Below, in pieces: positions 1 to 64,000 of a stretch of 64,000 nt of DNA (its first letter is position 1; each line of letters opens with the position of its first letter). The notes under the pieces were generated by a model. The model was given only the letters and a program-made list of their open reading frames with translations. It was not told the DNA's origin and did no database searches. Both the position numbers and the translations under genes were made by a program. This DNA is from Pusillimonas sp. (GTDB lineage: Bacteria > Pseudomonadota > Gammaproteobacteria > Burkholderiales > Burkholderiaceae_B), in contig NZ_JAJUFE010000009.1 of assembly GCF_029263785.1 (NCBI RefSeq), positions 1-64,000 on the forward strand, read 5' to 3'.

Positions 1-318
1 GCCGTGTATGACATAACCAATGGCCGGCAATAGGGCCGATGCCAGCAAACACAACAGGGTTGCAAACGCCAAGGTGGGGATAAGCGCTGTGTTTTTCCCG
101 TAGCGTCCATGAGCGAGCGCAGCTGCACTGGTCAGCACAAACGCCAGCGGCTCGAGCACAATCGTCAGCCAGAACGCGGCCAGTGCATTTCCAAAAATGA
201 TGAACCGGATGCAGAAGCCCACGAGCGCCAGTAACAGCCACACCACAACCTGGGCACGCCAAAATACACCAGATGTCTCGGACGAGTTATTTTCGAGAGT
301 GATCGGACGTATGTTCAT
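1..318 (-). CDS. Membrane N-terminus of a probable LytS-type sensor histidine kinase (partial)
   Basis: An open minus-strand frame starts at ATG 318-316 and runs off the window start; 106 residues are visible. It encodes a short polar N-terminus followed by three hydrophobic stretches, at about residues 25-45, 48-70 and 80-103, typical of the membrane part of small LytS/AlgZ-like kinases. No kinase domain is inside the window, so the identity rests on context: the divergent neighbour 61 bp away encodes a LytTR response regulator, the usual partner. It could instead be an unrelated membrane protein. Confidence 0.55.
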   Translation of the reverse strand, partial: MNIRPITLENNSSETSGVFWRAQVVVWLLLALVGFCIRFIIFGNALAAFWLTIVLEPLAFVLTSAAALAHGRYGKNTALIPTLAFATLLCLLASALLPAIGYVIHG

Positions 319-379
319 GTCAGTAGTAAAATCGGCCCGGAGACGCTCATCCGCCACAACCACAACACAAACGAAAACC

Positions 380-1060
380 ATGCTGCGTGCGGTAATTGTT
401 GACGACGAGGCCCCGGCACGGCGCTATTTGCGTCGATTGCTCGACGCCACTGCCAGTGTCCGGATCGAAGGTGAAGCGGCCACGCTCGAACAGGCTCGAC
501 GGTTGATCCGCGACCACCAGCCCGACGTCCTCTTCCTGGACGTAATGCTTGCGCACGAGACCGGGTTCGATCTTCTGCAACAAATTGATCACACTCCCAG
601 CGTTGTGTTTGTCACCGCGCACAGCGACTATGCAACCCAGGCCTTTGATATCGAAGCCGTCGATTACCTTCTGAAGCCGGTCAATCCCGAACGGCTGGCA
701 CAAACCCTGGCCAGGCTCAAACCTCAGAACGGCGGCTATCTTTCGACACGCAGCAAATCGGGAACGCGGGTAATCAGGGTAAGCGATCTGACTGTTGCAC
801 TGGCCCAAGGAGACTACGTCCTGCTTTGTAGCGCAGAAAACCCGGGCGAGCTCATGCATACGACGCTCAAGAGGCTGGCCGAGCAACTTTCCTCGCCTCC
901 ATTTCATTCTGTTTCCCGGTCGATGATCATCAACTTGGAGCATATTTCGCATCTGGTTCACCGTCCTGGATCTCAGGTAGAGGTGTTTTTCACCAATGGA
1001 GTTCAGCCGATACTTCTGGGACGCACGGCGTCGATCCGATTGCGGCGCGCCTTAAGCTGA
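380..1060 (+). CDS. LytTR-family response regulator
   Basis: 226 residues if started at ATG 380, where the receiver domain begins (MLRAVIVDDEAPARR). An upstream in-frame start at 197 would only add unstructured sequence that overlaps the divergent gene. Residues 1-115 form a receiver domain with the acidic pair D8-D9, phosphoacceptor D54 (LFLDVML) and the LKP lysine. Residues about 130-226 form a LytTR DNA-binding domain (FHSVSRSMIINLEHI). The family binds direct repeats upstream of targets and responds to a membrane kinase. It is divergent from the partial membrane gene at 1-318, so the two probably share a promoter region. Confidence 0.85.
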   Translation: MLRAVIVDDEAPARRYLRRLLDATASVRIEGEAATLEQARRLIRDHQPDVLFLDVMLAHETGFDLLQQIDHTPSVVFVTAHSDYATQAFDIEAVDYLLKPVNPERLAQTLARLKPQNGGYLSTRSKSGTRVIRVSDLTVALAQGDYVLLCSAENPGELMHTTLKRLAEQLSSPPFHSVSRSMIINLEHISHLVHRPGSQVEVFFTNGVQPILLGRTASIRLRRALS

Positions 1061-1211
1061 AACACCCGGTTGCACTCTTGCACCGCAGTGTGCCGAGAAG
1101 AGCAGTGCAGTCCAAGATGTTTTCGACGAAACGCGATTTCGGATCGACGAAATGGCTGGGGTGTAGCAAAAATATGCTATTGCGGAATCATTCTGGTAGC
1201 GCCGGTTTGTT

Positions 1212-2153
1212 CTACTTGCTCGCAGCGTCCAGACGCGCAAGCGCCTGCTCGGGCAGAGACAGTTGCGCTGATCCCATGATTTCATCCAGTTGCGCCACGC
1301 TGGTGGCACTTGCGATGGGCGCGGTCAGCCCCGGGCGCGACTGCAACCAGGCCAGGGCCACCTGAGAGGGCTTGGCTGCCAGTTCTTCAGAAACCTCCAG
1401 CAAGACCTGCAAAATTCCTTGCCCTCGATCATCAAAGTATTTGGTCAGCATGCCGGCCCTGGCCGTGCCTTCAAGGTCTTCCAGGCTCTTATACTTTCCG
1501 GTAAGAAAGCCGCTGGCCAGGGAGAAATAACCGACGGCTCCGAGTTGCTGTTGTATCGCCAGGTCTGCCAGCTCGTCTTCGAAAGCGGCCCGGTCGTACA
1601 AGCTGTACAAGGGCTGCATTACCTCGTAGCGTGGAAGGCCATTGTCTTTTGAGACGGCCAACGCTTCGCGAAGCCGAGCTGCCGAGTAGTTGGATGCGCC
1701 GATGGTGCGTACTTTGCCTGCCTGTATCAACTTCGAGAAAGCATCCAGGGTTTCAGCCAGAGGCACGTCTTCGTCGTCGATGTGGGCAAAGTAGACATCG
1801 AGGTAGTCGGTACGCAAGCGCTTCAGCGAATCTTCGACCGCTGTCTGTATGTTTTTGGCTGACAGACCCTTGCGGGCTTCCCACATCCCTACCTTGGTCA
1901 TAAGAACGATATCGTCCCGGCGGCCACGACGGGCCAGCCAGTTGCCGATTACCGTTTCAGATTCACCACCACTTAGCCCCGGCCCCCACGCAGAATATAT
2001 ATCGGCGGTATCAATGGCGTTGAAACCCGCATCGACAAAGCGATCGAGCAGAGTGAAGGAGGTTTCTTCGTCGGCGGTCCAGCCGAATACGTTCCCGCCA
2101 AAAACGAGCGGTGCAATGGAAATGCCGGAACGGCCCAGTTCACGTTTTTGCAT
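1212..2153 (-). CDS. Aldo/keto reductase
   Basis: 313 residues; start chosen at ATG 2153 (MQKRELGRSGI), where homology to the family begins. It is an AKR TIM barrel of the NADP-dependent type: N-terminal LGRSG, the DTADIY segment holding catalytic Asp and Tyr, a Lys in the LMTKVG strand, and the catalytic His in the VYFAHIDDED segment. The family reduces aldehydes and ketones in the cytoplasm. Its specific substrate cannot be read from the sequence. It is divergent from the LLM flavoenzyme at 2318 and convergent with the regulator at 380-1060. Confidence 0.88.
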   Translation of the reverse strand: MQKRELGRSGISIAPLVFGGNVFGWTADEETSFTLLDRFVDAGFNAIDTADIYSAWGPGLSGGESETVIGNWLARRGRRDDIVLMTKVGMWEARKGLSAKNIQTAVEDSLKRLRTDYLDVYFAHIDDEDVPLAETLDAFSKLIQAGKVRTIGASNYSAARLREALAVSKDNGLPRYEVMQPLYSLYDRAAFEDELADLAIQQQLGAVGYFSLASGFLTGKYKSLEDLEGTARAGMLTKYFDDRGQGILQVLLEVSEELAAKPSQVALAWLQSRPGLTAPIASATSVAQLDEIMGSAQLSLPEQALARLDAASK

Positions 2154-2317
2154 GGTAATTCCTATAGTCAACAGTCCCGCACAAGCCAGCTCATGGCCGC
2201 CGGATACATACAAACTACCATAGAAGCGTCCGACCGTTCCGACTGCTGCTTGAAGGCTAGAATGTGTACAAGTGGCTTACCGATACAGCCGTCGTGCAAC
2301 TCATTACCCCTTACCCC

Positions 2318-3340
2318 ATGAAGAAACTCGGATTCCTTTCCTTTGGCCATTGGACGCCTTCGCCACATTCTCAGGCACGCACAGCAGCCGATTCCCTCTT
2401 GCAATCGATTGACATCGCCGTTGCTGCAGAAGAGCTCGGGATGGACGGTGCGTATTTTCGGGTGCACCACTTCGCACGACAGCTTGCTTCTCCGTTCCCG
2501 CTGCTGGCCGCGATTGGGGCGCGCACAAAACGTATCGAGATCGGCACCGGTGTCATTGACATGCGTTACGAGAACCCTCTGTACATGGTCGAGAATGCCA
2601 GTGCAGCAGACTATATCGCAGGGCAGCGACTGCAGTTGGGTATCAGCCGGGGCTCTCCCGAACAGGTCATCGACGGATGGCGGTACTTTGGTTTCCAACC
2701 GGCGCAGGGCCAGACTGATGCCGATATGGGCCGGATGCACGCAGAGATATTCCTTGATTTGCTCAAGGGCGAAGGATTCGCCGAACCGAACCCCAATCCG
2801 ATGTTTCCCAATCCTCCAGGCTTATTGCGGCTTGAGCCCCTATCGGAAGGTTTGCGCGACCGGATCTGGTGGGGCGCAGGCTCCAACGCGACCGCCGTCT
2901 GGGCGGCCAAGCTGGGCATGAACCTGCAAAGCTCAACCCTCAAGAACGATGAAACCGGGGAACCCTTCCACATTCAACAGGCCGCACAAATTCGCGCCTA
3001 CAAACAGGCTTGGAAAGAAGCAGGCCACGCGCGCGAACCACGGGTGTCCGTCAGCCGCAGCATCTTCGCACTGGTTAACGAGCAAGACCGGGCTTACTTT
3101 GGACGCTCGGGCCAAAGCGAAGACCAGGTGGGCTATATCGATGCAAATACACGCGCGGTCTTTGGACGCAGTTATGCCGCTGAACCCGATGTACTGGTTG
3201 AACAGCTTAAACAGGATGAGGCTATTGCCGAAGCTGACACGCTGCTGCTTACCATACCCAGCCAGCTTGGCCCCGACTACAACGCTCACATTATGGAAGC
3301 CATTCTTACTCACGTCGCACCGGCACTTGGCTGGCGCTAA
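2318..3340 (+). CDS. LLM-class flavin-dependent oxidoreductase (bacterial luciferase-like)
   Basis: 340 residues from ATG 2318 ([12 protein letters not shown]). The luciferase-like monooxygenase TIM barrel is recognisable from the N-terminal GFLSFGHW strand, the [15 protein letters not shown] segment and [16 protein letters not shown]. Proteins of this family use reduced flavin (FMN or F420), usually supplied by a separate reductase, to oxidise varied substrates; none can be assigned here. The stop is only 2 bp before the trmB start, so the two may be co-transcribed although they have no obvious functional link. Confidence 0.82.
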
Positions 3341-3342
3341 GA

Positions 3343-4104
3343 ATGGCTACAATTCAAACTATGAATTCGACACCACCACACACCGAGAATCAGCCTGGCG
3401 CGCAGTCGCAAAGTGAGACCCCGCAAGCGCACCCTGAATTCGGTCATATCCGCAGCTTCGTCCACCGTCGCAGTCATATCACCGCACGTCAACAAGACGC
3501 GCTCGACCGGCTGCTGCCACAGTGGTCTGTCCCATTTCGCGCGTCGCCCATCGATTTCGAGCAAGTGTTCGGTCGCGATGCACCGACGGTGCTGGAAATT
3601 GGCTTCGGGATGGGCGAGACAACCGAGAAGATTGCCTTGGCGCGACCCGAGGATAACTTCCTGGGTGTCGAGGTTTTCAACGCGGGGGTGGGAGCGATGC
3701 TTCAGCGCATCGAAGACTCACAGCTGCAAAATCTGCGCATCATTCAGCATGACGCCGTCGAGGTCGTGCGTGACATGATCGCCCCCGACTCACTGGCCGG
3801 GGTGCACATTTACTTTCCCGACCCATGGCCCAAAAAGCGCCATCACAAAAGGCGGCTGATACAACCGCCCTTTGTGCAGTTGCTGGCCAGCCGTCTTAAA
3901 CCTGGCGGCTACATCCACTGCGCCACAGACTGGGAACACTATGCCCACCAGATGCTCGAAGTGCTAAGCGCCGAGCCACTATTGGCCAACACCTGCGAGG
4001 GCTTCGCGCCACGGCCGGCTTTTCGCCCCCTTACCAAGTTCGAAAACCGCGGCTTGCGCCTGGGGCACGGCGTGTGGGACTTGATCTTTACGCGAAAGCC
4101 CTGA
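3343..4104 (+). CDS. trmB: tRNA (guanine-N7-)-methyltransferase TrmB
   Basis: 253 residues. It is a SAM-dependent Rossmann methyltransferase that makes m7G46 in the variable loop of many tRNAs. The SAM-binding motif ([10 protein letters not shown]), the [14 protein letters not shown] signature of TrmB and a C-terminal [12 protein letters not shown] segment are all present. A second in-frame ATG at 3361 (MNSTPP) is an alternative start; the first about 25 residues are poorly conserved in the family and do not decide it. It is followed by thiS 46 bp downstream. Confidence 0.93.
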
Positions 4105-4150
4105 TATGAATTCTGTTAAGCCGCAAGGCCGTTGATTTCCGGAGAGCTTC

Positions 4151-4351
4151 ATGAACATAACTCTGAACGGCAAGCCACATGCGCTGGGCCACGACCGCAG
4201 TGTGGCCGACTTGATACGTAGTCTGGGTTTTGAAGGCAAACGCATTGCGGTAGAACGCAATGGCGATATCGTCCCAAAGAGCCAGCACGCTGACACGCTG
4301 CTGAACAGCAACGACGTGGTAGAGATCGTTGTCGCCGTGGGCGGCGGTTAA
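4151..4351 (+). CDS. thiS: Thiamine biosynthesis sulfur carrier protein ThiS
   Basis: 66 residues with a good ribosome-binding site (GGAGAGC) 6 bp before ATG 4151. The beta-grasp fold ends in the diagnostic VVAVGGG with a C-terminal Gly-Gly. ThiF adenylates this end, it becomes a thiocarboxylate, and it delivers sulfur to ThiG for thiazole formation. In many Burkholderiales thiG lies next to thiS; here the next gene is convergent ffh, so ThiG must be encoded elsewhere. No thiamine riboswitch is visible upstream. Confidence 0.92.
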   Translation: MNITLNGKPHALGHDRSVADLIRSLGFEGKRIAVERNGDIVPKSQHADTLLNSNDVVEIVVAVGGG

Positions 4352-4375
4352 GCCCCGCCCCAGCTGGGGCGAGGC
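4352..4375 (-). terminator. Hairpin terminator between thiS and ffh
   Basis: A GC-rich inverted repeat with core CGCCCC (4356-4361), loop AGCT and GGGGCG (4366-4371) extends to about 10 pairs when read on the minus strand and is followed by a short TTAA tract. It sits just after the ffh stop and between two convergent genes, so it may act in both directions. The weak U-tract lowers certainty. Confidence 0.5.
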
Positions 4376-4383
4376 ACCCGGTT

Positions 4384-5811
4384 TTACTTGCGAAAACCGC
4401 CAAAGCCGCCGAAGCCGCCGCCTCCGAGTCCTTTCAGGCCACCCATGGCGCGCATCATCTTGGCCATACCGCCCTTCTTCATTTGCTTCATCATCCCCTG
4501 CATTTGCTCGAACTGCGACAGCAGACGGTTCACTTCCTGAACCGGCACACCGGCGCCCGCCGCAATGCGGCGCTTGCGTGAAGCCTTGAGGATTTCCGGT
4601 TTGGCGCGTTCTGCAGGCGTCATTGAGTTAAGAATGCCCTCGGTGCGCCGCAACTGCTTTTCTGCCTGACCACCCTGAATCTGTGAAGCTGCCTGGGCGA
4701 ACTGGGCCGGCAATTTTTCGAGCATGGAGCTCATGTCGCCCATTTTCTTGACTTGCTGCAGTTGATCACGGAAGTCGTTCAGATCGAAGCGGTTGCCGGA
4801 TTTGATCTTGGTGGCCAGTTTCTGGGCTTCGGCAATATCGATATTCTTTTGAGCCTGCTCGACCAACGAAACAATGTCGCCCATGCCCAGCACGCGCTGG
4901 GCCATCCGCTCTGGGTGGAAGGGCTCGAGGCCGTCAAGCTTTTCGGACACACCCACGAACTTCAGGGGTTTGCCTGTGACATGCCGTACCGATAGCGCCG
5001 CCCCCCCACGTGCGTCGCCGTCAAGCTTGGTAAGCACAACGCCGGTAAGTGGTAGCGCTTCACCGAACGCCTTGGCTGTGTTGACGGCATCCTGACCCTG
5101 CATGGCGTCGACTACGAAAAGCGTTTCGATCGGACGCAGCAGATCGTGCAGCGCGCGAATCTCGCGCATCATTTCTTCGTCAACACCCAGGCGGCCGGCC
5201 GTATCCACGATCAGCACGTCGTAATGGTGACGCTTGGCATGATCCAGCGCATTGACAGCGATGGCTTCGGGCTTCTGCGAGGGGTCGGTGGGAAGAAAAT
5301 CGACCTTAGCCTGCGCCGCTACGGTTTTCAATTGTTCGATAGCCGCCGGACGATATACGTCGGCACTGACCACCAGCACTTTCTTTTTGCCGGACTTGCG
5401 CCCATTTTGCACATGGCCACCCTCGGCGAGCCATTTGGCCAGCTTACCCGTCGTGGTGGTTTTACCCGCCCCCTGCAAGCCGGCCATCAGGATCACGGCA
5501 GGCGGCTGAACCGCCAGCGAGAGTTCACCGGCATCAGCGCCCAGATCGCCGCCCATAAGGGCGGTCAGTTCTTTGTGAACCACGCCCACCAGGGCCTGGC
5601 CGGGGTTTAGACTGCCGGCGACGTCTTGTCCAAGTGCCTTTTCCTTTACCCGTGCGATGAAATCGCGCACCACCGGAAGGGCCACGTCGGCTTCAAGCAG
5701 GGCCATCCGGACTTCGCGCAGCATTTCCTGCGTGTTGGCTTCGGTAAGGCGAGCTTCTCCGCGTATCGTTTTAACGACCCGGGACAAACGCTGTGTCAGG
5801 TTTTCTAGCAT
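4384..5811 (-). CDS. ffh: Signal recognition particle protein Ffh (SRP54)
   Basis: 475 residues. The N domain (MLENLTQRLSRVVKTIRGEA) is followed by the GTPase domain with G1 GLQGAGKTTTTGKLA, G3 DTAGRLG and G4 TKLDGDARGG. A methionine-rich M domain follows at about residue 330 onward and ends in a glycine/phenylalanine-rich tail. With 4.5S RNA it binds signal sequences of nascent inner-membrane proteins and docks on FtsY. It is divergent from the cytochrome assembly gene at 5935, an arrangement common in Burkholderiales. Confidence 0.97.
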   Translation of the reverse strand: MLENLTQRLSRVVKTIRGEARLTEANTQEMLREVRMALLEADVALPVVRDFIARVKEKALGQDVAGSLNPGQALVGVVHKELTALMGGDLGADAGELSLAVQPPAVILMAGLQGAGKTTTTGKLAKWLAEGGHVQNGRKSGKKKVLVVSADVYRPAAIEQLKTVAAQAKVDFLPTDPSQKPEAIAVNALDHAKRHHYDVLIVDTAGRLGVDEEMMREIRALHDLLRPIETLFVVDAMQGQDAVNTAKAFGEALPLTGVVLTKLDGDARGGAALSVRHVTGKPLKFVGVSEKLDGLEPFHPERMAQRVLGMGDIVSLVEQAQKNIDIAEAQKLATKIKSGNRFDLNDFRDQLQQVKKMGDMSSMLEKLPAQFAQAASQIQGGQAEKQLRRTEGILNSMTPAERAKPEILKASRKRRIAAGAGVPVQEVNRLLSQFEQMQGMMKQMKKGGMAKMMRAMGGLKGLGGGGFGGFGGFRK

Positions 5812-5934
5812 GGCACTCTATCGCTTAAACTAGCTGGTCGGATAGCTGAATACAAGACAGCTACCGCCAAACATTAAAATACAGGGGCTATCAGGCATTA
5901 TGCCTCAACACCCTCGTGGGAACTGACCCGATCT

Positions 5935-6780
5935 ATGTCTGCAGGCATTGTATTTCACTCACTCGCAGCGTTGGCCTATGGCCTTTTGGCGATTTCATTG
6001 TGGCAGCCTCTTAAAAGCGGAAACCCGCAAACGAGCGCGGGCGCGGTGCGTCGCGCCTGCCTGCTGGGAGCTATCGCACTACACGGCGTGGGGCTGTATA
6101 TGGCCATTCTGCATAGCGCCAGCCATCTGTATTTGGGTTGGGCGCTGGCCCTGTCGGCCGCAATGTGGCTGGGCATGATCGTTTTCTGGCTCGAAAGTCT
6201 GGTAACCCGCATCGACGGCCTGCTGCTAATTTTACTCCCTGCTGCCGCAATTATCTCGGCCGGGGCCGCTGTATTCCATCAGGGGCATGTCGTCAGTAAC
6301 GCTGCTAACGAATGGCTGCGTATCCACTTGCTGATCGCACTTACAGCATACGGACTGACCACCGTCGCAGCGTTGCAGGCGATGCTGATGGCTGCGCTTG
6401 ACCGTTACCTGCACCGCCCCGTTGAACAAGCCGGTCAACGCAACCTGCTTGCCCGGGCGCTCGACGCCATGCCTCCTCTTCTTGTACAAGAGCACTTGCT
6501 GTTCCATCTGATCTGGATCAGCTTTTCTGTATTGACCCTTACTGTCATCACCGGCGCCATTGTCTCGCTACAACTGGCGGGCACCCTGTTTCCGCTTGAT
6601 CACAAGACCATATTCACTTTACTTTCGTGGGCGACCTTTGCCGTATTGCTGACTGGCCGCCATTTGAGCGGCTGGCGTGGACGCAAGGCCTTGCGATGGA
6701 CGCTGGTCGGCTTTGCTTTCATGCTGCTTTCATACAGCGGAAGCAGGTTCGTTATCGATGTCATTTTGAACCGAGGATAA
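5935..6780 (+). CDS. CcsA/HemX-like cytochrome c assembly membrane protein
   Basis: 281 residues with about eight hydrophobic segments spread over the whole length. It matches the small CcsA-like (YpjD/HemX-type) integral membrane proteins encoded next to ffh in many proteobacteria, and has several conserved-looking histidines in or near membrane segments (residues 40-65 and around 185-195). The family is related to haem-handling cytochrome c maturation proteins, but the exact job of this ffh-linked branch is not established. It heads a tight cluster with the two genes that follow. Confidence 0.75.
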   Translation: MSAGIVFHSLAALAYGLLAISLWQPLKSGNPQTSAGAVRRACLLGAIALHGVGLYMAILHSASHLYLGWALALSAAMWLGMIVFWLESLVTRIDGLLLILLPAAAIISAGAAVFHQGHVVSNAANEWLRIHLLIALTAYGLTTVAALQAMLMAALDRYLHRPVEQAGQRNLLARALDAMPPLLVQEHLLFHLIWISFSVLTLTVITGAIVSLQLAGTLFPLDHKTIFTLLSWATFAVLLTGRHLSGWRGRKALRWTLVGFAFMLLSYSGSRFVIDVILNRG

Positions 6781-6781
6781 A

Positions 6782-7045
6782 GTGGGAAAACTGCTTCTGT
6801 GGGCCATCGTCATCGTGGGTGCCTTGCTGGTGGCTCGTCTCCTGGCGCGAAGCGCTCGTGTCAACAATGAAACGCCCCGCGCCGGTTCCTTACCCCGTAA
6901 AGCACCACCGCCGCCGGTCGATGAACCCGAAGCAATGGTACGTTGTGCCCACTGCGGCATACACATGCCGCGCTCGGAAGCCTTGTTGATCAACGGCGAG
7001 ACCTGGTGCAGCAGCGAGCACGCCAAATTGGGGCAGCGTCAGTGA
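6782..7045 (+). CDS. PP0621-like small membrane-anchored zinc-ribbon protein
   Basis: 87 residues from a GTG start at 6782, one base after the previous stop. One N-terminal membrane helix (residues 3-22) is followed by a proline-rich linker. A C-terminal cysteine-containing module with CAHCGIHMP and a later Cys-Ser-Ser-Glu-His group could bind zinc. It resembles the uncharacterised PP0621 family, often encoded between the CcsA-like gene and ampD. Its stop overlaps the GTG start of ampD, implying translational coupling. Function is unknown. Confidence 0.75.
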   Translation: MGKLLLWAIVIVGALLVARLLARSARVNNETPRAGSLPRKAPPPPVDEPEAMVRCAHCGIHMPRSEALLINGETWCSSEHAKLGQRQ

Positions 7046-7629
7046 ATAGCCCGTTGGTCCTTGATCGACATGGCTGGCTCAAGATCAGGCCCGGTGTAAG
7101 GCTCGAGCCGTCGCCCCATTGCGATGAGCGCCCCACTGACACCCAACCCTATCTGCTGGTCATCCACAATATCAGCCTGCCGCCTGGAATCTTTGGCGGG
7201 CCGGAAATTATCGACCTGTTCCTGGACAGGCTGGATTACACCTCACACCCTTGGCTGGAACAGTTGCGTGGGCTGCACGTGTCGGCTCACTTTCTGATCC
7301 GCCGCGATGGCGGCCTCGTGCAGTTTGTATCCACTGACCACCGCGCCTGGCATGCTGGCGTATCGCAGTTTGAAGGTCGGCCGCGCTGCAACGATTTTTC
7401 CATTGGGATTGAGCTGGAAGGCACCGACACACAGCCGTATACCGACGAACAGTACGCCACGCTGAAAAGGCTGACCCTGGCACTGAAAAGTCAATACCCC
7501 TTGCGAGCGGTACGGGGCCACGAGCATATCGCTCCCGGGCGCAAGACTGACCCCGGACGGTCCTTCGACTGGAATCGCTACGGAAGGGAAAGCGGCTGGC
7601 TCAGGCGGCAGATGCCGCCTTCAGCCTGA
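7042..7629 (+). CDS. ampD: 1,6-anhydro-N-acetylmuramyl-L-alanine amidase AmpD
   Basis: 195 residues from GTG 7042, which overlaps the previous stop by 4 bp. It is a zinc amidase of the Amidase_2 fold with a His in LVIHNISLPPG and the C-terminal GHEHIAPGRKTDPG carrying the second zinc His, catalytic Lys and zinc Asp. It cleaves anhydromuropeptides in the cytoplasm during peptidoglycan recycling, and its loss derepresses AmpC beta-lactamase in species that have AmpR. It is convergent with htpG, 5 bp away. Confidence 0.94.
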   Translation: MNSPLVLDRHGWLKIRPGVRLEPSPHCDERPTDTQPYLLVIHNISLPPGIFGGPEIIDLFLDRLDYTSHPWLEQLRGLHVSAHFLIRRDGGLVQFVSTDHRAWHAGVSQFEGRPRCNDFSIGIELEGTDTQPYTDEQYATLKRLTLALKSQYPLRAVRGHEHIAPGRKTDPGRSFDWNRYGRESGWLRRQMPPSA

Positions 7630-7634
7630 CACCA

Positions 7635-9542
7635 TCAGCTTAGCAACAGCTTGTTCAGGCGTTTGACGAATCCGGCCGCGTCTTCCAGCTGGGCACCTTC
7701 AGCAAGCAGAGCCTGATCCAGCAGCAACTGCGCCCACTCGTCGAAGGCCTCATCCTTGGCTTCATTGATCCGGGCCACCAAGGCGTGCTCAGGGTTGATC
7801 TCGAGAATGGGCTTGCTCTCGGGGGTTTGTTGTCCGGCCGCCTTCAACATACGGCGCAAATAGGGGCTGAGCTCGTGGGCATCAACCACAACGCAGGCAG
7901 GTGAATCCACCAGGCGAGCCGTAACCCGCACTTCCTTCACTTTTTCACCAAGAGACTTCTGCAGGCGCTCGACCAAAGGCTTCATCGATTCGGCCAGTTC
8001 GGACTGCTGCTTTTTCTCTTCTTCGTCAGCCAGCTTATCAAGATCGAGGCCGCCCTTGGCAACAGAAACCAGCTTCTTGCCGTCGTACTCATCAAGGAAG
8101 GAAAGCATCCACTCGTCGACGCGATCGGACATCAACAATACTTCGAGTCCCTTCTTGCGGAAGATCTCCAGCTGAGGGCTGTTGGCTGCAGCAGCGTACG
8201 ATTCGGCAGTGATGTAGTAGATGGCGTCCTGCCCTTCTTTCATCCGGCTGACATAATCAGACAGCGAGACTGACTGGACCGAGCTGTCGTTATGCGTCGA
8301 GGCAAAGCGCAGCAACTTGGCGATTCGTTCGCGGTTGGCAGGGTCTTCGCCGGTACCTTCTTTCAGCACCTGACCAAACTGTTCCCAGAACTGGGCGAAC
8401 TCTTCGGGCTTATTTTCGGCCAGGTCTTCGATAAGCGAGAGAACCCGTTTTGCCGAACCTTCGCGAATAGCTTTTACATCGCGGCTTTCCTGAAGGATTT
8501 CGCGCGACACGTTAAGCGGCAAATCCGCAGAATCGATGACTCCCCGAACGAAGCGCAAATAGTTGGGCAACAGTTGCTCGGCGTCGTCCATGATGAAGAC
8601 ACGCTTGACGTACAGCTTGACGCCGCGGCGGCCTTCGCGGTCCCACAGGTCGAACGGGGCACGCTTGGGAAGATAAAGCAACTGCGTGTATTCGCTGCGC
8701 CCCTCGACCCGGTTATGCGTCCAGGCCAGAGGGTCGTCGAAATCGTGGGCAATATGCTTGTAGAACTCCTTGTACTGCTCATCCGTAATATCGGACTTAG
8801 AGCGCGTCCATAATGCGCTGGCCTGGTTGACCGTTTCCCACTCGTCCTTCTTGACTTGCTCGGATTTCTCGCTGTCCCATTCTTCCTTGCGCATCTGCAC
8901 TGGCAGCGAGATGTGGTCGGAGTATCGGCGCAGCACTTCGCGAAGTTTCCAGCCGCTTAAGAAATCGTCTTCACCCTCGCGCAGATGCAGGGTAATGGAG
9001 GTTCCACGACCAGGCTTATTGATTTGCGCAACGGTGAATTCACCCTGACCGTCGGATTCCCACTGCACACCCTGATCAGCATCCAGGCCGGCACGACGGC
9101 TGCGTACCGTAACCTTGTCTGCCACAATAAACGAAGAATAAAAGCCGACGCCGAACTGGCCAATAAGGTGGGCATCCTTTTGCTTGTCGCCCGTCAGCTG
9201 TGAGAAAAACTCTTTGGTTCCAGACCGCGCGATAGTGCCCAGGTTGGCAACCGCCTCATCGCGTGACAAGCCGATTCCATTATCCGAAATCGTAATAGTG
9301 CGTGCGTCGGAGTCGTACTCCACCTGCACGCGCAAATCGGCATCACCCTGCAACAGTTCCGGCTTGTCAATGGCTTCGAAGCGCAGCTTGTCGCAAGCGT
9401 CGGACGCGTTGGACACCAGCTCTCGCAAGAATATCTCTTTGTTGCTGTACAGCGAGTGAATCATCAAGTGCAGAAGCTGCTTGACTTCGGCTTGGAAACC
9501 CAGGGTTTCGGAAGAGGTAGTGGAGGTTTCTGCTTGACTCAT
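7635..9542 (-). CDS. htpG: Molecular chaperone HtpG (Hsp90)
   Basis: 635 residues, normal length for bacterial Hsp90. The N-terminal GHKL ATPase domain has [17 protein letters not shown], the [10 protein letters not shown] motif and [11 protein letters not shown]. The middle domain ([16 protein letters not shown]) and C-terminal dimerisation domain are intact. It remodels client proteins with DnaK in the cytoplasm. A sigma-32 type promoter lies about 100 bp upstream (9648-9675), consistent with heat-shock control. Confidence 0.97.
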
Positions 9543-9647
9543 GGTTTACTCGACAAAAAAATTCAAGAATTCAGCCCGCCGGGCCGGTGCGATCGCTTCC
9601 TGGCAACCGCGCCGCAAAAAGCGGACGCGAAAAAATGGCTGGACAAC

Positions 9648-9675
9648 AGATAGGGGCGGACAGGCGAATTTCAAG
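9648..9675 (-). promoter_or_regulatory. Sigma-32 (heat-shock) promoter of htpG
   Basis: On the minus strand, CTTGAAA (9675-9669) is followed after 12 bp by CCCCTATCT (9656-9648). This closely matches the RpoH consensus CTTGAAA-N11-16-CCCCATnT. The predicted transcript start is near 9640, giving a leader of roughly 100 nt before the htpG ATG at 9542. Confidence 0.75.
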
Positions 9676-9822
9676 AGCTGTTCGACATGCGAACAACCCT
9701 GCTTCCGGCCGCTTTCACAGCGTAGGTGATATTCTTCAATTCGACTCCAGTTCTGCCTGCAGGCAACACCCCGTTCGTACCGTTACGACGGGCTTGCGAG
9801 CGCGAAGCGCCTAAGCATCGAG

Positions 9823-11934
9823 TCAAGAATTTGCTGTCGCCGTGTCATTTGCTTTCTCTTGCAGCATGTCGTCGTGCTCCGCCATCTTCCAGGGCAGCAC
9901 ACCTGGAGAGATCTGCAAGAAATTCAGATACCTTTCAAAATGGTCGAGAATGTCGGCGATCAGTTCTTGTTGTGTGTAGCCGTACACATCCTGGTCGACC
10001 CCACCACGTTGCAAGAATACTTCGGCTCGATAGTAGTGCGAAGCCGTTTCTTCGGAACTGGCGGCGGAACCGCTGGTTCGCTCAGCAGCCTCGGGCGCGT
10101 CCGAACTCGGGGATGCAAATACGGGCATTTCGTAGGCGCGCAGTCGCACCTCGTATAAGAAATCGAGTTGATCGGTCTTGTGTACTTCGACTTCCAGGTA
10201 CGCGCGACACGGATCGCTCTCAACCGTAACTTTCGCCGGCCATCCCTGCTCGTCGAGGCCCTGGGCCAATCGCTTCATGGCTGACAATACGTCTTCAGTA
10301 ATATACGACTGCACCTGGTTCTGATCCGGGTAATCCACAATGCCCGCCAGACGCTTCTTCCAGGCGGTGGACGAGCTGGCAGCGGGCCGTTGCTGTCTCT
10401 GCTGCTCAAGACTCTTATCGCGGTGAGTTTCGATAGCCAGGGCCCGCCACATCCCAACAGCCGCCACCAGCAAGATAACGGAGAATGGCAAGGCGCTGAC
10501 TATTGTCATGCTCTGAAGCGCGTGAAGGCCTCCGGCAAGCAGCAGCACCGCCGCAACCACGCCTTCGGCGGTTGCCCAGAAGGCACGCTGAATGGCCGGT
10601 GTATTGGCAATGCCCCCCGCCGCCAGGGAGTCGATAACAAGCGACGCTGAGTCGGACGACGTCACAAAAAATGTGACGATCAAAATTACCGTGACAAACG
10701 AGACAATGGCCGTCAATGGCAGACGTTCGAGCAATTTGAACAGCGCTATTGCATTGTTATCCTGCACGTCAGCGATAAGTGAGACATAACCTTCGTTCAT
10801 GATGGCAAACAGCGCCGTCTCACCGAATACGGAAAACCAAAAAAAGGTAAACGTAGTTGGCACCAGCATTACACCAAACACGAACTGCCGAATCGTGCGG
10901 CCACGGCTGATTTTCGCGATAAACAACCCGACAAAGGGGGACCAGGCAATCGTCCACCCAAAGATGAACAGGGTCCAGTTCCCTATCCAGTCGCTGCGCG
11001 AATACGCCTGCAGATTGAATGTACGTTCGATAATGTTGTTCAGATAAGCGCCCGTGTTCTCCAGGAAAGTTTCCAGGATGAAAAGCGTGGGGCCCAATAC
11101 AAAAACAAACATCATCAGCGCTGTTGCCAGGACCATATTCAAAAGAGAAAGGTTCTTGACTCCTTTATCCAGCCCCGCCACTACCGAGAAAAGCGCGATT
11201 CCTGTGATGGCGGCGATCGCTATAACCTGAACGGTATTGTTAATGGGAATAGACGGCCAGAGGTAATTCAACCCCGTATTGATTTGCATGACCGACAGAC
11301 CCAGCGACGTGGCGACACCGAACATGGTTCCCAGGATAGCCACCACGTCGACCGTATGCCCGACAGGTCCGTGGATGCGTTTTCCTATTAACGGAAAAAG
11401 TGCAGACCGCATTGACAGCGGTAAGCCATGGCGAAAGGCAAAATAGGCCAGCACCAGCCCCACCAGCCCGTATATCGCCCAAATGTGGAACCCCCAATGA
11501 AAGAAGGTTATCTGCATGGCCTGCTTCGCTGCGTCGATCGTTTCGGCCGCGCCTTGGGGTGGCATGGCGTAATGCAATACCGGCTCCGCCACACCGAAAA
11601 ACAGCAGCGCAATCCCGTAGCCAGCAGAGAACAGCATGGCAAACCAGGACAGAAAGCTATATTGAGGCTCGGCGTGATCGGGCCCCAGCTTGATATTGCC
11701 CCACTTACTGGTCGCCACCAACACGATAAAGACCAGAAATATCGCAACGGACAGCATGTAGAACCATCCAAAATTGCGCGTGACATACGCGAGCGAACTT
11801 GAAAATATCTCTCCTGCCTGATCCGGGTTTGCGACTGTCAGGGCTACTAGTATTAATATGAGTGCGACAGCAGGCATAAATACGGGCATCAACAGCGTTG
11901 ATTTCCAGTTCGCTTTCTTTTGTTCTGAAGCCAT
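9823..11934 (-). CDS. betT: BCCT-family choline/betaine transporter, BetT-like
   Basis: 703 residues. Twelve membrane segments fill residues about 15-520, with the BCCT glycine-rich segment AGYGIALLFFGVAEP and the tryptophan-rich WTIAWSPFVGLFIAKISRGR segment. A cytosolic C-terminal extension of about 180 residues, with a serine/alanine/glutamate-rich loop, is the mark of the BetT subgroup and senses osmotic state in studied members. It takes up choline or related quaternary amines. No betaine synthesis genes (betAB) lie nearby, and the divergent ThDP enzyme has no clear link. Confidence 0.8.
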   Translation of the reverse strand: MASEQKKANWKSTLLMPVFMPAVALILILVALTVANPDQAGEIFSSSLAYVTRNFGWFYMLSVAIFLVFIVLVATSKWGNIKLGPDHAEPQYSFLSWFAMLFSAGYGIALLFFGVAEPVLHYAMPPQGAAETIDAAKQAMQITFFHWGFHIWAIYGLVGLVLAYFAFRHGLPLSMRSALFPLIGKRIHGPVGHTVDVVAILGTMFGVATSLGLSVMQINTGLNYLWPSIPINNTVQVIAIAAITGIALFSVVAGLDKGVKNLSLLNMVLATALMMFVFVLGPTLFILETFLENTGAYLNNIIERTFNLQAYSRSDWIGNWTLFIFGWTIAWSPFVGLFIAKISRGRTIRQFVFGVMLVPTTFTFFWFSVFGETALFAIMNEGYVSLIADVQDNNAIALFKLLERLPLTAIVSFVTVILIVTFFVTSSDSASLVIDSLAAGGIANTPAIQRAFWATAEGVVAAVLLLAGGLHALQSMTIVSALPFSVILLVAAVGMWRALAIETHRDKSLEQQRQQRPAASSSTAWKKRLAGIVDYPDQNQVQSYITEDVLSAMKRLAQGLDEQGWPAKVTVESDPCRAYLEVEVHKTDQLDFLYEVRLRAYEMPVFASPSSDAPEAAERTSGSAASSEETASHYYRAEVFLQRGGVDQDVYGYTQQELIADILDHFERYLNFLQISPGVLPWKMAEHDDMLQEKANDTATANS

Positions 11935-12037
11935 GTGTCTCCTCTCTGACTAAGATTGGTCAACGCAGTGTTTGAAAGTATAAGGGGTGGCGGCAATACT
12001 GCTGATTTTTTGCAATATCAATAATCCGAGGTGAGTC

Positions 12038-13687
12038 GTGAAAGTCCATGAAGCCATTGCCCGAGGTTTGTCCGATCTGGGCTGTACCGAGATGTTCGGA
12101 GTGCTGGGAGACGGATGTGTTTATGTCATTGACAGCTTCCGCCGTGACTGCAAAGGAAGATACATCGCGGCAGTTCATGAAAACAGCGCAGTCTTGATGG
12201 CTCAGGGTTGGGCACGCGTTACAGGCAAGATTGGTGTGGCTGCCGTCACCCATGGACCAGGGCTTGCGAACGTCGTCACCGCCCTCATAGAAGGCACCAA
12301 GGCCGGTACACCCATGGTACTGCTGGCTGGTGATACTCCTGTGGCCGATCGCGAACACGCCCAGAACATTAACCAGGCTCAGCTGGTTGCAGCGACCGGC
12401 GCGGGCTTCGAGCCGCTGCGCAGTCCAAACACCATAGCCGAAGACTTGTCCCGCGCGTTCTATCGCGCACATACAGAACGTCGCCCCATCGTATTCAACA
12501 TGCCGGTTGAATTTCAGTGGCTCGAAGTCGAATACGAGAAGCCTTATTTGCGCCTGCCTGAAACCCGCAGCGCCATTCCAAGCAGTACCGACATGGACGA
12601 CGCAATCGGTATCATCGCCTCGTCACGCCTGCCGGTCGTTCTTGCCGGCCGCGGAGTCTGTGATGCGGATGCCGAGGAAGCGGTCTTGCGCTTCGCCCGC
12701 CGAATCGAGGCACCAGTCGCCACCTCGGCGCGCGGCAAAGGCTTGTTCAACGAAGACCCCTTCCACCTGGGCATTTCGGGCACTATCGCCAACGAAGTGG
12801 CACTTGATGTCATTGGTCGCAGCGATTGCCTGATCGTATTTGGCGCCAGCCTCAACAAGTACACATCCGGTGAGCGTGGCCTGACTCGTGGCAAGCGCAT
12901 CATTCAGATCAATCCGCTGCCCAGCGAACTCGGACGCTGCACACCCGTGACGGTAGGCATGGTGGGGGATCCCGGCCTGACGGCCGATGCCATGGTCAAG
13001 TGGCTTGACGAAGCCGAAATTCCTGGTTCGGGCGCGCGCAACGACGACCTGCAACAAGAACTGGAGAACTATCGCGAGAAAGCGAAACAGAAGCTCGTGC
13101 ATTCGACTCCCCCTGGCACTGTCGACCTTTATGAGCTCGCCTTCGCGGTGGACGAGGCCCTGCCAAAGGACCGCGTCTATGTTTCCGATTCCGGTCGATT
13201 CATGTTCGCCTTCTGGGATGTACTTTCGGTGCCGAATCCTCGGTCATATGTAGATTGCAATGGCTTCTCGTCCATTGGGCTAGGTGCGGCAACAGCCATG
13301 GGCGCCGCGGTCGCTGCCGCCGGCCGTCCTACAGTGTTCGTTACCGGCGACGGCGGTTTCATGCTTGGCGGATTAAGCGAGCTGGCTACCGCCGTGGCCG
13401 AACAATTGGACCTGGTAATCGTAGTGGCGAATGACAGCAGCTACGGCGCCGAGCATATTGCCCTGACCATGCACAATATGGATCCGGACATCTCCTTGCT
13501 CCCTTCCAGAGACTTTGCGCGCATTGCCGAGGCATTTGGCTGCCAGGGCACGACGGTAACGAGCAAAGAGGAACTACAGAAAGCCATGGCTGCCGTGAAC
13601 GACCGGGATCGCAAGCGACCCTTGGTGATAGACGTCAAGATTGACCCGGCGTCGGTCTACGGCGGTACAGCTGTTGCCCGGCCATAA
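12038..13687 (+). CDS. Thiamine-diphosphate-dependent enzyme (acetolactate synthase-like large subunit)
   Basis: 549 residues from a GTG start at 12038 with GAGGTGA just upstream. The three ThDP-enzyme domains are present: the N-terminal Pyr domain with catalytic Glu48 (AAVHENSAVLMAQGW), a central domain with a nucleotide-binding-like fold, and the C-terminal PP domain with the GDGGFMLGG...N motif (GDG to VVANDSSYG) for Mg-ThDP. It could be a decarboxylase or carboligase. No regulatory small subunit follows, so a true IlvB role is unlikely; the substrate cannot be assigned. Confidence 0.8.
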   Translation: MKVHEAIARGLSDLGCTEMFGVLGDGCVYVIDSFRRDCKGRYIAAVHENSAVLMAQGWARVTGKIGVAAVTHGPGLANVVTALIEGTKAGTPMVLLAGDTPVADREHAQNINQAQLVAATGAGFEPLRSPNTIAEDLSRAFYRAHTERRPIVFNMPVEFQWLEVEYEKPYLRLPETRSAIPSSTDMDDAIGIIASSRLPVVLAGRGVCDADAEEAVLRFARRIEAPVATSARGKGLFNEDPFHLGISGTIANEVALDVIGRSDCLIVFGASLNKYTSGERGLTRGKRIIQINPLPSELGRCTPVTVGMVGDPGLTADAMVKWLDEAEIPGSGARNDDLQQELENYREKAKQKLVHSTPPGTVDLYELAFAVDEALPKDRVYVSDSGRFMFAFWDVLSVPNPRSYVDCNGFSSIGLGAATAMGAAVAAAGRPTVFVTGDGGFMLGGLSELATAVAEQLDLVIVVANDSSYGAEHIALTMHNMDPDISLLPSRDFARIAEAFGCQGTTVTSKEELQKAMAAVNDRDRKRPLVIDVKIDPASVYGGTAVARP

Positions 13688-13711
13688 TTACCGCAGCTGG
13701 CCAACAACGTC

Positions 13712-14176
13712 TTAACTCACTTCTGCGGGTGCATCCACCGGATGCATTCTGCGGAAGCCCACGCACAGGCGATTCCACACATTGATTGCCCCGATCACCA
13801 CGGTGATCTTGGTCATTTCGGCATCATCAAAAAATTCACGCAGCCGCTCGTAATCCGCATCGGGCGCTCGGGTCTGCGCGACGTTGGTCAGCGCTTCTGT
13901 CCATCCCAGTACCGCGCGCTCGCGGTCGTCGTAGATAGGCGATTCCTGCCAAACGCTCATCATGTTGATCCACTGCTCGCTAAGCCCGTCACGACGTGAC
14001 TCTTTGACGTGCATGTCAACGCAGTACGCGCAGCCATTGATCTGCGACGCGCGTAGCCGGATCAAATGAAGAAGGCGGGGATCCAGGCCGGACTCTTCGC
14101 GTATATACCGCTCGAGTTCGTAGACCGCCTTGTAGGCATCCGGCGCTGCTTTCGCGAAATCCAGTCGTTCTTGCAT
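13712..14176 (-). CDS. AhpD-like carboxymuconolactone decarboxylase family protein
   Basis: 154 residues from ATG 14176 (MQERLDFAKAAPDAYK). It carries the AhpD-type redox and proton-relay motif C49-x2-C52-x3-H56 (CAYCVDMH) in an all-helical fold. Proteins of this subfamily act as alkylhydroperoxidase-like antioxidants. It lies 37 bp downstream of an Rrf2 regulator gene in the same direction, an association that suggests redox or nitrosative-stress control of the pair. A true carboxymuconolactone decarboxylase role is unlikely given the CxxC. Confidence 0.85.
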   Translation of the reverse strand: MQERLDFAKAAPDAYKAVYELERYIREESGLDPRLLHLIRLRASQINGCAYCVDMHVKESRRDGLSEQWINMMSVWQESPIYDDRERAVLGWTEALTNVAQTRAPDADYERLREFFDDAEMTKITVVIGAINVWNRLCVGFRRMHPVDAPAEVS

Positions 14177-14213
14177 GGTGTTGCTCCTTGCTTGGTAATG
14201 AAAACTGCAGGCT

Positions 14214-14714
14214 TCATCGGCCCGGTTTGCGTTCGTGAAGCTCGAGAAACGCACAACTTCTTCTTTCGATTGATCCGTCGTCCATGGCGCTGACGTCAGA
14301 CAGAATGTCGGCAATGCTTACTCGCTTGAGCTCGTCGCGATACGCCTGTTCAGCGCGCAACATGGCAGCGTTGATGGAGCATGGTCTCGAAAACATCCGA
14401 GACGGCAAAGGGTCGGGACCACGACGGCGCAGTTCATTGCAGCGAAATGCCGGGGCTGGTCCTTCGACCGCAAGCACGATATCGAGCAAGGATATTTCTG
14501 ACGGCGGACGCGCCAGGCGATAGCCACCCTTCGGGCCTGGAACGGTCGCGACAATCCCCGCGCCAGACAAGGCTTGCAGATGCTTGAGCAAATAACTGGG
14601 CGACACCCCGTGAAACTCTGCCAGCGCCGCGGCGGAGAGCACACCCCCATCGGACAGCCCCGCCATCATGGTGACGCTATGAATCGCCTGTTCTACTCCG
14701 TCACCAAGTTTCAC
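14214..14714 (-). CDS. Rrf2-family transcriptional regulator
   Basis: 166 residues. An N-terminal winged helix (ALAEFHGVSPSYLLKHLQAL, then GPKGGYRLARPPSEISLLDI) is typical of the IscR/NsrR/Rrf2 family. Two cysteines in the C-terminal half (in FRCNELRRRG and SRPCSINAAM) are candidate sensing or cluster ligands; the usual third of the three-Cys signature is not obvious, so cluster binding is uncertain. A perfect palindrome lies just upstream (14730-14744), pointing to autoregulation of the pair it forms with the AhpD-like gene. Confidence 0.87.
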   Translation of the reverse strand: MKLGDGVEQAIHSVTMMAGLSDGGVLSAAALAEFHGVSPSYLLKHLQALSGAGIVATVPGPKGGYRLARPPSEISLLDIVLAVEGPAPAFRCNELRRRGPDPLPSRMFSRPCSINAAMLRAEQAYRDELKRVSIADILSDVSAMDDGSIERRSCAFLELHERKPGR

Positions 14715-14729
14715 CTTTTCTCCTATCGT

Positions 14730-14744
14730 GGATAAATTTTATCC
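14730..14744 (-). promoter_or_regulatory. Candidate Rrf2 operator palindrome
   Basis: GGATAAA-T-TTTATCC is a perfect 7-1-7 inverted repeat, 15-30 bp upstream of the Rrf2 start codon, in the place expected for a repressor site over the promoter or start region. Assignment to this regulator is by position. Confidence 0.6.
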
Positions 14745-14868
14745 GTGAATTTTAAGGATGCGTTGAGTGGCACGTCAAGAGTTTTTTAGTGCACGCCGGT
14801 ACGACTTCCGCCAAGACACGTAACGGATCAGAGAGTCGGCATCCATGTGCAGCCGGCGCAGAAAAATA

Positions 14869-14911
14869 TTGACAGCCCAAAAAACCCTCCATTAAGATGC
14901 ATGTACATGCA
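14869..14911 (+). promoter_or_regulatory. Promoter and MarR-type operator of the SMR genes
   Basis: TTGACA (14869-14874) and TAAGAT (14893-14898, 18-bp spacing) form a plausible sigma-70 promoter. The perfect 14-bp palindrome TGCATGTACATGCA (14898-14911) overlaps the end of the -10 box, where a repressor would block transcription. Its core GCAT-N4-ATGC recurs before the marR gene at 15796-15807. The rest of the 14745-15033 interval shows no gene; the leader from the promoter to the first SMR gene is about 125 nt. Confidence 0.6.
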
Positions 14912-15033
14912 AATAAATGGCGGGAAAGATTCCGTCGCAAGCGTGCCGTCATTCACAGCAAATCCGCTCCACCGGCCAGGGGTCGTTTTCAGACGACGCC
15001 AGACCTCCCGGGCACTTTTCAAAGGACTTCATC

Positions 15034-15354
15034 ATGCATTGGCTTTATCTGGGTATGGCCGTGATCTTCGAAATTCTGGTGGCGATCTCTGCCGGCAAAG
15101 CGGCTGGATTCACCCGAATTGGCTGGACCACCAGCACCCTTATTGCCGGCGCCATCGCCACTTACTTTCTCAGTCTCGCGATGCTTACCTTCGATGTCGG
15201 CGTGGGGTACGCCATATGGACCTCTGTGGCAGGTGTAGGAATTGTCATTCTGGGCGCCCTGTTTTTTGGCCAGCGGCTGAACTGGGGAAAGTTCTTCGGG
15301 ATCGCCCTGGTCATTGGCGGTGTCGTGGGCCTGCGGCTTAGCGGGGCCGCGTAA
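15034..15354 (+). CDS. Small multidrug resistance (SMR) transporter, first subunit
   Basis: 106 residues, the normal SMR length, with four membrane helices and the essential membrane glutamate E13 (IFEILVA). The start ATG 15034 is preceded by AAAGGAC. SMR proteins exchange protons for cationic drugs or guanidinium. The closely following second SMR gene suggests an obligate heterodimer as in YkkCD or EbrAB. It is the first gene of the promoter and operator at 14869-14911. Confidence 0.88.
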   Translation: MHWLYLGMAVIFEILVAISAGKAAGFTRIGWTTSTLIAGAIATYFLSLAMLTFDVGVGYAIWTSVAGVGIVILGALFFGQRLNWGKFFGIALVIGGVVGLRLSGAA

Positions 15355-15400
15355 ACCCCGCATAGCTTTCAAACACTCCCTCCCAATCAAGGAGCTACTT

Positions 15401-15781
15401 ATGTCGGCAATTCATACAACCACCCTCTCGCGCCGTGGCCAAAACGGGCGAAGCTGGACCATGCTTCTTCTGGCCGGTGCCTTCGAAATCGGCTATGCCC
15501 TGAGCGTTGGCGGCAGTCAGGCCTTTACAGTGCCCGGTTGGTCTATATCGGCAGCCATCTTTTTCCTGCTTACCCTATTTGCCCTGAGCGTCGCCCTCAA
15601 AACCATCGATGTGGGCATCGGGTACGCCGTATGGGCGGGTATCGGCGCGGTTGGCGCGGCGACTCTGGGCAGCGTCCTTCTGAATCAGCCCCTCACCCTC
15701 GCCCAGGCATTCTGGCTGGCAGTGATAATTGTCGGAGTCGTATGGCTCAAGTTGGCCGACAGCGCCAAGCTACAGACTTGA
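15401..15781 (+). CDS. Small multidrug resistance transporter, second subunit (SugE/Gdx-like)
   Basis: 126 residues from ATG 15401 with GGAG 6 bp upstream. A polar N-terminal extension of about 18 residues precedes four helices with E29 (GAFEIGYAL). The segment GYAVWAGIGAVGAATLGSVL is very close to that of SugE/Gdx guanidinium exporters. It is 46 bp from the first subunit and is followed by marR. No guanidine riboswitch was seen, so the pair may export another cation under MarR control. Confidence 0.87.
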   Translation: MSAIHTTTLSRRGQNGRSWTMLLLAGAFEIGYALSVGGSQAFTVPGWSISAAIFFLLTLFALSVALKTIDVGIGYAVWAGIGAVGAATLGSVLLNQPLTLAQAFWLAVIIVGVVWLKLADSAKLQT

Positions 15782-15795
15782 ATTCACTTGTATGG

Positions 15796-15807
15796 GCATA
15801 CATATGC
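15796..15807 (+). promoter_or_regulatory. Second GCAT-N4-ATGC operator, before marR
   Basis: GCATACATATGC has the same GCAT-N4-ATGC inverted repeat as the site at 14899-14910. It lies 43 bp before the marR start, suggesting the regulator controls both the SMR genes and itself. Confidence 0.5.
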
Positions 15808-15849
15808 GAGAATCACTTCTTCAATGTCTGATAGAGGTGTTTGCGGGCT

Positions 15850-16245
15850 ATGTCCAAAAGAAGCGACGCATGGCTGAAGTTGATCCAAACCGTATCCAAC
15901 GTCGAAGCCGCCCTGGGCAAGGTGCTGCAAGCACATCAAGGGCTGGGACTATCAGAATACCGCGCCCTTGAGATTCTTTCGCGATCTCCCGATTCCGAAC
16001 TGCGCATGCAAGACCTGGCAGCTCATCTGCGTCTGAATCAAAGCTCAGTGTCGCGCATGGTCGAACGCCTGGAACGCGGCGGCCTGACTGTGCGTGACGT
16101 CTGCCCGGACGACAAACGCGGTGTGTATACGGTGCTTACCGACGCGGGACGCGCTCGCTTGGAAAGCGCGAGGCCGAACTACGAGAAAGCCTTGGAAGCC
16201 GCATTGAAGGAGCATGGCGCAGAGAAATTCCTGACTGCGAAGTAA
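15850..16245 (+). CDS. MarR-family transcriptional regulator
   Basis: 131 residues from ATG 15850, with GAGGTG 10 bp upstream; a TTG at 15841 is less likely. The winged-helix MarR domain is clear (LRMQDLAAHLRLNQSSVSRMVERLERGGL, read here as the recognition region, then CPDDKRGVYTVLTDAGR as the wing). It probably represses the upstream SMR pair and itself through the two matched operators. The inducing ligand is unknown. Confidence 0.88.
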   Translation: MSKRSDAWLKLIQTVSNVEAALGKVLQAHQGLGLSEYRALEILSRSPDSELRMQDLAAHLRLNQSSVSRMVERLERGGLTVRDVCPDDKRGVYTVLTDAGRARLESARPNYEKALEAALKEHGAEKFLTAK

Positions 16246-16278
16246 ACCGCCCTAACTTCAACTTAACGGAACTTGCTC

Positions 16279-17136
16279 ATGACCACCGACTGGAAATCTC
16301 TAAGCGTTGCCGAACTCGAACTCCGATACGACCAGGGCGTCTACGCGGCCAATGCCAAGGAGATTACTGCCTGGTATTCGGCACAAAGCCAATTGGTTGA
16401 GCCGCGCCTCGAAGGGCAGAAGTTTCAATATGGCTTGAACGATTCGGAACACGGTTACTGGTTCAGGCCCGGCACACCCGGAGCAGATATCGTCGTCTTC
16501 ATCCACGGAGGCGCATGGCGCTTAGGCAGCGCACGCGATTACCTCTTTCCCGCTTCGTGGCTGGTTGAACACGGACTGAATTATGTTTGCCTGAACTTCG
16601 ACAATGTGGGCGTTCATGGCGGACGACTGTTCCCAATGCTTAACCAGCTGGTTTCGGCAATTACATGGATCAGCCAAAACCACCATCAGTACGACGCCAA
16701 CCCCCGCATTCATATTGCAAGCCACTCGTCTGGATCGCATCTGGCCGCCTGTCTGGCAGCGCTCGATTGGGACACCCTGTTGCCGGAAACGCCACGACTG
16801 ATTCAAACTGTGCTGCTGTGCAGCGGCATTTACGATCTGGAACCCGTCGTGCATTCCAAGCGGCGCCACTATCTGGAACTTAGCCCACTTGAAATACATG
16901 CGCTAAGCCCAATTCGCCACAGCGTAAACCGCAGGCCAAGGTACCTGGTCGCGCGTGGAGAACTCGAATCGCCTGAATTCATTCGACAGCATGATCAGTA
17001 TGTAGCAAAGCTGAGAAAAGGCGGCATGGAGCCAGCCGAACTGGTTGGCCCAGGGCTGAATCATTTCGAAATCCTGACCACGTTTGCCGACCGCGAAGGC
17101 CTGCTGGCGCAAGGTTTTCTACAGCTGATCGAGTAG
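16279..17136 (+). CDS. Alpha/beta hydrolase, arylformamidase-like esterase
   Basis: 285 residues from ATG 16279 (MTTDWKSLS). The oxyanion-hole motif HGGAW (VVFIHGGAWRLGS), the nucleophile elbow (ASHSSGSHLAAC) and a late His (GPGLNHFEIL) place it with hormone-sensitive-lipase-like or kynurenine-formamidase-like serine hydrolases. The elbow reads SHSSGSH, slightly different from GxSxG. Tryptophan-degradation genes are not nearby, so an N-formylkynurenine role is only one possibility. It starts 33 bp after marR and may share its transcript. Confidence 0.78.
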   Translation: MTTDWKSLSVAELELRYDQGVYAANAKEITAWYSAQSQLVEPRLEGQKFQYGLNDSEHGYWFRPGTPGADIVVFIHGGAWRLGSARDYLFPASWLVEHGLNYVCLNFDNVGVHGGRLFPMLNQLVSAITWISQNHHQYDANPRIHIASHSSGSHLAACLAALDWDTLLPETPRLIQTVLLCSGIYDLEPVVHSKRRHYLELSPLEIHALSPIRHSVNRRPRYLVARGELESPEFIRQHDQYVAKLRKGGMEPAELVGPGLNHFEILTTFADREGLLAQGFLQLIE

Positions 17137-17160
17137 TACGCCCCCTTATGAAGCGGCGGC

Positions 17161-17535
17161 CTATATATCGCTGTTGCCGTCCCAGCCGGATTTCGAAATA
17201 TCAAACACCACACCCTGTGGATCTTTGTACTTGAGTTCGGCATTGCTGCGGCCGGGTTCACCAAGGCCAAACAGGAATTCTCCGCCCGCCTTCTTGATAC
17301 GCTCGCCCATTGCTTCGGTGTCGTCCACAATAAAACCAAAGTGATGAGTACCGACAAAATCAGTACCCTTCAGTTTCAAGAGCGCCAGATTTACCACACC
17401 ATCGGTCAGATACACTCCCGTGCCTGCATCCAACGTCTCTTCGCCCACTTTCTCGAGCCCGAAAACCTCTTGGTAGAACTTGGTAGCGGCTTCAAGGTCT
17501 GGGACGCTAAGCGCAATGTGACGGAGTTTTGCCAT
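17161..17535 (-). CDS. VOC-family (glyoxalase-fold) protein
   Basis: 124 residues from ATG 17535 with AAGGAG upstream. Two beta-alpha-beta-beta-beta modules of the vicinal oxygen chelate fold are visible: LRHIALSVPDLEAATKFYQ with the first metal-ligand His, then HHFGFIVDD and the ELKYKDPQGVVFDIS end. The family includes glyoxalase I, dioxygenases and resistance proteins; the substrate is not evident. It converges with the esterase upstream. Confidence 0.82.
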   Translation of the reverse strand: MAKLRHIALSVPDLEAATKFYQEVFGLEKVGEETLDAGTGVYLTDGVVNLALLKLKGTDFVGTHHFGFIVDDTEAMGERIKKAGGEFLFGLGEPGRSNAELKYKDPQGVVFDISKSGWDGNSDI

Positions 17536-17759
17536 GATGAGGGCTCCTTGTTTGGTGTGTAGTTCGCAATTATTTCCGCTTGTACCCTGTTCTGTCGAGT
17601 AGCCGGTTTTACGTGGCCCTGTCCACACATCAAGACCCCGATGGCACGGGATGGCGGCCCAATAGCGCGGGCTTCAAAGGTTTGGGATTTGGGAATGGCT
17701 TTTGCTGTACAGAGCAACAGTGGGAAATTGTCTGTCTGCCACGCTTAAAGGAGAGCACC

Positions 17760-18230
17760 ATGCCAAAACCTCAAGAGCCCCAGAATATGCTTGAGGACTA
17801 TTCCGATGCACCTCAAGACACTGGCTACCAGTTCAGCGGTGGGGGGCCTGGTCAAAAATCGGTGCGCAGCCTGACGCGTGACACCGATGACGCCCTGGAG
17901 CGTATGAGCGGCCCATACACACGCGCAGGTCAACCCTCCACCCCGTCTCGAGAAGTCGAAGATTCCGCGCAACTCGCCGAAAACGAGGGTACCACGGCAG
18001 TATCAAAGGTCGCCGATGCCGCCAAGGAATTTGATGAAAAGCGCCCCAATTTTCCAGGCGAACACCTCATTGTGTTCGCAGCCGGAATATTGCTGCTATG
18101 GGGTGCGGGAAAGCGCCGTTCTGCGCTCACTCGAATGGTGATGACCGCCGCCGGAGGTGCACTGGTTGGTCGGGCGGCATCCGGCACCGGTGGTGTGGCG
18201 AAGGTAGCCGGCTTCCTGTCCAGAAAATAG
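17760..18230 (+). CDS. Hypothetical protein with C-terminal membrane segment
   Basis: 156 residues from ATG 17760 with AAGGAGAG upstream. The first 105 residues are polar, rich in Pro, Asp, Gln and Ser, and look disordered. They are followed by a hydrophobic stretch (EHLIVFAAGILLLWGAG) and then a basic, glycine-rich tail with a second moderately hydrophobic stretch (MVMTAAGGALVGRAASG). No family is recognised. It is convergent with the histidine kinase. Confidence 0.65.
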   Translation: MPKPQEPQNMLEDYSDAPQDTGYQFSGGGPGQKSVRSLTRDTDDALERMSGPYTRAGQPSTPSREVEDSAQLAENEGTTAVSKVADAAKEFDEKRPNFPGEHLIVFAAGILLLWGAGKRRSALTRMVMTAAGGALVGRAASGTGGVAKVAGFLSRK

Positions 18231-18243
18231 CACTTAAGCATCG

Positions 18244-20172
18244 TCAACCGGGAGCCTCTCGCGATTCAGAGACGCTCCCGGTAACAGGGTGGCCGTCTTG
18301 CTTTACTTGCACAGTGACGCACACGACCGTTCCATCCGGCCCGGACTCGACATCCAGACTACCGCCCAAGCGTTCGGCGCGTGCCGCCATACTACGCATG
18401 CCCACACCCTGTCCGGCGTCGCGCACAGCCTGAACATCGAATCCCACCCCATCGTCCTCGACAACAATACGCAGGATGTCGGCCTTTGGCTGCGCGCAGA
18501 CCACGCGAACATGGCGAGCCCGACCATGTTTGATGACATTGGATAATGCTTCTTCGACCAGCCGTGCCAATCCCAGGCAATGCAATGCGCTGGGCCTGGT
18601 GCGCCACTTTTCTGCCACGTCCCAAGTGATCGCGACTTCGAGCTCATCAAACAAGCGCGTGAACCGGTGGCGCAATGGTGCCAGCCACTGAACGGGCGTT
18701 TCGGGCACCACTGTCGTTGCGCTGGAGTCGTAATCGATCACCTGACGCAGATCGTCGCGGAGCACTTTCAGCAAGGAAAGCATGCGTTCATTGGACAGGG
18801 GCTGCTTGGCCTGCTCTACCCAGGCCATGCTGCGCACCAGGCTTCCGCCCAAGCCATCATGCAGATCGTGGACGATGGCCATCCGCTCTCGTAGCCGCGC
18901 ATGGGAAAGCTCCTGGTCATGCTCTCGCGCCAGAACCTCGGCCAGTTCCGCACGCACCTGCGCAGCGTGTACCTGCAATTCCTGGTTGAAGTGCTCGATG
19001 CGATGCATGCTCGCAGCCAGTCTCCCGCCCAGCAGCAAGGCCATGAACAACACGGTAATGGGGCCTGTGACTGCCCCCCACATTTCGTGCGACCCCCAAC
19101 CATTGAGCAACACGACAATATCGTGGACCCCCACCACCAGAAAAACCAACCAGCAAAGAGCCAAAAGCAAGTGCTGAGGCTCGCGCGTACGCCACGCGTG
19201 CCACTGAAACTGAAGACAGTTGGACAGGAAAATGAGCACGAAGCCAGCCCAGACCAACTCCATGGCCGGGCGCGATGCCACTACAGACACCAATACTCCA
19301 GCCGCGGTCACCAACCAAAGCGCTTTCTGTACCCGCGGCAGGTGCTGCTCACCAAAACGCCAGGTAAACAGGCAAAAGGCCGCCACGTACAGGATGAATG
19401 CAATGTTGTTGAGTCGCGAATGTGTTTCGATGCTGCTGAATGGCCAGGCATCCGTCGCAAGAATTGTGGCCATGTACAGCACCCAGCACAGCGACATCAG
19501 GGCATACCAGCCAAACGCGAGCTCGGAACGCCGCAAACACCAGACCACAAGGTAGATACAACCCATGGCACCCGACAGACCTAAAGCGATGAGATGAACA
19601 TTTCGCTGGCGCCACAGGTTCTTGGCGTGCACGGCCTCAGCCTGCTCCGCAGGGCCCAAAAAATAGCTTCCCAGGCCGGGGGTGTACGCAGCCATCCCCA
19701 CCACGCGTATCCATATCGTATTGACCCCATCCCGCAATGCCGATTCGGGCAGTAGCCAGCGCCGCGGCATATTCCACGACTGAGACAAGGGTTCGCCCAG
19801 AGAAACATCCCGCCACAGCAGGTCGTCGTTAAGATACACCTCGCCAGCCATGCTGATGCCCGCCAAGCTGAGTGCCAGAGGCCGGCTGGATGCCGGAACA
19901 GCATCGGGCGTGCAAGCCCTCTCCCAGTCGATGCGATACCAAGCCGTCCCCTCGTAACCCGGCCACCGCTTCACCCAAATGTCGGGCAACTGCACCGGTT
20001 CCCAACCTCCGACCGGCCGCGACGTCTCGGGCGTACCGGCACGCGCCGCCGAAATGGACAACACTTGTGGGGAACAATCCTGCGGCACCGCTGCCCAGGC
20101 AGGCACAGTCGCCAGACCCAGACCCAAGTACAGCGCACAGAAAGCCAGCCACCCGGCCAGCACACGCGTCAC
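18244..20172 (-). CDS. NarL-type sensor histidine kinase with periplasmic jelly-roll and 7TM region
   Basis: 642 residues. A signal peptide (1-27) is followed by a periplasmic domain, about 30-185, resembling the galactose-binding-like 7TMR-DISM extracellular domain (GTAWYRIDWE, GEVYLNDDLLWRD). Seven or so membrane helices (190-395), a coiled-coil linker and a HisKA_3 dimerisation domain with phospho-His in VHDLHDGLGGSLVRS follow. The C-terminal HATPase has VEEALSNVIKHG, DDGVGFD and GVGMRSM. It overlaps its response-regulator gene by 4 bp. The ligand may be a small carbohydrate or lipid, but this is inference. Confidence 0.86.
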   Translation of the reverse strand: MTRVLAGWLAFCALYLGLGLATVPAWAAVPQDCSPQVLSISAARAGTPETSRPVGGWEPVQLPDIWVKRWPGYEGTAWYRIDWERACTPDAVPASSRPLALSLAGISMAGEVYLNDDLLWRDVSLGEPLSQSWNMPRRWLLPESALRDGVNTIWIRVVGMAAYTPGLGSYFLGPAEQAEAVHAKNLWRQRNVHLIALGLSGAMGCIYLVVWCLRRSELAFGWYALMSLCWVLYMATILATDAWPFSSIETHSRLNNIAFILYVAAFCLFTWRFGEQHLPRVQKALWLVTAAGVLVSVVASRPAMELVWAGFVLIFLSNCLQFQWHAWRTREPQHLLLALCWLVFLVVGVHDIVVLLNGWGSHEMWGAVTGPITVLFMALLLGGRLAASMHRIEHFNQELQVHAAQVRAELAEVLAREHDQELSHARLRERMAIVHDLHDGLGGSLVRSMAWVEQAKQPLSNERMLSLLKVLRDDLRQVIDYDSSATTVVPETPVQWLAPLRHRFTRLFDELEVAITWDVAEKWRTRPSALHCLGLARLVEEALSNVIKHGRARHVRVVCAQPKADILRIVVEDDGVGFDVQAVRDAGQGVGMRSMAARAERLGGSLDVESGPDGTVVCVTVQVKQDGHPVTGSVSESREAPG

Positions 20173-20906
20173 TCGACCACTCCACGTGCGCGGCCCGCGC
20201 GCACAGCCATCGTACGAGAGGACACGGCCAACTTGCGATAGATGCGTTTGATGTGGCTTTCAACCGTATAACGCGACAGGAACAAACGCTCGGCAATCTC
20301 GCGATTTGTCAGCCCATCGGCTACAAGACGCAGAATCTGCCCTTCGCGATCGCTAAGAGTTTCTCCCTGGGCTGTGGTGAGCGTCATGGCTGGAGTCGCC
20401 GGTGCCACCTCTGCAGCAGTGACCGGAGCACGTGCGGCAGTCACGTCGCCCAAGGGTAGAAGCTGCAGGATGCGACGCGCAATGAAGGGGTCGATTGGCG
20501 CGCCGCCGCGCAGCACGCTACGAATACTCATGGAGACTTCGATATCGTCCCGCTCTTTCAGCACATATCCCGTCGCTCCCGCACGTAAGGCGCTAAGAAT
20601 TGCCTCTTCAGAGCTCCACGCGGACACCACCAGAATACCCATGTCGGGTGACTCGGCCCGCATCTGTGCAATAAGGTCCAAGCCGCTGCCATCGGGCAGC
20701 ATCAGGTCTACCAGCGCCAGGGACACGGGCTGGCTGGCCAGGCACGCACGTGCGTCGCCCAGGCTGGCGGCGTGAAGCAAGGCATCAGACGCATAACCAA
20801 GCTGCCGCAATATGCCGTGCAGACGCTGTTGCAAAAGAGGCTCGTCTTCTACTACCAGCACAGGGGAAGGCAGGATAGCCTGAAATTCGGGAAGGGAATT
20901 ACGCAT
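20169..20906 (-). CDS. NarL/FixJ-family response regulator
   Basis: 245 residues if started at ATG 20906 (MRNSLPEFQ); an upstream start at 20933 is possible. The receiver domain has VVEDEPLLQQRL, phosphoacceptor Asp in LALVDLMLPDGSG and the LKE lysine. An alanine/proline-rich linker leads to a LuxR-type HTH (LSDREGQILRLVADGLTNREIAERL, then FLSRYTVESHIKRIYRKL). Its stop overlaps the kinase start by 4 bp, so the pair is translationally coupled. Targets are unknown. Confidence 0.9.
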   Translation of the reverse strand: MRNSLPEFQAILPSPVLVVEDEPLLQQRLHGILRQLGYASDALLHAASLGDARACLASQPVSLALVDLMLPDGSGLDLIAQMRAESPDMGILVVSAWSSEEAILSALRAGATGYVLKERDDIEVSMSIRSVLRGGAPIDPFIARRILQLLPLGDVTAARAPVTAAEVAPATPAMTLTTAQGETLSDREGQILRLVADGLTNREIAERLFLSRYTVESHIKRIYRKLAVSSRTMAVRAGRARGVVE

Positions 20907-21105
20907 ACGACATTCGGTCTGGTTCCGCCACACGCCAAAGTTTCGACATCGTATGCGGCTCCCCTGTGCCTGTCATCCCCAAAAACAGGGATTTTGGCGG
21001 CGAAATCGAAAATTACCCAATTTCAGGGATGTTGCAAAGCATTTCTGAATCGTACAGTACGTCGCGGCACCAATACCAATTTCCCACCCTTTTATAAGGT
21101 AAATC

Positions 21106-21438
21106 ATGTTCAAGCGTTTTTTCCTGCTGTCTGCTATTACCCTCACCGCCCTGGCCGGCGCCAATACCGCCGCGGCGGCCGATCGCCATGTCAAGGTCAT
21201 CAACAAAACCAAGACCGCCATTCTCAGCTTTTACGCATCGCGCACCTCTTCCAACGATTGGGAAGAAGACATTCTGGGCGAGGACGTGATCATGCCGGGC
21301 AAGTCGATGGTGATCAACATCGACGACGGCAGCGGCGCCTGCAAATACGACTTTAAGGGCGAGTTCGAGGACGGCGAAGAAGTTGTCAAGGCGAACGTCG
21401 ACGTCTGCAAGATCGGCGAGTTCGCGTTCACCGAATAA
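21106..21438 (+). CDS. Small exported protein of unknown function
   Basis: 110 residues with AAGG before ATG 21106. A clear signal peptide (MFKRFFLLSAITLTALAGAN, cleavage after the AAAA region near residue 25) is followed by a compact acidic domain with segments HVKVINKTKTAILSFYASR and DGSGACKYDFKGEF and two cysteines able to form a disulfide. It resembles a widespread but uncharacterised family of small periplasmic proteins. No functional inference can be made. Confidence 0.72.
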   Translation: MFKRFFLLSAITLTALAGANTAAAADRHVKVINKTKTAILSFYASRTSSNDWEEDILGEDVIMPGKSMVINIDDGSGACKYDFKGEFEDGEEVVKANVDVCKIGEFAFTE

Positions 21439-21509
21439 GAAAAGCGCATTCATGCCCGTTAAGGCAACTGTGCCGGGGCCTTGGCACCCGGCATACTCCA
21501 GAGGCACTG

Positions 21510-21932
21510 ATGGCCCCTGTCCAGATAAAAGGCCAAATGATGCCTGACTCGAAGCTGCGATGGATCGTGTTTCCGGGAGTGTTCGCGGGCTTGGCGCTTC
21601 ATGCCTACATCTGCTTTATCGTTGCAGACAGTGCGCCGAATTCATTCACGGTCGGTCTGTTTGCGCTGTCGATTCTTCCTTACTTGGCCTGCCTTGCTGC
21701 CGGCATGAATGGTTCTTGCGGGCAACTGATGGCGGTTTGCGCGATATTGCCGCTGCTGTGGGTAGACCTAGAAGCCTTGCACGAGGCGACCATCGCTCCC
21801 ACAACCTCGACGTCACCCCTGGTGCTCATAATCGTTCCGGTCATCAATTTCGTTGTTTTGGCATTGGGGTTTCTCTTGGGCTGGATCGTGTTTGTTTTGG
21901 CCCGTCGGTTCGCTGCAGAAAAGACCCTGTGA
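21510..21932 (+). CDS. Small integral membrane protein, unknown function
   Basis: About 140 residues with four hydrophobic helices (roughly 18-38, 46-66, 70-88 and 102-128). ATG codons at 21510, 21537 and 21540 are all possible starts. No family recognised. A hairpin (TGCCGGG 21471-21477 with CCCGGCA 21487-21493) lies in the gap before it but lacks a T-run. It precedes lemA by 46 bp in the same direction. Confidence 0.6.
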   Translation: MAPVQIKGQMMPDSKLRWIVFPGVFAGLALHAYICFIVADSAPNSFTVGLFALSILPYLACLAAGMNGSCGQLMAVCAILPLLWVDLEALHEATIAPTTSTSPLVLIIVPVINFVVLALGFLLGWIVFVLARRFAAEKTL

Positions 21933-21978
21933 CCCGGTGCAAACTGTACATTTCCGCACAAATAAACAAGCCCGCCTC

Positions 21979-22539
21979 ATGGAAATTCTATTACCAGCTG
22001 TCGCCGTTATTATTCTGACTCTTCTTTACCTTATCCATCTGTACAACGGCTTGGTGCGTTCCAGGCAGTTGGCTGAAGAAGGATGGTCCGGAATAGACAT
22101 ACAGCTCAAGCGACGCGCCGATCTGATTCCCAACCTTGTTCACACGTTACGCAGTTATGCTACCCATGAAAGGCAAACCCTCGACGCCGTTATTGCTGCC
22201 CGAAACCAGGCGCTTGGCGTATCTGCCGGCGATGTTTCCGGGCGTGCCGCAGCCGAAGATGCGCTAGGCCAAGCACTGGCCAGACTGTTTGCCCTTGCCG
22301 AGGCATACCCTGATCTGAAGGCAAGCGAAAATTTTCTTGGACTGCAAACATCGCTGGAAACTCTGGAGCGTGAAATCCAGATGGCGCGCCGCTACTACAA
22401 CGGCGCCGCGCGCGACCTGAATGTGCGTATAGAAAGCGTTCCCTCCAACCTGGTGGCCGGCCATTTTGGTTTCACCAAGAAAGCCTACTTCGAGATCACC
22501 GAAGCCATTGATCGCGCGCTTCCTCAAGTTTCGATCTGA
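21979..22539 (+). CDS. lemA: LemA family protein
   Basis: 186 residues from ATG 21979. One N-terminal membrane helix (3-22) is followed by the helical LemA domain with the signature YNGLVRSRQLAEEGWSGIDI, RRADLIPNLVHTLRSYA and YNGAARDLN. Its function is not firmly known; it is commonly encoded next to a DUF2207 or TPM-domain membrane protein, as here (2 bp before the next start). Confidence 0.92.
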   Translation: MEILLPAVAVIILTLLYLIHLYNGLVRSRQLAEEGWSGIDIQLKRRADLIPNLVHTLRSYATHERQTLDAVIAARNQALGVSAGDVSGRAAAEDALGQALARLFALAEAYPDLKASENFLGLQTSLETLEREIQMARRYYNGAARDLNVRIESVPSNLVAGHFGFTKKAYFEITEAIDRALPQVSI

Positions 22540-22541
22540 CT

Positions 22542-24482
22542 ATGGCAACGATTGGAAGGATGTTGGCCGGCCTGGCTTGTGCCGGCGTTCTGCTCACATC
22601 ACCGCTTTCGCTGCGGGCAGAGGAAAGAATCCACGTCTATGAAGTCGACATTGCAGTTGCCGAAGACGGCAATCTGGAAATTGCCGAGCACATTCATATA
22701 ACCGCAGAAGGCGAACAGATCGTACATGGGATCGACCGGGAGATCCCCTTGGCATTTATCACCGCCGACGGCCATCGCGCCCGGTCGCACTTGACGGTAC
22801 TGGATATCCAGCGAGACGGCGAACCAGAACATTACGAAGTCTTCGAGAACAATCGTGGTGCGGTGATACGCATCGGTACGAGCGGTGTCAAACTGACTCC
22901 GGACGATTACCTGTACAGCATCCAGTATCAAGTCAACCGTATCATTAACCATTCAGCAGAGCACGACAGGCTCATCTGGAACGTCAACGGCAACGAAGGG
23001 CGTTTTCCGATCGACTCACTTTCGGCGCGAGTCACGTTGCCAGAGGGGGCAGCACCCCTTGGTGTATACGTACACACAGGCGCGTTAACAGAGCATGGCA
23101 AGGACGCCGTCATTAGTACATTCGGCAATGTGATCACCTTTGAGACTACCCGAACCTTCTTGCCTGGCCAAAACATGACCTTCGAGATACTGCTTCCCAA
23201 GGGGGTAATCCAGCCCCCGGATGAGGCAACCCTGGCCGATTGGAAGGCCGGCGACTATGCATCGACCAGCTCCGCTGCGATGACCGCCGGCTGGAGCGCA
23301 TTGCTGGCGCTCTTTCTGTGGTTCGTGCTTGGGCGTGACCCCCGTCCGGGCGTGATTGTGCCGCGATGGGATCCGCCGAATGGAATGTCGCCGGGCCGCG
23401 TCCACTACAGCATTTCCCGAAACTTTGCGACGGGCTTCTGGACGGCCTTTTCTGCCTCAATTATTGACCTGGCCATAAAGGGAAAGGTCGTGCTGGAGGA
23501 CCTTGCGGATGGCATTTCTGTAAGGAGGATATTCGACGCGGACGATTCAGCTTTGCCCAACGAACAGGCCGCCATCTTGCGGATGCTTCCGCCAAGCGGT
23601 GACAGCTTCCGCTTCAATGGTGACCATGCCGCGCGCACACTAAGATTGGCAGACGAATTCTGCGACGCAGTAGCAACCGACATTGGCCACACCTTCTATA
23701 AACCAAAACGATGGGTCTGGATAAGCTTCGGCCTGCTCATGTTTTTCGCACTGCTTGGGCACGAGATGAGCTTTTCCATCGGCGTTGAATATCTGGACGG
23801 CTGGCTGCCGGATCATTGCCTCGCAGCACTGGTTGCATGGGTCTTCGCCGCGTACGCCGTGGGCAAGTGGAGGAAGCTGCTGTTTTCGTCGCAGCGTGCC
23901 AGTACAAAGGATCTGATTGTCGTTCTGCTGAGCCTTTTTGTTGCGGCGGCCATATTGCTGTTGTTCACCCTGCTTGTCTACGCCGACGCACCTGTGTCAC
24001 GCGATGGCTTATGGCTGACCTTTTCATTGGCAATGCTCACGACCCTGCTCTGGGCCTTCATCGGACGCCTTAGCCGCAAGGGGCGTGAAGTAATGGATGG
24101 AATTGATGGTCTACGGCTGTATCTTGAGCTGGCCGAAAAGGACAGGATGGCACTGGCCGGCGCGCCGGCCATCTCGCCCGCGCACTACGAGACCTTGTTG
24201 CCTTATGCCATTGCGCTGGGCGTGGAGAAGGCCTGGAGCAACCATTTTGAGGCTGTACTGGCCGAAGCCCGGTCGACCGACGCTTCGGGCACCTACCATC
24301 CCCTATGGTATTCAGAGCCTGGCACTGGGGCACTTGCCCGGGCTGCCGAACTTGGCGAGTTCTCTTCTCGCATGGCTGCAAGCATCGAGAGAAGTCTTCC
24401 GAGAGAGAGCGAATCAGATGGAACCGACTCGGTGGGTAGCAGTGGCAGTGGTCGGGGTGGAGGTGGGATTGGGGGGTGGTAG
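22542..24482 (+). CDS. DUF2207 membrane protein
   Basis: 646 residues. A signal peptide or first helix (1-27) leads into a periplasmic DUF2207 domain (about 30-235: IHVYEVDIAVAEDGNLEIAEHI, RLIWNVNGNEGRFPI). A membrane helix near 245-265, a cytoplasmic region, three more helices (about 385-515) and a C-terminal tail ending in a glycine-rich GGGGIGGW follow. The family partners LemA and is thought to be membrane-associated; its activity is unknown. Co-directional with lemA and probably in one operon with it. Confidence 0.88.
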   Translation: MATIGRMLAGLACAGVLLTSPLSLRAEERIHVYEVDIAVAEDGNLEIAEHIHITAEGEQIVHGIDREIPLAFITADGHRARSHLTVLDIQRDGEPEHYEVFENNRGAVIRIGTSGVKLTPDDYLYSIQYQVNRIINHSAEHDRLIWNVNGNEGRFPIDSLSARVTLPEGAAPLGVYVHTGALTEHGKDAVISTFGNVITFETTRTFLPGQNMTFEILLPKGVIQPPDEATLADWKAGDYASTSSAAMTAGWSALLALFLWFVLGRDPRPGVIVPRWDPPNGMSPGRVHYSISRNFATGFWTAFSASIIDLAIKGKVVLEDLADGISVRRIFDADDSALPNEQAAILRMLPPSGDSFRFNGDHAARTLRLADEFCDAVATDIGHTFYKPKRWVWISFGLLMFFALLGHEMSFSIGVEYLDGWLPDHCLAALVAWVFAAYAVGKWRKLLFSSQRASTKDLIVVLLSLFVAAAILLLFTLLVYADAPVSRDGLWLTFSLAMLTTLLWAFIGRLSRKGREVMDGIDGLRLYLELAEKDRMALAGAPAISPAHYETLLPYAIALGVEKAWSNHFEAVLAEARSTDASGTYHPLWYSEPGTGALARAAELGEFSSRMAASIERSLPRESESDGTDSVGSSGSGRGGGGIGGW

Positions 24483-24558
24483 ACGGCTCCGGCCACGTGC
24501 CTGACATGCGTCTGCCACGATTCTGTCAATCCGCAACAGACGCAAGGTTCTGCACCGT

Positions 24559-25626
24559 TCAAGCCACTATGGTCTCGTTCAAAAACGGATAGTCAATATA
24601 CCCTTCCGGGCCCGCCGTATAAAAGGTGTTTTTGTCGGGCGTGTTTAGCGCAGCGCCCAATCGAAGGCGTTCCGGCAGATCGGGGTTCGCCAGAAAAGCC
24701 CCGCCAAATACCGCTGCATCGGCACGCCCTTCAGCCAGAAGGGATTCAGCACGAAGCTTGTCTAAACCGCCCCCGGCCAAGTATGGACCCTTAAAGCGTT
24801 TACGCAGAAGGCCATGATAGTCAACACCAGGCTTGAACAGCGCAACATGCAGATAGGCCAGGTCCAGATCACGCAATTGCTCAACCAGCGACGAGTAGGT
24901 TTGCACCGGAGTGTCGTCGCTGATGTCATTGAAGTTCATCTCGGGCGCAATCTTGATTCCAACGCGTCCCGCACCCACTTCGTCCACCATCGCATCCAGC
25001 ACTTCCAGGATGAACCGCGAGCGGTTCTGCACCGATCCACCGTACAGATCCTGGCGCTGGTTGCTATTGGACGACAGAAACTGCTCCGGCAGGTAACCCG
25101 AGGCCGCATGAAGTTCGACACCATCAAACCCGGCGTCGATGGCACGACGAGCGGCCAGCGCATAGCTGCGTATGACTTCAGCGATCTCTACTAGACTCAG
25201 CGCGCGGGGCGTCTCATAATCGACTTGACCAATCGGGGTCCAGGCTTGCCCGGCGGGTTTGATCGCAGAGGGAGCCACTGGGGTCGCCCCGTTGAGTAGA
25301 GAAGGATGCGAGATTCGCCCGCAATGCATCAGTTGCATAAAAATACGGCCGCCCTTCGCGTGTACCGCCTCGGCTACTTTTTGCCATGCCGCAATTTGTG
25401 CGGTGGTTTCAATACCCGGCGTACGCACATACCCCTTCCCCAATGCTGTCGGAAAGACCCCTTCCGTAATAGTCAGCCCGGCGCTGGCGCGTTGGGCATA
25501 GTAAAGCGCAACCAGATCGCTTGGCACACCTTCATCGTCTGAACGCGAGCGCGTCATGGGTGCCATAACGACACGATTTCGGACGGTAGTACGACCGATC
25601 TGAAGCGAAGTAAATAGCTGACTCAT
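24559..25626 (-). CDS. Old Yellow Enzyme-type alkene reductase
   Basis: 355 residues from ATG 25626 (MSQLFTSLQIGR). FMN-binding TIM barrel with MAPMTRSRS, LMHCGRISH, GFDGVELHAASGYLPEQF and DLYGGSVQNR. The family uses NAD(P)H to reduce activated C=C bonds, nitro esters and quinones. The substrate-binding pair, normally His-x-x-Asn or His-x-x-His, reads H173-A-A-S176 here, an unusual replacement; Y178 is kept. It is divergent from a LysR regulator, the likely controller. Confidence 0.9.
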   Translation of the reverse strand: MSQLFTSLQIGRTTVRNRVVMAPMTRSRSDDEGVPSDLVALYYAQRASAGLTITEGVFPTALGKGYVRTPGIETTAQIAAWQKVAEAVHAKGGRIFMQLMHCGRISHPSLLNGATPVAPSAIKPAGQAWTPIGQVDYETPRALSLVEIAEVIRSYALAARRAIDAGFDGVELHAASGYLPEQFLSSNSNQRQDLYGGSVQNRSRFILEVLDAMVDEVGAGRVGIKIAPEMNFNDISDDTPVQTYSSLVEQLRDLDLAYLHVALFKPGVDYHGLLRKRFKGPYLAGGGLDKLRAESLLAEGRADAAVFGGAFLANPDLPERLRLGAALNTPDKNTFYTAGPEGYIDYPFLNETIVA

Positions 25627-25730
25627 GGTGATGTCCTGAAAAATAACTCGACACACCAATCATCCGCCTGCACTGGCGAGCAATAAAGTAGCGAAATCCG
25701 AAATGACTGATCCATTTTACGGAGCAATAA

Positions 25731-26618
25731 ATGGAATTGCTGAACGACATGGCCCTGTTTGTCGAGGTCGTCCAAGCCGGCGGGTTCCGGCGCGCATCCG
25801 AAACAGTTGGGCTGACAATTTCCACCGTTTCGCGTCGAATCACCCGCTTGGAAAAAACCATAGGTTTGCGGCTGCTGCACCGAACCACCCGCAAGATCGA
25901 GCTTACCGAAGCAGGCCGCATCTATTTCGAGCGGTGCAAGCATCTTGTTGATGAGGCCAGGCTTGCTCATGAACAACTTGGCCAGCTACAGGTTCAGCCC
26001 ACTGGCACATTGAAGGCCTCGCTGCCGGTAGAGTTTGCGACCATCTACCTCGCACCACTCATCGTTGAATTCTCCAGGCTGTACCCCGACATCGATTTCG
26101 TTTTCGACATGACTCCCCGCCTTGTCGACCTGGTTGCGGAACCCATCGATGTCGCGATTCGAATGGGCGAACAGCCGAGCTCGCAGCTGATTGCGCGCCA
26201 CTTGGTGGATCTACCGCGACATCTGTACGCTTCCCCCAACTACATCGCCGAATTCGGACTGCCCCGCGAACCCAAGGAGTTGACGCATCATCAATGCCTA
26301 GTCTTCCAGGGAGCCAAAACCTGGACGCTACACCGGGCCGAAGAAGAGATAGAGGTTGAGGTAACCGGACGATTTCAACTGAATAGTGCCGGACTGATTC
26401 ACCGGCTATGCAAAGCAGACCAGGGAATTGGCGTGCTGCCTCCCGAGGTGGTGGAAGAAGACATCGCGCAAGGGCGGCTATGCCGGGTTGTGCCAGGGTG
26501 GTCAGCAACGCCGGTGCCCATCTACGCGGTGACCGAGACCCGGCTAGTGCCCGCGAAGACGCGTAGGTTTGTTGAGTTTTTGCGGGAGGGGTTGCAGAGG
26601 TATGGGGGTGGGGATTGA
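25731..26618 (+). CDS. LysR-family transcriptional regulator
   Basis: 295 residues. An N-terminal winged HTH (MALFVEVVQAGGFRRASETVG, TVSRRITRLEKTIGLRLLHR) is followed by a periplasmic-binding-like effector domain. It belongs to the large PecT/DsdC-like group often found divergent from oxidoreductases, here the Old Yellow Enzyme 104 bp away, which it likely controls. The C-terminus overlaps a terminator hairpin. Confidence 0.9.
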   Translation: MELLNDMALFVEVVQAGGFRRASETVGLTISTVSRRITRLEKTIGLRLLHRTTRKIELTEAGRIYFERCKHLVDEARLAHEQLGQLQVQPTGTLKASLPVEFATIYLAPLIVEFSRLYPDIDFVFDMTPRLVDLVAEPIDVAIRMGEQPSSQLIARHLVDLPRHLYASPNYIAEFGLPREPKELTHHQCLVFQGAKTWTLHRAEEEIEVEVTGRFQLNSAGLIHRLCKADQGIGVLPPEVVEEDIAQGRLCRVVPGWSATPVPIYAVTETRLVPAKTRRFVEFLREGLQRYGGGD

Positions 26619-26632
26619 AACCGCCCTTTTTT
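26606..26632 (+). terminator. Rho-independent terminator after the LysR gene
   Basis: GGGTGG (26606-26611) pairs with CCGCCC (26621-26626, one G-U pair) over a 9-nt loop and is followed by six T residues. The stem begins inside the last codons of the LysR gene. Confidence 0.65.
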
Positions 26633-26657
26633 ATTGTATTTATTGGATTTTCTAGAC

Positions 26658-26742
26658 TGGTGCCCGGGGCCGGAATCGAACCGGCACGCCTTGCGGCGGG
26701 GGATTTTGAGTCCCCTGCGTCTACCAATTTCACCACCCGGGC
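26658..26742 (-). tRNA. tRNA-Leu (anticodon CAA)
   Basis: On the minus strand the acceptor stem GCCCGGG pairs with CCCGGGC. The D-loop TGGTAGACGC, the anticodon loop ACTCAAAATC (anticodon CAA), a class-II long variable arm, the T-arm GGTTCGATTCC and an encoded CCA end are all present. The 85-nt length fits tRNA-Leu. Confidence 0.97.
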
Positions 26743-26920
26743 ATCGAATAGTCGCCCGGCAGAGCACCGGGCGTGGCAGGAAGAGCGTAATTATACACGC
26801 TTTAATTTCATACCCTGGGCCCGTTACTTGCTACCCAGAAACCAGGCGGTTCCGGGCGGGCCTCATTCGAGTCTTCGCCGGAGTACGCCTCGAAAATTTG
26901 AGTCATTCCAGGAGAATCAC

Positions 26921-27052
26921 ATGAAAACACGAATCTGGTTGCCTATTCTTTTAGCTGTTGCGGCGTTAGCGGGTGGATGCAAGAACACGCTACATGGCGC
27001 CGGCGAAGACATTGAAAGGGGTGGGGAAAAAATACAGGAAAGCACTCGATAA
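26921..27052 (+). CDS. Entericidin A/B-family small lipoprotein
   Basis: 43 residues, preceded by AGGAGAA. A lipoprotein signal peptide (MKTRIWLPILLAVAALAGGC) places the lipidated Cys at residue 20, although the lipobox LAGG-C is slightly off consensus. The mature peptide has the entericidin signature GAGEDIERGGEKIQ. These small envelope lipoproteins are linked to stress and toxin-antidote-like behaviour in E. coli; the role here is not known. A good terminator follows at 27093-27125. Confidence 0.9.
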   Translation: MKTRIWLPILLAVAALAGGCKNTLHGAGEDIERGGEKIQESTR

Positions 27053-27092
27053 GTATTTCAACCCAGTAGCAAGTCGCTTCATTTGAGTTTAA

Positions 27093-27125
27093 GCCGTCGG
27101 GTAGGGCATCCGGCGGCTTCTTTTT
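27093..27125 (+). terminator. Rho-independent terminator after the entericidin-like gene
   Basis: GCCGTCGG (27093-27100) pairs with CCGGCGGC (27110-27117, one G-U) over a 9-nt loop and is followed by TTCTTTTT. Confidence 0.85.
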
Positions 27126-27208
27126 GCCCAGCTTGACACACTTCTCTTTCCCATTGCATCCAATGGGCAAATGGTGGCGACACCCGCCGCCTGTTCTGGA
27201 GCAATGAG

Positions 27209-27634
27209 ATGACTCGTACCCTTCTTGCCGCCGCAGCGGCTGTTGCTGTCTGCTTTGCCGTTCCTGTCGCTATGGCCGGCGAACCTGCCGTGCTCAAGGC
27301 ACCTCCGGGGAACTCTTACAAGGCCGTGAGCTCATTGGTAAAGCTGCCGGATTTCATTCCGGGCATGGGTCAACTTTTTGTGGATCCCAATACCCTGCCG
27401 GCAGGCCCCTTCCTGGGCTACGACCGGGAGGGCAAACTGGTCAACACCACCTACATGATCCCCGTTTCGCTGATGAAGGCGGATATGAATCTGAAGGATC
27501 TCAAAGCGCCTGCCGGCACTGTCGACCACGTAGATATTGTCTACAACGCGGGGCACCCAGGGGTTGAAGAACCTCATATTCACATCGTGCTCTGGAATGT
27601 GCCTGCCGACCAGGAAGCGCGGGTCGCAAAATGA
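27209..27634 (+). CDS. Exported TTHB210-like protein
   Basis: 141 residues with a cleavable signal peptide (cleavage near A24, VAMA-GEP). The mature domain contains a short His motif PHIHIVLW near residue 122 and an N-terminal VYNAGHPGVEEPH stretch that could bind metal. It resembles the small TTHB210-like family; in Thermus the namesake gene belongs to an ECF sigma regulon, which fits the sigma gene found here two genes downstream. The assignment is from memory of the family and is moderate. Overlaps the cupredoxin gene by 4 bp. Confidence 0.6.
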   Translation: MTRTLLAAAAAVAVCFAVPVAMAGEPAVLKAPPGNSYKAVSSLVKLPDFIPGMGQLFVDPNTLPAGPFLGYDREGKLVNTTYMIPVSLMKADMNLKDLKAPAGTVDHVDIVYNAGHPGVEEPHIHIVLWNVPADQEARVAK

Positions 27635-28155
27635 CATCGCTTGTTGAGCAGCCCCTGCGTCGCCAGTTGGTGATGGCAGGCGCCGGACTGGTATTGACCT
27701 CGATCGCCGTCAGGCGAGTGCTTGCAGCGAACGAAATGCAAATCAGTATGGCGGGCACCGCAAGCGGATCCCACGTATGGTTTCGCCCGCGCGGGCTTTG
27801 GGTAAGCGTGGGGCAAGCGATTCGGTGGGTGAATGACGATGCAGGAAACGTACATACGGTCACCGCCTACCATCCCGCAAACAGAAAGCCGCTACGAATT
27901 CCTGAATCTGCCAAGGGGTGGGATTCGGGCTACTTGATGCCGGGTGAATCATTTGTCTGGGTGTTTGCCACGCCGGGCGTGTACGACTACTTTTGCCTTC
28001 CTCACGAACACGCGGGCATGGTCGGGCGCATTGTGGTGGGTGACAAGCCTGCAGCCGACCCGCCCTACCGGGCAACGGATAGCAAGCTGCCCGAGGTGGC
28101 TCTATCCAGCTTTCCCACCGTGGAAGACATCTTGAAAAACATCATCGTGGAGTAG
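27631..28155 (+). CDS. Periplasmic cupredoxin (plastocyanin-like, type 1 copper)
   Basis: 174 residues, starting within the stop of the previous gene (ATGA). A Tat-like signal (LRRQLVMAGAG) is followed by a cupredoxin fold with the type-1 copper ligands H75 (NVHTV), C122, H125 and M130 in FCLPHEHAGM, the C-x2-H-x4-M spacing of plastocyanins. It likely shuttles electrons or handles copper in the periplasm. It sits between the TTHB210-like gene and an ECF sigma factor, all co-directional. Confidence 0.85.
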   Translation: MTSLVEQPLRRQLVMAGAGLVLTSIAVRRVLAANEMQISMAGTASGSHVWFRPRGLWVSVGQAIRWVNDDAGNVHTVTAYHPANRKPLRIPESAKGWDSGYLMPGESFVWVFATPGVYDYFCLPHEHAGMVGRIVVGDKPAADPPYRATDSKLPEVALSSFPTVEDILKNIIVE

Positions 28156-28157
28156 GC

Positions 28158-28262
28158 ATGCCTTTCTCGCGTCAGATGCTCAAGGCGCTGGTGATCGACA
28201 TTGAAAAAGATCACAATACCCGTACGACGGAGCGGCATAGAGCTCACTCCTGCATGAGCTGA
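28158..28262 (+). CDS. Possible 34-residue peptide
   Basis: A short frame begins at ATG 28158, 2 bp after the cupredoxin stop, and encodes a basic peptide starting MPFSRQMLKALVIDIEKDH. Tight spacing suggests it could be translated, but there is no homology I recognise and it may be untranslated spacer before the sigma gene. The remaining gap to 28384 shows no other gene. Confidence 0.2.
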   Translation: MPFSRQMLKALVIDIEKDHNTRTTERHRAHSCMS

Positions 28263-28384
28263 CGTGGCACGCAGAGCGATGAAGCCCTGATGACGAAAGC
28301 GGTAACGCGGGGCACACTGTTGCACGATGCGAACCTGCGCCGTGAATTCCGGACTTGTCTGCAATACAGGCAACGAGAATAGCC

Positions 28385-29089
28385 ATGAAAAATGCACATC
28401 GCGAAATCAATGCTGTCTTGACCGCCCGCACACACGAAAGCGAACTGATCGAGCACGCGGCACACGGTAACGCTGACGCGTTCGCGCTCATCATGCGGCA
28501 GCACAACCAGCGCCTGTTTCGAACGGCGCGCAGCATTTTGCGAAACGATGCCGATGCTGAGGATGCACTCCAAGAGGCCTATTTACGTGCCTGGCAGGCA
28601 CTGAGCACGTTTCGTGCCGATGCCAGGCTATCCACCTGGCTGGTGCGCATCGTGGTTAACGAGTCTCTGGGGCGCTTGCGGCGCCGTGGCGCCCAACTGA
28701 TCCCACTGGACACGATCATGACCCTGCCCGACCCGAAAGCCCAGGGCGCTCTGACGGCCAGGTTCGAACAGCAACCCGAGCCCATGGCAATGCGATCCGA
28801 ACTGCGCCACGTATTGGAGGTTCATATCGATCAGTTGCCCGACCTCTATCGAACTGTATTTGTGATGTGTGCGGTCGAAGAAATGACAACGCACGAAGTG
28901 GCTTTGGCAATGGAAATACCCGAAGCGACAGTGCGTACCCGCCTGTCACGGGCACGGAAATTACTTCGTGCCGGCCTGGTCAGCGATATGGACGTCACAC
29001 TGGAAGATGCATTTTCGTTTGACGGCGAACGCTGCGACCGCATCGTGCGCGCCGTACTTGAAAAAGGCAAGGGCTTGCGGTTTCCTTGA
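28385..29089 (+). CDS. ECF-type RNA polymerase sigma factor
   Basis: 234 residues from ATG 28385, which is preceded by ACGAGAAT. Region 2 (NDADAEDALQEAYLRAWQAL, then STFRADARLSTWLVRIVVNE) and region 4 (HEVALAMEIPEATVRTRLSRARKLLR) are intact. It is somewhat longer than usual owing to a linker after region 2 and a C-terminal tail with FDGERCDRIVRAVL. No anti-sigma gene follows; the next gene is convergent. The upstream cupredoxin and TTHB210-like genes are the likely regulon. Confidence 0.9.
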   Translation: MKNAHREINAVLTARTHESELIEHAAHGNADAFALIMRQHNQRLFRTARSILRNDADAEDALQEAYLRAWQALSTFRADARLSTWLVRIVVNESLGRLRRRGAQLIPLDTIMTLPDPKAQGALTARFEQQPEPMAMRSELRHVLEVHIDQLPDLYRTVFVMCAVEEMTTHEVALAMEIPEATVRTRLSRARKLLRAGLVSDMDVTLEDAFSFDGERCDRIVRAVLEKGKGLRFP

Positions 29090-29114
29090 ACCCCAAGCCC
29101 TGCCCTACCCTGCG

Positions 29115-30341
29115 CTACGCAGCCACAGCGCCTTCCAGGGATTTAAGCGGCACCGCCGCGTCAACGGCCTGCACCCGATCTACCGGTTTACCCGCCGTAA
29201 TCAGCTTTCGGGCTGCCATGTGATCGGCCGGCATGTTGATCGATTCCACCACCTTGATTACATCGCCTTCAAAACCTATTACCGAAAACTTTCCAGTAGT
29301 CGGCTCCCCCCGTACTTCATAGTTGTACGTGGGTTGGCCAAGCCCGGCAATCTGAAGGCGGACTTCGCCCTGGTCGGACCAGAACCATGGCAAGGCGGCA
29401 TATTGCTGCTCCTGCCCCAGAAGGTTGGCGGCCACGCAACGCGCCTGATCATTGGCATTTTGCACTGATTCCAGACGAATCGGGCAACCCAGGCTATGCG
29501 ACGGAAAGCGCACGCAATCGCCTATCGCCCAAATGGCAGGGTCGGACGTTCGCAGTTGTGCGTCAACAATCACACCATCGTCGCACGGCAAGCCGGCCTG
29601 TTGAGCCAGGTCGTCGTTTGGAACCGCTCCAATGCCCACCAAAACCAGGTCGACCGCTAGCGTCTGGTCGCCGATCTGCACCGAGACGACGCGATCATCT
29701 TCGTATTCAACCTGGCTGATGCGGCTGTTGAGCTGGATCTGGACGCCGCGAAGACTGTGGTGGGCGTACAGGAACTGCGCAATGGGTTCCGATACCGACC
29801 GGCCCAGCAGTCGGCCGCCCGCTTCGAGAACCGTCACGCTCTTGCCAGACTGCGCGGCGGTGGCGGCAATCTCAAGGCCAATGAAACCACCGCCCACCAC
29901 CAATACTCGTTGGGCCGGCTCAAACTGAGCCCGCAGGCGGTCCGCGTCGGTAAGGGTACGCAAGGTGTGCACGTTGGAGAATTTTGCGGCGTCCAGCTCG
30001 GGCAGCTGGCGGGCGCGTGTACCGGTTGCCAGCACCAGCTGATCGTACGGCAGGCGTGAACCATCGCTTAAAGCCAGTTCCCTGGCCCGCCGGTCGATGG
30101 CGGTTACCGTGGTGCTGAGCTTTACCGTGACGCCATGGGTGTCGTAATAGCTTTGGGCACGCAGCCAGGCAGGCGCCGATTCTGCGTCTTTAAGATAGCT
30201 CTTGGACAAGGGGGGGCGTTGGTACGGCACATGCGGCTCGGCAGTGACCATCACCACGCGGTTGCCGGCTCCTGCCTCGGCCAGGCTGGCACATAACTGG
30301 GCGGCGGCGTGGCCACCACCAACAACTACGATTCGACTCAC
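29115..30341 (-). CDS. FAD-dependent ferredoxin reductase of the P450 system
   Basis: 408 residues from GTG 30341, preceded by GGAGAA and overlapping the marR stop by 4 bp. FAD-binding GGGHAAAQLC at the N-terminus, NAD-binding VVGGGFIGLEIAA near residue 150, an AIGDCV FAD motif near 285 and a C-terminal reductase domain place it with putidaredoxin-reductase-like enzymes that pass electrons from NADH to a 2Fe-2S ferredoxin. In this operon it most likely serves the ferredoxin at 30983 and the P450 at 31374. Confidence 0.9.
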   Translation of the reverse strand: MSRIVVVGGGHAAAQLCASLAEAGAGNRVVMVTAEPHVPYQRPPLSKSYLKDAESAPAWLRAQSYYDTHGVTVKLSTTVTAIDRRARELALSDGSRLPYDQLVLATGTRARQLPELDAAKFSNVHTLRTLTDADRLRAQFEPAQRVLVVGGGFIGLEIAATAAQSGKSVTVLEAGGRLLGRSVSEPIAQFLYAHHSLRGVQIQLNSRISQVEYEDDRVVSVQIGDQTLAVDLVLVGIGAVPNDDLAQQAGLPCDDGVIVDAQLRTSDPAIWAIGDCVRFPSHSLGCPIRLESVQNANDQARCVAANLLGQEQQYAALPWFWSDQGEVRLQIAGLGQPTYNYEVRGEPTTGKFSVIGFEGDVIKVVESINMPADHMAARKLITAGKPVDRVQAVDAAVPLKSLEGAVAA

Positions 30342-30955
30342 GAATTCTCCTTCTTTCTCTTGCGGGCCGGTTTTGATGCAGGCGCGCACTGCGACTTGAG
30401 AAACGCCTGCGTCGCTTTCTCGACCTCGGGCAAATTAGCGTGCAGGCGCCACAACATTTCCAATAAAACCGGCACTTCTTCAGGCTCGAGACAGGACAGG
30501 AACGCGCGTTCGCGTGTCATGGCTACCGCCTTGATTTCGTCATGCTTGCGCCGACCGGCCTCGGTCAGGGTGGCATATCGCACGCGGCCGTCCTTGGGAT
30601 CATGCGAGAACTTGATCAGCCCCATCTCGTACATGCTTTTGAAGGCACGACTGACAGATCCCTTGTCCATGCCGATCAGGCGACAGACCATGTTGACCGA
30701 GACTTTTTCGTCCAGCGCCAGCATGACCAGTACGCGCCAGACTTCTATTCCGACGCCAAAATGTTTGCGATAGACCGATGCCGCGCCCCCCGCCAGCTTC
30801 GTGGTAATGAAAGTGAAGTAAGCGGGTGCGTAATGCTCCAGGTCAATCGCGCTGGATAGCCAAGGCTTGGCATCGGGCTGTTCGATTTCGGGCTTTTTGG
30901 TGGTTGCTGCGATGCGCTTGCGTGAGGCCGGCCGCGTTAAAGAGGGTTTTCTCAT
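30338..30955 (-). CDS. MarR-family regulator of the P450/ABC operon
   Basis: 205 residues. A basic N-terminal tail (about 30 residues) precedes a MarR winged helix (VSVNMVCRLIGMDKGSVSRAFKSM, with wing SHDPKDGRVRYATLTEAG), and the C-terminus ends in a lysine-rich tail. It lies inside the P450-ferredoxin-reductase operon, so it is the likely ligand-responsive regulator of aromatic acid uptake and oxidation. A candidate site is the palindrome at 37278-37291 upstream of the first gene. Confidence 0.87.
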   Translation of the reverse strand: MRKPSLTRPASRKRIAATTKKPEIEQPDAKPWLSSAIDLEHYAPAYFTFITTKLAGGAASVYRKHFGVGIEVWRVLVMLALDEKVSVNMVCRLIGMDKGSVSRAFKSMYEMGLIKFSHDPKDGRVRYATLTEAGRRKHDEIKAVAMTRERAFLSCLEPEEVPVLLEMLWRLHANLPEVEKATQAFLKSQCAPASKPARKRKKENS

Positions 30956-30982
30956 CGTATCTAACGCGACGCTGTGGCCGCG

Positions 30983-31303
30983 CTACTGCTGTGTTTCAGG
31001 AAGATAAACCGTCAACTCCATCCCCTCTGCCACGACCAACTGGCACCCCAGACGGCTGGTTGGTTTAAGTGGACTTGTCGTGCACTCGAGCATTTCCTGC
31101 TCGGGAGCCGAAATGGGCGGGAACTTGTCCATGTCTTCTTCGTTGAGATACACGTGGCAAGTCGCACACATGGCAGAGCCACCACATTCTCCCACAATTC
31201 CGGCAAGCCCATTGTTGACCGCCGCCTGCATTACGGAGGTTCCAGGCTTTACCTCAAGCTCGGTTTCCTGACCCAGATGATCAACATATCGAATTTTTGC
31301 CAC
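30983..31303 (-). CDS. 2Fe-2S ferredoxin (adrenodoxin/putidaredoxin type)
   Basis: 106 residues. Cluster ligands C40, C46, C49 and C87 have the adrenodoxin-type spacing (ECGGSAMCATCHVYL, then RLGCQLVV). It is the electron donor between the FAD reductase at 29115 and the CYP199A-like P450 just upstream, comparable to the HaPux partner of CYP199A4. A 9-bp hairpin separates it from the P450 gene. Confidence 0.93.
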   Translation of the reverse strand: MAKIRYVDHLGQETELEVKPGTSVMQAAVNNGLAGIVGECGGSAMCATCHVYLNEEDMDKFPPISAPEQEMLECTTSPLKPTSRLGCQLVVAEGMELTVYLPETQQ

Positions 31304-31339
31304 AACTACCTTCCTACAGTGTTCTATGTGTATTTCATC

Positions 31340-31361
31340 GGCCGGCTCACACGAGCCGGCC
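31340..31361 (-). other. Intercistronic hairpin between P450 and ferredoxin genes
   Basis: GGCCGGCTC (31340-31348), loop ACAC, GAGCCGGCC (31353-31361) form a perfect 9-bp stem in the 70-bp gap. The minus-strand transcript has no U-run after it, so it is more likely an mRNA-processing or stability element than a terminator. Read on the plus strand it is followed by TTTT, but no plus-strand gene ends here. Confidence 0.5.
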
Positions 31362-31373
31362 GGCCTTTTACAG

Positions 31374-32588
31374 TTAGTGCGGAATCAGGCGCACAGGAAG
31401 CGAACCCAGGGATCGCAAGGTGTTGTTCAGACGCCGTTGCGGTTCGCCGGTGATTTCAATGCGCTTGACGCGCTTGGCCAGGGCCGACAGAACGAGCTCG
31501 CCTTCCATCCGTGCAATGGCCTGGCCAACACAACCGTGGATTCCGGTACCGAACGCCATATGGCCGGTCGCCTTGCGATCGATGTCGAAGACCTCCGGGT
31601 TTTCCCAGTGTCGGGGATCGCGGTTTGCCGAGGCAAGAAAGGTCAGGACCTTCTGGTTCTCGCGCATCTGCACGCCGGCGAACTCCAGATCGGTGTTGAC
31701 GGTACGGAAGAAGGTCTGCACCGCGCCGTCGTAACGCAGGCTCTCTTCAAACGCCGCACGTGCCCTGGAAGGATCCGCTGCCAGCTTGTCATATTCGCCC
31801 GGGTACTCGGCCAGCGCATGGATGGCGTTACCGATACCGTTGACCGTGGTGTCGACCCCTGCCGACAGGAAGGAACGCACCAGCATGGGCGCCTCTTCCA
31901 TAGTGATCTCTCCGCCCTCGGCTGCCTGATAAATCTGGTCGCCAAACCCATTGGGACGGAGATTCTCACGCTGGCACTGCGTCATGATCCAATCGCGGAC
32001 GGGCTCATAGCGCTCAACTGCGTCCTGGAAGATCTTGTTGCGCGGTCCGAAGGCGTTGAACACCATATTGCCGTACAGCAGCAGGTTCTCGCGCCCTTCT
32101 TCGGTCAGGCCCAGCGCATCCGGGAACACCTTGAGGGGGTAGACCTCGGCCAGATCCTTGATGATGTCAACTTCGCCCTGCTCGACCAGCTTGTCCATCA
32201 GGGTTTCAGCTTCTTTCTGGAAATCGGCCTTGATCTGCATGACCACCTTGGGTGACAGGATGCGCGACAAGATGGCTCGCGACCGCGTGTGCTGCGGCGG
32301 ATCGGCCTCAAGAATCAGGCTGGGCGGACGAAACGGCTTTTCGGTGCGGAAGTTGGCCAGCCCCACACCCGCCGACGAAATAAAATTTTGCCAATCGGTC
32401 ATGACGGCATGCACCTGCTCGTGGCGTGCAACGGCCCAAATACCATATTTTTCGAGCCATACAACCGGTCCGGCGTCCCGAAGCTCTACGTGATAAGGAT
32501 AAGGATCCGTCAGGAACTCTTCGCTGAACGGATCGATGTCCAGGCGCGGAATTGCGTTTTCCTGAGTATTGTCTTGAGCGAACTGCAT
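31374..32588 (-). CDS. Cytochrome P450 of the CYP199A type
   Basis: 404 residues. Oxygen-activation D246-T247 in LSAGVDTTVNG, ExxR (E282/R285) and the haem loop FGTGIHGCVG with C353 are present. Overall it resembles CYP199A2/A4 of Rhodopseudomonas along its length. The CYP199A4 carboxylate-binding residues have equivalents R87 and S90 (KPFRPPS) and R238, S239, S242 (VRSFLSAG); the two active-site Phe of VFNAFG are also kept. These enzymes O-demethylate or hydroxylate para-substituted benzoates such as 4-methoxybenzoate. The whole electron chain is encoded in the same operon. Confidence 0.92.
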   Translation of the reverse strand: MQFAQDNTQENAIPRLDIDPFSEEFLTDPYPYHVELRDAGPVVWLEKYGIWAVARHEQVHAVMTDWQNFISSAGVGLANFRTEKPFRPPSLILEADPPQHTRSRAILSRILSPKVVMQIKADFQKEAETLMDKLVEQGEVDIIKDLAEVYPLKVFPDALGLTEEGRENLLLYGNMVFNAFGPRNKIFQDAVERYEPVRDWIMTQCQRENLRPNGFGDQIYQAAEGGEITMEEAPMLVRSFLSAGVDTTVNGIGNAIHALAEYPGEYDKLAADPSRARAAFEESLRYDGAVQTFFRTVNTDLEFAGVQMRENQKVLTFLASANRDPRHWENPEVFDIDRKATGHMAFGTGIHGCVGQAIARMEGELVLSALAKRVKRIEITGEPQRRLNNTLRSLGSLPVRLIPH

Positions 32589-32602
32589 AGTGTTCTCCTG
32601 TC

Positions 32603-33331
32603 TCAGCCGGCTTGCGCTACCGGCACTTCGGCGACCGAAACGTAGCGGTCGAGCAGTTGTGAATCTTCCAGCAAAGCTTGCGCTTGGCCGACATGTACGA
32701 TCGTGCCGTGATCCATGATCAGCGCACGATTCGAGAATGCGAGCGCCTCTTGCACCTTCTGCTCGACGAGCAGAATGGCAACGCCTTCCTCGCGACTGAG
32801 CGTTTCAAACGCTTCCATAAGTTCTTGACAGATGATGGGTGCCAGGCCTTCAAGGGGCTCGTCCAGGAGCAAAAGCTTGGGGTCGCCCAGCAAGGTCCTG
32901 GCTACGGAAACCATCTGTTGCTCCCCTCCGGACAGCTCGGCACCGCCATGATGGCGTCGCTCGTGCAGGCGTGGGAAGAGCTTGTACGCGCGCTCGATGC
33001 CCAACTTCGGTTTGCGTTGCAGGCCGGCAATCAGGTTCTCTTCAACCGTCAGCGAGGGGAACACGTCTCGTGTCTGAGGTACGTAACCGATTCCCATACG
33101 GGCGCGCGCCACGGTGTTGAGGCGGGTAACGTCAGAGCCATTCCAAATGACCTTGCCGCTACGCCAGACTGTCAAACCCATAATGGTTTTGAGGGTTGTC
33201 GATTTGCCGACGCCATTGCGACCCAGCAGGCACACCCTTTCGCCGGGTGCAATATGGAACGACACGCCGTTAAGCACGGTAAGCGGGCCGTAGCCGGCCA
33301 CTGCGGATTCAAATTCAAATAAATGCGTCAT
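32603..33331 (-). CDS. Branched-chain-type ABC transporter ATP-binding protein (LivF-like)
   Basis: 242 residues. Walker A GRNGVGKST, signature LSGGEQQMVSVART and Walker B LLLLDEPLEGLAP are intact. It is the shorter, LivF-type ATPase of HAAT-family importers and overlaps the LivG-type gene by 4 bp. It is followed 14 bp later by the P450 gene, showing that uptake and oxidation are transcriptionally linked. Confidence 0.93.
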   Translation of the reverse strand: MTHLFEFESAVAGYGPLTVLNGVSFHIAPGERVCLLGRNGVGKSTTLKTIMGLTVWRSGKVIWNGSDVTRLNTVARARMGIGYVPQTRDVFPSLTVEENLIAGLQRKPKLGIERAYKLFPRLHERRHHGGAELSGGEQQMVSVARTLLGDPKLLLLDEPLEGLAPIICQELMEAFETLSREEGVAILLVEQKVQEALAFSNRALIMDHGTIVHVGQAQALLEDSQLLDRYVSVAEVPVAQAG

Positions 33332-34077
33332 GCCAGCTCTGCCTTGCCAAGGTATACCGCACGAACGACCTCATTCTTGCGGATTTCGTCTGGAGTGCCT
33401 TCTGCCAGGACTGCCCCGTTGGCCAGGACCACAATGCGGTCGGCAAACCGGAACACCAGATCCATATCGTGTTCAATAATGATCACGGCCAGGTCCTTTG
33501 GCAGCAAGGTCAATGCGTTCAGGATCAGTTGCGCCTCACCTTGTGGCACCCCTGCCATGGGCTCGTCCAGCAACAGCACTTTCGGACGCAGCGCCAGGGC
33601 CAGCGCAATCTCCAGTTGCCGCTGGTCGCCATACGCCATTGACTCGGGCGTAGCCATAGCCAGATGAGTGAGGCGCAGCTCTTCCAGCAGGCTCATGGCT
33701 TCGTCCACCACGGGTTTGTAGTTCCAGCGGTTGCGCCACATGTTCTTCAAGCTGCCTTCACGCTGGTGAATGGCCATGGCCACCTGTTCAACCGCCGGCA
33801 GCCCAGGAGCAAGCTTGGAAATCTGAAACGTGCGAACCAATCCGTTCTGCACGCGCCGATGCGCCGGCCAACGGGTGATGTCCTGTCCATTCAGGGAAAT
33901 GGTGCCTTGATCTGAGTGCAGGAATCCGGCCACCTGATTAACCAGGGTTGTCTTGCCGGCGCCGTTGGGGCCAATCAGGGCCAGGCGTTCGCCAACGGAC
34001 AGACTGAGGCTGACGTCGTTGGTGACTTTGAGCCCACCAAAAGCCTTATTGAGGTTTTCGACTTGCAAGATACTCAT
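33328..34077 (-). CDS. Branched-chain-type ABC transporter ATP-binding protein (LivG-like)
   Basis: 249 residues from ATG 34077 (MSILQVENLNKAFGG), overlapping the livM-type gene by 4 bp. It has Walker A GPNGAGKTTLVN and Walker B VLLLDEPMAGVP; the signature region reads MAYGDQRQLEIALAL, the usual YGxQR form of LivG proteins. Pairs with the LivF-like ATPase to drive the permease pair. Confidence 0.92.
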   Translation of the reverse strand: MSILQVENLNKAFGGLKVTNDVSLSLSVGERLALIGPNGAGKTTLVNQVAGFLHSDQGTISLNGQDITRWPAHRRVQNGLVRTFQISKLAPGLPAVEQVAMAIHQREGSLKNMWRNRWNYKPVVDEAMSLLEELRLTHLAMATPESMAYGDQRQLEIALALALRPKVLLLDEPMAGVPQGEAQLILNALTLLPKDLAVIIIEHDMDLVFRFADRIVVLANGAVLAEGTPDEIRKNEVVRAVYLGKAELA

Positions 34078-35069
34078 GCGCGCCTCCTGAACATCGTCAC
34101 GAATGGCGCGAACGCTCGCTGCAAGACCCGTACGACAAAGCCCCTGGGCAGAAACACAACCACCATGAGCAAAACGCCAATCACAAACAACCAGTGGAAG
34201 GGATTGGCCGACGAGGCAAAGTGGTGAATGCCCATGAACAAGGCCGTACCGATGATTGCACCCCACAGGTTGCCCAGACCGCCCAGCACAAGCATGACCA
34301 GGGCTTCTGCAGAAAGGTTGAATCCGAGACTGTCCAGACCAACCACCTGAGTGATCTGCGCCGACAATCCGCCTGCCAACCCTGCAATCAGACCCGACAA
34401 GACATAAAGCTTGAGCAGATAGGGATAGATCTGCGTACCGTTGGCCTGCATGCGATCACGATTCTCGCGAATGCCCTGGCAGGCCAGACCGAATGGAGAT
34501 CGCATGACGCGACGCAGGAACACATAGCACAGCAGCAAGACGATGGCGCTATACCAATAGCCGGTCACGCCGAACATGTCGAATTCGAAATAACCAAATA
34601 TGGGGCCGACCATGAAGCCTGACAGCCCGTCGTCACCCCCGGTGACCGACTGCATCTTGCTGGCAAGATTCTGCAGGATCTGGGCGACGGCAATCGTTAG
34701 CATCAGGAATGTCAGGCCTTGATAGCGAACCAGAAAAGCCCCTGACACCAGCGCCACCAGCCCTCCCACCAGGGCCGCCAACAGCAGGCCGACCAGAGGA
34801 TCAGCGGTAAAGTGCATCGCGCAAAGGCCGGCAGCATAGGCGCCCACACCATATAGGGCGGCGTGGCCCAAGGTGGGCAGGCCCGCGTAGCCGGTGACCA
34901 GGTCGAGCGACATCACGAAAATGGCCAGGATCGCAACGCGAGTCAGAATCAAGGTTTGACCCGGCATGGCCCAATACAGCACGGCCATCAGGATCAGGCC
35001 GGCGAGTATCGGCATCCAGTTCAATGAACGGGATTGCACTGCCGGCAGACGTATGGATGCGGTATGCAT
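34074..35069 (-). CDS. Branched-chain-type ABC transporter permease (LivM-like)
   Basis: 331 residues with about nine membrane helices and the LivM coupling segment (GLACQGIRENRDRMQANG). It pairs with the LivH-like permease at 35072; their genes are separated by 2 bp. Part of the aromatic acid importer inferred for this operon. Confidence 0.92.
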   Translation of the reverse strand: MHTASIRLPAVQSRSLNWMPILAGLILMAVLYWAMPGQTLILTRVAILAIFVMSLDLVTGYAGLPTLGHAALYGVGAYAAGLCAMHFTADPLVGLLLAALVGGLVALVSGAFLVRYQGLTFLMLTIAVAQILQNLASKMQSVTGGDDGLSGFMVGPIFGYFEFDMFGVTGYWYSAIVLLLCYVFLRRVMRSPFGLACQGIRENRDRMQANGTQIYPYLLKLYVLSGLIAGLAGGLSAQITQVVGLDSLGFNLSAEALVMLVLGGLGNLWGAIIGTALFMGIHHFASSANPFHWLFVIGVLLMVVVFLPRGFVVRVLQRAFAPFVTMFRRRA

Positions 35070-35071
35070 GC

Positions 35072-35929
35072 TTATCTCCTAAGTATGCCGTGCGGACGTA
35101 CGGCCAGCAGCAAGATCATGGCAACGTAGAAAAAGAAGTTGCCATAACCGGAAGCCAGGTAACGGGCGGCGGTGTCGACGATGCCCAGCAGCAGGGCTGC
35201 GCATAGCGTGCCCGAAATACTGCCCAGCCCACCGACGGACACCACCACCAGCATCAACACGAGATACTTCAACGGGTAGTAAGGCTCCAGAGGCATCAGT
35301 TCGGCACCCATCACTCCGCCCAAGGCAGCCAGGCCGGCGCCCACGGCAAAGGTCATGCACTGCACCAGGCGGATATTGATGCCAAGTGAAGCCGACATGC
35401 CCGAGTTGTCGACTGATGCCCGCAGCCAGATACCGAAGCGGGTACGCGTTACCAACCACCAGAGCAAAGCCACCACAACCAGACCGGAGATAACCACAAC
35501 CACACGCTGCTTGGGCAAGGTCCGATCACCAAGGCGCATGCCGCCCTGCATCCAGTCCGGCAGTGGCAGTTGCTGTATGTACGCCCCCGCCAGAAAGTTG
35601 ACCAAGGCAATACACGCAAAGGTGAAGCCAATGGTGAAAAGCACTTGCTCGAGCTCGGTTCGTCGGTATAAACGCCTGAATACGGTGGCCTCGACCGCAG
35701 CGGCCAACACCATGGTGAATACGATGCCCGCCAGAACGCTGGCCATGAAAGGCCAGCCCTGCTCGCGCACCAGTATGGCGGCAACATAGCCACCCACCAT
35801 GGCGAAGGCGCCGTGCGAGAGGTTGATGAACCGCATCAACCCCATGGTCACGGACAACCCGACGGAGATGATGAAAAGCACCATCCCGTACACGATGCCA
35901 TCGATCAAAATATTGCTCAGATGAGGCAC
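35072..35929 (-). CDS. Branched-chain-type ABC transporter permease (LivH-like)
   Basis: 285 residues with about eight membrane helices. Conserved LivH features include GLSVTMGLMRFINLSHGAFAMVGGY near the N-terminus and the coupling helix RTRFGIWLRASVDN. It is the second gene of the operon, 27 bp after the substrate-binding protein. Confidence 0.92.
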   Translation of the reverse strand: MPHLSNILIDGIVYGMVLFIISVGLSVTMGLMRFINLSHGAFAMVGGYVAAILVREQGWPFMASVLAGIVFTMVLAAAVEATVFRRLYRRTELEQVLFTIGFTFACIALVNFLAGAYIQQLPLPDWMQGGMRLGDRTLPKQRVVVVISGLVVVALLWWLVTRTRFGIWLRASVDNSGMSASLGINIRLVQCMTFAVGAGLAALGGVMGAELMPLEPYYPLKYLVLMLVVVSVGGLGSISGTLCAALLLGIVDTAARYLASGYGNFFFYVAMILLLAVRPHGILRR

Positions 35930-35956
35930 GGAAAGCTCCCGGTTGTTGAATAGCGC

Positions 35957-37123
35957 TTACTGCGCCAGCCCGTGATCAGGCTGCATGCCGAAGTTCTCGA
36001 TCTCGGTGTTCTGCAACAGGCCGTCACTGCCACGCTCGACCTTGCGCAGATACACGTTCTGCGTAATGTGGCGGCTTTCGGGATCGATCCGGGCCGGTCC
36101 GCGCGGGCTTTCCCACTCGTAACCCTTGATCGCAGCAATAGCCTTGTCGCCATCCTTTTTGCCATCAGTGGCTTCGACCATCTTGTGGATGAGGTGCATG
36201 CCGTCGTAGGCACCGACCGAAGCGTAGTTCAGCAGGGCATCAGGAGCTTGCGCCTTCATGGCTTCAGCAAACTTGCGGTTGGCATCAGAATCATGCGCCG
36301 CCGAGTAGTGGAAGGAAGTCAGCAGGCCCAATGCGGCATCACCGAACTTCTGCAGGTCGAACTCATCCATTTCGGCCGTGCCCAGGAAAGCAATGCCGGC
36401 TTCACGCAAACCGTTCTGGTTGTATGCGTTCACAAAGCCCAGATTTGGTGGGCCACCGGGCAGGAACACGTAAGCCGCTTGTGCGCCGGATGCCTTGATG
36501 CGCTGCGCGAACGGGCTGAAGTCATTGGTGCTCATGGGCATGCGAATGCGCTCTACAACCTCGCCGCCCAGCTTGGTGAACTCGGAGTCGAACGCCTTTT
36601 CGGCGTCTACGCCCGGTGCGTAATCCATGACGGCAGTCACGACCTTCTTGTACCCCTGGTCGTAGGCCCACTTGGCCACAGGCTGGGTAACCTGCCACAA
36701 CGTGTACGAGCTGCGGACAAAATAATCCGAGCGAGGCGTGATCGAAGACGTCGCGGCGTTGAAAATTACCGTGGGAGTCTTGGACTGTTGAATCAATGGC
36801 GCAACGGCCATGGCATTAGGGGTAAAGACGATGCCGCCAAGATAGTCGACTTTGTCGTTGACAATGAGTTCCTGTGCAGCGGTGCGGACACCGGCGGGGT
36901 TCGGGCCGCCACTGTCGCGATAGATGATCTCGACGGTTTTGCCGGCGAACTTGCCATCTTGCAGTTTGGTGTATGCTTCGGCACCGTCCTTGAAGAGCTT
37001 GCCATAGTGGGCAAATGGGCCCGAGAATGGCGCGATGATTCCTACCTTGACGGTATCTGCGGCCGCCGGCCCAGCTACGGCCCAGGCCATGCAGGCTGCC
37101 AAGCCCAAACGCAGCAATTTCAT
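35957..37123 (-). CDS. Periplasmic substrate-binding protein of a branched-chain-type ABC transporter
   Basis: 388 residues. A signal peptide (1-22, cleavage after PAAA) is followed by a type-I periplasmic binding fold starting VKVGIIAPFSGPFAHYGK. In related operons these proteins bind aromatic acids or phenylpropanoids as well as amino acids. Here the co-transcribed CYP199A-like P450 argues for a para-substituted benzoate or cinnamate ligand. It is the first gene of the operon, with a promoter and operator-like palindrome in the 206-bp gap upstream. Confidence 0.9.
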   Translation of the reverse strand: MKLLRLGLAACMAWAVAGPAAADTVKVGIIAPFSGPFAHYGKLFKDGAEAYTKLQDGKFAGKTVEIIYRDSGGPNPAGVRTAAQELIVNDKVDYLGGIVFTPNAMAVAPLIQQSKTPTVIFNAATSSITPRSDYFVRSSYTLWQVTQPVAKWAYDQGYKKVVTAVMDYAPGVDAEKAFDSEFTKLGGEVVERIRMPMSTNDFSPFAQRIKASGAQAAYVFLPGGPPNLGFVNAYNQNGLREAGIAFLGTAEMDEFDLQKFGDAALGLLTSFHYSAAHDSDANRKFAEAMKAQAPDALLNYASVGAYDGMHLIHKMVEATDGKKDGDKAIAAIKGYEWESPRGPARIDPESRHITQNVYLRKVERGSDGLLQNTEIENFGMQPDHGLAQ

Positions 37124-37253
37124 GTTCTGTCTCCTTGTGAGGGCGGCTATACCACACGCCCCTTCGCGAAAAAAACCATTGGCAATCGCAAGGCCTCAAG
37201 GCCAATGAGATATGCCGCCACTTGTCGATGCAGCTCCTGCATTGACCCGCGAA

Positions 37254-37291
37254 TGGTAGGACCGAACTAATTGGCAAGTCAACTTGTTGAC
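37254..37291 (-). promoter_or_regulatory. Candidate promoter and operator of the ABC/P450 operon
   Basis: On the minus strand, TTGACT lies 18 bp before TACCAT. The inverted repeat GTCAAC-N2-GTTGAC (37278-37291) covers the -35 region, a typical MarR-like operator layout. It is about 155 bp upstream of the substrate-binding protein start. The link to the operon's MarR gene is inference. Confidence 0.45.
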
Positions 37292-37329
37292 ATACCAACC
37301 ACATTAAATTAGGGGTAAACCCTAAACAG

Positions 37330-37923
37330 CTAGCGTATTTCCTGGGCTTCCAAAAGCAATCGATTCAGTTCCGGAGAATCGTGACAAATGCTGCTGTAAA
37401 CAGCTCGTGCACGCGATGAAAGCCTTTCATAGCCCCAGCGGGCCCTGCGCAGTGTTTCTTCGTGGCCTTCTCGCGCGTAATAAAGGGGAAGGTTATGATC
37501 AAAGTACGACAGGCTGTCGGCGTCTTTAAGCAAGTCACTTTGGGCATCGCCACCCGTTTCATGACGCCGTATCAATAATGAAACATCTTGCCGGATTTCG
37601 CCCGACACGCCGGCGTCTGAAAGTATTTGATCGGTGATCTGTGCGCCCAGATCAGCGTGCGCCTGCTTGAATGAGTCGTAATCGGCGAACTGATGCCGTT
37701 GAAACCTGTCCTGCCTCGCTCGCTCGATATCGTGGGCCAGTGCCGCAAGCTGCAATGCAACGCCAGCTTGCGGATCCAGCCGCCTCAGCCAGTACAAAGT
37801 GTTTTCAGCATGGCCGGCATCCTCCGGTACGGGTGAGCCGGCCAGCACGGCGCGAATCTTTGCCGTGGCAAGGCGCAAATGGGGGTCACTAGCCAGGTCA
37901 AGCATCGGCCATGACGTGCTCAC
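37330..37923 (-). CDS. HD-domain (DUF4202-like) putative phosphohydrolase
   Basis: 197 residues from GTG 37923; ATG 37905 is an alternative start. An HD-type metal site is visible: an N-terminal GHAENTLYW His, then the HD pair in LAALAHDIERA, a later RRHETGGD and DADSLSYFD. Such folds hydrolyse phosphate esters. The start lies inside the coding sequence of the inositol-phosphate transferase gene, so it is translationally coupled to it. It may supply the phosphatase step that the inositol pathway needs; this is inference from position. Confidence 0.75.
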   Translation of the reverse strand: MSTSWPMLDLASDPHLRLATAKIRAVLAGSPVPEDAGHAENTLYWLRRLDPQAGVALQLAALAHDIERARQDRFQRHQFADYDSFKQAHADLGAQITDQILSDAGVSGEIRQDVSLLIRRHETGGDAQSDLLKDADSLSYFDHNLPLYYAREGHEETLRRARWGYERLSSRARAVYSSICHDSPELNRLLLEAQEIR

Positions 37924-39220
37924 GTTCTCGCAATCTGAACATGCGATGAATGACAGTGATGTTCATGATTACGGCGATCAATGCCAATGTCAGCGCCGGC
38001 AAATTCAGCAACGTTCCCGACATGACAAGCAGCGACCGTGTGTCACGCCCCATGCGCCATCTCGAAGCCGGCAAGGCACGATCTGCCTTATGTGCGCTGT
38101 AGCTCGCGACGAAACTGCCGGCAATCGCCGCCATGCCCAGCCACATCCAGGCGGGTTGATCCCAGCGCTGCATCAGATGCCAGGTCAGGGCAGCCAGAAC
38201 AAAACCATCGGCATAGCGGTCGAGCAAGGCATCGAACCAGCCGCCGTATTCAGACGGCGCCAGGCGCAACCGCGCCAGTTCTCCGTCGCAGCCGTCTACC
38301 ACTGACGCCAGTTGAACCAGCAACCCGCCAATCGCCAGCAGCCAGTACGACCCTGCAGCCATGCAAAGCGCAGCGAGGCAGGCAATGCCGAATGCCAGCA
38401 TCGACACTTGATTGGGTGTCAGGTCATACGCAAGAAAATACCGGGTAAACCAACGGGACACTGGACGATTCAACCGCTTGGCGACCAGACCGTCAGATGA
38501 TTTGCCCGCAGCCCATGCAAGCAATGCGGTTTCGGCTTGCGCGTGCATTTCCGGCGTGTCGACATCCTGCCAATAATGGCCATCTATGCGGTGGGCCTGA
38601 AGTCGGCCTTCATCTGCCAGCCCCTGCATAAGGTCGGTGATTCGTGTCTTGCCGCGCGCAACGCACTCTTCCATACGCGAAAACACTTCGGGCTGGCACA
38701 GAAAGGCGCCGGTATCGAACCCGTCGTACTCTGGCAAACCTTTGCCGATCCGGGTGACACGATCACCCGTCAGCATGACCCGCGTGACATCGTGCAGGTC
38801 AATGTCCTTGCGCGAGCGTTGGCCGTCTACAGCCAGCATTGCGGGCGCCCAGCTACTTGAACTGCACAATGAAGCGATCAGCTCGGGAACATACACATGG
38901 TCAGCCATCAAGAGCAGGAACGGCCCCTTGACATAGGGCGCAGCCGCCAGAAGGGACGTACCATTCTCGGCGCTGCTCCAGTCTTGGTTATAGACGAGAC
39001 GAGCCTGATAAGAGCTGTCGTGCAGCCAGCTTTCTATGGCTGCATGGGCATGACCAGTCACGATAATGATGTCGTCGACGCCGCATTGCTGGAGCGTGCG
39101 AATGCTACGCTCCAGCAAGGGCAAGCCCGCTACGGGATGCAGGGGCTTGACCGGAGCCAGGGCGCGCAAGCGCGAGCCCCGGCCGGCGGCGAGCACCACG
39201 GCTTGCCTGGGTTTGCTCAT
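37898..39220 (-). CDS. Bifunctional inositol-1-phosphate cytidylyltransferase / CDP-alcohol phosphotransferase (IPCT/DIPPS-like)
   Basis: 440 residues from ATG 39220. Residues 1-235 are a nucleotidyltransferase (VVLAAGRGSRLR, MADHVY with D107, YDGFDTGAFLC, QDVDTPE). Residues about 255-440 are a membrane CDP-alcohol phosphotransferase with D309-x2-D312-G-x2-A-R and, later, D330-x3-D334, with several membrane helices. The fusion matches IPCT/DIPPS, which makes CDP-inositol and joins it to inositol phosphate. It follows inositol-phosphate synthase by 2 bp. Whether the product is a soluble inositol phosphodiester or a lipid cannot be told. Confidence 0.85.
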   Translation of the reverse strand: MSKPRQAVVLAAGRGSRLRALAPVKPLHPVAGLPLLERSIRTLQQCGVDDIIIVTGHAHAAIESWLHDSSYQARLVYNQDWSSAENGTSLLAAAPYVKGPFLLLMADHVYVPELIASLCSSSSWAPAMLAVDGQRSRKDIDLHDVTRVMLTGDRVTRIGKGLPEYDGFDTGAFLCQPEVFSRMEECVARGKTRITDLMQGLADEGRLQAHRIDGHYWQDVDTPEMHAQAETALLAWAAGKSSDGLVAKRLNRPVSRWFTRYFLAYDLTPNQVSMLAFGIACLAALCMAAGSYWLLAIGGLLVQLASVVDGCDGELARLRLAPSEYGGWFDALLDRYADGFVLAALTWHLMQRWDQPAWMWLGMAAIAGSFVASYSAHKADRALPASRWRMGRDTRSLLVMSGTLLNLPALTLALIAVIMNITVIHRMFRLREREHVMADA

Positions 39221-39222
39221 TC

Positions 39223-40338
39223 TCAGGCAGCCTTGATTTGCTCGACGCACTGAGAAATGAACTGCTCGACTTCGGCGTGGGCCTGATCGTCAGTCATCTG
39301 GCGTCGCGGGTGCTTGCAGAAGTACGCAGAGGCCGAATCAATAACGCCACCCTGGCCGTTGAGCAACGCAAGCTTGGCACAACGAATCATGTCAATCGCC
39401 ACTCCGGCAGAGTTCGGCGAATCCTCAACCGACAGACGAAGCTCCAGATTCATCGGAACGTCGCCGAAAAGCTTGCCCTCCATGCGAAGGAAGCAAACCT
39501 TGTTGTCATTCTGCCAAGGTACATAGTCCGAAGGTCCGACATGAATGTTCTGGTCATCCAGACGGCTGGCTGCCACGGCCTGAACCGCTTCGGTCTTGGA
39601 CTCGCGCTTGGACGCCAGACGACTCTGGTTCAGCATATTGAGGAAGTCGGTATTACCCCCGGTATTGAGCTGGTAGGTTCGCTCAAGCTTCACGCCCCGG
39701 CGTGCGAACAGGTCTGTCAGTACGCGGTGCGTGATGGTGGCGCCCAACTGTGCCTTAATGTCGTCGCCAATCAACGGAATGCCCTTGCGAGCAAAGCGCT
39801 CTGCCCATTCCGGGTCACTTGCAATGAACACGGGAATGCAGTTCACAAAAGCCACGCCCGCGCGCAAGGCACACTCGGCATAGAAGCGTGTGGCCTCTTC
39901 CGATCCCACCGGCAGATAGTTGAGCATGACTTCGGCGCCACTGTCCTTCAGGATTTTCACCACGGCGTCCATGTCCGCTTCGCGCTGTGAGGACTTGACG
40001 AAGCTGCGCGAAGCGGGGTGTTCGGCCATGTGCTCGGAGTAGCCATCCAGCACGGCACCCATACTGACCTTGACGCCCGAGGGCGGCAGATCTGCCTGGA
40101 ACACGGTTGTACAGTTGGGTTCAGCGAAGATCGCTTCGTGGACATCGCGACCGACCTTGCGCTCGTCGATGTCAAATGCCGCCACTACGCGGATGTCGCT
40201 GGGGCCGTAGCCGCCGACCTTCCAGTGCATCAGACCGATTGCGTCCTCTGGTGACTTGTCGCGATAGTAGTGGATCCCCTGAATCAGGGAACTGGCGCAG
40301 TTGCCCACGCCAACAATGGCGATTTGAATTGCATTCAT
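39223..40338 (-). CDS. ino1: Myo-inositol-1-phosphate synthase (actinobacterial/archaeal type)
   Basis: 371 residues from ATG 40338 with GGAG 9 bp upstream. NAD-binding GVGNCASSLIQGIHYY, VVAAFDIDERKVG, MLNYLPVGSEEA and GDDIKAQLGATITHR are hallmarks of the short synthases of actinobacteria and archaea. It converts glucose-6-phosphate to L-myo-inositol-1-phosphate. It begins a three-gene operon with the cytidylyltransferase fusion and the HD protein, driven by a strong promoter and a long structured leader. Confidence 0.93.
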   Translation of the reverse strand: MNAIQIAIVGVGNCASSLIQGIHYYRDKSPEDAIGLMHWKVGGYGPSDIRVVAAFDIDERKVGRDVHEAIFAEPNCTTVFQADLPPSGVKVSMGAVLDGYSEHMAEHPASRSFVKSSQREADMDAVVKILKDSGAEVMLNYLPVGSEEATRFYAECALRAGVAFVNCIPVFIASDPEWAERFARKGIPLIGDDIKAQLGATITHRVLTDLFARRGVKLERTYQLNTGGNTDFLNMLNQSRLASKRESKTEAVQAVAASRLDDQNIHVGPSDYVPWQNDNKVCFLRMEGKLFGDVPMNLELRLSVEDSPNSAGVAIDMIRCAKLALLNGQGGVIDSASAYFCKHPRRQMTDDQAHAEVEQFISQCVEQIKAA

Positions 40339-40560
40339 ATAAGAATCTCCAATAAAAGCTCGCCGTCCGCGCTGACGCACGCAACCAACAGCTGGGTTTC
40401 ACAGCGTGGCAACGCGATCGGGATGAGAGCAGATATCGTCCGGCACATAGAGGTGCCGGCATCAGCGGCGTCGAGGGATCGACATGCTGATGAGCGGCCG
40501 TAGCCAAGGCTGAAAAGCTGAGCTACGGAAGGAAGATGCCCGTCTTCTTTTTCGTAAGGG
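40339..40560 (-). ncRNA. Structured 5' leader of the inositol operon
   Basis: Between the predicted transcript start near 40561 and the ino1 ATG there are about 220 nt without a gene. In transcript order, they hold a 7-bp stem (40528-40522 with 40504-40498) and a two-part hairpin (outer 40492-40486 with 40466-40460, inner 40483-40479 with 40474-40470, 4-nt loop). Directly abutting it is a 7-bp stem (40459-40453 with 40446-40440). A less regular region follows to the ribosome-binding site. This density of perfect stems suggests a cis-acting RNA. I do not recognise a known riboswitch class in it. Confidence 0.5.
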
Positions 40561-40567
40561 CTTATTT

Positions 40568-40596
40568 AATCTAGGAAAGCTTTGGCGGATTGTCAA
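40568..40596 (-). promoter_or_regulatory. Sigma-70 promoter of the inositol operon
   Basis: TTGACA (complement of 40591-40596) and TAGATT (complement of 40568-40573) are separated by exactly 17 bp, a strong match to the housekeeping consensus. Transcription would start near 40561, about 220 nt before ino1. Confidence 0.7.
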
Positions 40597-40895
40597 GTTG
40601 GCGCCGATTATCCCGGAGCAGAACTCGGGTTGAACACTCTTTTTATCGTCAGCATCTTCCGGACAGCCCAGAGTGAAACGCAGAGGTTTCCCGGGCCGCT
40701 TCCGGCCAGGAGTGGCGACGCCGTTATCGGCCAAAAGTTTCTAACACTCCGGGGTGTTGTTGCGGTGTAATGGCAAGTAGTGTCCTGAGTCACCACAAAA
40801 ATACGCAGTGAACAGACAAACGCCTTGTTCAGGACACCTGCCGACAGATACCTCAACCTGCTTAGCGGCGTAAGCGGTGCCCACCAGGAGACAAT
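40597..40895. other. Intergenic region before the pirin gene
   Basis: No gene is supported in this stretch, which separates the divergent inositol operon and pirin gene. It holds an inverted repeat, TGTCCTGA (40781-40788) and TCAGGACA (40829-40836), 40 bp apart, and a weak AACAC/GTGTT hairpin (40743-40758). Neither has a clear role; the former could be an operator for the pirin gene. Confidence 0.4.
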
Positions 40896-41810
40896 ATGAT
40901 CGAAATGCTTATCGAACAGCGTCGCCGCGATATCGGCGGCGGCTTTGAGGTTGGAAGAGTCCTGCCCTTTGCCAAGCGACGCATGGTCGGCCCGTTTATC
41001 TTCTTCGACCACATGGGGCCGCTGCAGATCGCAGCGAACAGCGAGAACAATTACGATATCCGCCCGCATCCCCACATCGGCCTGTCCACGGTCACCTATC
41101 TGTTCTCGGGCGAAATCATGCATCGCGACAGCCTCGGGTATGAGCAGCCGATACGGCCAAAGGAAGTGAACTGGATGACGGCCGGTAGCGGAATCTCGCA
41201 CAGTGAACGGTTTGAGCGTGCGCGCTTGCACGGAGATCAGCTGCACGGCATTCAGGCCTGGGTCGCCTTGCCCACCGACCTTGAGGAAACGTCACCTTCG
41301 TTCTCGCACCACGCCGGCAGCGAGTTGCCACATTGGGAGGATGGCGGCGTGACGGGGCGGCTTATTGCAGGTAACGCCTACGGCCTTGAAGCCAGCGTCG
41401 AAACCCACTCACCCATGTTCTACGCACACCTGGACCTGAGCAGTGGAGCCGCCGCTGAAATGCCGGCTGGGCATGCCGAGCGCGCCATCTATATTGTGAC
41501 CGGATCGATAGAGCTGGGCGGCACATGCTATTACGCAGGTCAGATGCTCGTGCTTACTGCTGAAGCCATGCATTTTCGCGCCGTGGAACCCAGCACTGTC
41601 ATGGTGCTGGGCGGCGAGCCGCTCGGAGAGCGATTCTTGTACTGGAACTTTGTCTCTTCATCGAAAGACCGCCTTGCCCAGGCGGCGGCGGACTGGAAAG
41701 CAGGAAGAATGAAGCTGCCGGATGCGGATAACCAGGAATTCATTCCTTTGCCGGATCAGCCACCGCCACCCGGTGTCTCGACCGGCAGATTTCCAACTGG
41801 TAACACCTAG
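40896..41810 (+). CDS. Pirin family protein
   Basis: 304 residues from ATG 40896 with AGGAG upstream. The N-terminal cupin has the pirin metal motif FDHMGP...PHPHIGLSTVTYLFSGEIMHRDS (read as separate segments), including the His-His-His-Glu ligand set. A C-terminal cupin-like domain follows (YIVTGSIELGG). Bacterial pirins include quercetin dioxygenases and regulatory proteins; the specific role is unknown. It is divergent from the inositol operon. Confidence 0.9.
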   Translation: MIEMLIEQRRRDIGGGFEVGRVLPFAKRRMVGPFIFFDHMGPLQIAANSENNYDIRPHPHIGLSTVTYLFSGEIMHRDSLGYEQPIRPKEVNWMTAGSGISHSERFERARLHGDQLHGIQAWVALPTDLEETSPSFSHHAGSELPHWEDGGVTGRLIAGNAYGLEASVETHSPMFYAHLDLSSGAAAEMPAGHAERAIYIVTGSIELGGTCYYAGQMLVLTAEAMHFRAVEPSTVMVLGGEPLGERFLYWNFVSSSKDRLAQAAADWKAGRMKLPDADNQEFIPLPDQPPPPGVSTGRFPTGNT

Positions 41811-41930
41811 CAGACACCGAATCCGATACGATGACAAAACGCCCTGTGTGGGGCGCTCACTCTGTGTGCCCGACCTCCGGGACGCAGCACCTCCGGATGC
41901 CGGCCGGGCACCTCTCGGCAAGGAGCATCC

Positions 41931-42296
41931 ATGATTAAACGCAACACAATCTTCGTGCTGCTGTTTGGCAGCATGCTGGCTTTCACGGCATGGGCCGATC
42001 CCCCCAAGGTCCAGAACGGACATTTCGTCGATTCAACCGGTGCCACGCTATACACGTTCGACAAGGACACTGAAGGCAAGAGCAATTGTGCCGACCAGTG
42101 TGCCAAAAACTGGCCACCGGCCCTGGCCGGACGTGACGATACCGCCAGCGGCGACTGGACGTTGGTAGAAAGCCACGACGGAAAACCACAATGGGCCTAT
42201 AAAGGCAAGCCTTTATACCTGTTTGCCAAGGACACCAAGCCAGGCGACACAACCGGCGACGGCGTGGGAGGCGTCTGGCATCTGGCCAAGCCATAA
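41931..42296 (+). CDS. COG4315-type secreted repeat protein
   Basis: 121 residues with a signal peptide (1-22, cleavage after AWA) and AAGGAG before the start. It carries two copies of the secreted-repeat module: STGATLYTFDKDTEGKSNCADQC-like segment with KNWPP, then GKPLYLFAKDTKPGD. Two cysteines of the first repeat probably form a disulfide. The family is periplasmic and uncharacterised, often annotated as a lipoprotein, though no lipobox Cys is seen here. Confidence 0.87.
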   Translation: MIKRNTIFVLLFGSMLAFTAWADPPKVQNGHFVDSTGATLYTFDKDTEGKSNCADQCAKNWPPALAGRDDTASGDWTLVESHDGKPQWAYKGKPLYLFAKDTKPGDTTGDGVGGVWHLAKP

Positions 42297-42359
42297 AGGG
42301 CCTGTACCCCATCAAACCTGGAACAAGGCGAGGGCAGGGCTGAGGATATACTCGCGGAC

Positions 42360-43055
42360 ATGGATACACGTCCTCCTCTTCAGAACCTGCCCGGCACCGG
42401 CGTACGCGTAGCCGCCACGCTGTATGCTGTTCTATGGGTGTGGCTGGGCATAGCGCCTTCCGATCGCTCCGCGTGGGTCCTGGAAAACGCCCTGGTCGCG
42501 GGCTTGGTGTTGCTTCTTTGGCTGGTACGCAACAGCTTCCGGTTTTCGGATGTTTCGCTGTACTTGATTCTGGCGTTTTTGGCGCTGCACGCCGTTGGCT
42601 CCCATTACACCTACTCAGAAGTCCCCTACGACGCATGGTTCCAGTCGCTGACAGGCCACAGCCTTAACGAGATGTTGGGCTGGCAGCGCAATCATTTCGA
42701 CCGTCTGGTGCACTTCTGCTATGGGTTGTTGCTGGTGTATCCGATCCGGGAGTTTTTCCTGCGTGTGGTCGAAGTTCGCGGATTCTGGGGTTATTTTTTG
42801 CCGCTGGACGTCACGCTAAGCACCTCCGCCTTGTACGAACTGATTGAATGGGGTGCTGCCGAACTGTTCGGCGGCGACCTGGGCATGCACTACCTGGGAA
42901 CCCAAGGTGATGTGTGGGACGCCCACAAGGATATGGCCCTTGCAGCGCTCGGCGCCCTGATTGCCGTCCTGATCATTGCTCTGATCAATAAAAAGCTGCA
43001 ACACGACCCCGCCTGGGAGTGGTCGCATAAAATGAAATCTCAGGCGTACCACTGA
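42360..43055 (+). CDS. DUF2238 (YjdF-like) membrane protein
   Basis: 231 residues with about five to six membrane helices. The family signature is visible in FDRLVHFCYGLLLVYPIREF, ELIEWGAAELFGGD and YLGTQGDVWDAHKDMALAALGAL. The charged residues of the last segments, inside the membrane region, suggest an enzyme or transporter, but none is known for the family. Confidence 0.88.
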   Translation: MDTRPPLQNLPGTGVRVAATLYAVLWVWLGIAPSDRSAWVLENALVAGLVLLLWLVRNSFRFSDVSLYLILAFLALHAVGSHYTYSEVPYDAWFQSLTGHSLNEMLGWQRNHFDRLVHFCYGLLLVYPIREFFLRVVEVRGFWGYFLPLDVTLSTSALYELIEWGAAELFGGDLGMHYLGTQGDVWDAHKDMALAALGALIAVLIIALINKKLQHDPAWEWSHKMKSQAYH

Positions 43056-43115
43056 TCACTCTGGTAGGCTACCACCCTCGCTGCTTTCGCTTTGTTTCCT
43101 CCGCCACCATCAACC

Positions 43116-43892
43116 ATGCACACCAAGCCCCAGTTGGATACCGTCCTGTCTTCCTCGTTCGTTCAGGAAAGCGACGGAGTGCGTACCCTGCATCTGGGAT
43201 CGCCGGTAATTCAGGGTGCCATGCGCATCGACAGGCCCTTCGATATCGAACTGGAGTACGTGCAGCAGATGATGATGTGGCTGCTGTTTCGCGACGATGT
43301 CAGGCATGTGGTTCAACTCGGCCTGGGTGCCGCAGCACTCAGCAAGTTCTGCTTCTTTCACCTGCCCGACGCGCGAGTGACGGCGGTGGAAATTGACGCG
43401 GGCGTCATCGAACTATGCCGGCGACACTTTGGTCTGCCCGATAACGATGCCCGCCTCAATGTCCTTCACATGAACGCGCTTGACTACGTTGCCGATTTCT
43501 CGCGTCGGCGCAGCGTGGACATCTTGCAGGTCGACCTGTACGACACGCAAGCCAAAAGCCCGCTGCTGAGCACCGAAGCGTTCTACGCCATGTGTGCCAA
43601 TTGCCTGACCGCTGACGGCATCATGACCATCAATCTGTATTGCGACTGGCCGGAGCATTTGCAGCATATCCAGATGATCGAAAAGTCGTTCGAAGCGGTG
43701 GCCTGGCTGCCCGAAGTGCATGACGGAAACATAGTGGCCATTGCGTTCAAACGGGCTCCAAATGTGGATTTCGCCGACTTGTATGTCAAGGCAGACCAGA
43801 TACACCGTACCTTTCGCCTGCCCGCCAGAGCCTGGGTCGACGGCTTGTATCACTGGATGAGCGATGGCAGCGAGGAACCTGGCCCAAGTTAG
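43116..43892 (+). CDS. Spermidine synthase-like methyltransferase-fold protein
   Basis: 258 residues from ATG 43116; a TTG at 43092 is a less likely start. The SAM-type fold is seen in HVVQLGLGAAALSKF, VTAVEIDAGVIELCRRHFGL and DILQVDLYD. It resembles polyamine aminopropyltransferases, but the glycine-rich loop reads GLGAAAL instead of GGGDG, and no SAM decarboxylase gene is nearby. The real substrate is unknown. It stands alone between unrelated genes. Confidence 0.75.
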   Translation: MHTKPQLDTVLSSSFVQESDGVRTLHLGSPVIQGAMRIDRPFDIELEYVQQMMMWLLFRDDVRHVVQLGLGAAALSKFCFFHLPDARVTAVEIDAGVIELCRRHFGLPDNDARLNVLHMNALDYVADFSRRRSVDILQVDLYDTQAKSPLLSTEAFYAMCANCLTADGIMTINLYCDWPEHLQHIQMIEKSFEAVAWLPEVHDGNIVAIAFKRAPNVDFADLYVKADQIHRTFRLPARAWVDGLYHWMSDGSEEPGPS

Positions 43893-43959
43893 AGTGATGA
43901 GCGCCACGGTCCTGGCCAGGGCTGCGACTGAATGATTAAGGTCAGATGGGCACCGCCCG

Positions 43960-44895
43960 TCACACTTTAGGGATGATCTCTTCGCCCAGCTCTTGAACAA
44001 CCTCGGCAAGCGGACGATTGCCAGGAGGAAGATGGAGCATCACGTGCCCCACCCCCAGTTCCTTCAGACGAAGCAGGTAGTCCAGGAAGGCGTGTCGTCC
44101 GGTGCGAATGCCCAAATCCAGCGCAGCCGGCGGTGCGGACGCCTCTTCAAGCAGGTCGAGCTGCATGGATTGAACAAATGGCTTGTCGGCGCCCCCGGCG
44201 CTTTGATCCAGCGCGCCACGCCAAAGACCAATGCGGCTTTGCTGACGCGTTTCGGGACGATGATACGTGACCCAGGCTTCGCTATGCGCCGCTATCCACT
44301 GCACGGATTGGCGCGACGATCCAACGACAATCATGGGAATCTGCTCGCTGGGCGCTTCCATGAGGTCGTACCCGCCCGTGTGCTCGAGCAGACGCGTTCG
44401 ATCGCCGGGATCGGGAGAAAGAGCCGCGCGCAATAATTCCCAACGCTCGCGGTAAGTTTCGCGCCGCAACTCGAGATCTTCGCCGAACGAAGCGAACTCT
44501 TCGGGCCGATCGCCAGACCCCAGGCCCAGAATCACACGTCCTCGGCTGATCCTGTTCAAGCTCAATGCTGTTTTGGCCACATGCAGTGGGTGGCGCAATG
44601 GCAGCACGATAGCCGCAGTGCCAAGTGCAATAGTCGAAGTCACGCTTGCCAGGCCCGCCAGCCATAGAAAGGGATCGTCCAGCGCAGCCACGGAATTATC
44701 CGTACCCTGTGGAATCATCAATGGGACATCACGTGTCCACAAGGCGGCAAAGCCAAGCTGATCGGCCTCTCGCGCCTGCGTGAACGCATCATCCATATTG
44801 GCCACTTTCCCTTGATGGGCCAGCGGCGTCATCAGGCCAAGCGTCAGCCGGCCAGGCTGAAAAAGCGTGTGATAGGCGGCATTAAACGTAGGCAT
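43960..44895 (-). CDS. LLM-class flavin-dependent oxidoreductase
   Basis: 311 residues. Luciferase-like TIM barrel: LTLGLMTPLAHQG, DQLGFAALWTRDVPL, TIALGTAAIVLPLRHPLHVAK and GRVILGLGSGDRPEEF. It begins 3 bp after the stop of an MFS transporter gene, so transport and flavin-dependent oxidation of the same compound are probably linked. The substrate is unknown. Confidence 0.85.
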   Translation of the reverse strand: MPTFNAAYHTLFQPGRLTLGLMTPLAHQGKVANMDDAFTQAREADQLGFAALWTRDVPLMIPQGTDNSVAALDDPFLWLAGLASVTSTIALGTAAIVLPLRHPLHVAKTALSLNRISRGRVILGLGSGDRPEEFASFGEDLELRRETYRERWELLRAALSPDPGDRTRLLEHTGGYDLMEAPSEQIPMIVVGSSRQSVQWIAAHSEAWVTYHRPETRQQSRIGLWRGALDQSAGGADKPFVQSMQLDLLEEASAPPAALDLGIRTGRHAFLDYLLRLKELGVGHVMLHLPPGNRPLAEVVQELGEEIIPKV

Positions 44896-44898
44896 TGT

Positions 44899-46125
44899 TC
44901 AATGCGGCAGGGGTTTTTTGCGGAGGGCATTCAGCGCCATAACCGCCACAGCGAGGATCAGCGGAACAAACGAGACCCACAAAACGGTGTCCCAGTCATA
45001 CATGGCCAGTATCCCACCCGATGCAAAAGACCCGACCGCCATGGTTCCAAAAACGATGAAGTCGTTCAATGATTGAACCCGGGCCTTTTCTTCGGGGCGA
45101 TGGCATTCGAGCACCAGGGCCGATGCACCGATAAATCCGAAATTCCAGCCCACGCCCAGCAAAACCAGTGTGCCCCAAAAATGAGCGACATCGATGCCCA
45201 GCAAGCCGACGGCGGCCGAGAGGCCGATCAGGGCCAGGCCCACGGCTACTATGCGTCCGGCTCCGAATCGGGAAATAAGGCGGCCGGTAAAAAAGCTGGG
45301 CGCATACATGGCGATGACGTGCCACTGCAGGCCCAGATTGGAACTCTCCTGTGAATGGCCGCATAACCTCATGGCCAAAGGAGCCACGGTCATGAGGAAG
45401 TTCATCAGCATGTACGATACGGCCCCGCAAATGACGGCCGTAATGAACAGGGGCTGACGTGCGATGAGGCTTAACGGACGCCCGCCGGCAATTTCGGCCG
45501 CTGTCGGTTTGGGCAACCTGACACCCAGCAGAACCAGCGCCGAAATAGCGGCAGCCGCTGCCTGAGCCAGAAAGGTGGCGGCAAACATATAGGCCGGCCA
45601 GACATACATCGTGTACGTAACCAGCTGCGGACCGACAATGCCGGCTGCCACCCCGCCGCCCATCACGAATGACAAGGCACGGGGCCGCATCGCCGGACTG
45701 ACACCGTCGGCGGCTGCAAAGCGAAATGAAAGGACGACAGCGGCGTATGCACCACCACAGAATGTTGCCAGGCAAAACACCCAGAACGAGGCAAGCCACA
45801 CAGCCAGGGCCCCGAACAGTCCGGCCAATACGCCTGCTACCGTCCCCGCCATAAAGGCTGCGCGCCGTCCATGACGCTGAGCCACAACGCCGGCAGGAAG
45901 GATACATGCCGCCATTCCCACGACGAATATCGATATCGGCAACGTGGCCAGGGCAGGACTCGGCGCCAATGTATGCCCCACAATTGACCCTGTCGCATAC
46001 ACCACCACCGCGTTCGCCCCGGCCAGCGCCTGTGCCGCTGTCAGGCGGGCGATGTTCCCCTTTTGCTCGCTGACGGAAAGGGTTGGACCAGTAGTTTGTG
46101 GCACAGCTTGTTCTGCGTTGGACAC
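44899..46125 (-). CDS. MFS transporter
   Basis: 408 residues with twelve membrane helices and the inter-helix 2-3 motif region VVAQRHGRRAAF. It is encoded immediately upstream of the LLM enzyme gene (3-bp gap), pointing to a small catabolic or detoxifying unit. Direction and substrate are not evident. Confidence 0.85.
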   Translation of the reverse strand: MSNAEQAVPQTTGPTLSVSEQKGNIARLTAAQALAGANAVVVYATGSIVGHTLAPSPALATLPISIFVVGMAACILPAGVVAQRHGRRAAFMAGTVAGVLAGLFGALAVWLASFWVFCLATFCGGAYAAVVLSFRFAAADGVSPAMRPRALSFVMGGGVAAGIVGPQLVTYTMYVWPAYMFAATFLAQAAAAAISALVLLGVRLPKPTAAEIAGGRPLSLIARQPLFITAVICGAVSYMLMNFLMTVAPLAMRLCGHSQESSNLGLQWHVIAMYAPSFFTGRLISRFGAGRIVAVGLALIGLSAAVGLLGIDVAHFWGTLVLLGVGWNFGFIGASALVLECHRPEEKARVQSLNDFIVFGTMAVGSFASGGILAMYDWDTVLWVSFVPLILAVAVMALNALRKKPLPH

Positions 46126-46173
46126 TGTCTTCCTCGATTAGGCATTCCGGCGTCTTGGCCGGCTCTGGGCGCT

Positions 46174-47451
46174 TCAGGTTCCTGAAGGAATATCCGGGTA
46201 CTGTAATCCATTCGGGTGTGCCGTGAGCCATTTCTGTACGCCTTCGCCCGCCCATCGCCCCTGCGCCAGGCAGGCTGTCAGAAGATAACCACCGGTGGGC
46301 GCTTCCCAATCAAGCATTTCACCGGCCACGAATACGCCCGGCAATTCTTTAAGCATCAGGTCCGGATTTACCGCCTCAAAGGCAATACCGCCGGCTGTAC
46401 TGATTGCTTCTGCCAAAGGACGGGCCGACATGACAGTAATGGGCAACGCCTTTATGGTTCGGGCCAAACGCAGCGAATCGGCCCCTGCGTCACGGCCGAG
46501 GGTTTCCCGGATCAAGGCCATTCTCACCCCCGAAATACCCAGACGGCTCTTGAGATGACTGGATAGCGACCGGGAGCCGCGTGAATGTCGAATCTCGGCG
46601 CATACCTGATCGAAACTACGTTCGGGAACCAGGTCGATGGTGAAGGTAGCGCTGCCATGGCTGAACACGCGCTCTCGCAAGTGCCGCGAAAACTGGTAGA
46701 TCAGGCTGCCCTCTACCCCGTATTCGCTGATGATGAGTTCACCACGGCGCTCAAGACGCTTGCCGGATCCATCGGTAAAGCCAAGTGTCACCGATTTCAG
46801 TTGCGTACCGGCGAATCTTTGACGCAGATGATCGCTCCAGGCTACGTCGAATCCGCAATTCGCGCTTTGCAGTGGCGTAACCGGAATGCCCTTGTCTTGC
46901 AGCCGGCTTACCCACGCTCCGTCAGATCCCAATTCAGGCCAGCTGGCACCGCCCACCGCCAGCACAGTTGCGCCGGGCCAGGCCTTGAACCGGCCGGTTT
47001 CAGCCTCAAAAAGCAAACTGTTATCGGTGTCCCAGCCCATCCAGCGATGACGCAGTCGAAACTCCACGCCCTGCCCACGCAGCCTCTGCACCCACGCGCG
47101 AAGCAAGGGGGCAGCCTTCATCCCTTGCGGAAAAACCTTGCCTGACGACCCTTCGAAGGTTGGTATGCCAAGCGATTCGACCCAGCTTCGGATCGCAGCG
47201 GGCGGAAACCTGTTGACCATGGGCTCGACCTGCGTTTGCCGACATCCGTATCGCTCAAGAAACTGCGAATAATTCTCGGCGTGCGTGATGTTGAGGCCGC
47301 CAATGCCGGCCCGCAGAAATTTGCGTCCGACCGACGGCTTGGCCTCATAAACAACTACACGCCGCCCGTGCCGCGATAGCACTTCCGCCGCCATGAGCCC
47401 GGCAGGACCCGCTCCGATAACGGCAATATGGGTATGAACAGCATCGGACAT
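46174..47451 (-). CDS. HI0933/TIGR03862-like FAD flavoprotein
   Basis: 425 residues from ATG 47451 (MSDAVHTHIAVIGAG). An FAD-binding Rossmann motif (IAVIGAGPAGLMAAEVL, VVVYEAKPSVGRKFLRAG) and the C-terminal GVFVAGEMLDWEAPTGGYLLTAC segment (in two parts) are typical of BaiN/HI0933-like flavoproteins. The GGLNITH signature is also present. The reaction of this branch is not established. Confidence 0.85.
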   Translation of the reverse strand: MSDAVHTHIAVIGAGPAGLMAAEVLSRHGRRVVVYEAKPSVGRKFLRAGIGGLNITHAENYSQFLERYGCRQTQVEPMVNRFPPAAIRSWVESLGIPTFEGSSGKVFPQGMKAAPLLRAWVQRLRGQGVEFRLRHRWMGWDTDNSLLFEAETGRFKAWPGATVLAVGGASWPELGSDGAWVSRLQDKGIPVTPLQSANCGFDVAWSDHLRQRFAGTQLKSVTLGFTDGSGKRLERRGELIISEYGVEGSLIYQFSRHLRERVFSHGSATFTIDLVPERSFDQVCAEIRHSRGSRSLSSHLKSRLGISGVRMALIRETLGRDAGADSLRLARTIKALPITVMSARPLAEAISTAGGIAFEAVNPDLMLKELPGVFVAGEMLDWEAPTGGYLLTACLAQGRWAGEGVQKWLTAHPNGLQYPDIPSGT

Positions 47452-47620
47452 GGGGCGGCTTTCCGTGAAAATCGGGGTATAAATTGTAAGGCCTGGTGCC
47501 AGATTCACCATGACAAAGGGCACCGCATTCACCGGCCCGGGCAAGACGCGCAGTCACTTGCAATTCCCAATTTCGCCCCAACCTCTGACTATTGGTCGCA
47601 AGCGAACTCCGGATTCATGC

Positions 47621-48028
47621 ATGAAAAAAAATGACACCGCCACGATGCCATGTCCTTGTGGCGCTTGGAAGAACTACGAAGCATGTTGTGGCCGCTGGCA
47701 TCAAGGCCCGCAATACCTGATGGCACCTGATGCCGAGACGTTGATGCGCTCTCGCTACTGCGCCTACGTATTGAATGAAACCGAATATCTGCTTGAAACC
47801 TGGCACGCGTCTACACGACCGGCGCGTATCGAGCCCAACGCAACCGGTCTGAAATGGCTCGGCCTTCAGGTTCGTCGTCATGAACAGACTGATCCCAACC
47901 ACGCCACCGTAGAATTCGTCGCCCGCTCACGCTATCAGGGCAAGGCTGACCGGATGCACGAAATAAGCCGTTTCGTGCGCGAGAACGAACGCTGGTTTTA
48001 CGTGGACGGCGACTTCGTTCAGAAATAG
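47621..48028 (+). CDS. YchJ-family protein with SEC-C motif
   Basis: 135 residues from ATG 47621. The N-terminal SEC-C zinc motif CPCGAWKNYEACCGRWH is followed by the YchJ domain (ETLMRSRYCAYVL, then a beta-rich SnoaL-like region with WLGLQV and EFVARSRYQG). YchJ proteins are uncharacterised. It is convergent with the DTW gene. Confidence 0.88.
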   Translation: MKKNDTATMPCPCGAWKNYEACCGRWHQGPQYLMAPDAETLMRSRYCAYVLNETEYLLETWHASTRPARIEPNATGLKWLGLQVRRHEQTDPNHATVEFVARSRYQGKADRMHEISRFVRENERWFYVDGDFVQK

Positions 48029-48037
48029 TGTATCTAG

Positions 48038-48742
48038 CTATTTTCCTGCGTAATTTCGTCTGAAAACCTCAGGACCCATGGCCTTTATCTGCTGCTGGAC
48101 AAGCGCCTGAAACGGCGCCAACAAGGCCCGGAAATCTTGACCGGGTTCCAGGAGCTCCAGCGCACATACTATCGCCTCAACAGTCGACAGCGCATGAGGC
48201 TTTGACGCCTTGCGTACGATGTAGCCCGAAGGCTGCTTCGCTTGCAAAGACAGTCTGGGCAAGCACTGCAATGCGGGATTCGCATTGACAATACGTCCTG
48301 CCTTGCGCCAGGTACCATCTGGAACAATCAACAAAATGTCTTGCAGTTCGGCGTCCGGCTGCTGGTCTGACGACGGTGCCTCTTGCATCCCCAGTAACGG
48401 CGCCTCTTGCAGGTCCGGCGAAGGCGGCCTATGCAGGTCAGGTGATTGAGCCCCCGGCGAGGGCGCTTCCTTCGCATCGGGAAACAGCAGCAGAGACCGA
48501 TTCGCTTCACCAAGCCGGGCACCCAGTTGGGGAAACGATTCCCCCACCCACAGCTCGGCATGTTGCAGGCCGAGCAGCGCCAGTCTGGCGGTGTTCAACG
48601 GATGCCTGGCTTCGTCCGGGTGCTGCAGTATCAAGACATGGGTGCGATTCGAAACGCCGCGCACATGCTCGCAAAGGCAATGCGATAAGGGTCTTGCACA
48701 GCGTTGGCAGCGCTGTCGGGGTAGCTTGAGGCTGGGGGGCAT
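48038..48742 (-). CDS. DTW-domain protein (tRNA-uridine aminocarboxypropyltransferase-like)
   Basis: 234 residues. The N-terminal zinc-type cysteines (RQRCQRCARPLSHCLCEHV), LILQHPDEARHPLNTARLA and the DGTWRKA motif identify the DTW family, whose TapT members add the acp3 group to tRNA uridine. A low-complexity Pro/Ser/Gln/Asp-rich insertion of about 45 residues (near 90-135) separates LLLFPD from ILLIVPDGTW, with near-repeats such as PSPDLQEAP, which is unusual for the family. Confidence 0.87.
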   Translation of the reverse strand: MPPSLKLPRQRCQRCARPLSHCLCEHVRGVSNRTHVLILQHPDEARHPLNTARLALLGLQHAELWVGESFPQLGARLGEANRSLLLFPDAKEAPSPGAQSPDLHRPPSPDLQEAPLLGMQEAPSSDQQPDAELQDILLIVPDGTWRKAGRIVNANPALQCLPRLSLQAKQPSGYIVRKASKPHALSTVEAIVCALELLEPGQDFRALLAPFQALVQQQIKAMGPEVFRRNYAGK

Positions 48743-48767
48743 GGCCCCATTTTACGAGACCCCGGTC

Positions 48768-49703
48768 TTACACAGATGCGACTGGCGGCGGCAGGTCCGA
48801 CGCATCACTGTCCTCTTCTACCGGTGCAGCCAGCCATTGCAGGAGTTCGCTCGGAGGATTCAGCTTGTGCAGATATGGCAAATACCGCTTGCGCAGACGC
48901 ATCTGCCAAAGACCAAAGCTGATACGGTAGTTTTCGATGTCTTCCTTTTGGCTCAGGCTCTCGAATGCCAATTCACGAATTGCCAAGTCGGCGTACATCC
49001 GTCGCTCCAGCCCCTGCGCCTCGGTCTCCCCGGGCTTGCCCGGTGTCGCGCGGCGTGGACCCGTATGCTGGCAGTAATACACCTTGGCCTTGGGCGCCGG
49101 GTGCATGGGCACTCGGGCCATGGCGGCCCGCAGCAAGAACTCGTCATCCTCCTGTGAAGTCAGGACGGGGTTCCAGGGCCCAATCTGCTCCAGCGCAGAT
49201 CGTGTAAACAGGTAGCCGTGGATAGGCACAAACCAGGTTCCCTGAATCATGGCCCTGAGCCTGCCGTCTGCATCCAAATTTTTCGGAGCGACGCAAGTAC
49301 CGGTGGGATTGCCATTTTGCCAATACTGATACGAAGCCATGGCAATCCCGGTCTGCCCGACTTCAAGCACTGCCGCCAGCTGCTCCAAGGCGTCCGGTGC
49401 CATCAAATCGTCATCGTCCAGAAATTGAACCCAGTCGCCCCGGCTCGCTTCCAGACCTCTGTTTCTGGCGGTCGCGGGCCCTTGGTTCTGTTGCCACTGA
49501 TAGTGGACGTGAAAGCGCGGCCGGGTACTCTCCTTCCAATGAAACACGGCATCACGCGTGGCCGGACCGGAACCATCGTCAACGATCACCACCTCCAAAG
49601 GTTGTAGCGTCTGTCTGGTCACATTCGTCAAGGTGCGCCGCAATAGTTCGGGCCGTTCATGCGTGGCGACAACAATGCTGATGCGTCTGTTACTGCTTTT
49701 CAC
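48768..49703 (-). CDS. Glycosyltransferase family 2 protein
   Basis: 311 residues from GTG 49703, chosen because GGGAGGGAG lies just before it. A GT-A fold is seen: ISIVVATHERPELLRRTL, VVIVDDGSG, ATARNRGLEASRGDWVQFLDDDD with the metal-binding DDD, then TSQEDDEFLLRA. It transfers a sugar to a surface glycan of unknown type. No other glycan genes are adjacent. Confidence 0.85.
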   Translation of the reverse strand: MKSSNRRISIVVATHERPELLRRTLTNVTRQTLQPLEVVIVDDGSGPATRDAVFHWKESTRPRFHVHYQWQQNQGPATARNRGLEASRGDWVQFLDDDDLMAPDALEQLAAVLEVGQTGIAMASYQYWQNGNPTGTCVAPKNLDADGRLRAMIQGTWFVPIHGYLFTRSALEQIGPWNPVLTSQEDDEFLLRAAMARVPMHPAPKAKVYYCQHTGPRRATPGKPGETEAQGLERRMYADLAIRELAFESLSQKEDIENYRISFGLWQMRLRKRYLPYLHKLNPPSELLQWLAAPVEEDSDASDLPPPVASV

Positions 49704-50120
49704 TGCTCCCTCCCAGAGAACGTGCGCAAACAACCCGCGTGCAGAAGCTCGCGAGCAGACGTGGATATGGGTTGAACTTATTCAGCGATGCTCAGGTTGA
49801 GCGGGTCATGTGAAGACCGTGCGCGGGTCGTGCTGAACGGAAGAAGGTTCGCTTGGGAGGCTGCAGGGCTTGGAAAGTCGAACACTCATCGTATGCTCCT
49901 GTAATAACAAGTGAAACGAATCTCGGCCGAGCCGGGTTGCGAAGCCTCGTTCGCATCACGAATCGAGGCACCATTTATATATATGGATTTAGCCGCGCGA
50001 TTTTCAAGTCGCTCCGACACGGTCGTTCATCCAAACAAAGCCGTTACATCGTGTTTGCAGGGAAAATCGGCTTTCTGTAAAGTGTGGACTCGCTATCGAC
50101 GCCCTACGGACTCGCGCATC
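49704..50120. other. Intergenic region before the SLC13 transporter
   Basis: No gene is supported. A 10-bp imperfect hairpin (49944-49969, GCCTCG with CGAGGC at the base) is followed by the AT-rich stretch ATTTATATATATGG (49973-49986), which could be a promoter for the transporter gene 135 bp on. Nothing else stands out. Confidence 0.35.
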
Positions 50121-52076
50121 ATGACACAACCCCAGTGGATGATTCTGGCCATACTCGTTGCAACATTGGGCCTGTTTCTATGGGGACGGTGGCGTCATGA
50201 CATCGTATCGGCCGCCGCTCTTCTGGCGACGGTCCTCTTGGGGCTGGTGCCCGCTGAAGACGCCTTCCTCGGCTTCGCCCACCCTGCTGTCATCACCGTT
50301 GCGTGCGTGCTCATTCTGAGTGCAGCGCTGCTTCACACCGGCGTCGTCGACCAGTTGGCGCAAAGTCTGCTACCGGCGAATTCAGGGCCATCCATCACCA
50401 TCATCGCTTTTTGCACACTCGCAGCGGTGATGTCGAGCTTTATGAATAATGTTGGCGCACTTGCGCTACTAATGCCTCTAGCGATACAGATGGCGCAACG
50501 CCTTGACATCGCGCCGGGCAAGGTCCTGATGCCACTATCGTTCTCCACCATGATGGGGGGAATGATGACCCTTATCGGCACCCCCTCAAACTTGATTGTC
50601 TCCGGATTTCGCACCTATGACGGTCTGAGCGGATTTCGAATGTTCGATTTCACGCCAGTGGGCATCATTGTCGCCGCCAGTGGCCTCGTATTCGTCGGGC
50701 TGATCGGCTGGCGTCTTGTTCCGGCCCGGGAACGTGCCGGCGCCGACTCTTTTGACACGGGTGCCTACCTGACTGAGGCACGAGTCGCTCCTCACTCCAA
50801 AGCAATCGGCATGGTCTTGCACGAAGCCGAAACTGCCTTGGCCGAGGCGGACGCACAAATCATCAGCCTGGTTCGCAACGAAGTACGCGTACCGCCGTAT
50901 TCTGCCGGCTCTCTGCGTGAAGGCGACGTCGTCCTGATTGAGGCCGATCCCGCATCCATGGCCCAGGCGCTGGATAGTCTGGGACTTGAATTTGGTGAAA
51001 GCAAAGACCACGCCCAGAAAGATGAGGAGTACGACGATGAATCCGATACGAACTCGAATCCGCAAGAAGGGCTGAACGCGGCCTCACTTGGAGATCGCCG
51101 TGAAGAGCACCATGACGGCGGTGTCAATGTCGGCGTCGCCTACGACGACACAGACGAACCAGAGCAAGAAGATCCGGAAAAGGAGCAAGAAAAGAAAATC
51201 GAGGAAACCACCAAGGCCTCTGATGTCGAGCTGATGGAACTTGTGATCTTGCCTGGCTCGCCACTACTCGGGCGTAGTGCCAGAGATCTGGATCTGCGCA
51301 AGCGCTACGGTATTACCGTGCTCGCCATCTCACGCCAAGGCGCCCGCATCCATAGTCGCGTGCGCCATACCTCGCTACGCGATGGCGACGTGCTTTTGAT
51401 GCAAGGGCCCAGCGACCTGATTACCGATTTCGCATCCGACACAGGTTGTGCGCCACTGGCTCCACGCCCCCTGCGCAGTCCCAATCGACGCAACATGCTG
51501 ACAGCCGCAGGCATTATGGTCTTTTCCATCGCCCTGACCGCAACCGGAATTCTGCCCGCCGCAATCAGCTTCCTGTTGGGCGTCGTGCTTTTGATGGTGC
51601 TTCGGGTGCTGCCCTTGCGCAAGATGTACGACTCTGTCGATTGGTCGGTCATTGTTCTGTTGGGGGCCCTGTTGCCGGTAGCTCAGGCAATGGAAGAAAC
51701 TGGCACCGCTCAACTGATCGCCGTATTCCTGCTCGAGAACGTCGCACAAGGCAATGCCATTTGGGCGCTTGTTGTGGTGCTCGCCGTTACGCTGACGATG
51801 TCGGACGTCATCAACAACGCCGCCACCGCCGCGATCATGTGCCCGATCGCCATAGGTACCGCACAGCAGCTTGGCGTGAATCCGGATCCCTACCTGATGG
51901 CAGTCGCTATCGGTGCGTCGGCGGCCTTTCTGACACCCATTGGCCATCAGAACAACACCCTGATCCTTGGACCAGGAGGTTTTCGATTCGGCGACTACTG
52001 GCGCCTGGGCCTGCCACTGGAGATTGCATTGAGTATTGTCGCGATTCCCATGTTGTTGTGGGTTTGGCCACTATAG
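50121..52076 (+). CDS. SLC13-type anion transporter with TrkA_C domains
   Basis: 651 residues from ATG 50121. Two membrane halves with SLC13/DASS features (SSFMNNVGALALLMPLAIQM, TLIGTPSNLIVSGF; then SDVINNAATAAIMCPIAIG and HQNNTLILGPGG) flank a cytoplasmic region with two TrkA_C-like segments (NEVRVPPYSAGSLREGDVVL and IHSRVRHTSLRDGDVLLM). A strongly acidic linker of about 60 residues rich in Asp/Glu separates the two. Such proteins carry sulfate or dicarboxylates with sodium; the substrate is not determined. Confidence 0.85.
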   Translation: MTQPQWMILAILVATLGLFLWGRWRHDIVSAAALLATVLLGLVPAEDAFLGFAHPAVITVACVLILSAALLHTGVVDQLAQSLLPANSGPSITIIAFCTLAAVMSSFMNNVGALALLMPLAIQMAQRLDIAPGKVLMPLSFSTMMGGMMTLIGTPSNLIVSGFRTYDGLSGFRMFDFTPVGIIVAASGLVFVGLIGWRLVPARERAGADSFDTGAYLTEARVAPHSKAIGMVLHEAETALAEADAQIISLVRNEVRVPPYSAGSLREGDVVLIEADPASMAQALDSLGLEFGESKDHAQKDEEYDDESDTNSNPQEGLNAASLGDRREEHHDGGVNVGVAYDDTDEPEQEDPEKEQEKKIEETTKASDVELMELVILPGSPLLGRSARDLDLRKRYGITVLAISRQGARIHSRVRHTSLRDGDVLLMQGPSDLITDFASDTGCAPLAPRPLRSPNRRNMLTAAGIMVFSIALTATGILPAAISFLLGVVLLMVLRVLPLRKMYDSVDWSVIVLLGALLPVAQAMEETGTAQLIAVFLLENVAQGNAIWALVVVLAVTLTMSDVINNAATAAIMCPIAIGTAQQLGVNPDPYLMAVAIGASAAFLTPIGHQNNTLILGPGGFRFGDYWRLGLPLEIALSIVAIPMLLWVWPL

Positions 52077-52092
52077 GGCGCGCAATAGAGGC

Positions 52093-53013
52093 TTAGTCCG
52101 TCAGAGGGACGGCATTGTCCGGCCACTGTTCGACCCGGGTGAACCGCGCGATAGCCACGTCAACATCAATCCCGAAGGGTTTCAATCGCTCGGCCAGCGC
52201 TTCCCCATTTTGCTTCAAGACCTCTGGCGACGGCAGGCTTCCAGCCGAGGCGATGATGACGCGATTGCCGTCCAGCCGCGCACGCAGGTTGAAAAAGGGC
52301 CCGAATACCTCGCCGTAAGTGGCCGACTCCCTGTCGTATAAATCGCTGCCCACAAATGAGTTGCCTACCACCAGGCCGTTCTTTGTCAGGATGGATTTGA
52401 TCTCGCGGAAAAACTCAATCGTCAGCAAATGAGGAGGAATGTAGTCCGCATCGAAGGCATCCAGCATGATCATGTCGTATCGACGGCCCTCCGCCGCAGC
52501 ACGCTGCACGTACTGACGGCCATCTTCCACAAAAACTCGCTGCCTGGGCCCCGGCTCAAAGCCAAAGTACGCTTTCGCAACCCTGACGACGGCGGGGTCG
52601 ATTTCTATGCTGTCGATCACAGCGTCAGGAACAATACTGGCCAGGGCACTTGGCAACGTACCGCCGCCCAGCCCGATGACCAGCACATTGCGCGGACTTG
52701 GCTGCACCAATAATGCGCTGGTCATCATGCGTGTGTATTCGAACACCATCTTGTCGGGATCAGACAGATCAAAGCATGTCTGACGGCCGTCCGCGTGCAT
52801 GCTTTCAAAGTTCATGCAGCGCTCACCAAGGTAATCAAATACCACGACGGTAGAAAACTCGGAGGGTTCTTCATGTACCAGTCGCGCGTCATGCGTCTGC
52901 CCTGCCGGCGCAAAAATCGCAAACGCTACGGCAAGGCAAGCTGCTACGACCAGCACACAGGCGAGGTATCGCGATCGGGACGATTTTCCGGCACTCAGGC
53001 GCTCATGCTTCAT
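52093..53013 (-). CDS. Membrane-anchored spermidine synthase-like protein
   Basis: 306 residues. One N-terminal membrane helix (about 15-37) precedes a spermidine-synthase-like methyltransferase fold (VLVIGLGGGTLPSAL, DSIEIDPAVVRVAKAYF, DMIMLDAFDADYIPPHLLT). The aspartate set that binds the polyamine is only partly matched. With no SAM decarboxylase nearby, it need not make spermidine; such anchored homologues are found in many bacteria with unknown substrate. Confidence 0.75.
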   Translation of the reverse strand: MKHERLSAGKSSRSRYLACVLVVAACLAVAFAIFAPAGQTHDARLVHEEPSEFSTVVVFDYLGERCMNFESMHADGRQTCFDLSDPDKMVFEYTRMMTSALLVQPSPRNVLVIGLGGGTLPSALASIVPDAVIDSIEIDPAVVRVAKAYFGFEPGPRQRVFVEDGRQYVQRAAAEGRRYDMIMLDAFDADYIPPHLLTIEFFREIKSILTKNGLVVGNSFVGSDLYDRESATYGEVFGPFFNLRARLDGNRVIIASAGSLPSPEVLKQNGEALAERLKPFGIDVDVAIARFTRVEQWPDNAVPLTD

Positions 53014-53080
53014 ACTTGAATTCTAAACGCGGTTCGCCTGTTCAGACCTATACTGCCGCTTTCTGCTTTTCAACTTGCAC

Positions 53081-54673
53081 ATGCTTGACGTCATTTTTCC
53101 TTTTGCCGGGGGCCTGGGACTTTTTCTGGTCGGAATGATGCTGCTCTCGGAAGGTCTGGTAGCGTTTGCCGGGGGCTCGCTCCAACGCATCCTGCTGACA
53201 TTGACAGGACGCCCCGCAAAGGCGTTTATATCGGGCGCCCTGATCACTGCCCTTGCGCAGTCGTCCACAGCCACTACAGTCACGCTTATCGGCTTTGTCA
53301 GTGCGGGTTTGATTACATTTTCGCAAGCGATCGGCGTTGTGATCGGGGCAAGTTTCGGAAACACCGCCACGGGCTGGATTGTCTCGGGTCTTGGGCTAAA
53401 GATAAACCTGGGCTTTTACACGCTTCCCCTTATTGGCGTCGGCGCGCTGATGAAGCTGCTGACCACAGGAAAAGGCAGCAGTCTGGGGCAGGCTTTGGCC
53501 GGCTTCGGAATGCTCTTCCTGGGCTTGAACACCTTGCAGGACGGCATGCAGGGCTTGGCAGCCATGTTCAGTCTGGCCCATCTTCCCACCGGAGGTTACG
53601 GCGCTTATCTTTTGGTCGTGCTGGTCGGCCTGGCACTTACTGCCGTGCTGCAATCATCAACAGCTGCCATCGCCATGACGCTCACGGCCCTCGACGCGGG
53701 CGCGGTCAACTTTGATCAGGCGGCAGCCGTGGTTATCGGTGCCGCCATTGGAACCACACTCACTGGCGTTCTGGTTTCAATTGGAGGCACCCTCTACGCG
53801 AAGCGAACAGCTGTTGCCTACATACTTTTCAATGTCGCGGCGGGCCTGATCGCAATGCTGCTGTTGCCGGGTTTCTTACGAGCCATATATGCCGTTGGTC
53901 AGTACATCGACCTTGCCCCTGGCGCCATCGCTCTGGCCGCGTTCCACAGCACATTCATTGCATTTGGTGCCTTGGTCGTGCTGCCATTTACCGACAGATT
54001 CGCATCGCTCGTAGAAAAAATGGTTCCTGGCCGTACAGCGCAGCCAGAACATCACCTCGATGTCAGCCAGTTGGGCGTCCCCGAAGTGGCGCTGGACACA
54101 GTGCAGCGGACCCTTGTCGAGACATCCTGCCGCCTCCTTGCCCTGTACAAGGATCTGCTGAAGGGCATAATGTCGGACAGCGCGGCCCAAGATCTGGGAC
54201 GCATCGAGAAGACGCTGGACGAAACGTATGAGTTTGCAGCAAGGATTCACTTGCCACTGGATGATGAGCGCATGCTGGAACGACGCAGTGCGCAACTGCA
54301 TGCGGTGGACCATCTGCTCCGGCTTCTCGGGCGTGTTCGAAGCATGTGCGGGCAAGCTGCGCAACTCCGGGAATCTGACTACCGCCAGGCTCTGAAAATG
54401 GCCACGCATCTGGCCGACACCGCAAGCGCTGGACTGAGCGGGAACGCATCTGAGACCTGGTTGCAGGAGCTCCAGAACGACGCCGCGGTGCAAGCTGATC
54501 TGATGAACGAGGCGCGCCAAAGGGTGCTTGCCGGCACAGCATTGGGCGACAAGGCGTCCGATGCCCTGCGTACCACGGATGTTTACAGGTGGTTCGAACG
54601 CACCAGCCGGCATATCTGGCGCATTTGCCTTTACCTGGATCAAAGTGCACAGAGCACTACAGCCAAAACCTGA
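53081..54673 (+). CDS. Na/Pi cotransporter family protein (NptA/YjbB-like)
   Basis: 530 residues from ATG 53081. The first 330 residues hold the duplicated Na/Pi-cotransporter domain with both QSST motifs (ITALAQSSTATTVTLIG and TAVLQSSTAAIAMTL). A C-terminal PhoU-like helical domain follows (about 345-520). These proteins move phosphate with sodium, in several cases outward. Divergent from the spermidine-synthase-like gene and convergent with soxZ. Confidence 0.9.
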   Translation: MLDVIFPFAGGLGLFLVGMMLLSEGLVAFAGGSLQRILLTLTGRPAKAFISGALITALAQSSTATTVTLIGFVSAGLITFSQAIGVVIGASFGNTATGWIVSGLGLKINLGFYTLPLIGVGALMKLLTTGKGSSLGQALAGFGMLFLGLNTLQDGMQGLAAMFSLAHLPTGGYGAYLLVVLVGLALTAVLQSSTAAIAMTLTALDAGAVNFDQAAAVVIGAAIGTTLTGVLVSIGGTLYAKRTAVAYILFNVAAGLIAMLLLPGFLRAIYAVGQYIDLAPGAIALAAFHSTFIAFGALVVLPFTDRFASLVEKMVPGRTAQPEHHLDVSQLGVPEVALDTVQRTLVETSCRLLALYKDLLKGIMSDSAAQDLGRIEKTLDETYEFAARIHLPLDDERMLERRSAQLHAVDHLLRLLGRVRSMCGQAAQLRESDYRQALKMATHLADTASAGLSGNASETWLQELQNDAAVQADLMNEARQRVLAGTALGDKASDALRTTDVYRWFERTSRHIWRICLYLDQSAQSTTAKT

Positions 54674-54677
54674 ACGC

Positions 54678-55004
54678 TCAGCCGCTTACCGTGAGGGTTT
54701 TTTTTCCTTCGATCACGGCTCCCGCATCGTCCATCCAGCGCATGTTCAGCTCGCCCGATTGGCGTGCGACAAACGTGAATTCAAGATACGGGTTCTGCGA
54801 GATAGCGGTTTCCGGCTGCCAGACAAACAGCAGGTCGTCGTCGAACTTGCACTCGAACCGGGAAATAATATTGCGCGCGATTGTTGCACCATCAGGGCCG
54901 ACACGCATTCCACTTTCCATGCGGTGCTCGACAAGGACGCGAACGCGAACAGTGTCGCCGGCCTGAGGCGTATCGCTACTTATCCAGATACGGGGTGTGC
55001 TCAT
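54678..55004 (-). CDS. soxZ: Thiosulfate oxidation carrier subunit SoxZ
   Basis: 108 residues, an immunoglobulin-like fold subunit that pairs with SoxY to carry sulfur intermediates in the periplasm. Segments RIWISSDTPQAGDTVRVRVL, HRMESGMR and SGELNMRWMDDAG match the family. It is 8 bp after soxY and ends a three-gene block with the flavoprotein and soxY. Confidence 0.93.
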   Translation of the reverse strand: MSTPRIWISSDTPQAGDTVRVRVLVEHRMESGMRVGPDGATIARNIISRFECKFDDDLLFVWQPETAISQNPYLEFTFVARQSGELNMRWMDDAGAVIEGKKTLTVSG

Positions 55005-55012
55005 AAAGATTC

Positions 55013-55501
55013 CTACATGCCGCAGCCACCCGCCGTCACGGTGATGTGACGACGAGCAGCGAGGACACGGCCGTCGCTCATGCGGGCCAGGGCCTGGACA
55101 GACTGAGTTTCGATCAGGCGCATGCGTACCGCGACCTCTGTCGTGCCGGCAAGCGAAGTGAACTCAAAGCGACAGGCCAAAGGCCGCGGGTTCCCCTCGG
55201 CAATAAGTATCAATTCCTTGCAGTAAACGTCGCGGCTGATGGGCACTTCGAGTACGGCCTTGACAGGCACGGATGCCGGATTGTCGCCCAACACCGGCAT
55301 ATCCAGCTTAAGGCCTTCTGTAACCGGTTGGGTGCCCCCGAGAAACGCATCAACAATTGCCTGGATTTCGGCCGGGTCTGCGCGTCTTAAATGCGCCGGG
55401 GTTTGCTGCGCACGCAGTGCCGGCGTGGCCAAAGCTATGCCTACGCCAAGGGCAGTAGCCTCCAGCAGGCGGCGACGGGTCTTGAAGCGCTTGGCGGGCA
55501 T
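55013..55501 (-). CDS. soxY: Sulfur carrier protein SoxY
   Basis: 162 residues from ATG 55501, one base after the flavoprotein stop. A Tat signal (FKTRRRLLEATALGVGIALA) is followed by the SoxY domain, and the C-terminus ends AGGCGM with the swinging-arm cysteine that carries sulfane or thiosulfate. The usual end is GGCGG, so the last residue differs. It works with SoxZ. No SoxB or SoxAX is in the window. Confidence 0.92.
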   Translation of the reverse strand: MPAKRFKTRRRLLEATALGVGIALATPALRAQQTPAHLRRADPAEIQAIVDAFLGGTQPVTEGLKLDMPVLGDNPASVPVKAVLEVPISRDVYCKELILIAEGNPRPLACRFEFTSLAGTTEVAVRMRLIETQSVQALARMSDGRVLAARRHITVTAGGCGM

Positions 55502-55502
55502 A

Positions 55503-56831
55503 TCAGAGAAAGTCATCAAAACGGCTCTTGATCCATGCAAAATCTTTTGCGACGAGGTCGGGGGAGCGAACATCCATGTCGATTTGAGTTTGCAGCACCC
55601 TGCCCGTGCTGTCGACTTCATACTCGAACACAACAGAGATCTCTTCTTGCGGGTCTGCGTTGACCATCATGTAGCAGAGGTTGTCAGGCAATACCGGTAC
55701 GACTTCCTTGCCTGCCACACGTTCAGCGATGTTCTTTGCCACAATTTTGCCAATGGCGTGCGCGACATGGGCGCTTTTTGGATAGTGTCCGAACTGGTCG
55801 GAAATGGTGCCCATGGAGTCGCCCACCACGTACACGTCGTCATCGTCCCTGGCAGTAAAGAACCTGGGGTGAATATCGGCCCAGCCTGTGGGCTTGCCAT
55901 CGGGTCTCTTGCCAATCAGGCCGGCATACCAAACGATATCGGCGGCCTGATGAGGCGGCATCAAGATCGCGTGATCGAAATCGAAGTCACCTGCGGCTGT
56001 TTTTATGCGCTTGTTGAACGGATCGACTTCTTTCACACCGGCATTTGGGACATGGGTGATGATGTCAGGATACAGCTCCTGGAACGCCGCACGATAACCC
56101 TCTCCGATAGGCGCGATCTTGGGCTTGGGATCGAGAATAATGATCTTGCCCGGGATGTTGTTGGTTTTGAAATGCCACGCAATCAGGCAAGCACGCTCGT
56201 ACGGCGAAGGCGGGCATCGATGAGGTGGTGGCGGCAATGTCATGACAACCGTACCGCCTTTGAAATCCCTGAATTTGCGCTTGAGGGCAAACATTTCAGC
56301 GTTGGGGATATACGCGTTCGGGAAGTGCCGGCGGGTGTATTCGGCGGCATATTTGTCGTTGCCGAACCAGGCCTCGTATGCGTCGCGTATGCCCCCCGAC
56401 AATATCAGGTAGTCGTAGTCGATGGTGCCATGTGTGGTAAGCACCAACTTTTTTTCTCGTTCAATACCATTGACCGTGGTGTTGATCAGGGTATAGCCGT
56501 AGCGATTGGCCGGGCTGAGCATATCGCGATTGACAAAGTCGGTATTGACAATGTCGATCAGCCATTTGTTGCTCATGGGGCCCGACCAGAAGGTAGGGTT
56601 GCGCTCTAACAGCACAACATCTGCCTCGGGAATGTGCTGACGCAGGAAGCGCGCCGCAGTCATCCCTCCCCAACCGCCGCCCGCAACAACGATTCGTGGT
56701 CCCGTGCCGCGACGCGGCAACAGCGTGGTGTGGCTATGGATTGCGGCCGGTGCGGCCAAGAGATTTGAAGGTAGACCCGCGGCGCTGATGGCCAGGGCAG
56801 GAGGGGTAAGCAAAAAGCTTCGACGGTCCAT
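55503..56831 (-). CDS. Flavocytochrome c/sulfide dehydrogenase flavoprotein subunit (FccB/SoxF-like)
   Basis: 442 residues from ATG 56831. A Tat signal (MDRRSFLLTPPALAISAAG) is followed by an FAD domain (RIVVAGGGWGGMTAARFL). The two redox cysteines of the FCSD family are kept (C206 in HRCPPSPYERA and C386 in LPDNLCYMMV). The cysteine that binds FAD covalently in Allochromatium FccB is replaced by Gly84 (FWSGPMSNKW), so FAD is probably non-covalent. It likely oxidises sulfide or reactivates SoxYZ. Its c-type cytochrome partner is not seen. Confidence 0.87.
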   Translation of the reverse strand: MDRRSFLLTPPALAISAAGLPSNLLAAPAAIHSHTTLLPRRGTGPRIVVAGGGWGGMTAARFLRQHIPEADVVLLERNPTFWSGPMSNKWLIDIVNTDFVNRDMLSPANRYGYTLINTTVNGIEREKKLVLTTHGTIDYDYLILSGGIRDAYEAWFGNDKYAAEYTRRHFPNAYIPNAEMFALKRKFRDFKGGTVVMTLPPPPHRCPPSPYERACLIAWHFKTNNIPGKIIILDPKPKIAPIGEGYRAAFQELYPDIITHVPNAGVKEVDPFNKRIKTAAGDFDFDHAILMPPHQAADIVWYAGLIGKRPDGKPTGWADIHPRFFTARDDDDVYVVGDSMGTISDQFGHYPKSAHVAHAIGKIVAKNIAERVAGKEVVPVLPDNLCYMMVNADPQEEISVVFEYEVDSTGRVLQTQIDMDVRSPDLVAKDFAWIKSRFDDFL

Positions 56832-56974
56832 TTTGGTCTCCTCGCAGTCATACATGACATCCCGAAGGGGGCAGACCAGCCCCGGCTGTGGCCACAGCTT
56901 ATCAGCAAAATCCGTATAGAGCCATACTGTGCGCCGTCAAATTGCGTGCGCTGCGTCAACCACCTCTGTGCGGC

Positions 56975-57010
56975 AGGCAAAAGAGTGGCCGGAAAACCGG
57001 CCACCTCATC
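56975..57010 (-). terminator. Rho-independent terminator after the cytochrome c peroxidase gene
   Basis: GTGGCCGG (56985-56992), loop AAAA, CCGGCCAC (56997-57004) form a perfect 8-bp stem. Read on the minus strand the stem is followed by TCTTTT. It separates the peroxidase gene from the flavoprotein/sox block. Confidence 0.85.
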
Positions 57011-57016
57011 AGCTGT

Positions 57017-58069
57017 TTACATGCTGGTCGGACGCGGAGTAGCAGGCGTACTGGGCGGCAAGGTCGGGTATTCGACGCGCGGCTGATCGCCAGTGAGCGT
57101 ATGCAGCCAGGCGGTAATCGCCTTGACTTCGCTTTCATCAAGCTCTTGGCCCAACTGACTTGTACCCATAATGGCGACGGCCATTTCCAGGTCCCAGACT
57201 TCGCCACTGTGGAAGTAAGGAGCCGTCAGGGCGATGTTGCGCAACGGGCCGGCACGGAACACATATTCGTCAGATGCCGTCGCGGTAACAGTGAAGCGAC
57301 CTTTGTCGTCGGGGGGAAGAATATCCGCACCCGGACGCTTGATTACCCCAAACGGGAAATAGCCTTGCCCGCCTACGTTGATGCCCGAGTGGCAGGCCAC
57401 GCAACCTTTATTGATGAAAAGGCTGAGCCCCTTGATTTCGAGATCGCTCATGCTGTCCTTGCCGGCCAGGAACTGGTCAAAGCGCGAGTTGGGCGTTACA
57501 AGGGTGCTTTCAAACGCTTCAATGGCTTTGGCCATGTTGTCGAAGGTCACAGGTTCTTTTTCACTTGGAAAAGCCTTGGCGAATAATTCTACATACTCGG
57601 GAATGCTTTTGAGCGTTTTTTCTACGTGGTCGGGAGTCGCGTTCATTTCGACACTTGCCTGCACCGGCCCCTTGGCCTGTTCGGCCAGATCAGCCGCACG
57701 CCCGTCCCAGAATTGTGCCGCGTTGAATACGGCATTGAGCACGGTGGGCGAATTGCGTGGGCCTGCCTGCCACCCGTGACCAATAGACGTGGGGATGTTG
57801 TCGGCGCCGCCGGTGCCCACGCTATGACAGGTATTGCAAGTGATGATGTGGCTGCTGGAAAGCCGGGGCTCGAAGAACAGCCATTTTCCAAGCTCGATCT
57901 GATCGCTCGAGAGTTTCTTTTGCTCGATGATTTCCTGCACCTGAGGAATGGGGGCAAACAAGCGACCCGCAAGCTCTCGTAACTCATTTACATCGGGCGA
58001 TTGGGCAAAGGACGCTGCACTGACCAACAAGGCGGGCACAGCCAATAACGAAGAGAAAACGCGTTTCAT
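57017..58069 (-). CDS. Di-haem cytochrome c peroxidase
   Basis: 350 residues with a signal peptide (1-22). Two haem c motifs, CNTCH and CVACH, define the two-domain bacterial CcpA/MauG family; PRNSPTVLNAVFNAAQFWDGRA precedes the peroxidatic-domain linker. It reduces hydrogen peroxide in the periplasm with electrons from cytochrome c. An FNR/Anr-type box upstream (58160-58173) suggests induction at low oxygen, as known for other bacterial ccp genes. Confidence 0.93.
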   Translation of the reverse strand: MKRVFSSLLAVPALLVSAASFAQSPDVNELRELAGRLFAPIPQVQEIIEQKKLSSDQIELGKWLFFEPRLSSSHIITCNTCHSVGTGGADNIPTSIGHGWQAGPRNSPTVLNAVFNAAQFWDGRAADLAEQAKGPVQASVEMNATPDHVEKTLKSIPEYVELFAKAFPSEKEPVTFDNMAKAIEAFESTLVTPNSRFDQFLAGKDSMSDLEIKGLSLFINKGCVACHSGINVGGQGYFPFGVIKRPGADILPPDDKGRFTVTATASDEYVFRAGPLRNIALTAPYFHSGEVWDLEMAVAIMGTSQLGQELDESEVKAITAWLHTLTGDQPRVEYPTLPPSTPATPRPTSM

Positions 58070-58159
58070 GACGAAACTCCAACGTAAGTAGACGTTACCG
58101 ATAAAGAATTGACCTTAGCGTATTTCTGTTTCGATTTTGGGAATCCACAAGCAGGACAT

Positions 58160-58173
58160 TTGAGGAAAATCAA
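58160..58173 (-). promoter_or_regulatory. FNR/Anr-type box upstream of cytochrome c peroxidase
   Basis: TTGAG-GAAA-ATCAA matches the FNR/Anr consensus TTGAT-N4-ATCAA at 9 of 10 positions. It lies 91 bp upstream of the peroxidase start, and a CAAAAT -10-like hexamer sits at the distance expected for a class II (-41.5) site. Confidence 0.65.
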
Positions 58174-58276
58174 GGGAAGCTCAATCAATCCGTATAATCC
58201 CTGATTTCGTGGCCGATATTCCAGGTTCCATGCGAAGGTCGGCGAGTTCATGTTACCCCTTCTCTGGTTGATTTGA

Positions 58277-59473
58277 ATGTCTCATTCCGCCAACTCTTCG
58301 TACATGCGCACCCTGTATGCGGCTTCACTGGTTGCGCTGCTTTCGCTTGGCGCGCGCGCCACGTTCGGGCTGTTCATGCAGCCGATGGGGCTGGAAAATG
58401 GCTGGGGAAGAGACGTCTTCTCATTGGCATTCGCCATACAGAATCTGTGCTGGGGTGCGGGTGCCATTTTCATGGGAGTGCTTGCCGACAGGTACGGATC
58501 GGGTCGCACCATTGCCGCCAGTGCCCTACTTTATGTGCTGGGGCTTATCGGCATGTATTTCTCGCACAGCGAGCTGCAGCTTTACTTGACGGCCGGCCTG
58601 CTGGTTGGAATCGGCCAGGCCGGTACGACTTTTCCAGTGATACTGCCCGTCGTAGCGCGCGCCGTACCGGCCGACTACCGCAGTACCGCGATGGGCCTTG
58701 CCAGTGCTGGAGGCATGCTGGGTCAGTTCCTGATCGTCCCTGGAACCCAGGCGATGATTTCGACCGCCGACTGGCACGGTGCGCTTTTTATCCTGTCGAT
58801 GCTGATGGCACTGGCGATTCCCCTGACGGTGTTCCTGAAAGGGCGTCCCGACACGCCTGCCGGCACGTTGTCGCTGGGAAGCGCAGTCAGCCAGGCCTTG
58901 GGCGACAGATCTTTTCATCTGCTTTTCTGGAGCTATTTCGTATGTGGGTTTCATACCGCGTTCGTGACGCTTCATTTGCCCGCCTACCTCACTGATAATG
59001 GCCTGAACGCAAGCCATGGCGCCACGGCCCTGGCCCTGATCGGCCTGTTCAATATCTTTGGCTGCTATGGTGCCGGCAAACTTGGAGAGCGACACAGCAA
59101 GAAGACGATACTTGCATGGGTATATTTCATGCGGGTCTTCGGCATTATCTGGTTGATGGTCCTGCCTACCACCCCGTGGGTCGTGTATGTATTTGCAGCC
59201 TGGATGGGTTTGTTCTGGCTGGGCACGGTTCCACTGACCCTGGGCTTGGTCGGGCATATTTATGGATTGCGGTATGCCGCCACGCTGTCAGGAATCGCCT
59301 TCATGGGTCACCAGATCGGCAGCTTCATAGGCGTCTGGTGGGGTGGGTACGCCTACCAGTCCACAGGCAGCTATACAATTGTTTGGCTCGCCAGCATTGC
59401 GCTTGGAGTAATTGCTGCGGTGCTTTGCCTGCCCATCAGGGAAAGGCCGTTAACCGCGCCGGCAATGGCCTGA
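58277..59473 (+). CDS. MFS transporter (OFA/monocarboxylate type)
   Basis: 398 residues with twelve membrane helices; motif A-like GVLADRYGSGRT after helix 2 and GKLGERHSKKT after helix 8. The overall look is that of the oxalate/formate or monocarboxylate MFS branch. Substrate unknown. It precedes a small membrane protein and a Bcr-type transporter in the same direction. Confidence 0.85.
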   Translation: MSHSANSSYMRTLYAASLVALLSLGARATFGLFMQPMGLENGWGRDVFSLAFAIQNLCWGAGAIFMGVLADRYGSGRTIAASALLYVLGLIGMYFSHSELQLYLTAGLLVGIGQAGTTFPVILPVVARAVPADYRSTAMGLASAGGMLGQFLIVPGTQAMISTADWHGALFILSMLMALAIPLTVFLKGRPDTPAGTLSLGSAVSQALGDRSFHLLFWSYFVCGFHTAFVTLHLPAYLTDNGLNASHGATALALIGLFNIFGCYGAGKLGERHSKKTILAWVYFMRVFGIIWLMVLPTTPWVVYVFAAWMGLFWLGTVPLTLGLVGHIYGLRYAATLSGIAFMGHQIGSFIGVWWGGYAYQSTGSYTIVWLASIALGVIAAVLCLPIRERPLTAPAMA

Positions 59474-59553
59474 ACACCGGCTGTTCTGGCAAGTTTGCTT
59501 TGCCGCGGCGTCGCTTGCCGGGTTAATGACCGATCTCGAACCAACTAATCAAA

Positions 59554-59727
59554 ATGAGTCACCCATCACGACCTCTCAGCCATGCCCGCAACTCCCGCAG
59601 CGTGAAACTGCGTCGAGCAGCGGTGCTTATTGTGCTTGCAGCAGTATTGGCGCTGGGCTTCATCGGCCACCTTACTCCAGGCATGAAGATCCAATGGGAA
59701 AACTTCATGTCCATGTGCGGATTCTGA
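59554..59727 (+). CDS. Small membrane protein, 57 residues
   Basis: ATG 59554 to TGA 59725-59727. A basic N-terminus (KLRRAAVL) is followed by one hydrophobic helix (about 24-38) and a short tail with FIGHLTPGMKIQWENFMSMC, whose TPGM and WENFM pattern resembles tails of conserved small proteins in related bacteria. It lies 10 bp before the Bcr/CflA gene, so the two may be co-transcribed. Function unknown. Confidence 0.5.
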   Translation: MSHPSRPLSHARNSRSVKLRRAAVLIVLAAVLALGFIGHLTPGMKIQWENFMSMCGF

Positions 59728-59737
59728 CACACTAAAA

Positions 59738-60940
59738 ATGAGCAACAAACAAAAAGGATTCATGGTGCTGGTCTTGGGCATGCTCGCGGCCACCGGACCT
59801 CTGGCAATCGACATGTACCTGCCAAGCATTCCCGCCATGGCAGCAACCTTGAACGCGGGCGAAGGCGCAGTACAGCTTACGCTCATGACCTTTTTTCTCG
59901 GCCTGATGCTGGGACAACTGGCGTATGGGCCGCTTTCTGACAAGTTCGGGCGTAAACCACTGTCCTATCTGGGGCTGCTGATTTTTACGCTGGGATCGGT
60001 CGCCTGCGCACTGGCCACCGATATCTCACAGTTGCTGTGGCTGCGTTTCCTGCAAGGCATTGGCGGTTCCATTGGCATGGTGATCGCGTTTTCCGTGATC
60101 AAGGACCACTTCAAAGGCCCCGAGGTCGGGAAAATGATGTCGCTGGTGCTTGCCGTACTGGGCATCACGCCAGTGTTGGCGCCACTCGGAGGTGACTTGC
60201 TGCAAAGTATCGGGTCATGGCGAACGATCTTCTGGTTCATGGTGGCATTTGGCATTGTTCTCATCGCCCTGATTGCCATGCTTCTTCCGGAAACCCGAAA
60301 AGTTGCAGACCGGCAGAAGTTCAGGCTGCGCCAGACCGTACCGCTTTATGGCCGGATATTCGTTGATCGACGCTTCATCCCTTATACCCTGGCCCTGTGT
60401 ACGGCGCAGGCGGGATTCTTCGCCTACCTTGCGGGATCGGCCAGCGTGTTCATTTCAGAGTATGGACTTACGCCGACGCAATTCAGCCTTATTTTCGGAG
60501 TCAATGCCATCGGCCTGATGATCGCGGCTCTGGTCAATCCAGGCCTGCATCGTCGCTGGGGCGTGTCAGGAACATTCCGCAACATGGTTGTGGTGTACTT
60601 CGCTTCATTGCTGTTGCTGGTCATTTATCTGCTGCTGGGGGGAACCAGCGTAGCCATCTGGGCTAGCGGTCTCTTCGTCGCCGTCATGTCGTTGGGGTTT
60701 CTGATGCCCACAGGCAGTCAATTGGCTCTGGCCCAGCAAGGCAATCAAGCCGGTACAGCGTCAGCCCTGATGGGATCGATGCAGTTTGGTTTCGGCGCTG
60801 TGATCTCGGGTGTTTCGGGTGCCATGGCTCATTTCGGCGGACTGGGACTGACAGCGATAATGGGCGTCTGCGCCCTGGTTTCAATGTTGATCTGCTTTAC
60901 ATGGTTTCCGAAACCGGGAACCATGCTGATCGAGGATTAA
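59738..60940 (+). CDS. Bcr/CflA-family multidrug efflux MFS transporter
   Basis: 400 residues, twelve helices. The family signature is clear: GPLAIDMYLPSIPAMAATL at the first helix, GPLSDKFGRKP at loop 2-3, and FLQGIGGSIGMV. Bcr/CflA proteins export drugs and small peptides by proton antiport. The stop codon lies within the first copy of a 17-bp tandem repeat. Confidence 0.92.
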   Translation: MSNKQKGFMVLVLGMLAATGPLAIDMYLPSIPAMAATLNAGEGAVQLTLMTFFLGLMLGQLAYGPLSDKFGRKPLSYLGLLIFTLGSVACALATDISQLLWLRFLQGIGGSIGMVIAFSVIKDHFKGPEVGKMMSLVLAVLGITPVLAPLGGDLLQSIGSWRTIFWFMVAFGIVLIALIAMLLPETRKVADRQKFRLRQTVPLYGRIFVDRRFIPYTLALCTAQAGFFAYLAGSASVFISEYGLTPTQFSLIFGVNAIGLMIAALVNPGLHRRWGVSGTFRNMVVVYFASLLLLVIYLLLGGTSVAIWASGLFVAVMSLGFLMPTGSQLALAQQGNQAGTASALMGSMQFGFGAVISGVSGAMAHFGGLGLTAIMGVCALVSMLICFTWFPKPGTMLIED

Positions 60941-61019
60941 CGGTACTGCTTGATTAACCGTACTGCTTGATTAACCGTACTGCTTGATTAACCGTACTGC
61001 TTGATTAACCGTACTTCCT
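60935..61019 (+). repeat. 17-bp tandem repeat, five copies
   Basis: The unit GATTAACCGTACTGCTT is repeated in tandem at 60935, 60952, 60969, 60986 and 61003. The first has one G for C and the fifth diverges at its last bases. The first copy includes the TAA stop of the Bcr-type transporter. The copy number may be unstable by slippage. Confidence 0.95.
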
Positions 61020-61109
61020 GGATGCCGGTACCGCTGAAGCCGGTATTGCGCGGAAGCGACTGACGGCCCAACGGGCCCTGGTGTTTGCCGAACTTGACGC
61101 CGCACATTC

Positions 61110-61925
61110 TCATACCTTGTGGGCCATAAGCTGAGCCGAGATCTCGCGGCTTGCCTGCATCAGGTCACCCAGGTGCTGCCTGACGATATCTGACACCGTT
61201 GCCACGTTGTGTATCCAGGTCAGGTTCACCACGGCGACAACCTCCTCGCCCGCCCAAATGGGTACAGCAATCGAATCACGCTTGTCATCCCAATCGCGCC
61301 GCGTGTGGTCGAAATGCCCGCCAAAGTCTTCGGCCCGTGTGCCGTAGCCCAAACGCCGCGTGTGTTCAAGGATCGACTGCACAGCCGCGGGACGATGCGC
61401 CAGATAGTTGCCCGGCTCGGTGCTGACTCGCAATCGCTGCAGCACAGCCTGACGCTCGGCCTCACCACAAAATGCCAGATAGGCCCGACCGGTTGCCGAG
61501 CGCAGCATGTTGACGCGGAAGCCTATGGGGCCCAATGGAATATGAGAAAAATACGACTTGGGGCTGTTGGTCTCGATGACCTCCATGTGAGTGAGACGCG
61601 GCACGGCAAGAATGGAGGGCCAGTTCACCTTTTGACACAGGCGCCCCAGAATGGGTGAAGCCACTTCGACCAGAAAGCCCTCATCGTTGATTTGAGGCGG
61701 ACGCGGCTGGTAGGTGTGGCTGGCCATGAATGCACCATCGGCCAACCGCTGCCATACAAGGCCACGCGCTTCGAGCGTTGCGATGATCCGGGTCAGCGTG
61801 GCCTTGGGCAAGCCCGTAGCCAGGTGAAGGTCATGCAGGCTGGCGTTGCGCGACTTGTGCAGATAGCCCAGTACTTCGAGTCCCCGGTCAAGTGCACGGA
61901 TGGTCTTGACTTTGTATTCACGCAT
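61110..61925 (-). CDS. IclR-family transcriptional regulator
   Basis: 271 residues. N-terminal winged HTH (ALDRGLEVLGYLHKS, LATGLPKATLTRIIATLEA) and C-terminal IclR effector domain (GFRVNMLRSATGRAYLAF, DSIAVPIWAGEEVVAVVNLT). It is divergent from accB-accC, and a perfect palindrome in between fits binding by this regulator. It likely controls the carboxylase genes in response to a small acid. Confidence 0.9.
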   Translation of the reverse strand: MREYKVKTIRALDRGLEVLGYLHKSRNASLHDLHLATGLPKATLTRIIATLEARGLVWQRLADGAFMASHTYQPRPPQINDEGFLVEVASPILGRLCQKVNWPSILAVPRLTHMEVIETNSPKSYFSHIPLGPIGFRVNMLRSATGRAYLAFCGEAERQAVLQRLRVSTEPGNYLAHRPAAVQSILEHTRRLGYGTRAEDFGGHFDHTRRDWDDKRDSIAVPIWAGEEVVAVVNLTWIHNVATVSDIVRQHLGDLMQASREISAQLMAHKV

Positions 61926-61935
61926 AGAGATATGG

Positions 61936-61952
61936 TTTTCACCAGGTGAAAA
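61936..61952 (-). promoter_or_regulatory. Candidate IclR operator
   Basis: TTTTCACC-A-GGTGAAAA is a perfect 8-1-8 inverted repeat, 11 bp upstream of the iclR start and in the divergent gap to accB. Confidence 0.6.
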
Positions 61953-62136
61953 GATGCTCTCTAATGCTAGCAGCGCGGCAAACGATGCGCAACACTTGAC
62001 TCAACACTATTAAAAATTGCCGGAGACATAGGCCAGCAGCGCGACAGCCTTACGCTGACTTGCGCACGACCGTACTTCGACATAACTGCCTTTGCCGCCC
62101 GACGAACGCACGTTCCAACAGGCATGGAGTCCATTC

Positions 62137-62622
62137 ATGAGTTTCACCCACACCGACGTACAGAACATCATTCAGTTGCTGGACGCCTCTCACTTTGATG
62201 AGCTGGTGCTGGAAATGAACGGCATCAAGCTGGAGTTGCGTCGAAACGGCGCTACCTCGTCGTCGCCATCGGCGCCCGCTCCAAGCACGGCGACGACGAC
62301 CAGGCCGCCATCACCCGGCCAGGCCCCAAGCGCCCCGCCATCCGCTCCTGCCGCCTCGTCAAGCGCAACTGAAGACGCTTCGGCACTGCACGAAATTCGC
62401 GCCCCCATGCTCGGAACCTTCTATCGCGCCCCCAAACCCGGCGCGGCGCCCTTCGTCTCGATTGGCGACCGCGTCAATCCAGAAACAGTGATCGGCATCA
62501 TCGAGGTAATGAAGCTGATGAATTCAACTTCTGCCGGTGTCAGCGGGACAATCGTCGAGATTCTGGTGCAAGACGGAGAACTGGTGGAATACGACCAACC
62601 GCTGATGCGGGTGCGGACATAG
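62137..62622 (+). CDS. accB: Biotin carboxyl carrier protein (AccB-like)
   Basis: 161 residues from ATG 62137. An N-terminal helical part is followed by an Ala/Pro/Ser/Thr-rich linker (about 48-85) and a C-terminal biotinyl domain with the biotin lysine in EVMKLMN. It carries the carboxyl group from biotin carboxylase to the transferase. It is 10 bp before accC. The IclR neighbour and lack of other fatty acid genes suggest an accessory carboxylase. Confidence 0.88.
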   Translation: MSFTHTDVQNIIQLLDASHFDELVLEMNGIKLELRRNGATSSSPSAPAPSTATTTRPPSPGQAPSAPPSAPAASSSATEDASALHEIRAPMLGTFYRAPKPGAAPFVSIGDRVNPETVIGIIEVMKLMNSTSAGVSGTIVEILVQDGELVEYDQPLMRVRT

Positions 62623-62632
62623 GAGTCTGGCC

Positions 62633-64000
62633 GTGAACATCCAGCGCGTGCTCGTTGCCAACCGGGGAGAAATCGCGGTACGAATAGTACGCAGTTTGCG
62701 TCAACAGGGCATTGAGTCGGTATTGGCCGTGTCGGCTCCCGACCGCGAGAGCCTGGGCGCTCAGCTGGCAGACCGCAGCGTCTGTATCGGACCAGCCCGT
62801 GCCAACGAAAGTTATCTGCAAATCGGAACCCTGATCGAAGCTGCCCGCGGCACGGGTGCGCAAGCGATTCATCCCGGCTACGGGTTTCTTTCGGAACGGG
62901 CTGAATTTGCACAAGCCTGCGAAGACAACAACATTATTTTCATCGGCCCCACCGCCGAACAGATTCGCCGCGTGGGCGACAAGCTTGAGGCGCGACGCAT
63001 TGCCCAGGAAGCCGGTGTGCCTGTGACACCAGGCGGTGCGGTCGAATCGCTTGAAGAAGCACTGGCCATGGCCGAGTCCATCGGCTTTCCGGTACTTATC
63101 AAGGCGGTTGGCGGTGGCGGCGGCCGTGGCCTTAAAAAAGCCGACAGCGCCGAGCAGCTTTCCAGACTGTTTGAACTTGCCAGTGCCGAAGCACAGGCGG
63201 CTTTCGGCGACGGGCGGGTCTACATCGAACGGTTTGTCACCCGTGGGCGGCACGTAGAAGTGCAAGTACTCGGAGACGGGAACCGGGTCATTCATCTGGG
63301 CGACCGAGACTGTTCCGTACAGCGTCGCTACCAGAAACTGATCGAAGAAGCCCCGGCACCCTGCCTGCCAGACACCTTGCGGTCCGGGCTGCATGAGGCC
63401 GCGCTGCGCTTTGCCGGTCATATCGGATATCGCAATGCCGGTACGGTTGAGTTTCTGGTCGATGTCGAGCGACAAGCTTTTTATTTTCTGGAAATGAACG
63501 CACGTATTCAGGTCGAACACCCGGTTACGGAGCAAGTCACGGGCATCGACCTCATCGCGCAACAACTTCATATTGCGCAAGGACTTCCGCTGGAAATTGA
63601 TCAAGACGACGTCCAGATATATGGGCATGCCATCGAGTGCCGCATCAATGCCGACGACCCCGACAACGATTTCCGCCCCTCGCCCGGTGTGGTCCGTGCG
63701 GCCTACTTTCCCACCGGCGAAGGACTGCGGGTAGATACACATATCCAGACCGGTGCCAGCGTTCCGCCCTACTACGATTCAATGATTGCCAAGATCATTG
63801 CCACAGGCAAGACGCGTGACGAAGCCCGACGTCGGCTGGCAGAAGCCATACGCAACACCCGGATCGAAGGCATAGAAACAAATCTTTCATTGCACCAGCT
63901 GGTTTTGAACACTCCCGAATTTTCGAAAGGCGGTGTGGACACCCGTTTCCTGGGTTGCTTGCTTGCAGGCGCGACCGACACTGCTGTACAGGCTGCATCA
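62633..64000 (+). CDS. accC: Biotin carboxylase (AccC-like), partial at window end
   Basis: The frame begins at GTG 62633 behind AGGAG and is open to the window end (456 codons seen, stop outside). N-terminal VLVANRGEIAVRIVR, HPGYGFLSERAEFA, the ATP-grasp glycine-rich loop KAVGGGGGRGLKKA and the catalytic EMNARIQVEHPVTEQVTG are all intact. It carboxylates the AccB biotin using ATP and bicarbonate. Full AccC proteins have about 450 residues, so little is missing. Confidence 0.92.
   Translation, partial: MNIQRVLVANRGEIAVRIVRSLRQQGIESVLAVSAPDRESLGAQLADRSVCIGPARANESYLQIGTLIEAARGTGAQAIHPGYGFLSERAEFAQACEDNNIIFIGPTAEQIRRVGDKLEARRIAQEAGVPVTPGGAVESLEEALAMAESIGFPVLIKAVGGGGGRGLKKADSAEQLSRLFELASAEAQAAFGDGRVYIERFVTRGRHVEVQVLGDGNRVIHLGDRDCSVQRRYQKLIEEAPAPCLPDTLRSGLHEAALRFAGHIGYRNAGTVEFLVDVERQAFYFLEMNARIQVEHPVTEQVTGIDLIAQQLHIAQGLPLEIDQDDVQIYGHAIECRINADDPDNDFRPSPGVVRAAYFPTGEGLRVDTHIQTGASVPPYYDSMIAKIIATGKTRDEARRRLAEAIRNTRIEGIETNLSLHQLVLNTPEFSKGGVDTRFLGCLLAGATDTAVQAAS

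Follow-up and report, generated by a model that had tools for sequence, protein, structure and literature searches.

Does the importer encoded beside a CYP199A-like cytochrome P450 in a Pusillimonas sp. carry the very aromatic acid that this enzyme oxidizes? The window, i.e. the whole stretch of DNA that was analysed (64,000 nucleotides), contains nine closely spaced genes on the minus strand, running from 37123 down to 29115. The original prediction had placed a P450, its ferredoxin and reductase, a MarR regulator and a five-gene HAAT importer in this interval, and all nine genes are found there, in the following order:

35957-37123, minus strand: periplasmic solute-binding protein (SBP) of the RPA0985/RPB_2270 type, 388 aa (PF13458)
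35072-35929, minus strand: HAAT permease 1 (LivH type), GTG start (PF02653)
34074-35069, minus strand: HAAT permease 2 (LivM type) (PF02653)
33328-34077, minus strand: ABC ATPase 1 (LivG type) (PF00005 and PF12399)
32603-33331, minus strand: ABC ATPase 2 (LivF type) (PF00005)
31374-32588, minus strand: CYP199A cytochrome P450, 404 aa (504 bits to CYP199A4; PF00067)
30983-31303, minus strand: [2Fe-2S] ferredoxin, putidaredoxin type (PF00111)
30338-30955, minus strand: MarR-family regulator with a winged-helix domain (PF12802 above cut-off; best PDB match 3nrv)
29115-30341, minus strand: FAD ferredoxin reductase, GTG start (PF07992 and PF14759)

The intergenic gaps, from the SBP gene to the reductase gene, are 27, 2, -4, -4, 14, 70, 27 and -4 bases. 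The most likely start of the reductase is the GTG codon at 30341, which gives a 4-base overlap with the MarR stop; the start of a longer open reading frame at 30389 is disfavoured.

P450 subfamilies are delimited by a rule of 55% identity. The P450 of the operon is identical to CYP199A4 at 222 of 394 positions (56.3%, 504 bits), and published CYP199A members extend down to 51% identity (PMC11530827). The residues named in the original prediction, R87, S90, R238, S239 and S242, are correct and correspond in a gap-free alignment to CYP199A4 R92, S95, R243, S244 and S247; the Arg/Ser/Ser carboxylate anchor of CYP199A (R87, S90 and S239) is kept. Eleven further positions are identical in the alignment, namely the pocket residues I92, L93, V176, F177, F180, A243, V290 and F293, the heme cysteine C353 and the acid-alcohol pair D246 and T247, so that all 16 pocket and catalytic positions compared are the same in the two enzymes. 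The AF2 model (pLDDT 93.0) matches CYP199A4 with a Z of 63.1 (rmsd 1.0 over 393), and the top 17 PDB entries in a fold search are all CYP199A or PbdA (Z 61.5-63.1, the next being 45.9). In a tree of 61 P450s, the protein falls within a supported clade of 16 (98/97), and it is the only PF00067 match in its own genome. Judged by identity, pocket, tree and modelled fold, the P450 is thus a CYP199A member. The resemblance is not due to chance, given the 504 bits to CYP199A4 and the nine-gene order in all 15 of the family genomes carrying the P450.

The electron chain was predicted to be complete, and this is borne out by the presence, with the P450, of a [2Fe-2S] ferredoxin and an FAD reductase, as in class I bacterial P450 systems. 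The ferredoxin has cysteines at positions 40, 46, 49 and 87, with a fifth at 74, and scores 108.5 bits against putidaredoxin; the reductase matches 3fg2 (313 bits) and putidaredoxin reductase (277 bits). Electrons would pass from NAD(P)H to the FAD reductase, then to the ferredoxin and the P450.

The importer set is also complete, with one SBP, two PF02653 permeases and two PF00005 ATPases. The best PDB matches to the SBP, both by sequence and by fold, are 4f06 (202 of 365 residues identical) and 4evs, followed by 4ey3 and 4eyg, and its closest solved relatives (53–55% identity) are aromatic-acid binders from Rhodopseudomonas palustris. The 4evs entry is RPA0985 with 4-hydroxybenzoate, a ligand also named in the title of 4ey3; among the matches listed, the titles of related complexes name 4-hydroxybenzoate or vanillate, and 4-methoxybenzoate is absent. 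The SBP model, built from 15 sequences, has a pLDDT of 82.7 and yielded no contacts to a ligand, and in the SBP tree 4f06 and locus L010 form long branches of unsure placement. The genome has 32 PF13458 matches, so importers of this kind are common in it; four of its other SBPs are 44–47% identical to that of the operon, and two of these lie on the contig carrying the pob and pca genes. From the solved relatives of the SBP, we infer that the importer is of the RPA0985 type and putatively takes up aromatic acids.

The order of the package is conserved. The same nine-gene order is found in all 15 family genomes with a P450 at least 71% identical, and in 16/16 sampled loci of the P450 clade, which is exactly the set with that order. 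Pusillimonas noertemannii DSM 10065 (L003) is a relative that carries this operon. Of the 200 family genomes, 15 encode an SBP at least 71% identical, and these are precisely the ones with the P450; the next best SBP reaches 54%. A possible break in the SBP gene of one cluster genome (G017) was rejected, the in-frame TAA being the gene's own final stop. The predicted link between uptake and oxidation gains support from this co-inheritance, from the aromatic-acid relatives of the SBP and from 4-hydroxybenzoate as the ligand of RPA0985. No SBP or permease hit was obtained in any of 31 Actinomycetota loci (L006, L012, L032 and L041 are short, and the P450 of L041 is further removed, at 31%) in a search sensitive only to relatives of the operon genes, which indicates that the enzyme can do without a linked importer of this type. 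Locus L138 has matches to the P450, ferredoxin and reductase only. An RPA0985-like importer lies beside a P450 on a separate P450 branch (L143 and L145), importers of 24–42% identity lie beside the P450 in L098-L103, and single SBP genes adjoin the P450 in several f49 loci. Proteobacterial CYP199-type P450s may as a rule be accompanied by a periplasmic capture system of their own, drawn from several transporter lineages, a generalization that is quite possible but is put forward tentatively. If true, aromatic ethers would be taken up and oxidized by functions inherited together as a unit, controlled in this genome by a MarR regulon with a single target.

Two regulatory features lie upstream of the SBP gene:

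37270-37299, minus strand: palindromic operator-like site GTTGGTATGTCAACAAGTTGACTTGCCAAT, probably bound by MarR, with palindromic pairing at 11 of 15 positions
37253-37282, minus strand: promoter-like pair TTGACT-18-TACCAT, with the -35 box inside the palindrome

The operator-like site is kept upstream of the SBP gene in 16/16 loci with the nine-gene order. Its core pattern, with up to two mismatches, occurs at one place only on both strands of the 2.7-Mb genome, with no control hits and none expected in shuffled window sequence. The 30-base site was not found in six other loci (L143, L145, L010, L102, L103 and L098; 13–15 mismatches); at the corresponding position, L143 and L145 carry an inverted repeat of another kind. 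Scans gave two promoter candidates (3.2 expected) and six terminator candidates (8.6 expected), neither above chance; the weight of the promoter-like pair comes from its conservation across loci, and no terminator is proposed. In L086 and L087, the pair reads, by eye, TTGACA-17-TAGACT. The palindrome is probably the operator of the operon's MarR protein. No paper tying a MarR regulator to the letters of the core site was found in the openly licensed literature. This 30-bp operator-like palindrome over the promoter, conserved in 16 loci and single in the genome, is a new finding of the analysis.

The reading that we consider rather likely is that of one operon for MarR-repressed uptake of a para-substituted benzoate, its oxidative O-demethylation and entry into the protocatechuate branch; 4-methoxybenzoate is the favoured and most likely substrate and cargo. 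The periplasmic SBP would capture the acid and the five-part importer would carry it into the cell, where R87, S90, R238 and S239 of the P450 would hold the carboxylate while the para substituent is oxidized, 4-methoxybenzoate yielding 4-hydroxybenzoate and formaldehyde. PobA, PcaHG and PcaIJ, which are encoded with a PcaR-type regulator elsewhere in the genome (contig C58), would consume the 4-hydroxybenzoate, and the glutathione-dependent formaldehyde dehydrogenase encoded on contig C78 would remove the formaldehyde. MarR would sit on the palindrome over the -35 box until released by the aromatic acid. PobA is present in 14/15 cluster genomes versus 26/185 others (Fisher p 2.6e-10, a value that overstates independence because the genomes are related). 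G017, 90% complete, is the only one of the 15 cluster genomes without a PobA hit, and the match in G082 is partial.

The main doubt about this explanation concerns 4-hydroxybenzoate, the predicted product of the P450, as cargo of the importer. The importer may carry 4-hydroxybenzoate or a mix of benzoates, some hydroxylated and some methoxylated; the P450 would then broaden the diet, and the two would be linked by common regulation instead of a common substrate. We hold this to be unlikely: the ligand is named in the titles of 4evs and 4ey3, and RPA0985 binds it with a strong thermal stabilization of 29.5 degrees (PMC3223731), but two other aromatic-type SBPs near the pca and pob genes are better placed for the role, and the operon SBP is co-inherited with the P450. 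It is less likely still that the P450 evolved to act on a different para-substituted benzoate, for instance a pollutant or a 4-alkylbenzoate, and that its native reaction is a hydroxylation, not an O-demethylation. The P450 residues do not discriminate, and p-ethylbenzoate is both hydroxylated and desaturated by PbdA and by CYP199A4 (PMC11530827), but 14 of the 15 cluster genomes also encode PobA, an enzyme that requires 4-hydroxybenzoate.

CYP199A enzymes accept some cinnamates. Cinnamates or coumarates are nonetheless very improbable as substrates of the operon, as no CoA ligase or hydratase is found among the nine genes and the R. palustris propenoid-acid binders RPA1789 and RPA4648 are other SBPs, less than 25% identical to RPA0985 (PMC3223731). 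The original prediction of a para-substituted benzoate or cinnamate thus keeps its first half, benzoates being favoured because the closest solved SBP relatives are R. palustris aromatic-acid binders, while its second is not supported. Least credible of all is an amino-acid importer merely adjoining the P450. Pfam and NCBIfam names do suggest branched-chain amino acids or urea as cargo, but the NCBIfam matches listed (25 of 184 for the two ATPases, in a comparison of the five importer genes) are all below cut-off, the SBP groups with aromatic-acid binders well ahead of amino-acid binders by sequence and fold, and the whole gene order is kept in 16/16 loci of the P450 clade; such an assignment was rejected.

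Each part of the operon is of a known kind, and the package is conserved across a bacterial group. It appears that the operon would let the cell feed on a plant-derived aromatic acid through uptake and oxidation. With its own importer, regulator, redox partners and operator-like site, the operon supplies a ready-made toolkit for methoxybenzoates derived from lignin, offers a testable inducer-responsive switch, and provides a route to cargo assignment for one of the many importers annotated merely as "branched-chain amino acid". CYP199A4 is a much-studied model P450, with 52 PDB entries of one sequence; no paper joining CYP199A4, CYP199 or 4-methoxybenzoate O-demethylation with an importer or substrate-binding protein was found in the openly licensed literature.

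Among known systems, CYP199A4/CYP199A2 of R. palustris is similar in identity (56%), in 16/16 of the CYP199A4 positions compared and in its class I electron chain. The operon joins importer, regulator, ferredoxin and reductase in one unit, whereas among the f49 loci placed with CYP199A4 by the tree the MarR gene is divergent and the complete set of nine genes was not seen as one unit. PbdA/PbdB comes from Rhodococcus jostii RHA1, which belongs to another phylum than the window organism. PbdA (51% identity in the fold match) is a CYP199A O-demethylase of p-methoxybenzoate with the same carboxylate triad (Arg84, Ser87 and Ser237), and is described with one cognate reductase, PbdB (PMC11530827), versus the ferredoxin and reductase here. 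The RPA0985/RPB_2270 SBPs share 53–55% identity, the fold and the segments FTPNAMAVAPL and NAATSSIT with that of the operon, for which the ligand is predicted. The hbaEFGHI system of R. palustris serves an anaerobic CoA route (benzoate and hydroxybenzoate genes) and has a less closely related SBP, RPA0668 (26%), but there too the genes of an ABC importer adjoin those for the catabolism of what it carries (PMC3223731), as would be the case here.

Nine consecutive minus-strand genes, running from 37123 to 29115, encode a periplasmic solute-binding protein (SBP), two permeases and two ATPases of an importer, a P450, a ferredoxin, a MarR regulator and an FAD reductase, confirming the P450, redox partners, MarR and five-gene importer described in the original prediction. 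Neighbouring genes overlap by at most 4 bases or stand at most 70 bases apart, and the reductase most likely starts at the GTG at 30341, overlapping the MarR stop. The P450 is the single match in its own genome (2.7 Mb, 94 contigs). It aligns without gaps with CYP199A4 of R. palustris over 394 residues (222 identities, 56.3%); all 16 pocket and catalytic positions compared are the same in the two proteins, among them the five residues to which attention had previously been drawn. An AF2 model (pLDDT 93.0) matched 17 CYP199A-type PDB entries at Z 61.5–63.1, the next P450 scoring 45.9. The ferredoxin resembles putidaredoxin and has Cys40, 46, 49 and 87 in the [2Fe-2S] spacing, and the best PDB match of the FAD reductase is 3fg2, which belongs to the CYP199A2 chain.

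P450 matches at an E value of 1e-80 or better were found in 19 of 200 family genomes. Fifteen of these 19 proteins (own genome counted) are at least 71% identical to the window P450, and across all 15 genomes neither the order nor the orientation of the nine genes differs. SBPs at least 71% identical occur in exactly the same 15 of the 200 genomes and in the same places, the next best SBP having 54% identity. The five Alcaligenaceae records with the operon order among the first 40 loci (L002–L005, L009) are five of these 15 genomes, not additional ones. The phylum sample gave a P450 match at 1e-100 in 17 of 398 genomes; in the order sample 4 of 399 genomes matched, all four already in the family or phylum samples. 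Among the 22 further phylum loci, the complete nine-gene order occurs once (L126, from another family of the same order), while L143 and L145 show this order but lack the reductase. A tree of 61 P450s, drawn from 14 of the first set's 40 loci, the family and phylum loci, the window P450 and CYP199A4, groups the 16 nine-gene loci in a single clade (support 98/97), with L143 and L145 on a separate long branch.

In six family loci the P450 is more distant (42–53%), and importer genes (24–42%) lie upstream together with a ferredoxin gene; an SBP was detected in three of these loci. Such SBPs are numerous (32 in the own genome, 10 to at least 75 across 14 genomes), so a single one near a P450 proves little alone. 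One sampled genome, G234, has 62 per 8 Mb, or about 0.15 expected per 19.5-kb stretch, vs an SBP match in 19 of the 22 phylum loci, the two counts differing in detection method. An importer lies 4.4 kb downstream at locus L010, and no SBP or permease match was found in any of the 31 Actinomycetota loci of the first 40-locus set. Tandem CYP199-like P450s (42–45%) adjoin a more distant importer and ferredoxin at L099, L100 and L101; they likely have a different substrate, and the pocket residues of both L099 copies differ from those of CYP199A4. The CYP199-like P450s (53%) of L140 and L142, from f49 genomes, have Leu, Pro and Pro in place of the Arg/Ser/Ser carboxylate anchor, adjoin a PF13458-type SBP gene and probably act on other substrates.

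A candidate operator precedes the operon:

37270-37299, minus strand, palindromic site upstream of the SBP gene, conserved across loci: GTTGGTATGTCAACAAGTTGACTTGCCAAT

The site is present in all 16 nine-gene loci, with 1–8 mismatches to a consensus (each upstream stretch, shuffled 200 times, gave 10–13 at best), and absent from all six other loci tested. With up to two mismatches, its core pattern occurs at one place in the whole own genome, this site, read on both strands. The -35 of a promoter-like pair falls within the palindrome. Thirteen of the 16 loci gave a -10 that matches at four or more of six positions at a spacing of 17–18 bases, a count omitting L086 and L087, which the automated scan mis-seated, and L126 has three of six. 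We infer that the operon's own MarR binds this site, and it would repress the nine genes. The pairing of MarR with the P450 is supported by 11 of the 22 phylum loci, in which a divergent MarR gene (37–44% identity) adjoins the P450.

By sequence and by fold alike, the best PDB matches of the SBP are 4f06 (Z 43.7, 54% identity) and 4evs (Z 43.2, 53%), followed in the fold ranking, based on a model of pLDDT 82.7, by 4ey3 and 4eyg (both 45%). The ligand given in the PDB title is 4-hydroxybenzoate in the case of 4evs, p-hydroxybenzoic acid in that of 4ey3 and vanillic acid in that of 4eyg, and these relatives argue for the import link that had been advanced as conjecture. The strongest rival reading is that the cargo is 4-hydroxybenzoate itself, which raises the stability of RPA0985 (the 4evs protein) by 29.5 degrees, according to PMC3223731. 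In the same paper, the R. palustris propenoid-acid binders are distinct proteins less than 25% identical to RPA0985, which disfavours cinnamate as cargo. The proposal that uptake of para-substituted benzoates or cinnamates is tied to their oxidation largely holds on the benzoate side and is unsupported for cinnamates. The locus is best read as a MarR-repressed operon whose importer would take up para-substituted benzoates for oxidation, the most likely conversion being 4-methoxybenzoate to 4-hydroxybenzoate.

Components of a downstream route are encoded on contig C58 of the own genome, where PobA, PcaH, PcaG, PcaI, PcaJ and a PcaR-type regulator all score above NCBIfam cut-offs. Of the 15 cluster genomes, 14 gave a PobA match, vs 26 of 185 other family genomes (Fisher p 2.6e-10, for genomes sharing ancestry); the G082 protein matches in part and lies close to the end of its contig, and no match was found in G017. 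Contig C78 encodes a glutathione-dependent formaldehyde dehydrogenase. C58 also encodes two SBPs that share 47 and 45% identity with that of the window. On this contig, two adjoining aromatic-type SBP genes (L082 2165-4734, minus strand) lie close to pcaHG, pcaIJ and pobA, and no permease gene was recognised beside them.

Two genes flank the operon upstream:

39223-40380, minus strand, myo-inositol-phosphate synthase family protein (PF01658)
37898-39250, minus strand, fused nucleotidyltransferase/CDP-alcohol phosphotransferase (283 bits vs a cut-off of 580)

They resemble the archaeal di-myo-inositol phosphate enzyme pair, the fused protein being below cut-off, and to our knowledge are unusual for such a host; a DUF4202/HD protein adjoins them (region 37330-40380, minus strand). 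Directly past the operon end, 27209-29089 on the plus strand encodes three proteins: a small one that looks exported, a copper protein resembling plastocyanin/azurin, and a sigma factor in which only regions 2 and 4 are present.

No published description of the package or its control site was found in a literature search that included passages of PMC11530827, PMC3223731, PMC10374108 and PMC6079105. Every component of the operon is of a known kind, and what is added here is the conserved nine-gene package together with its control site.
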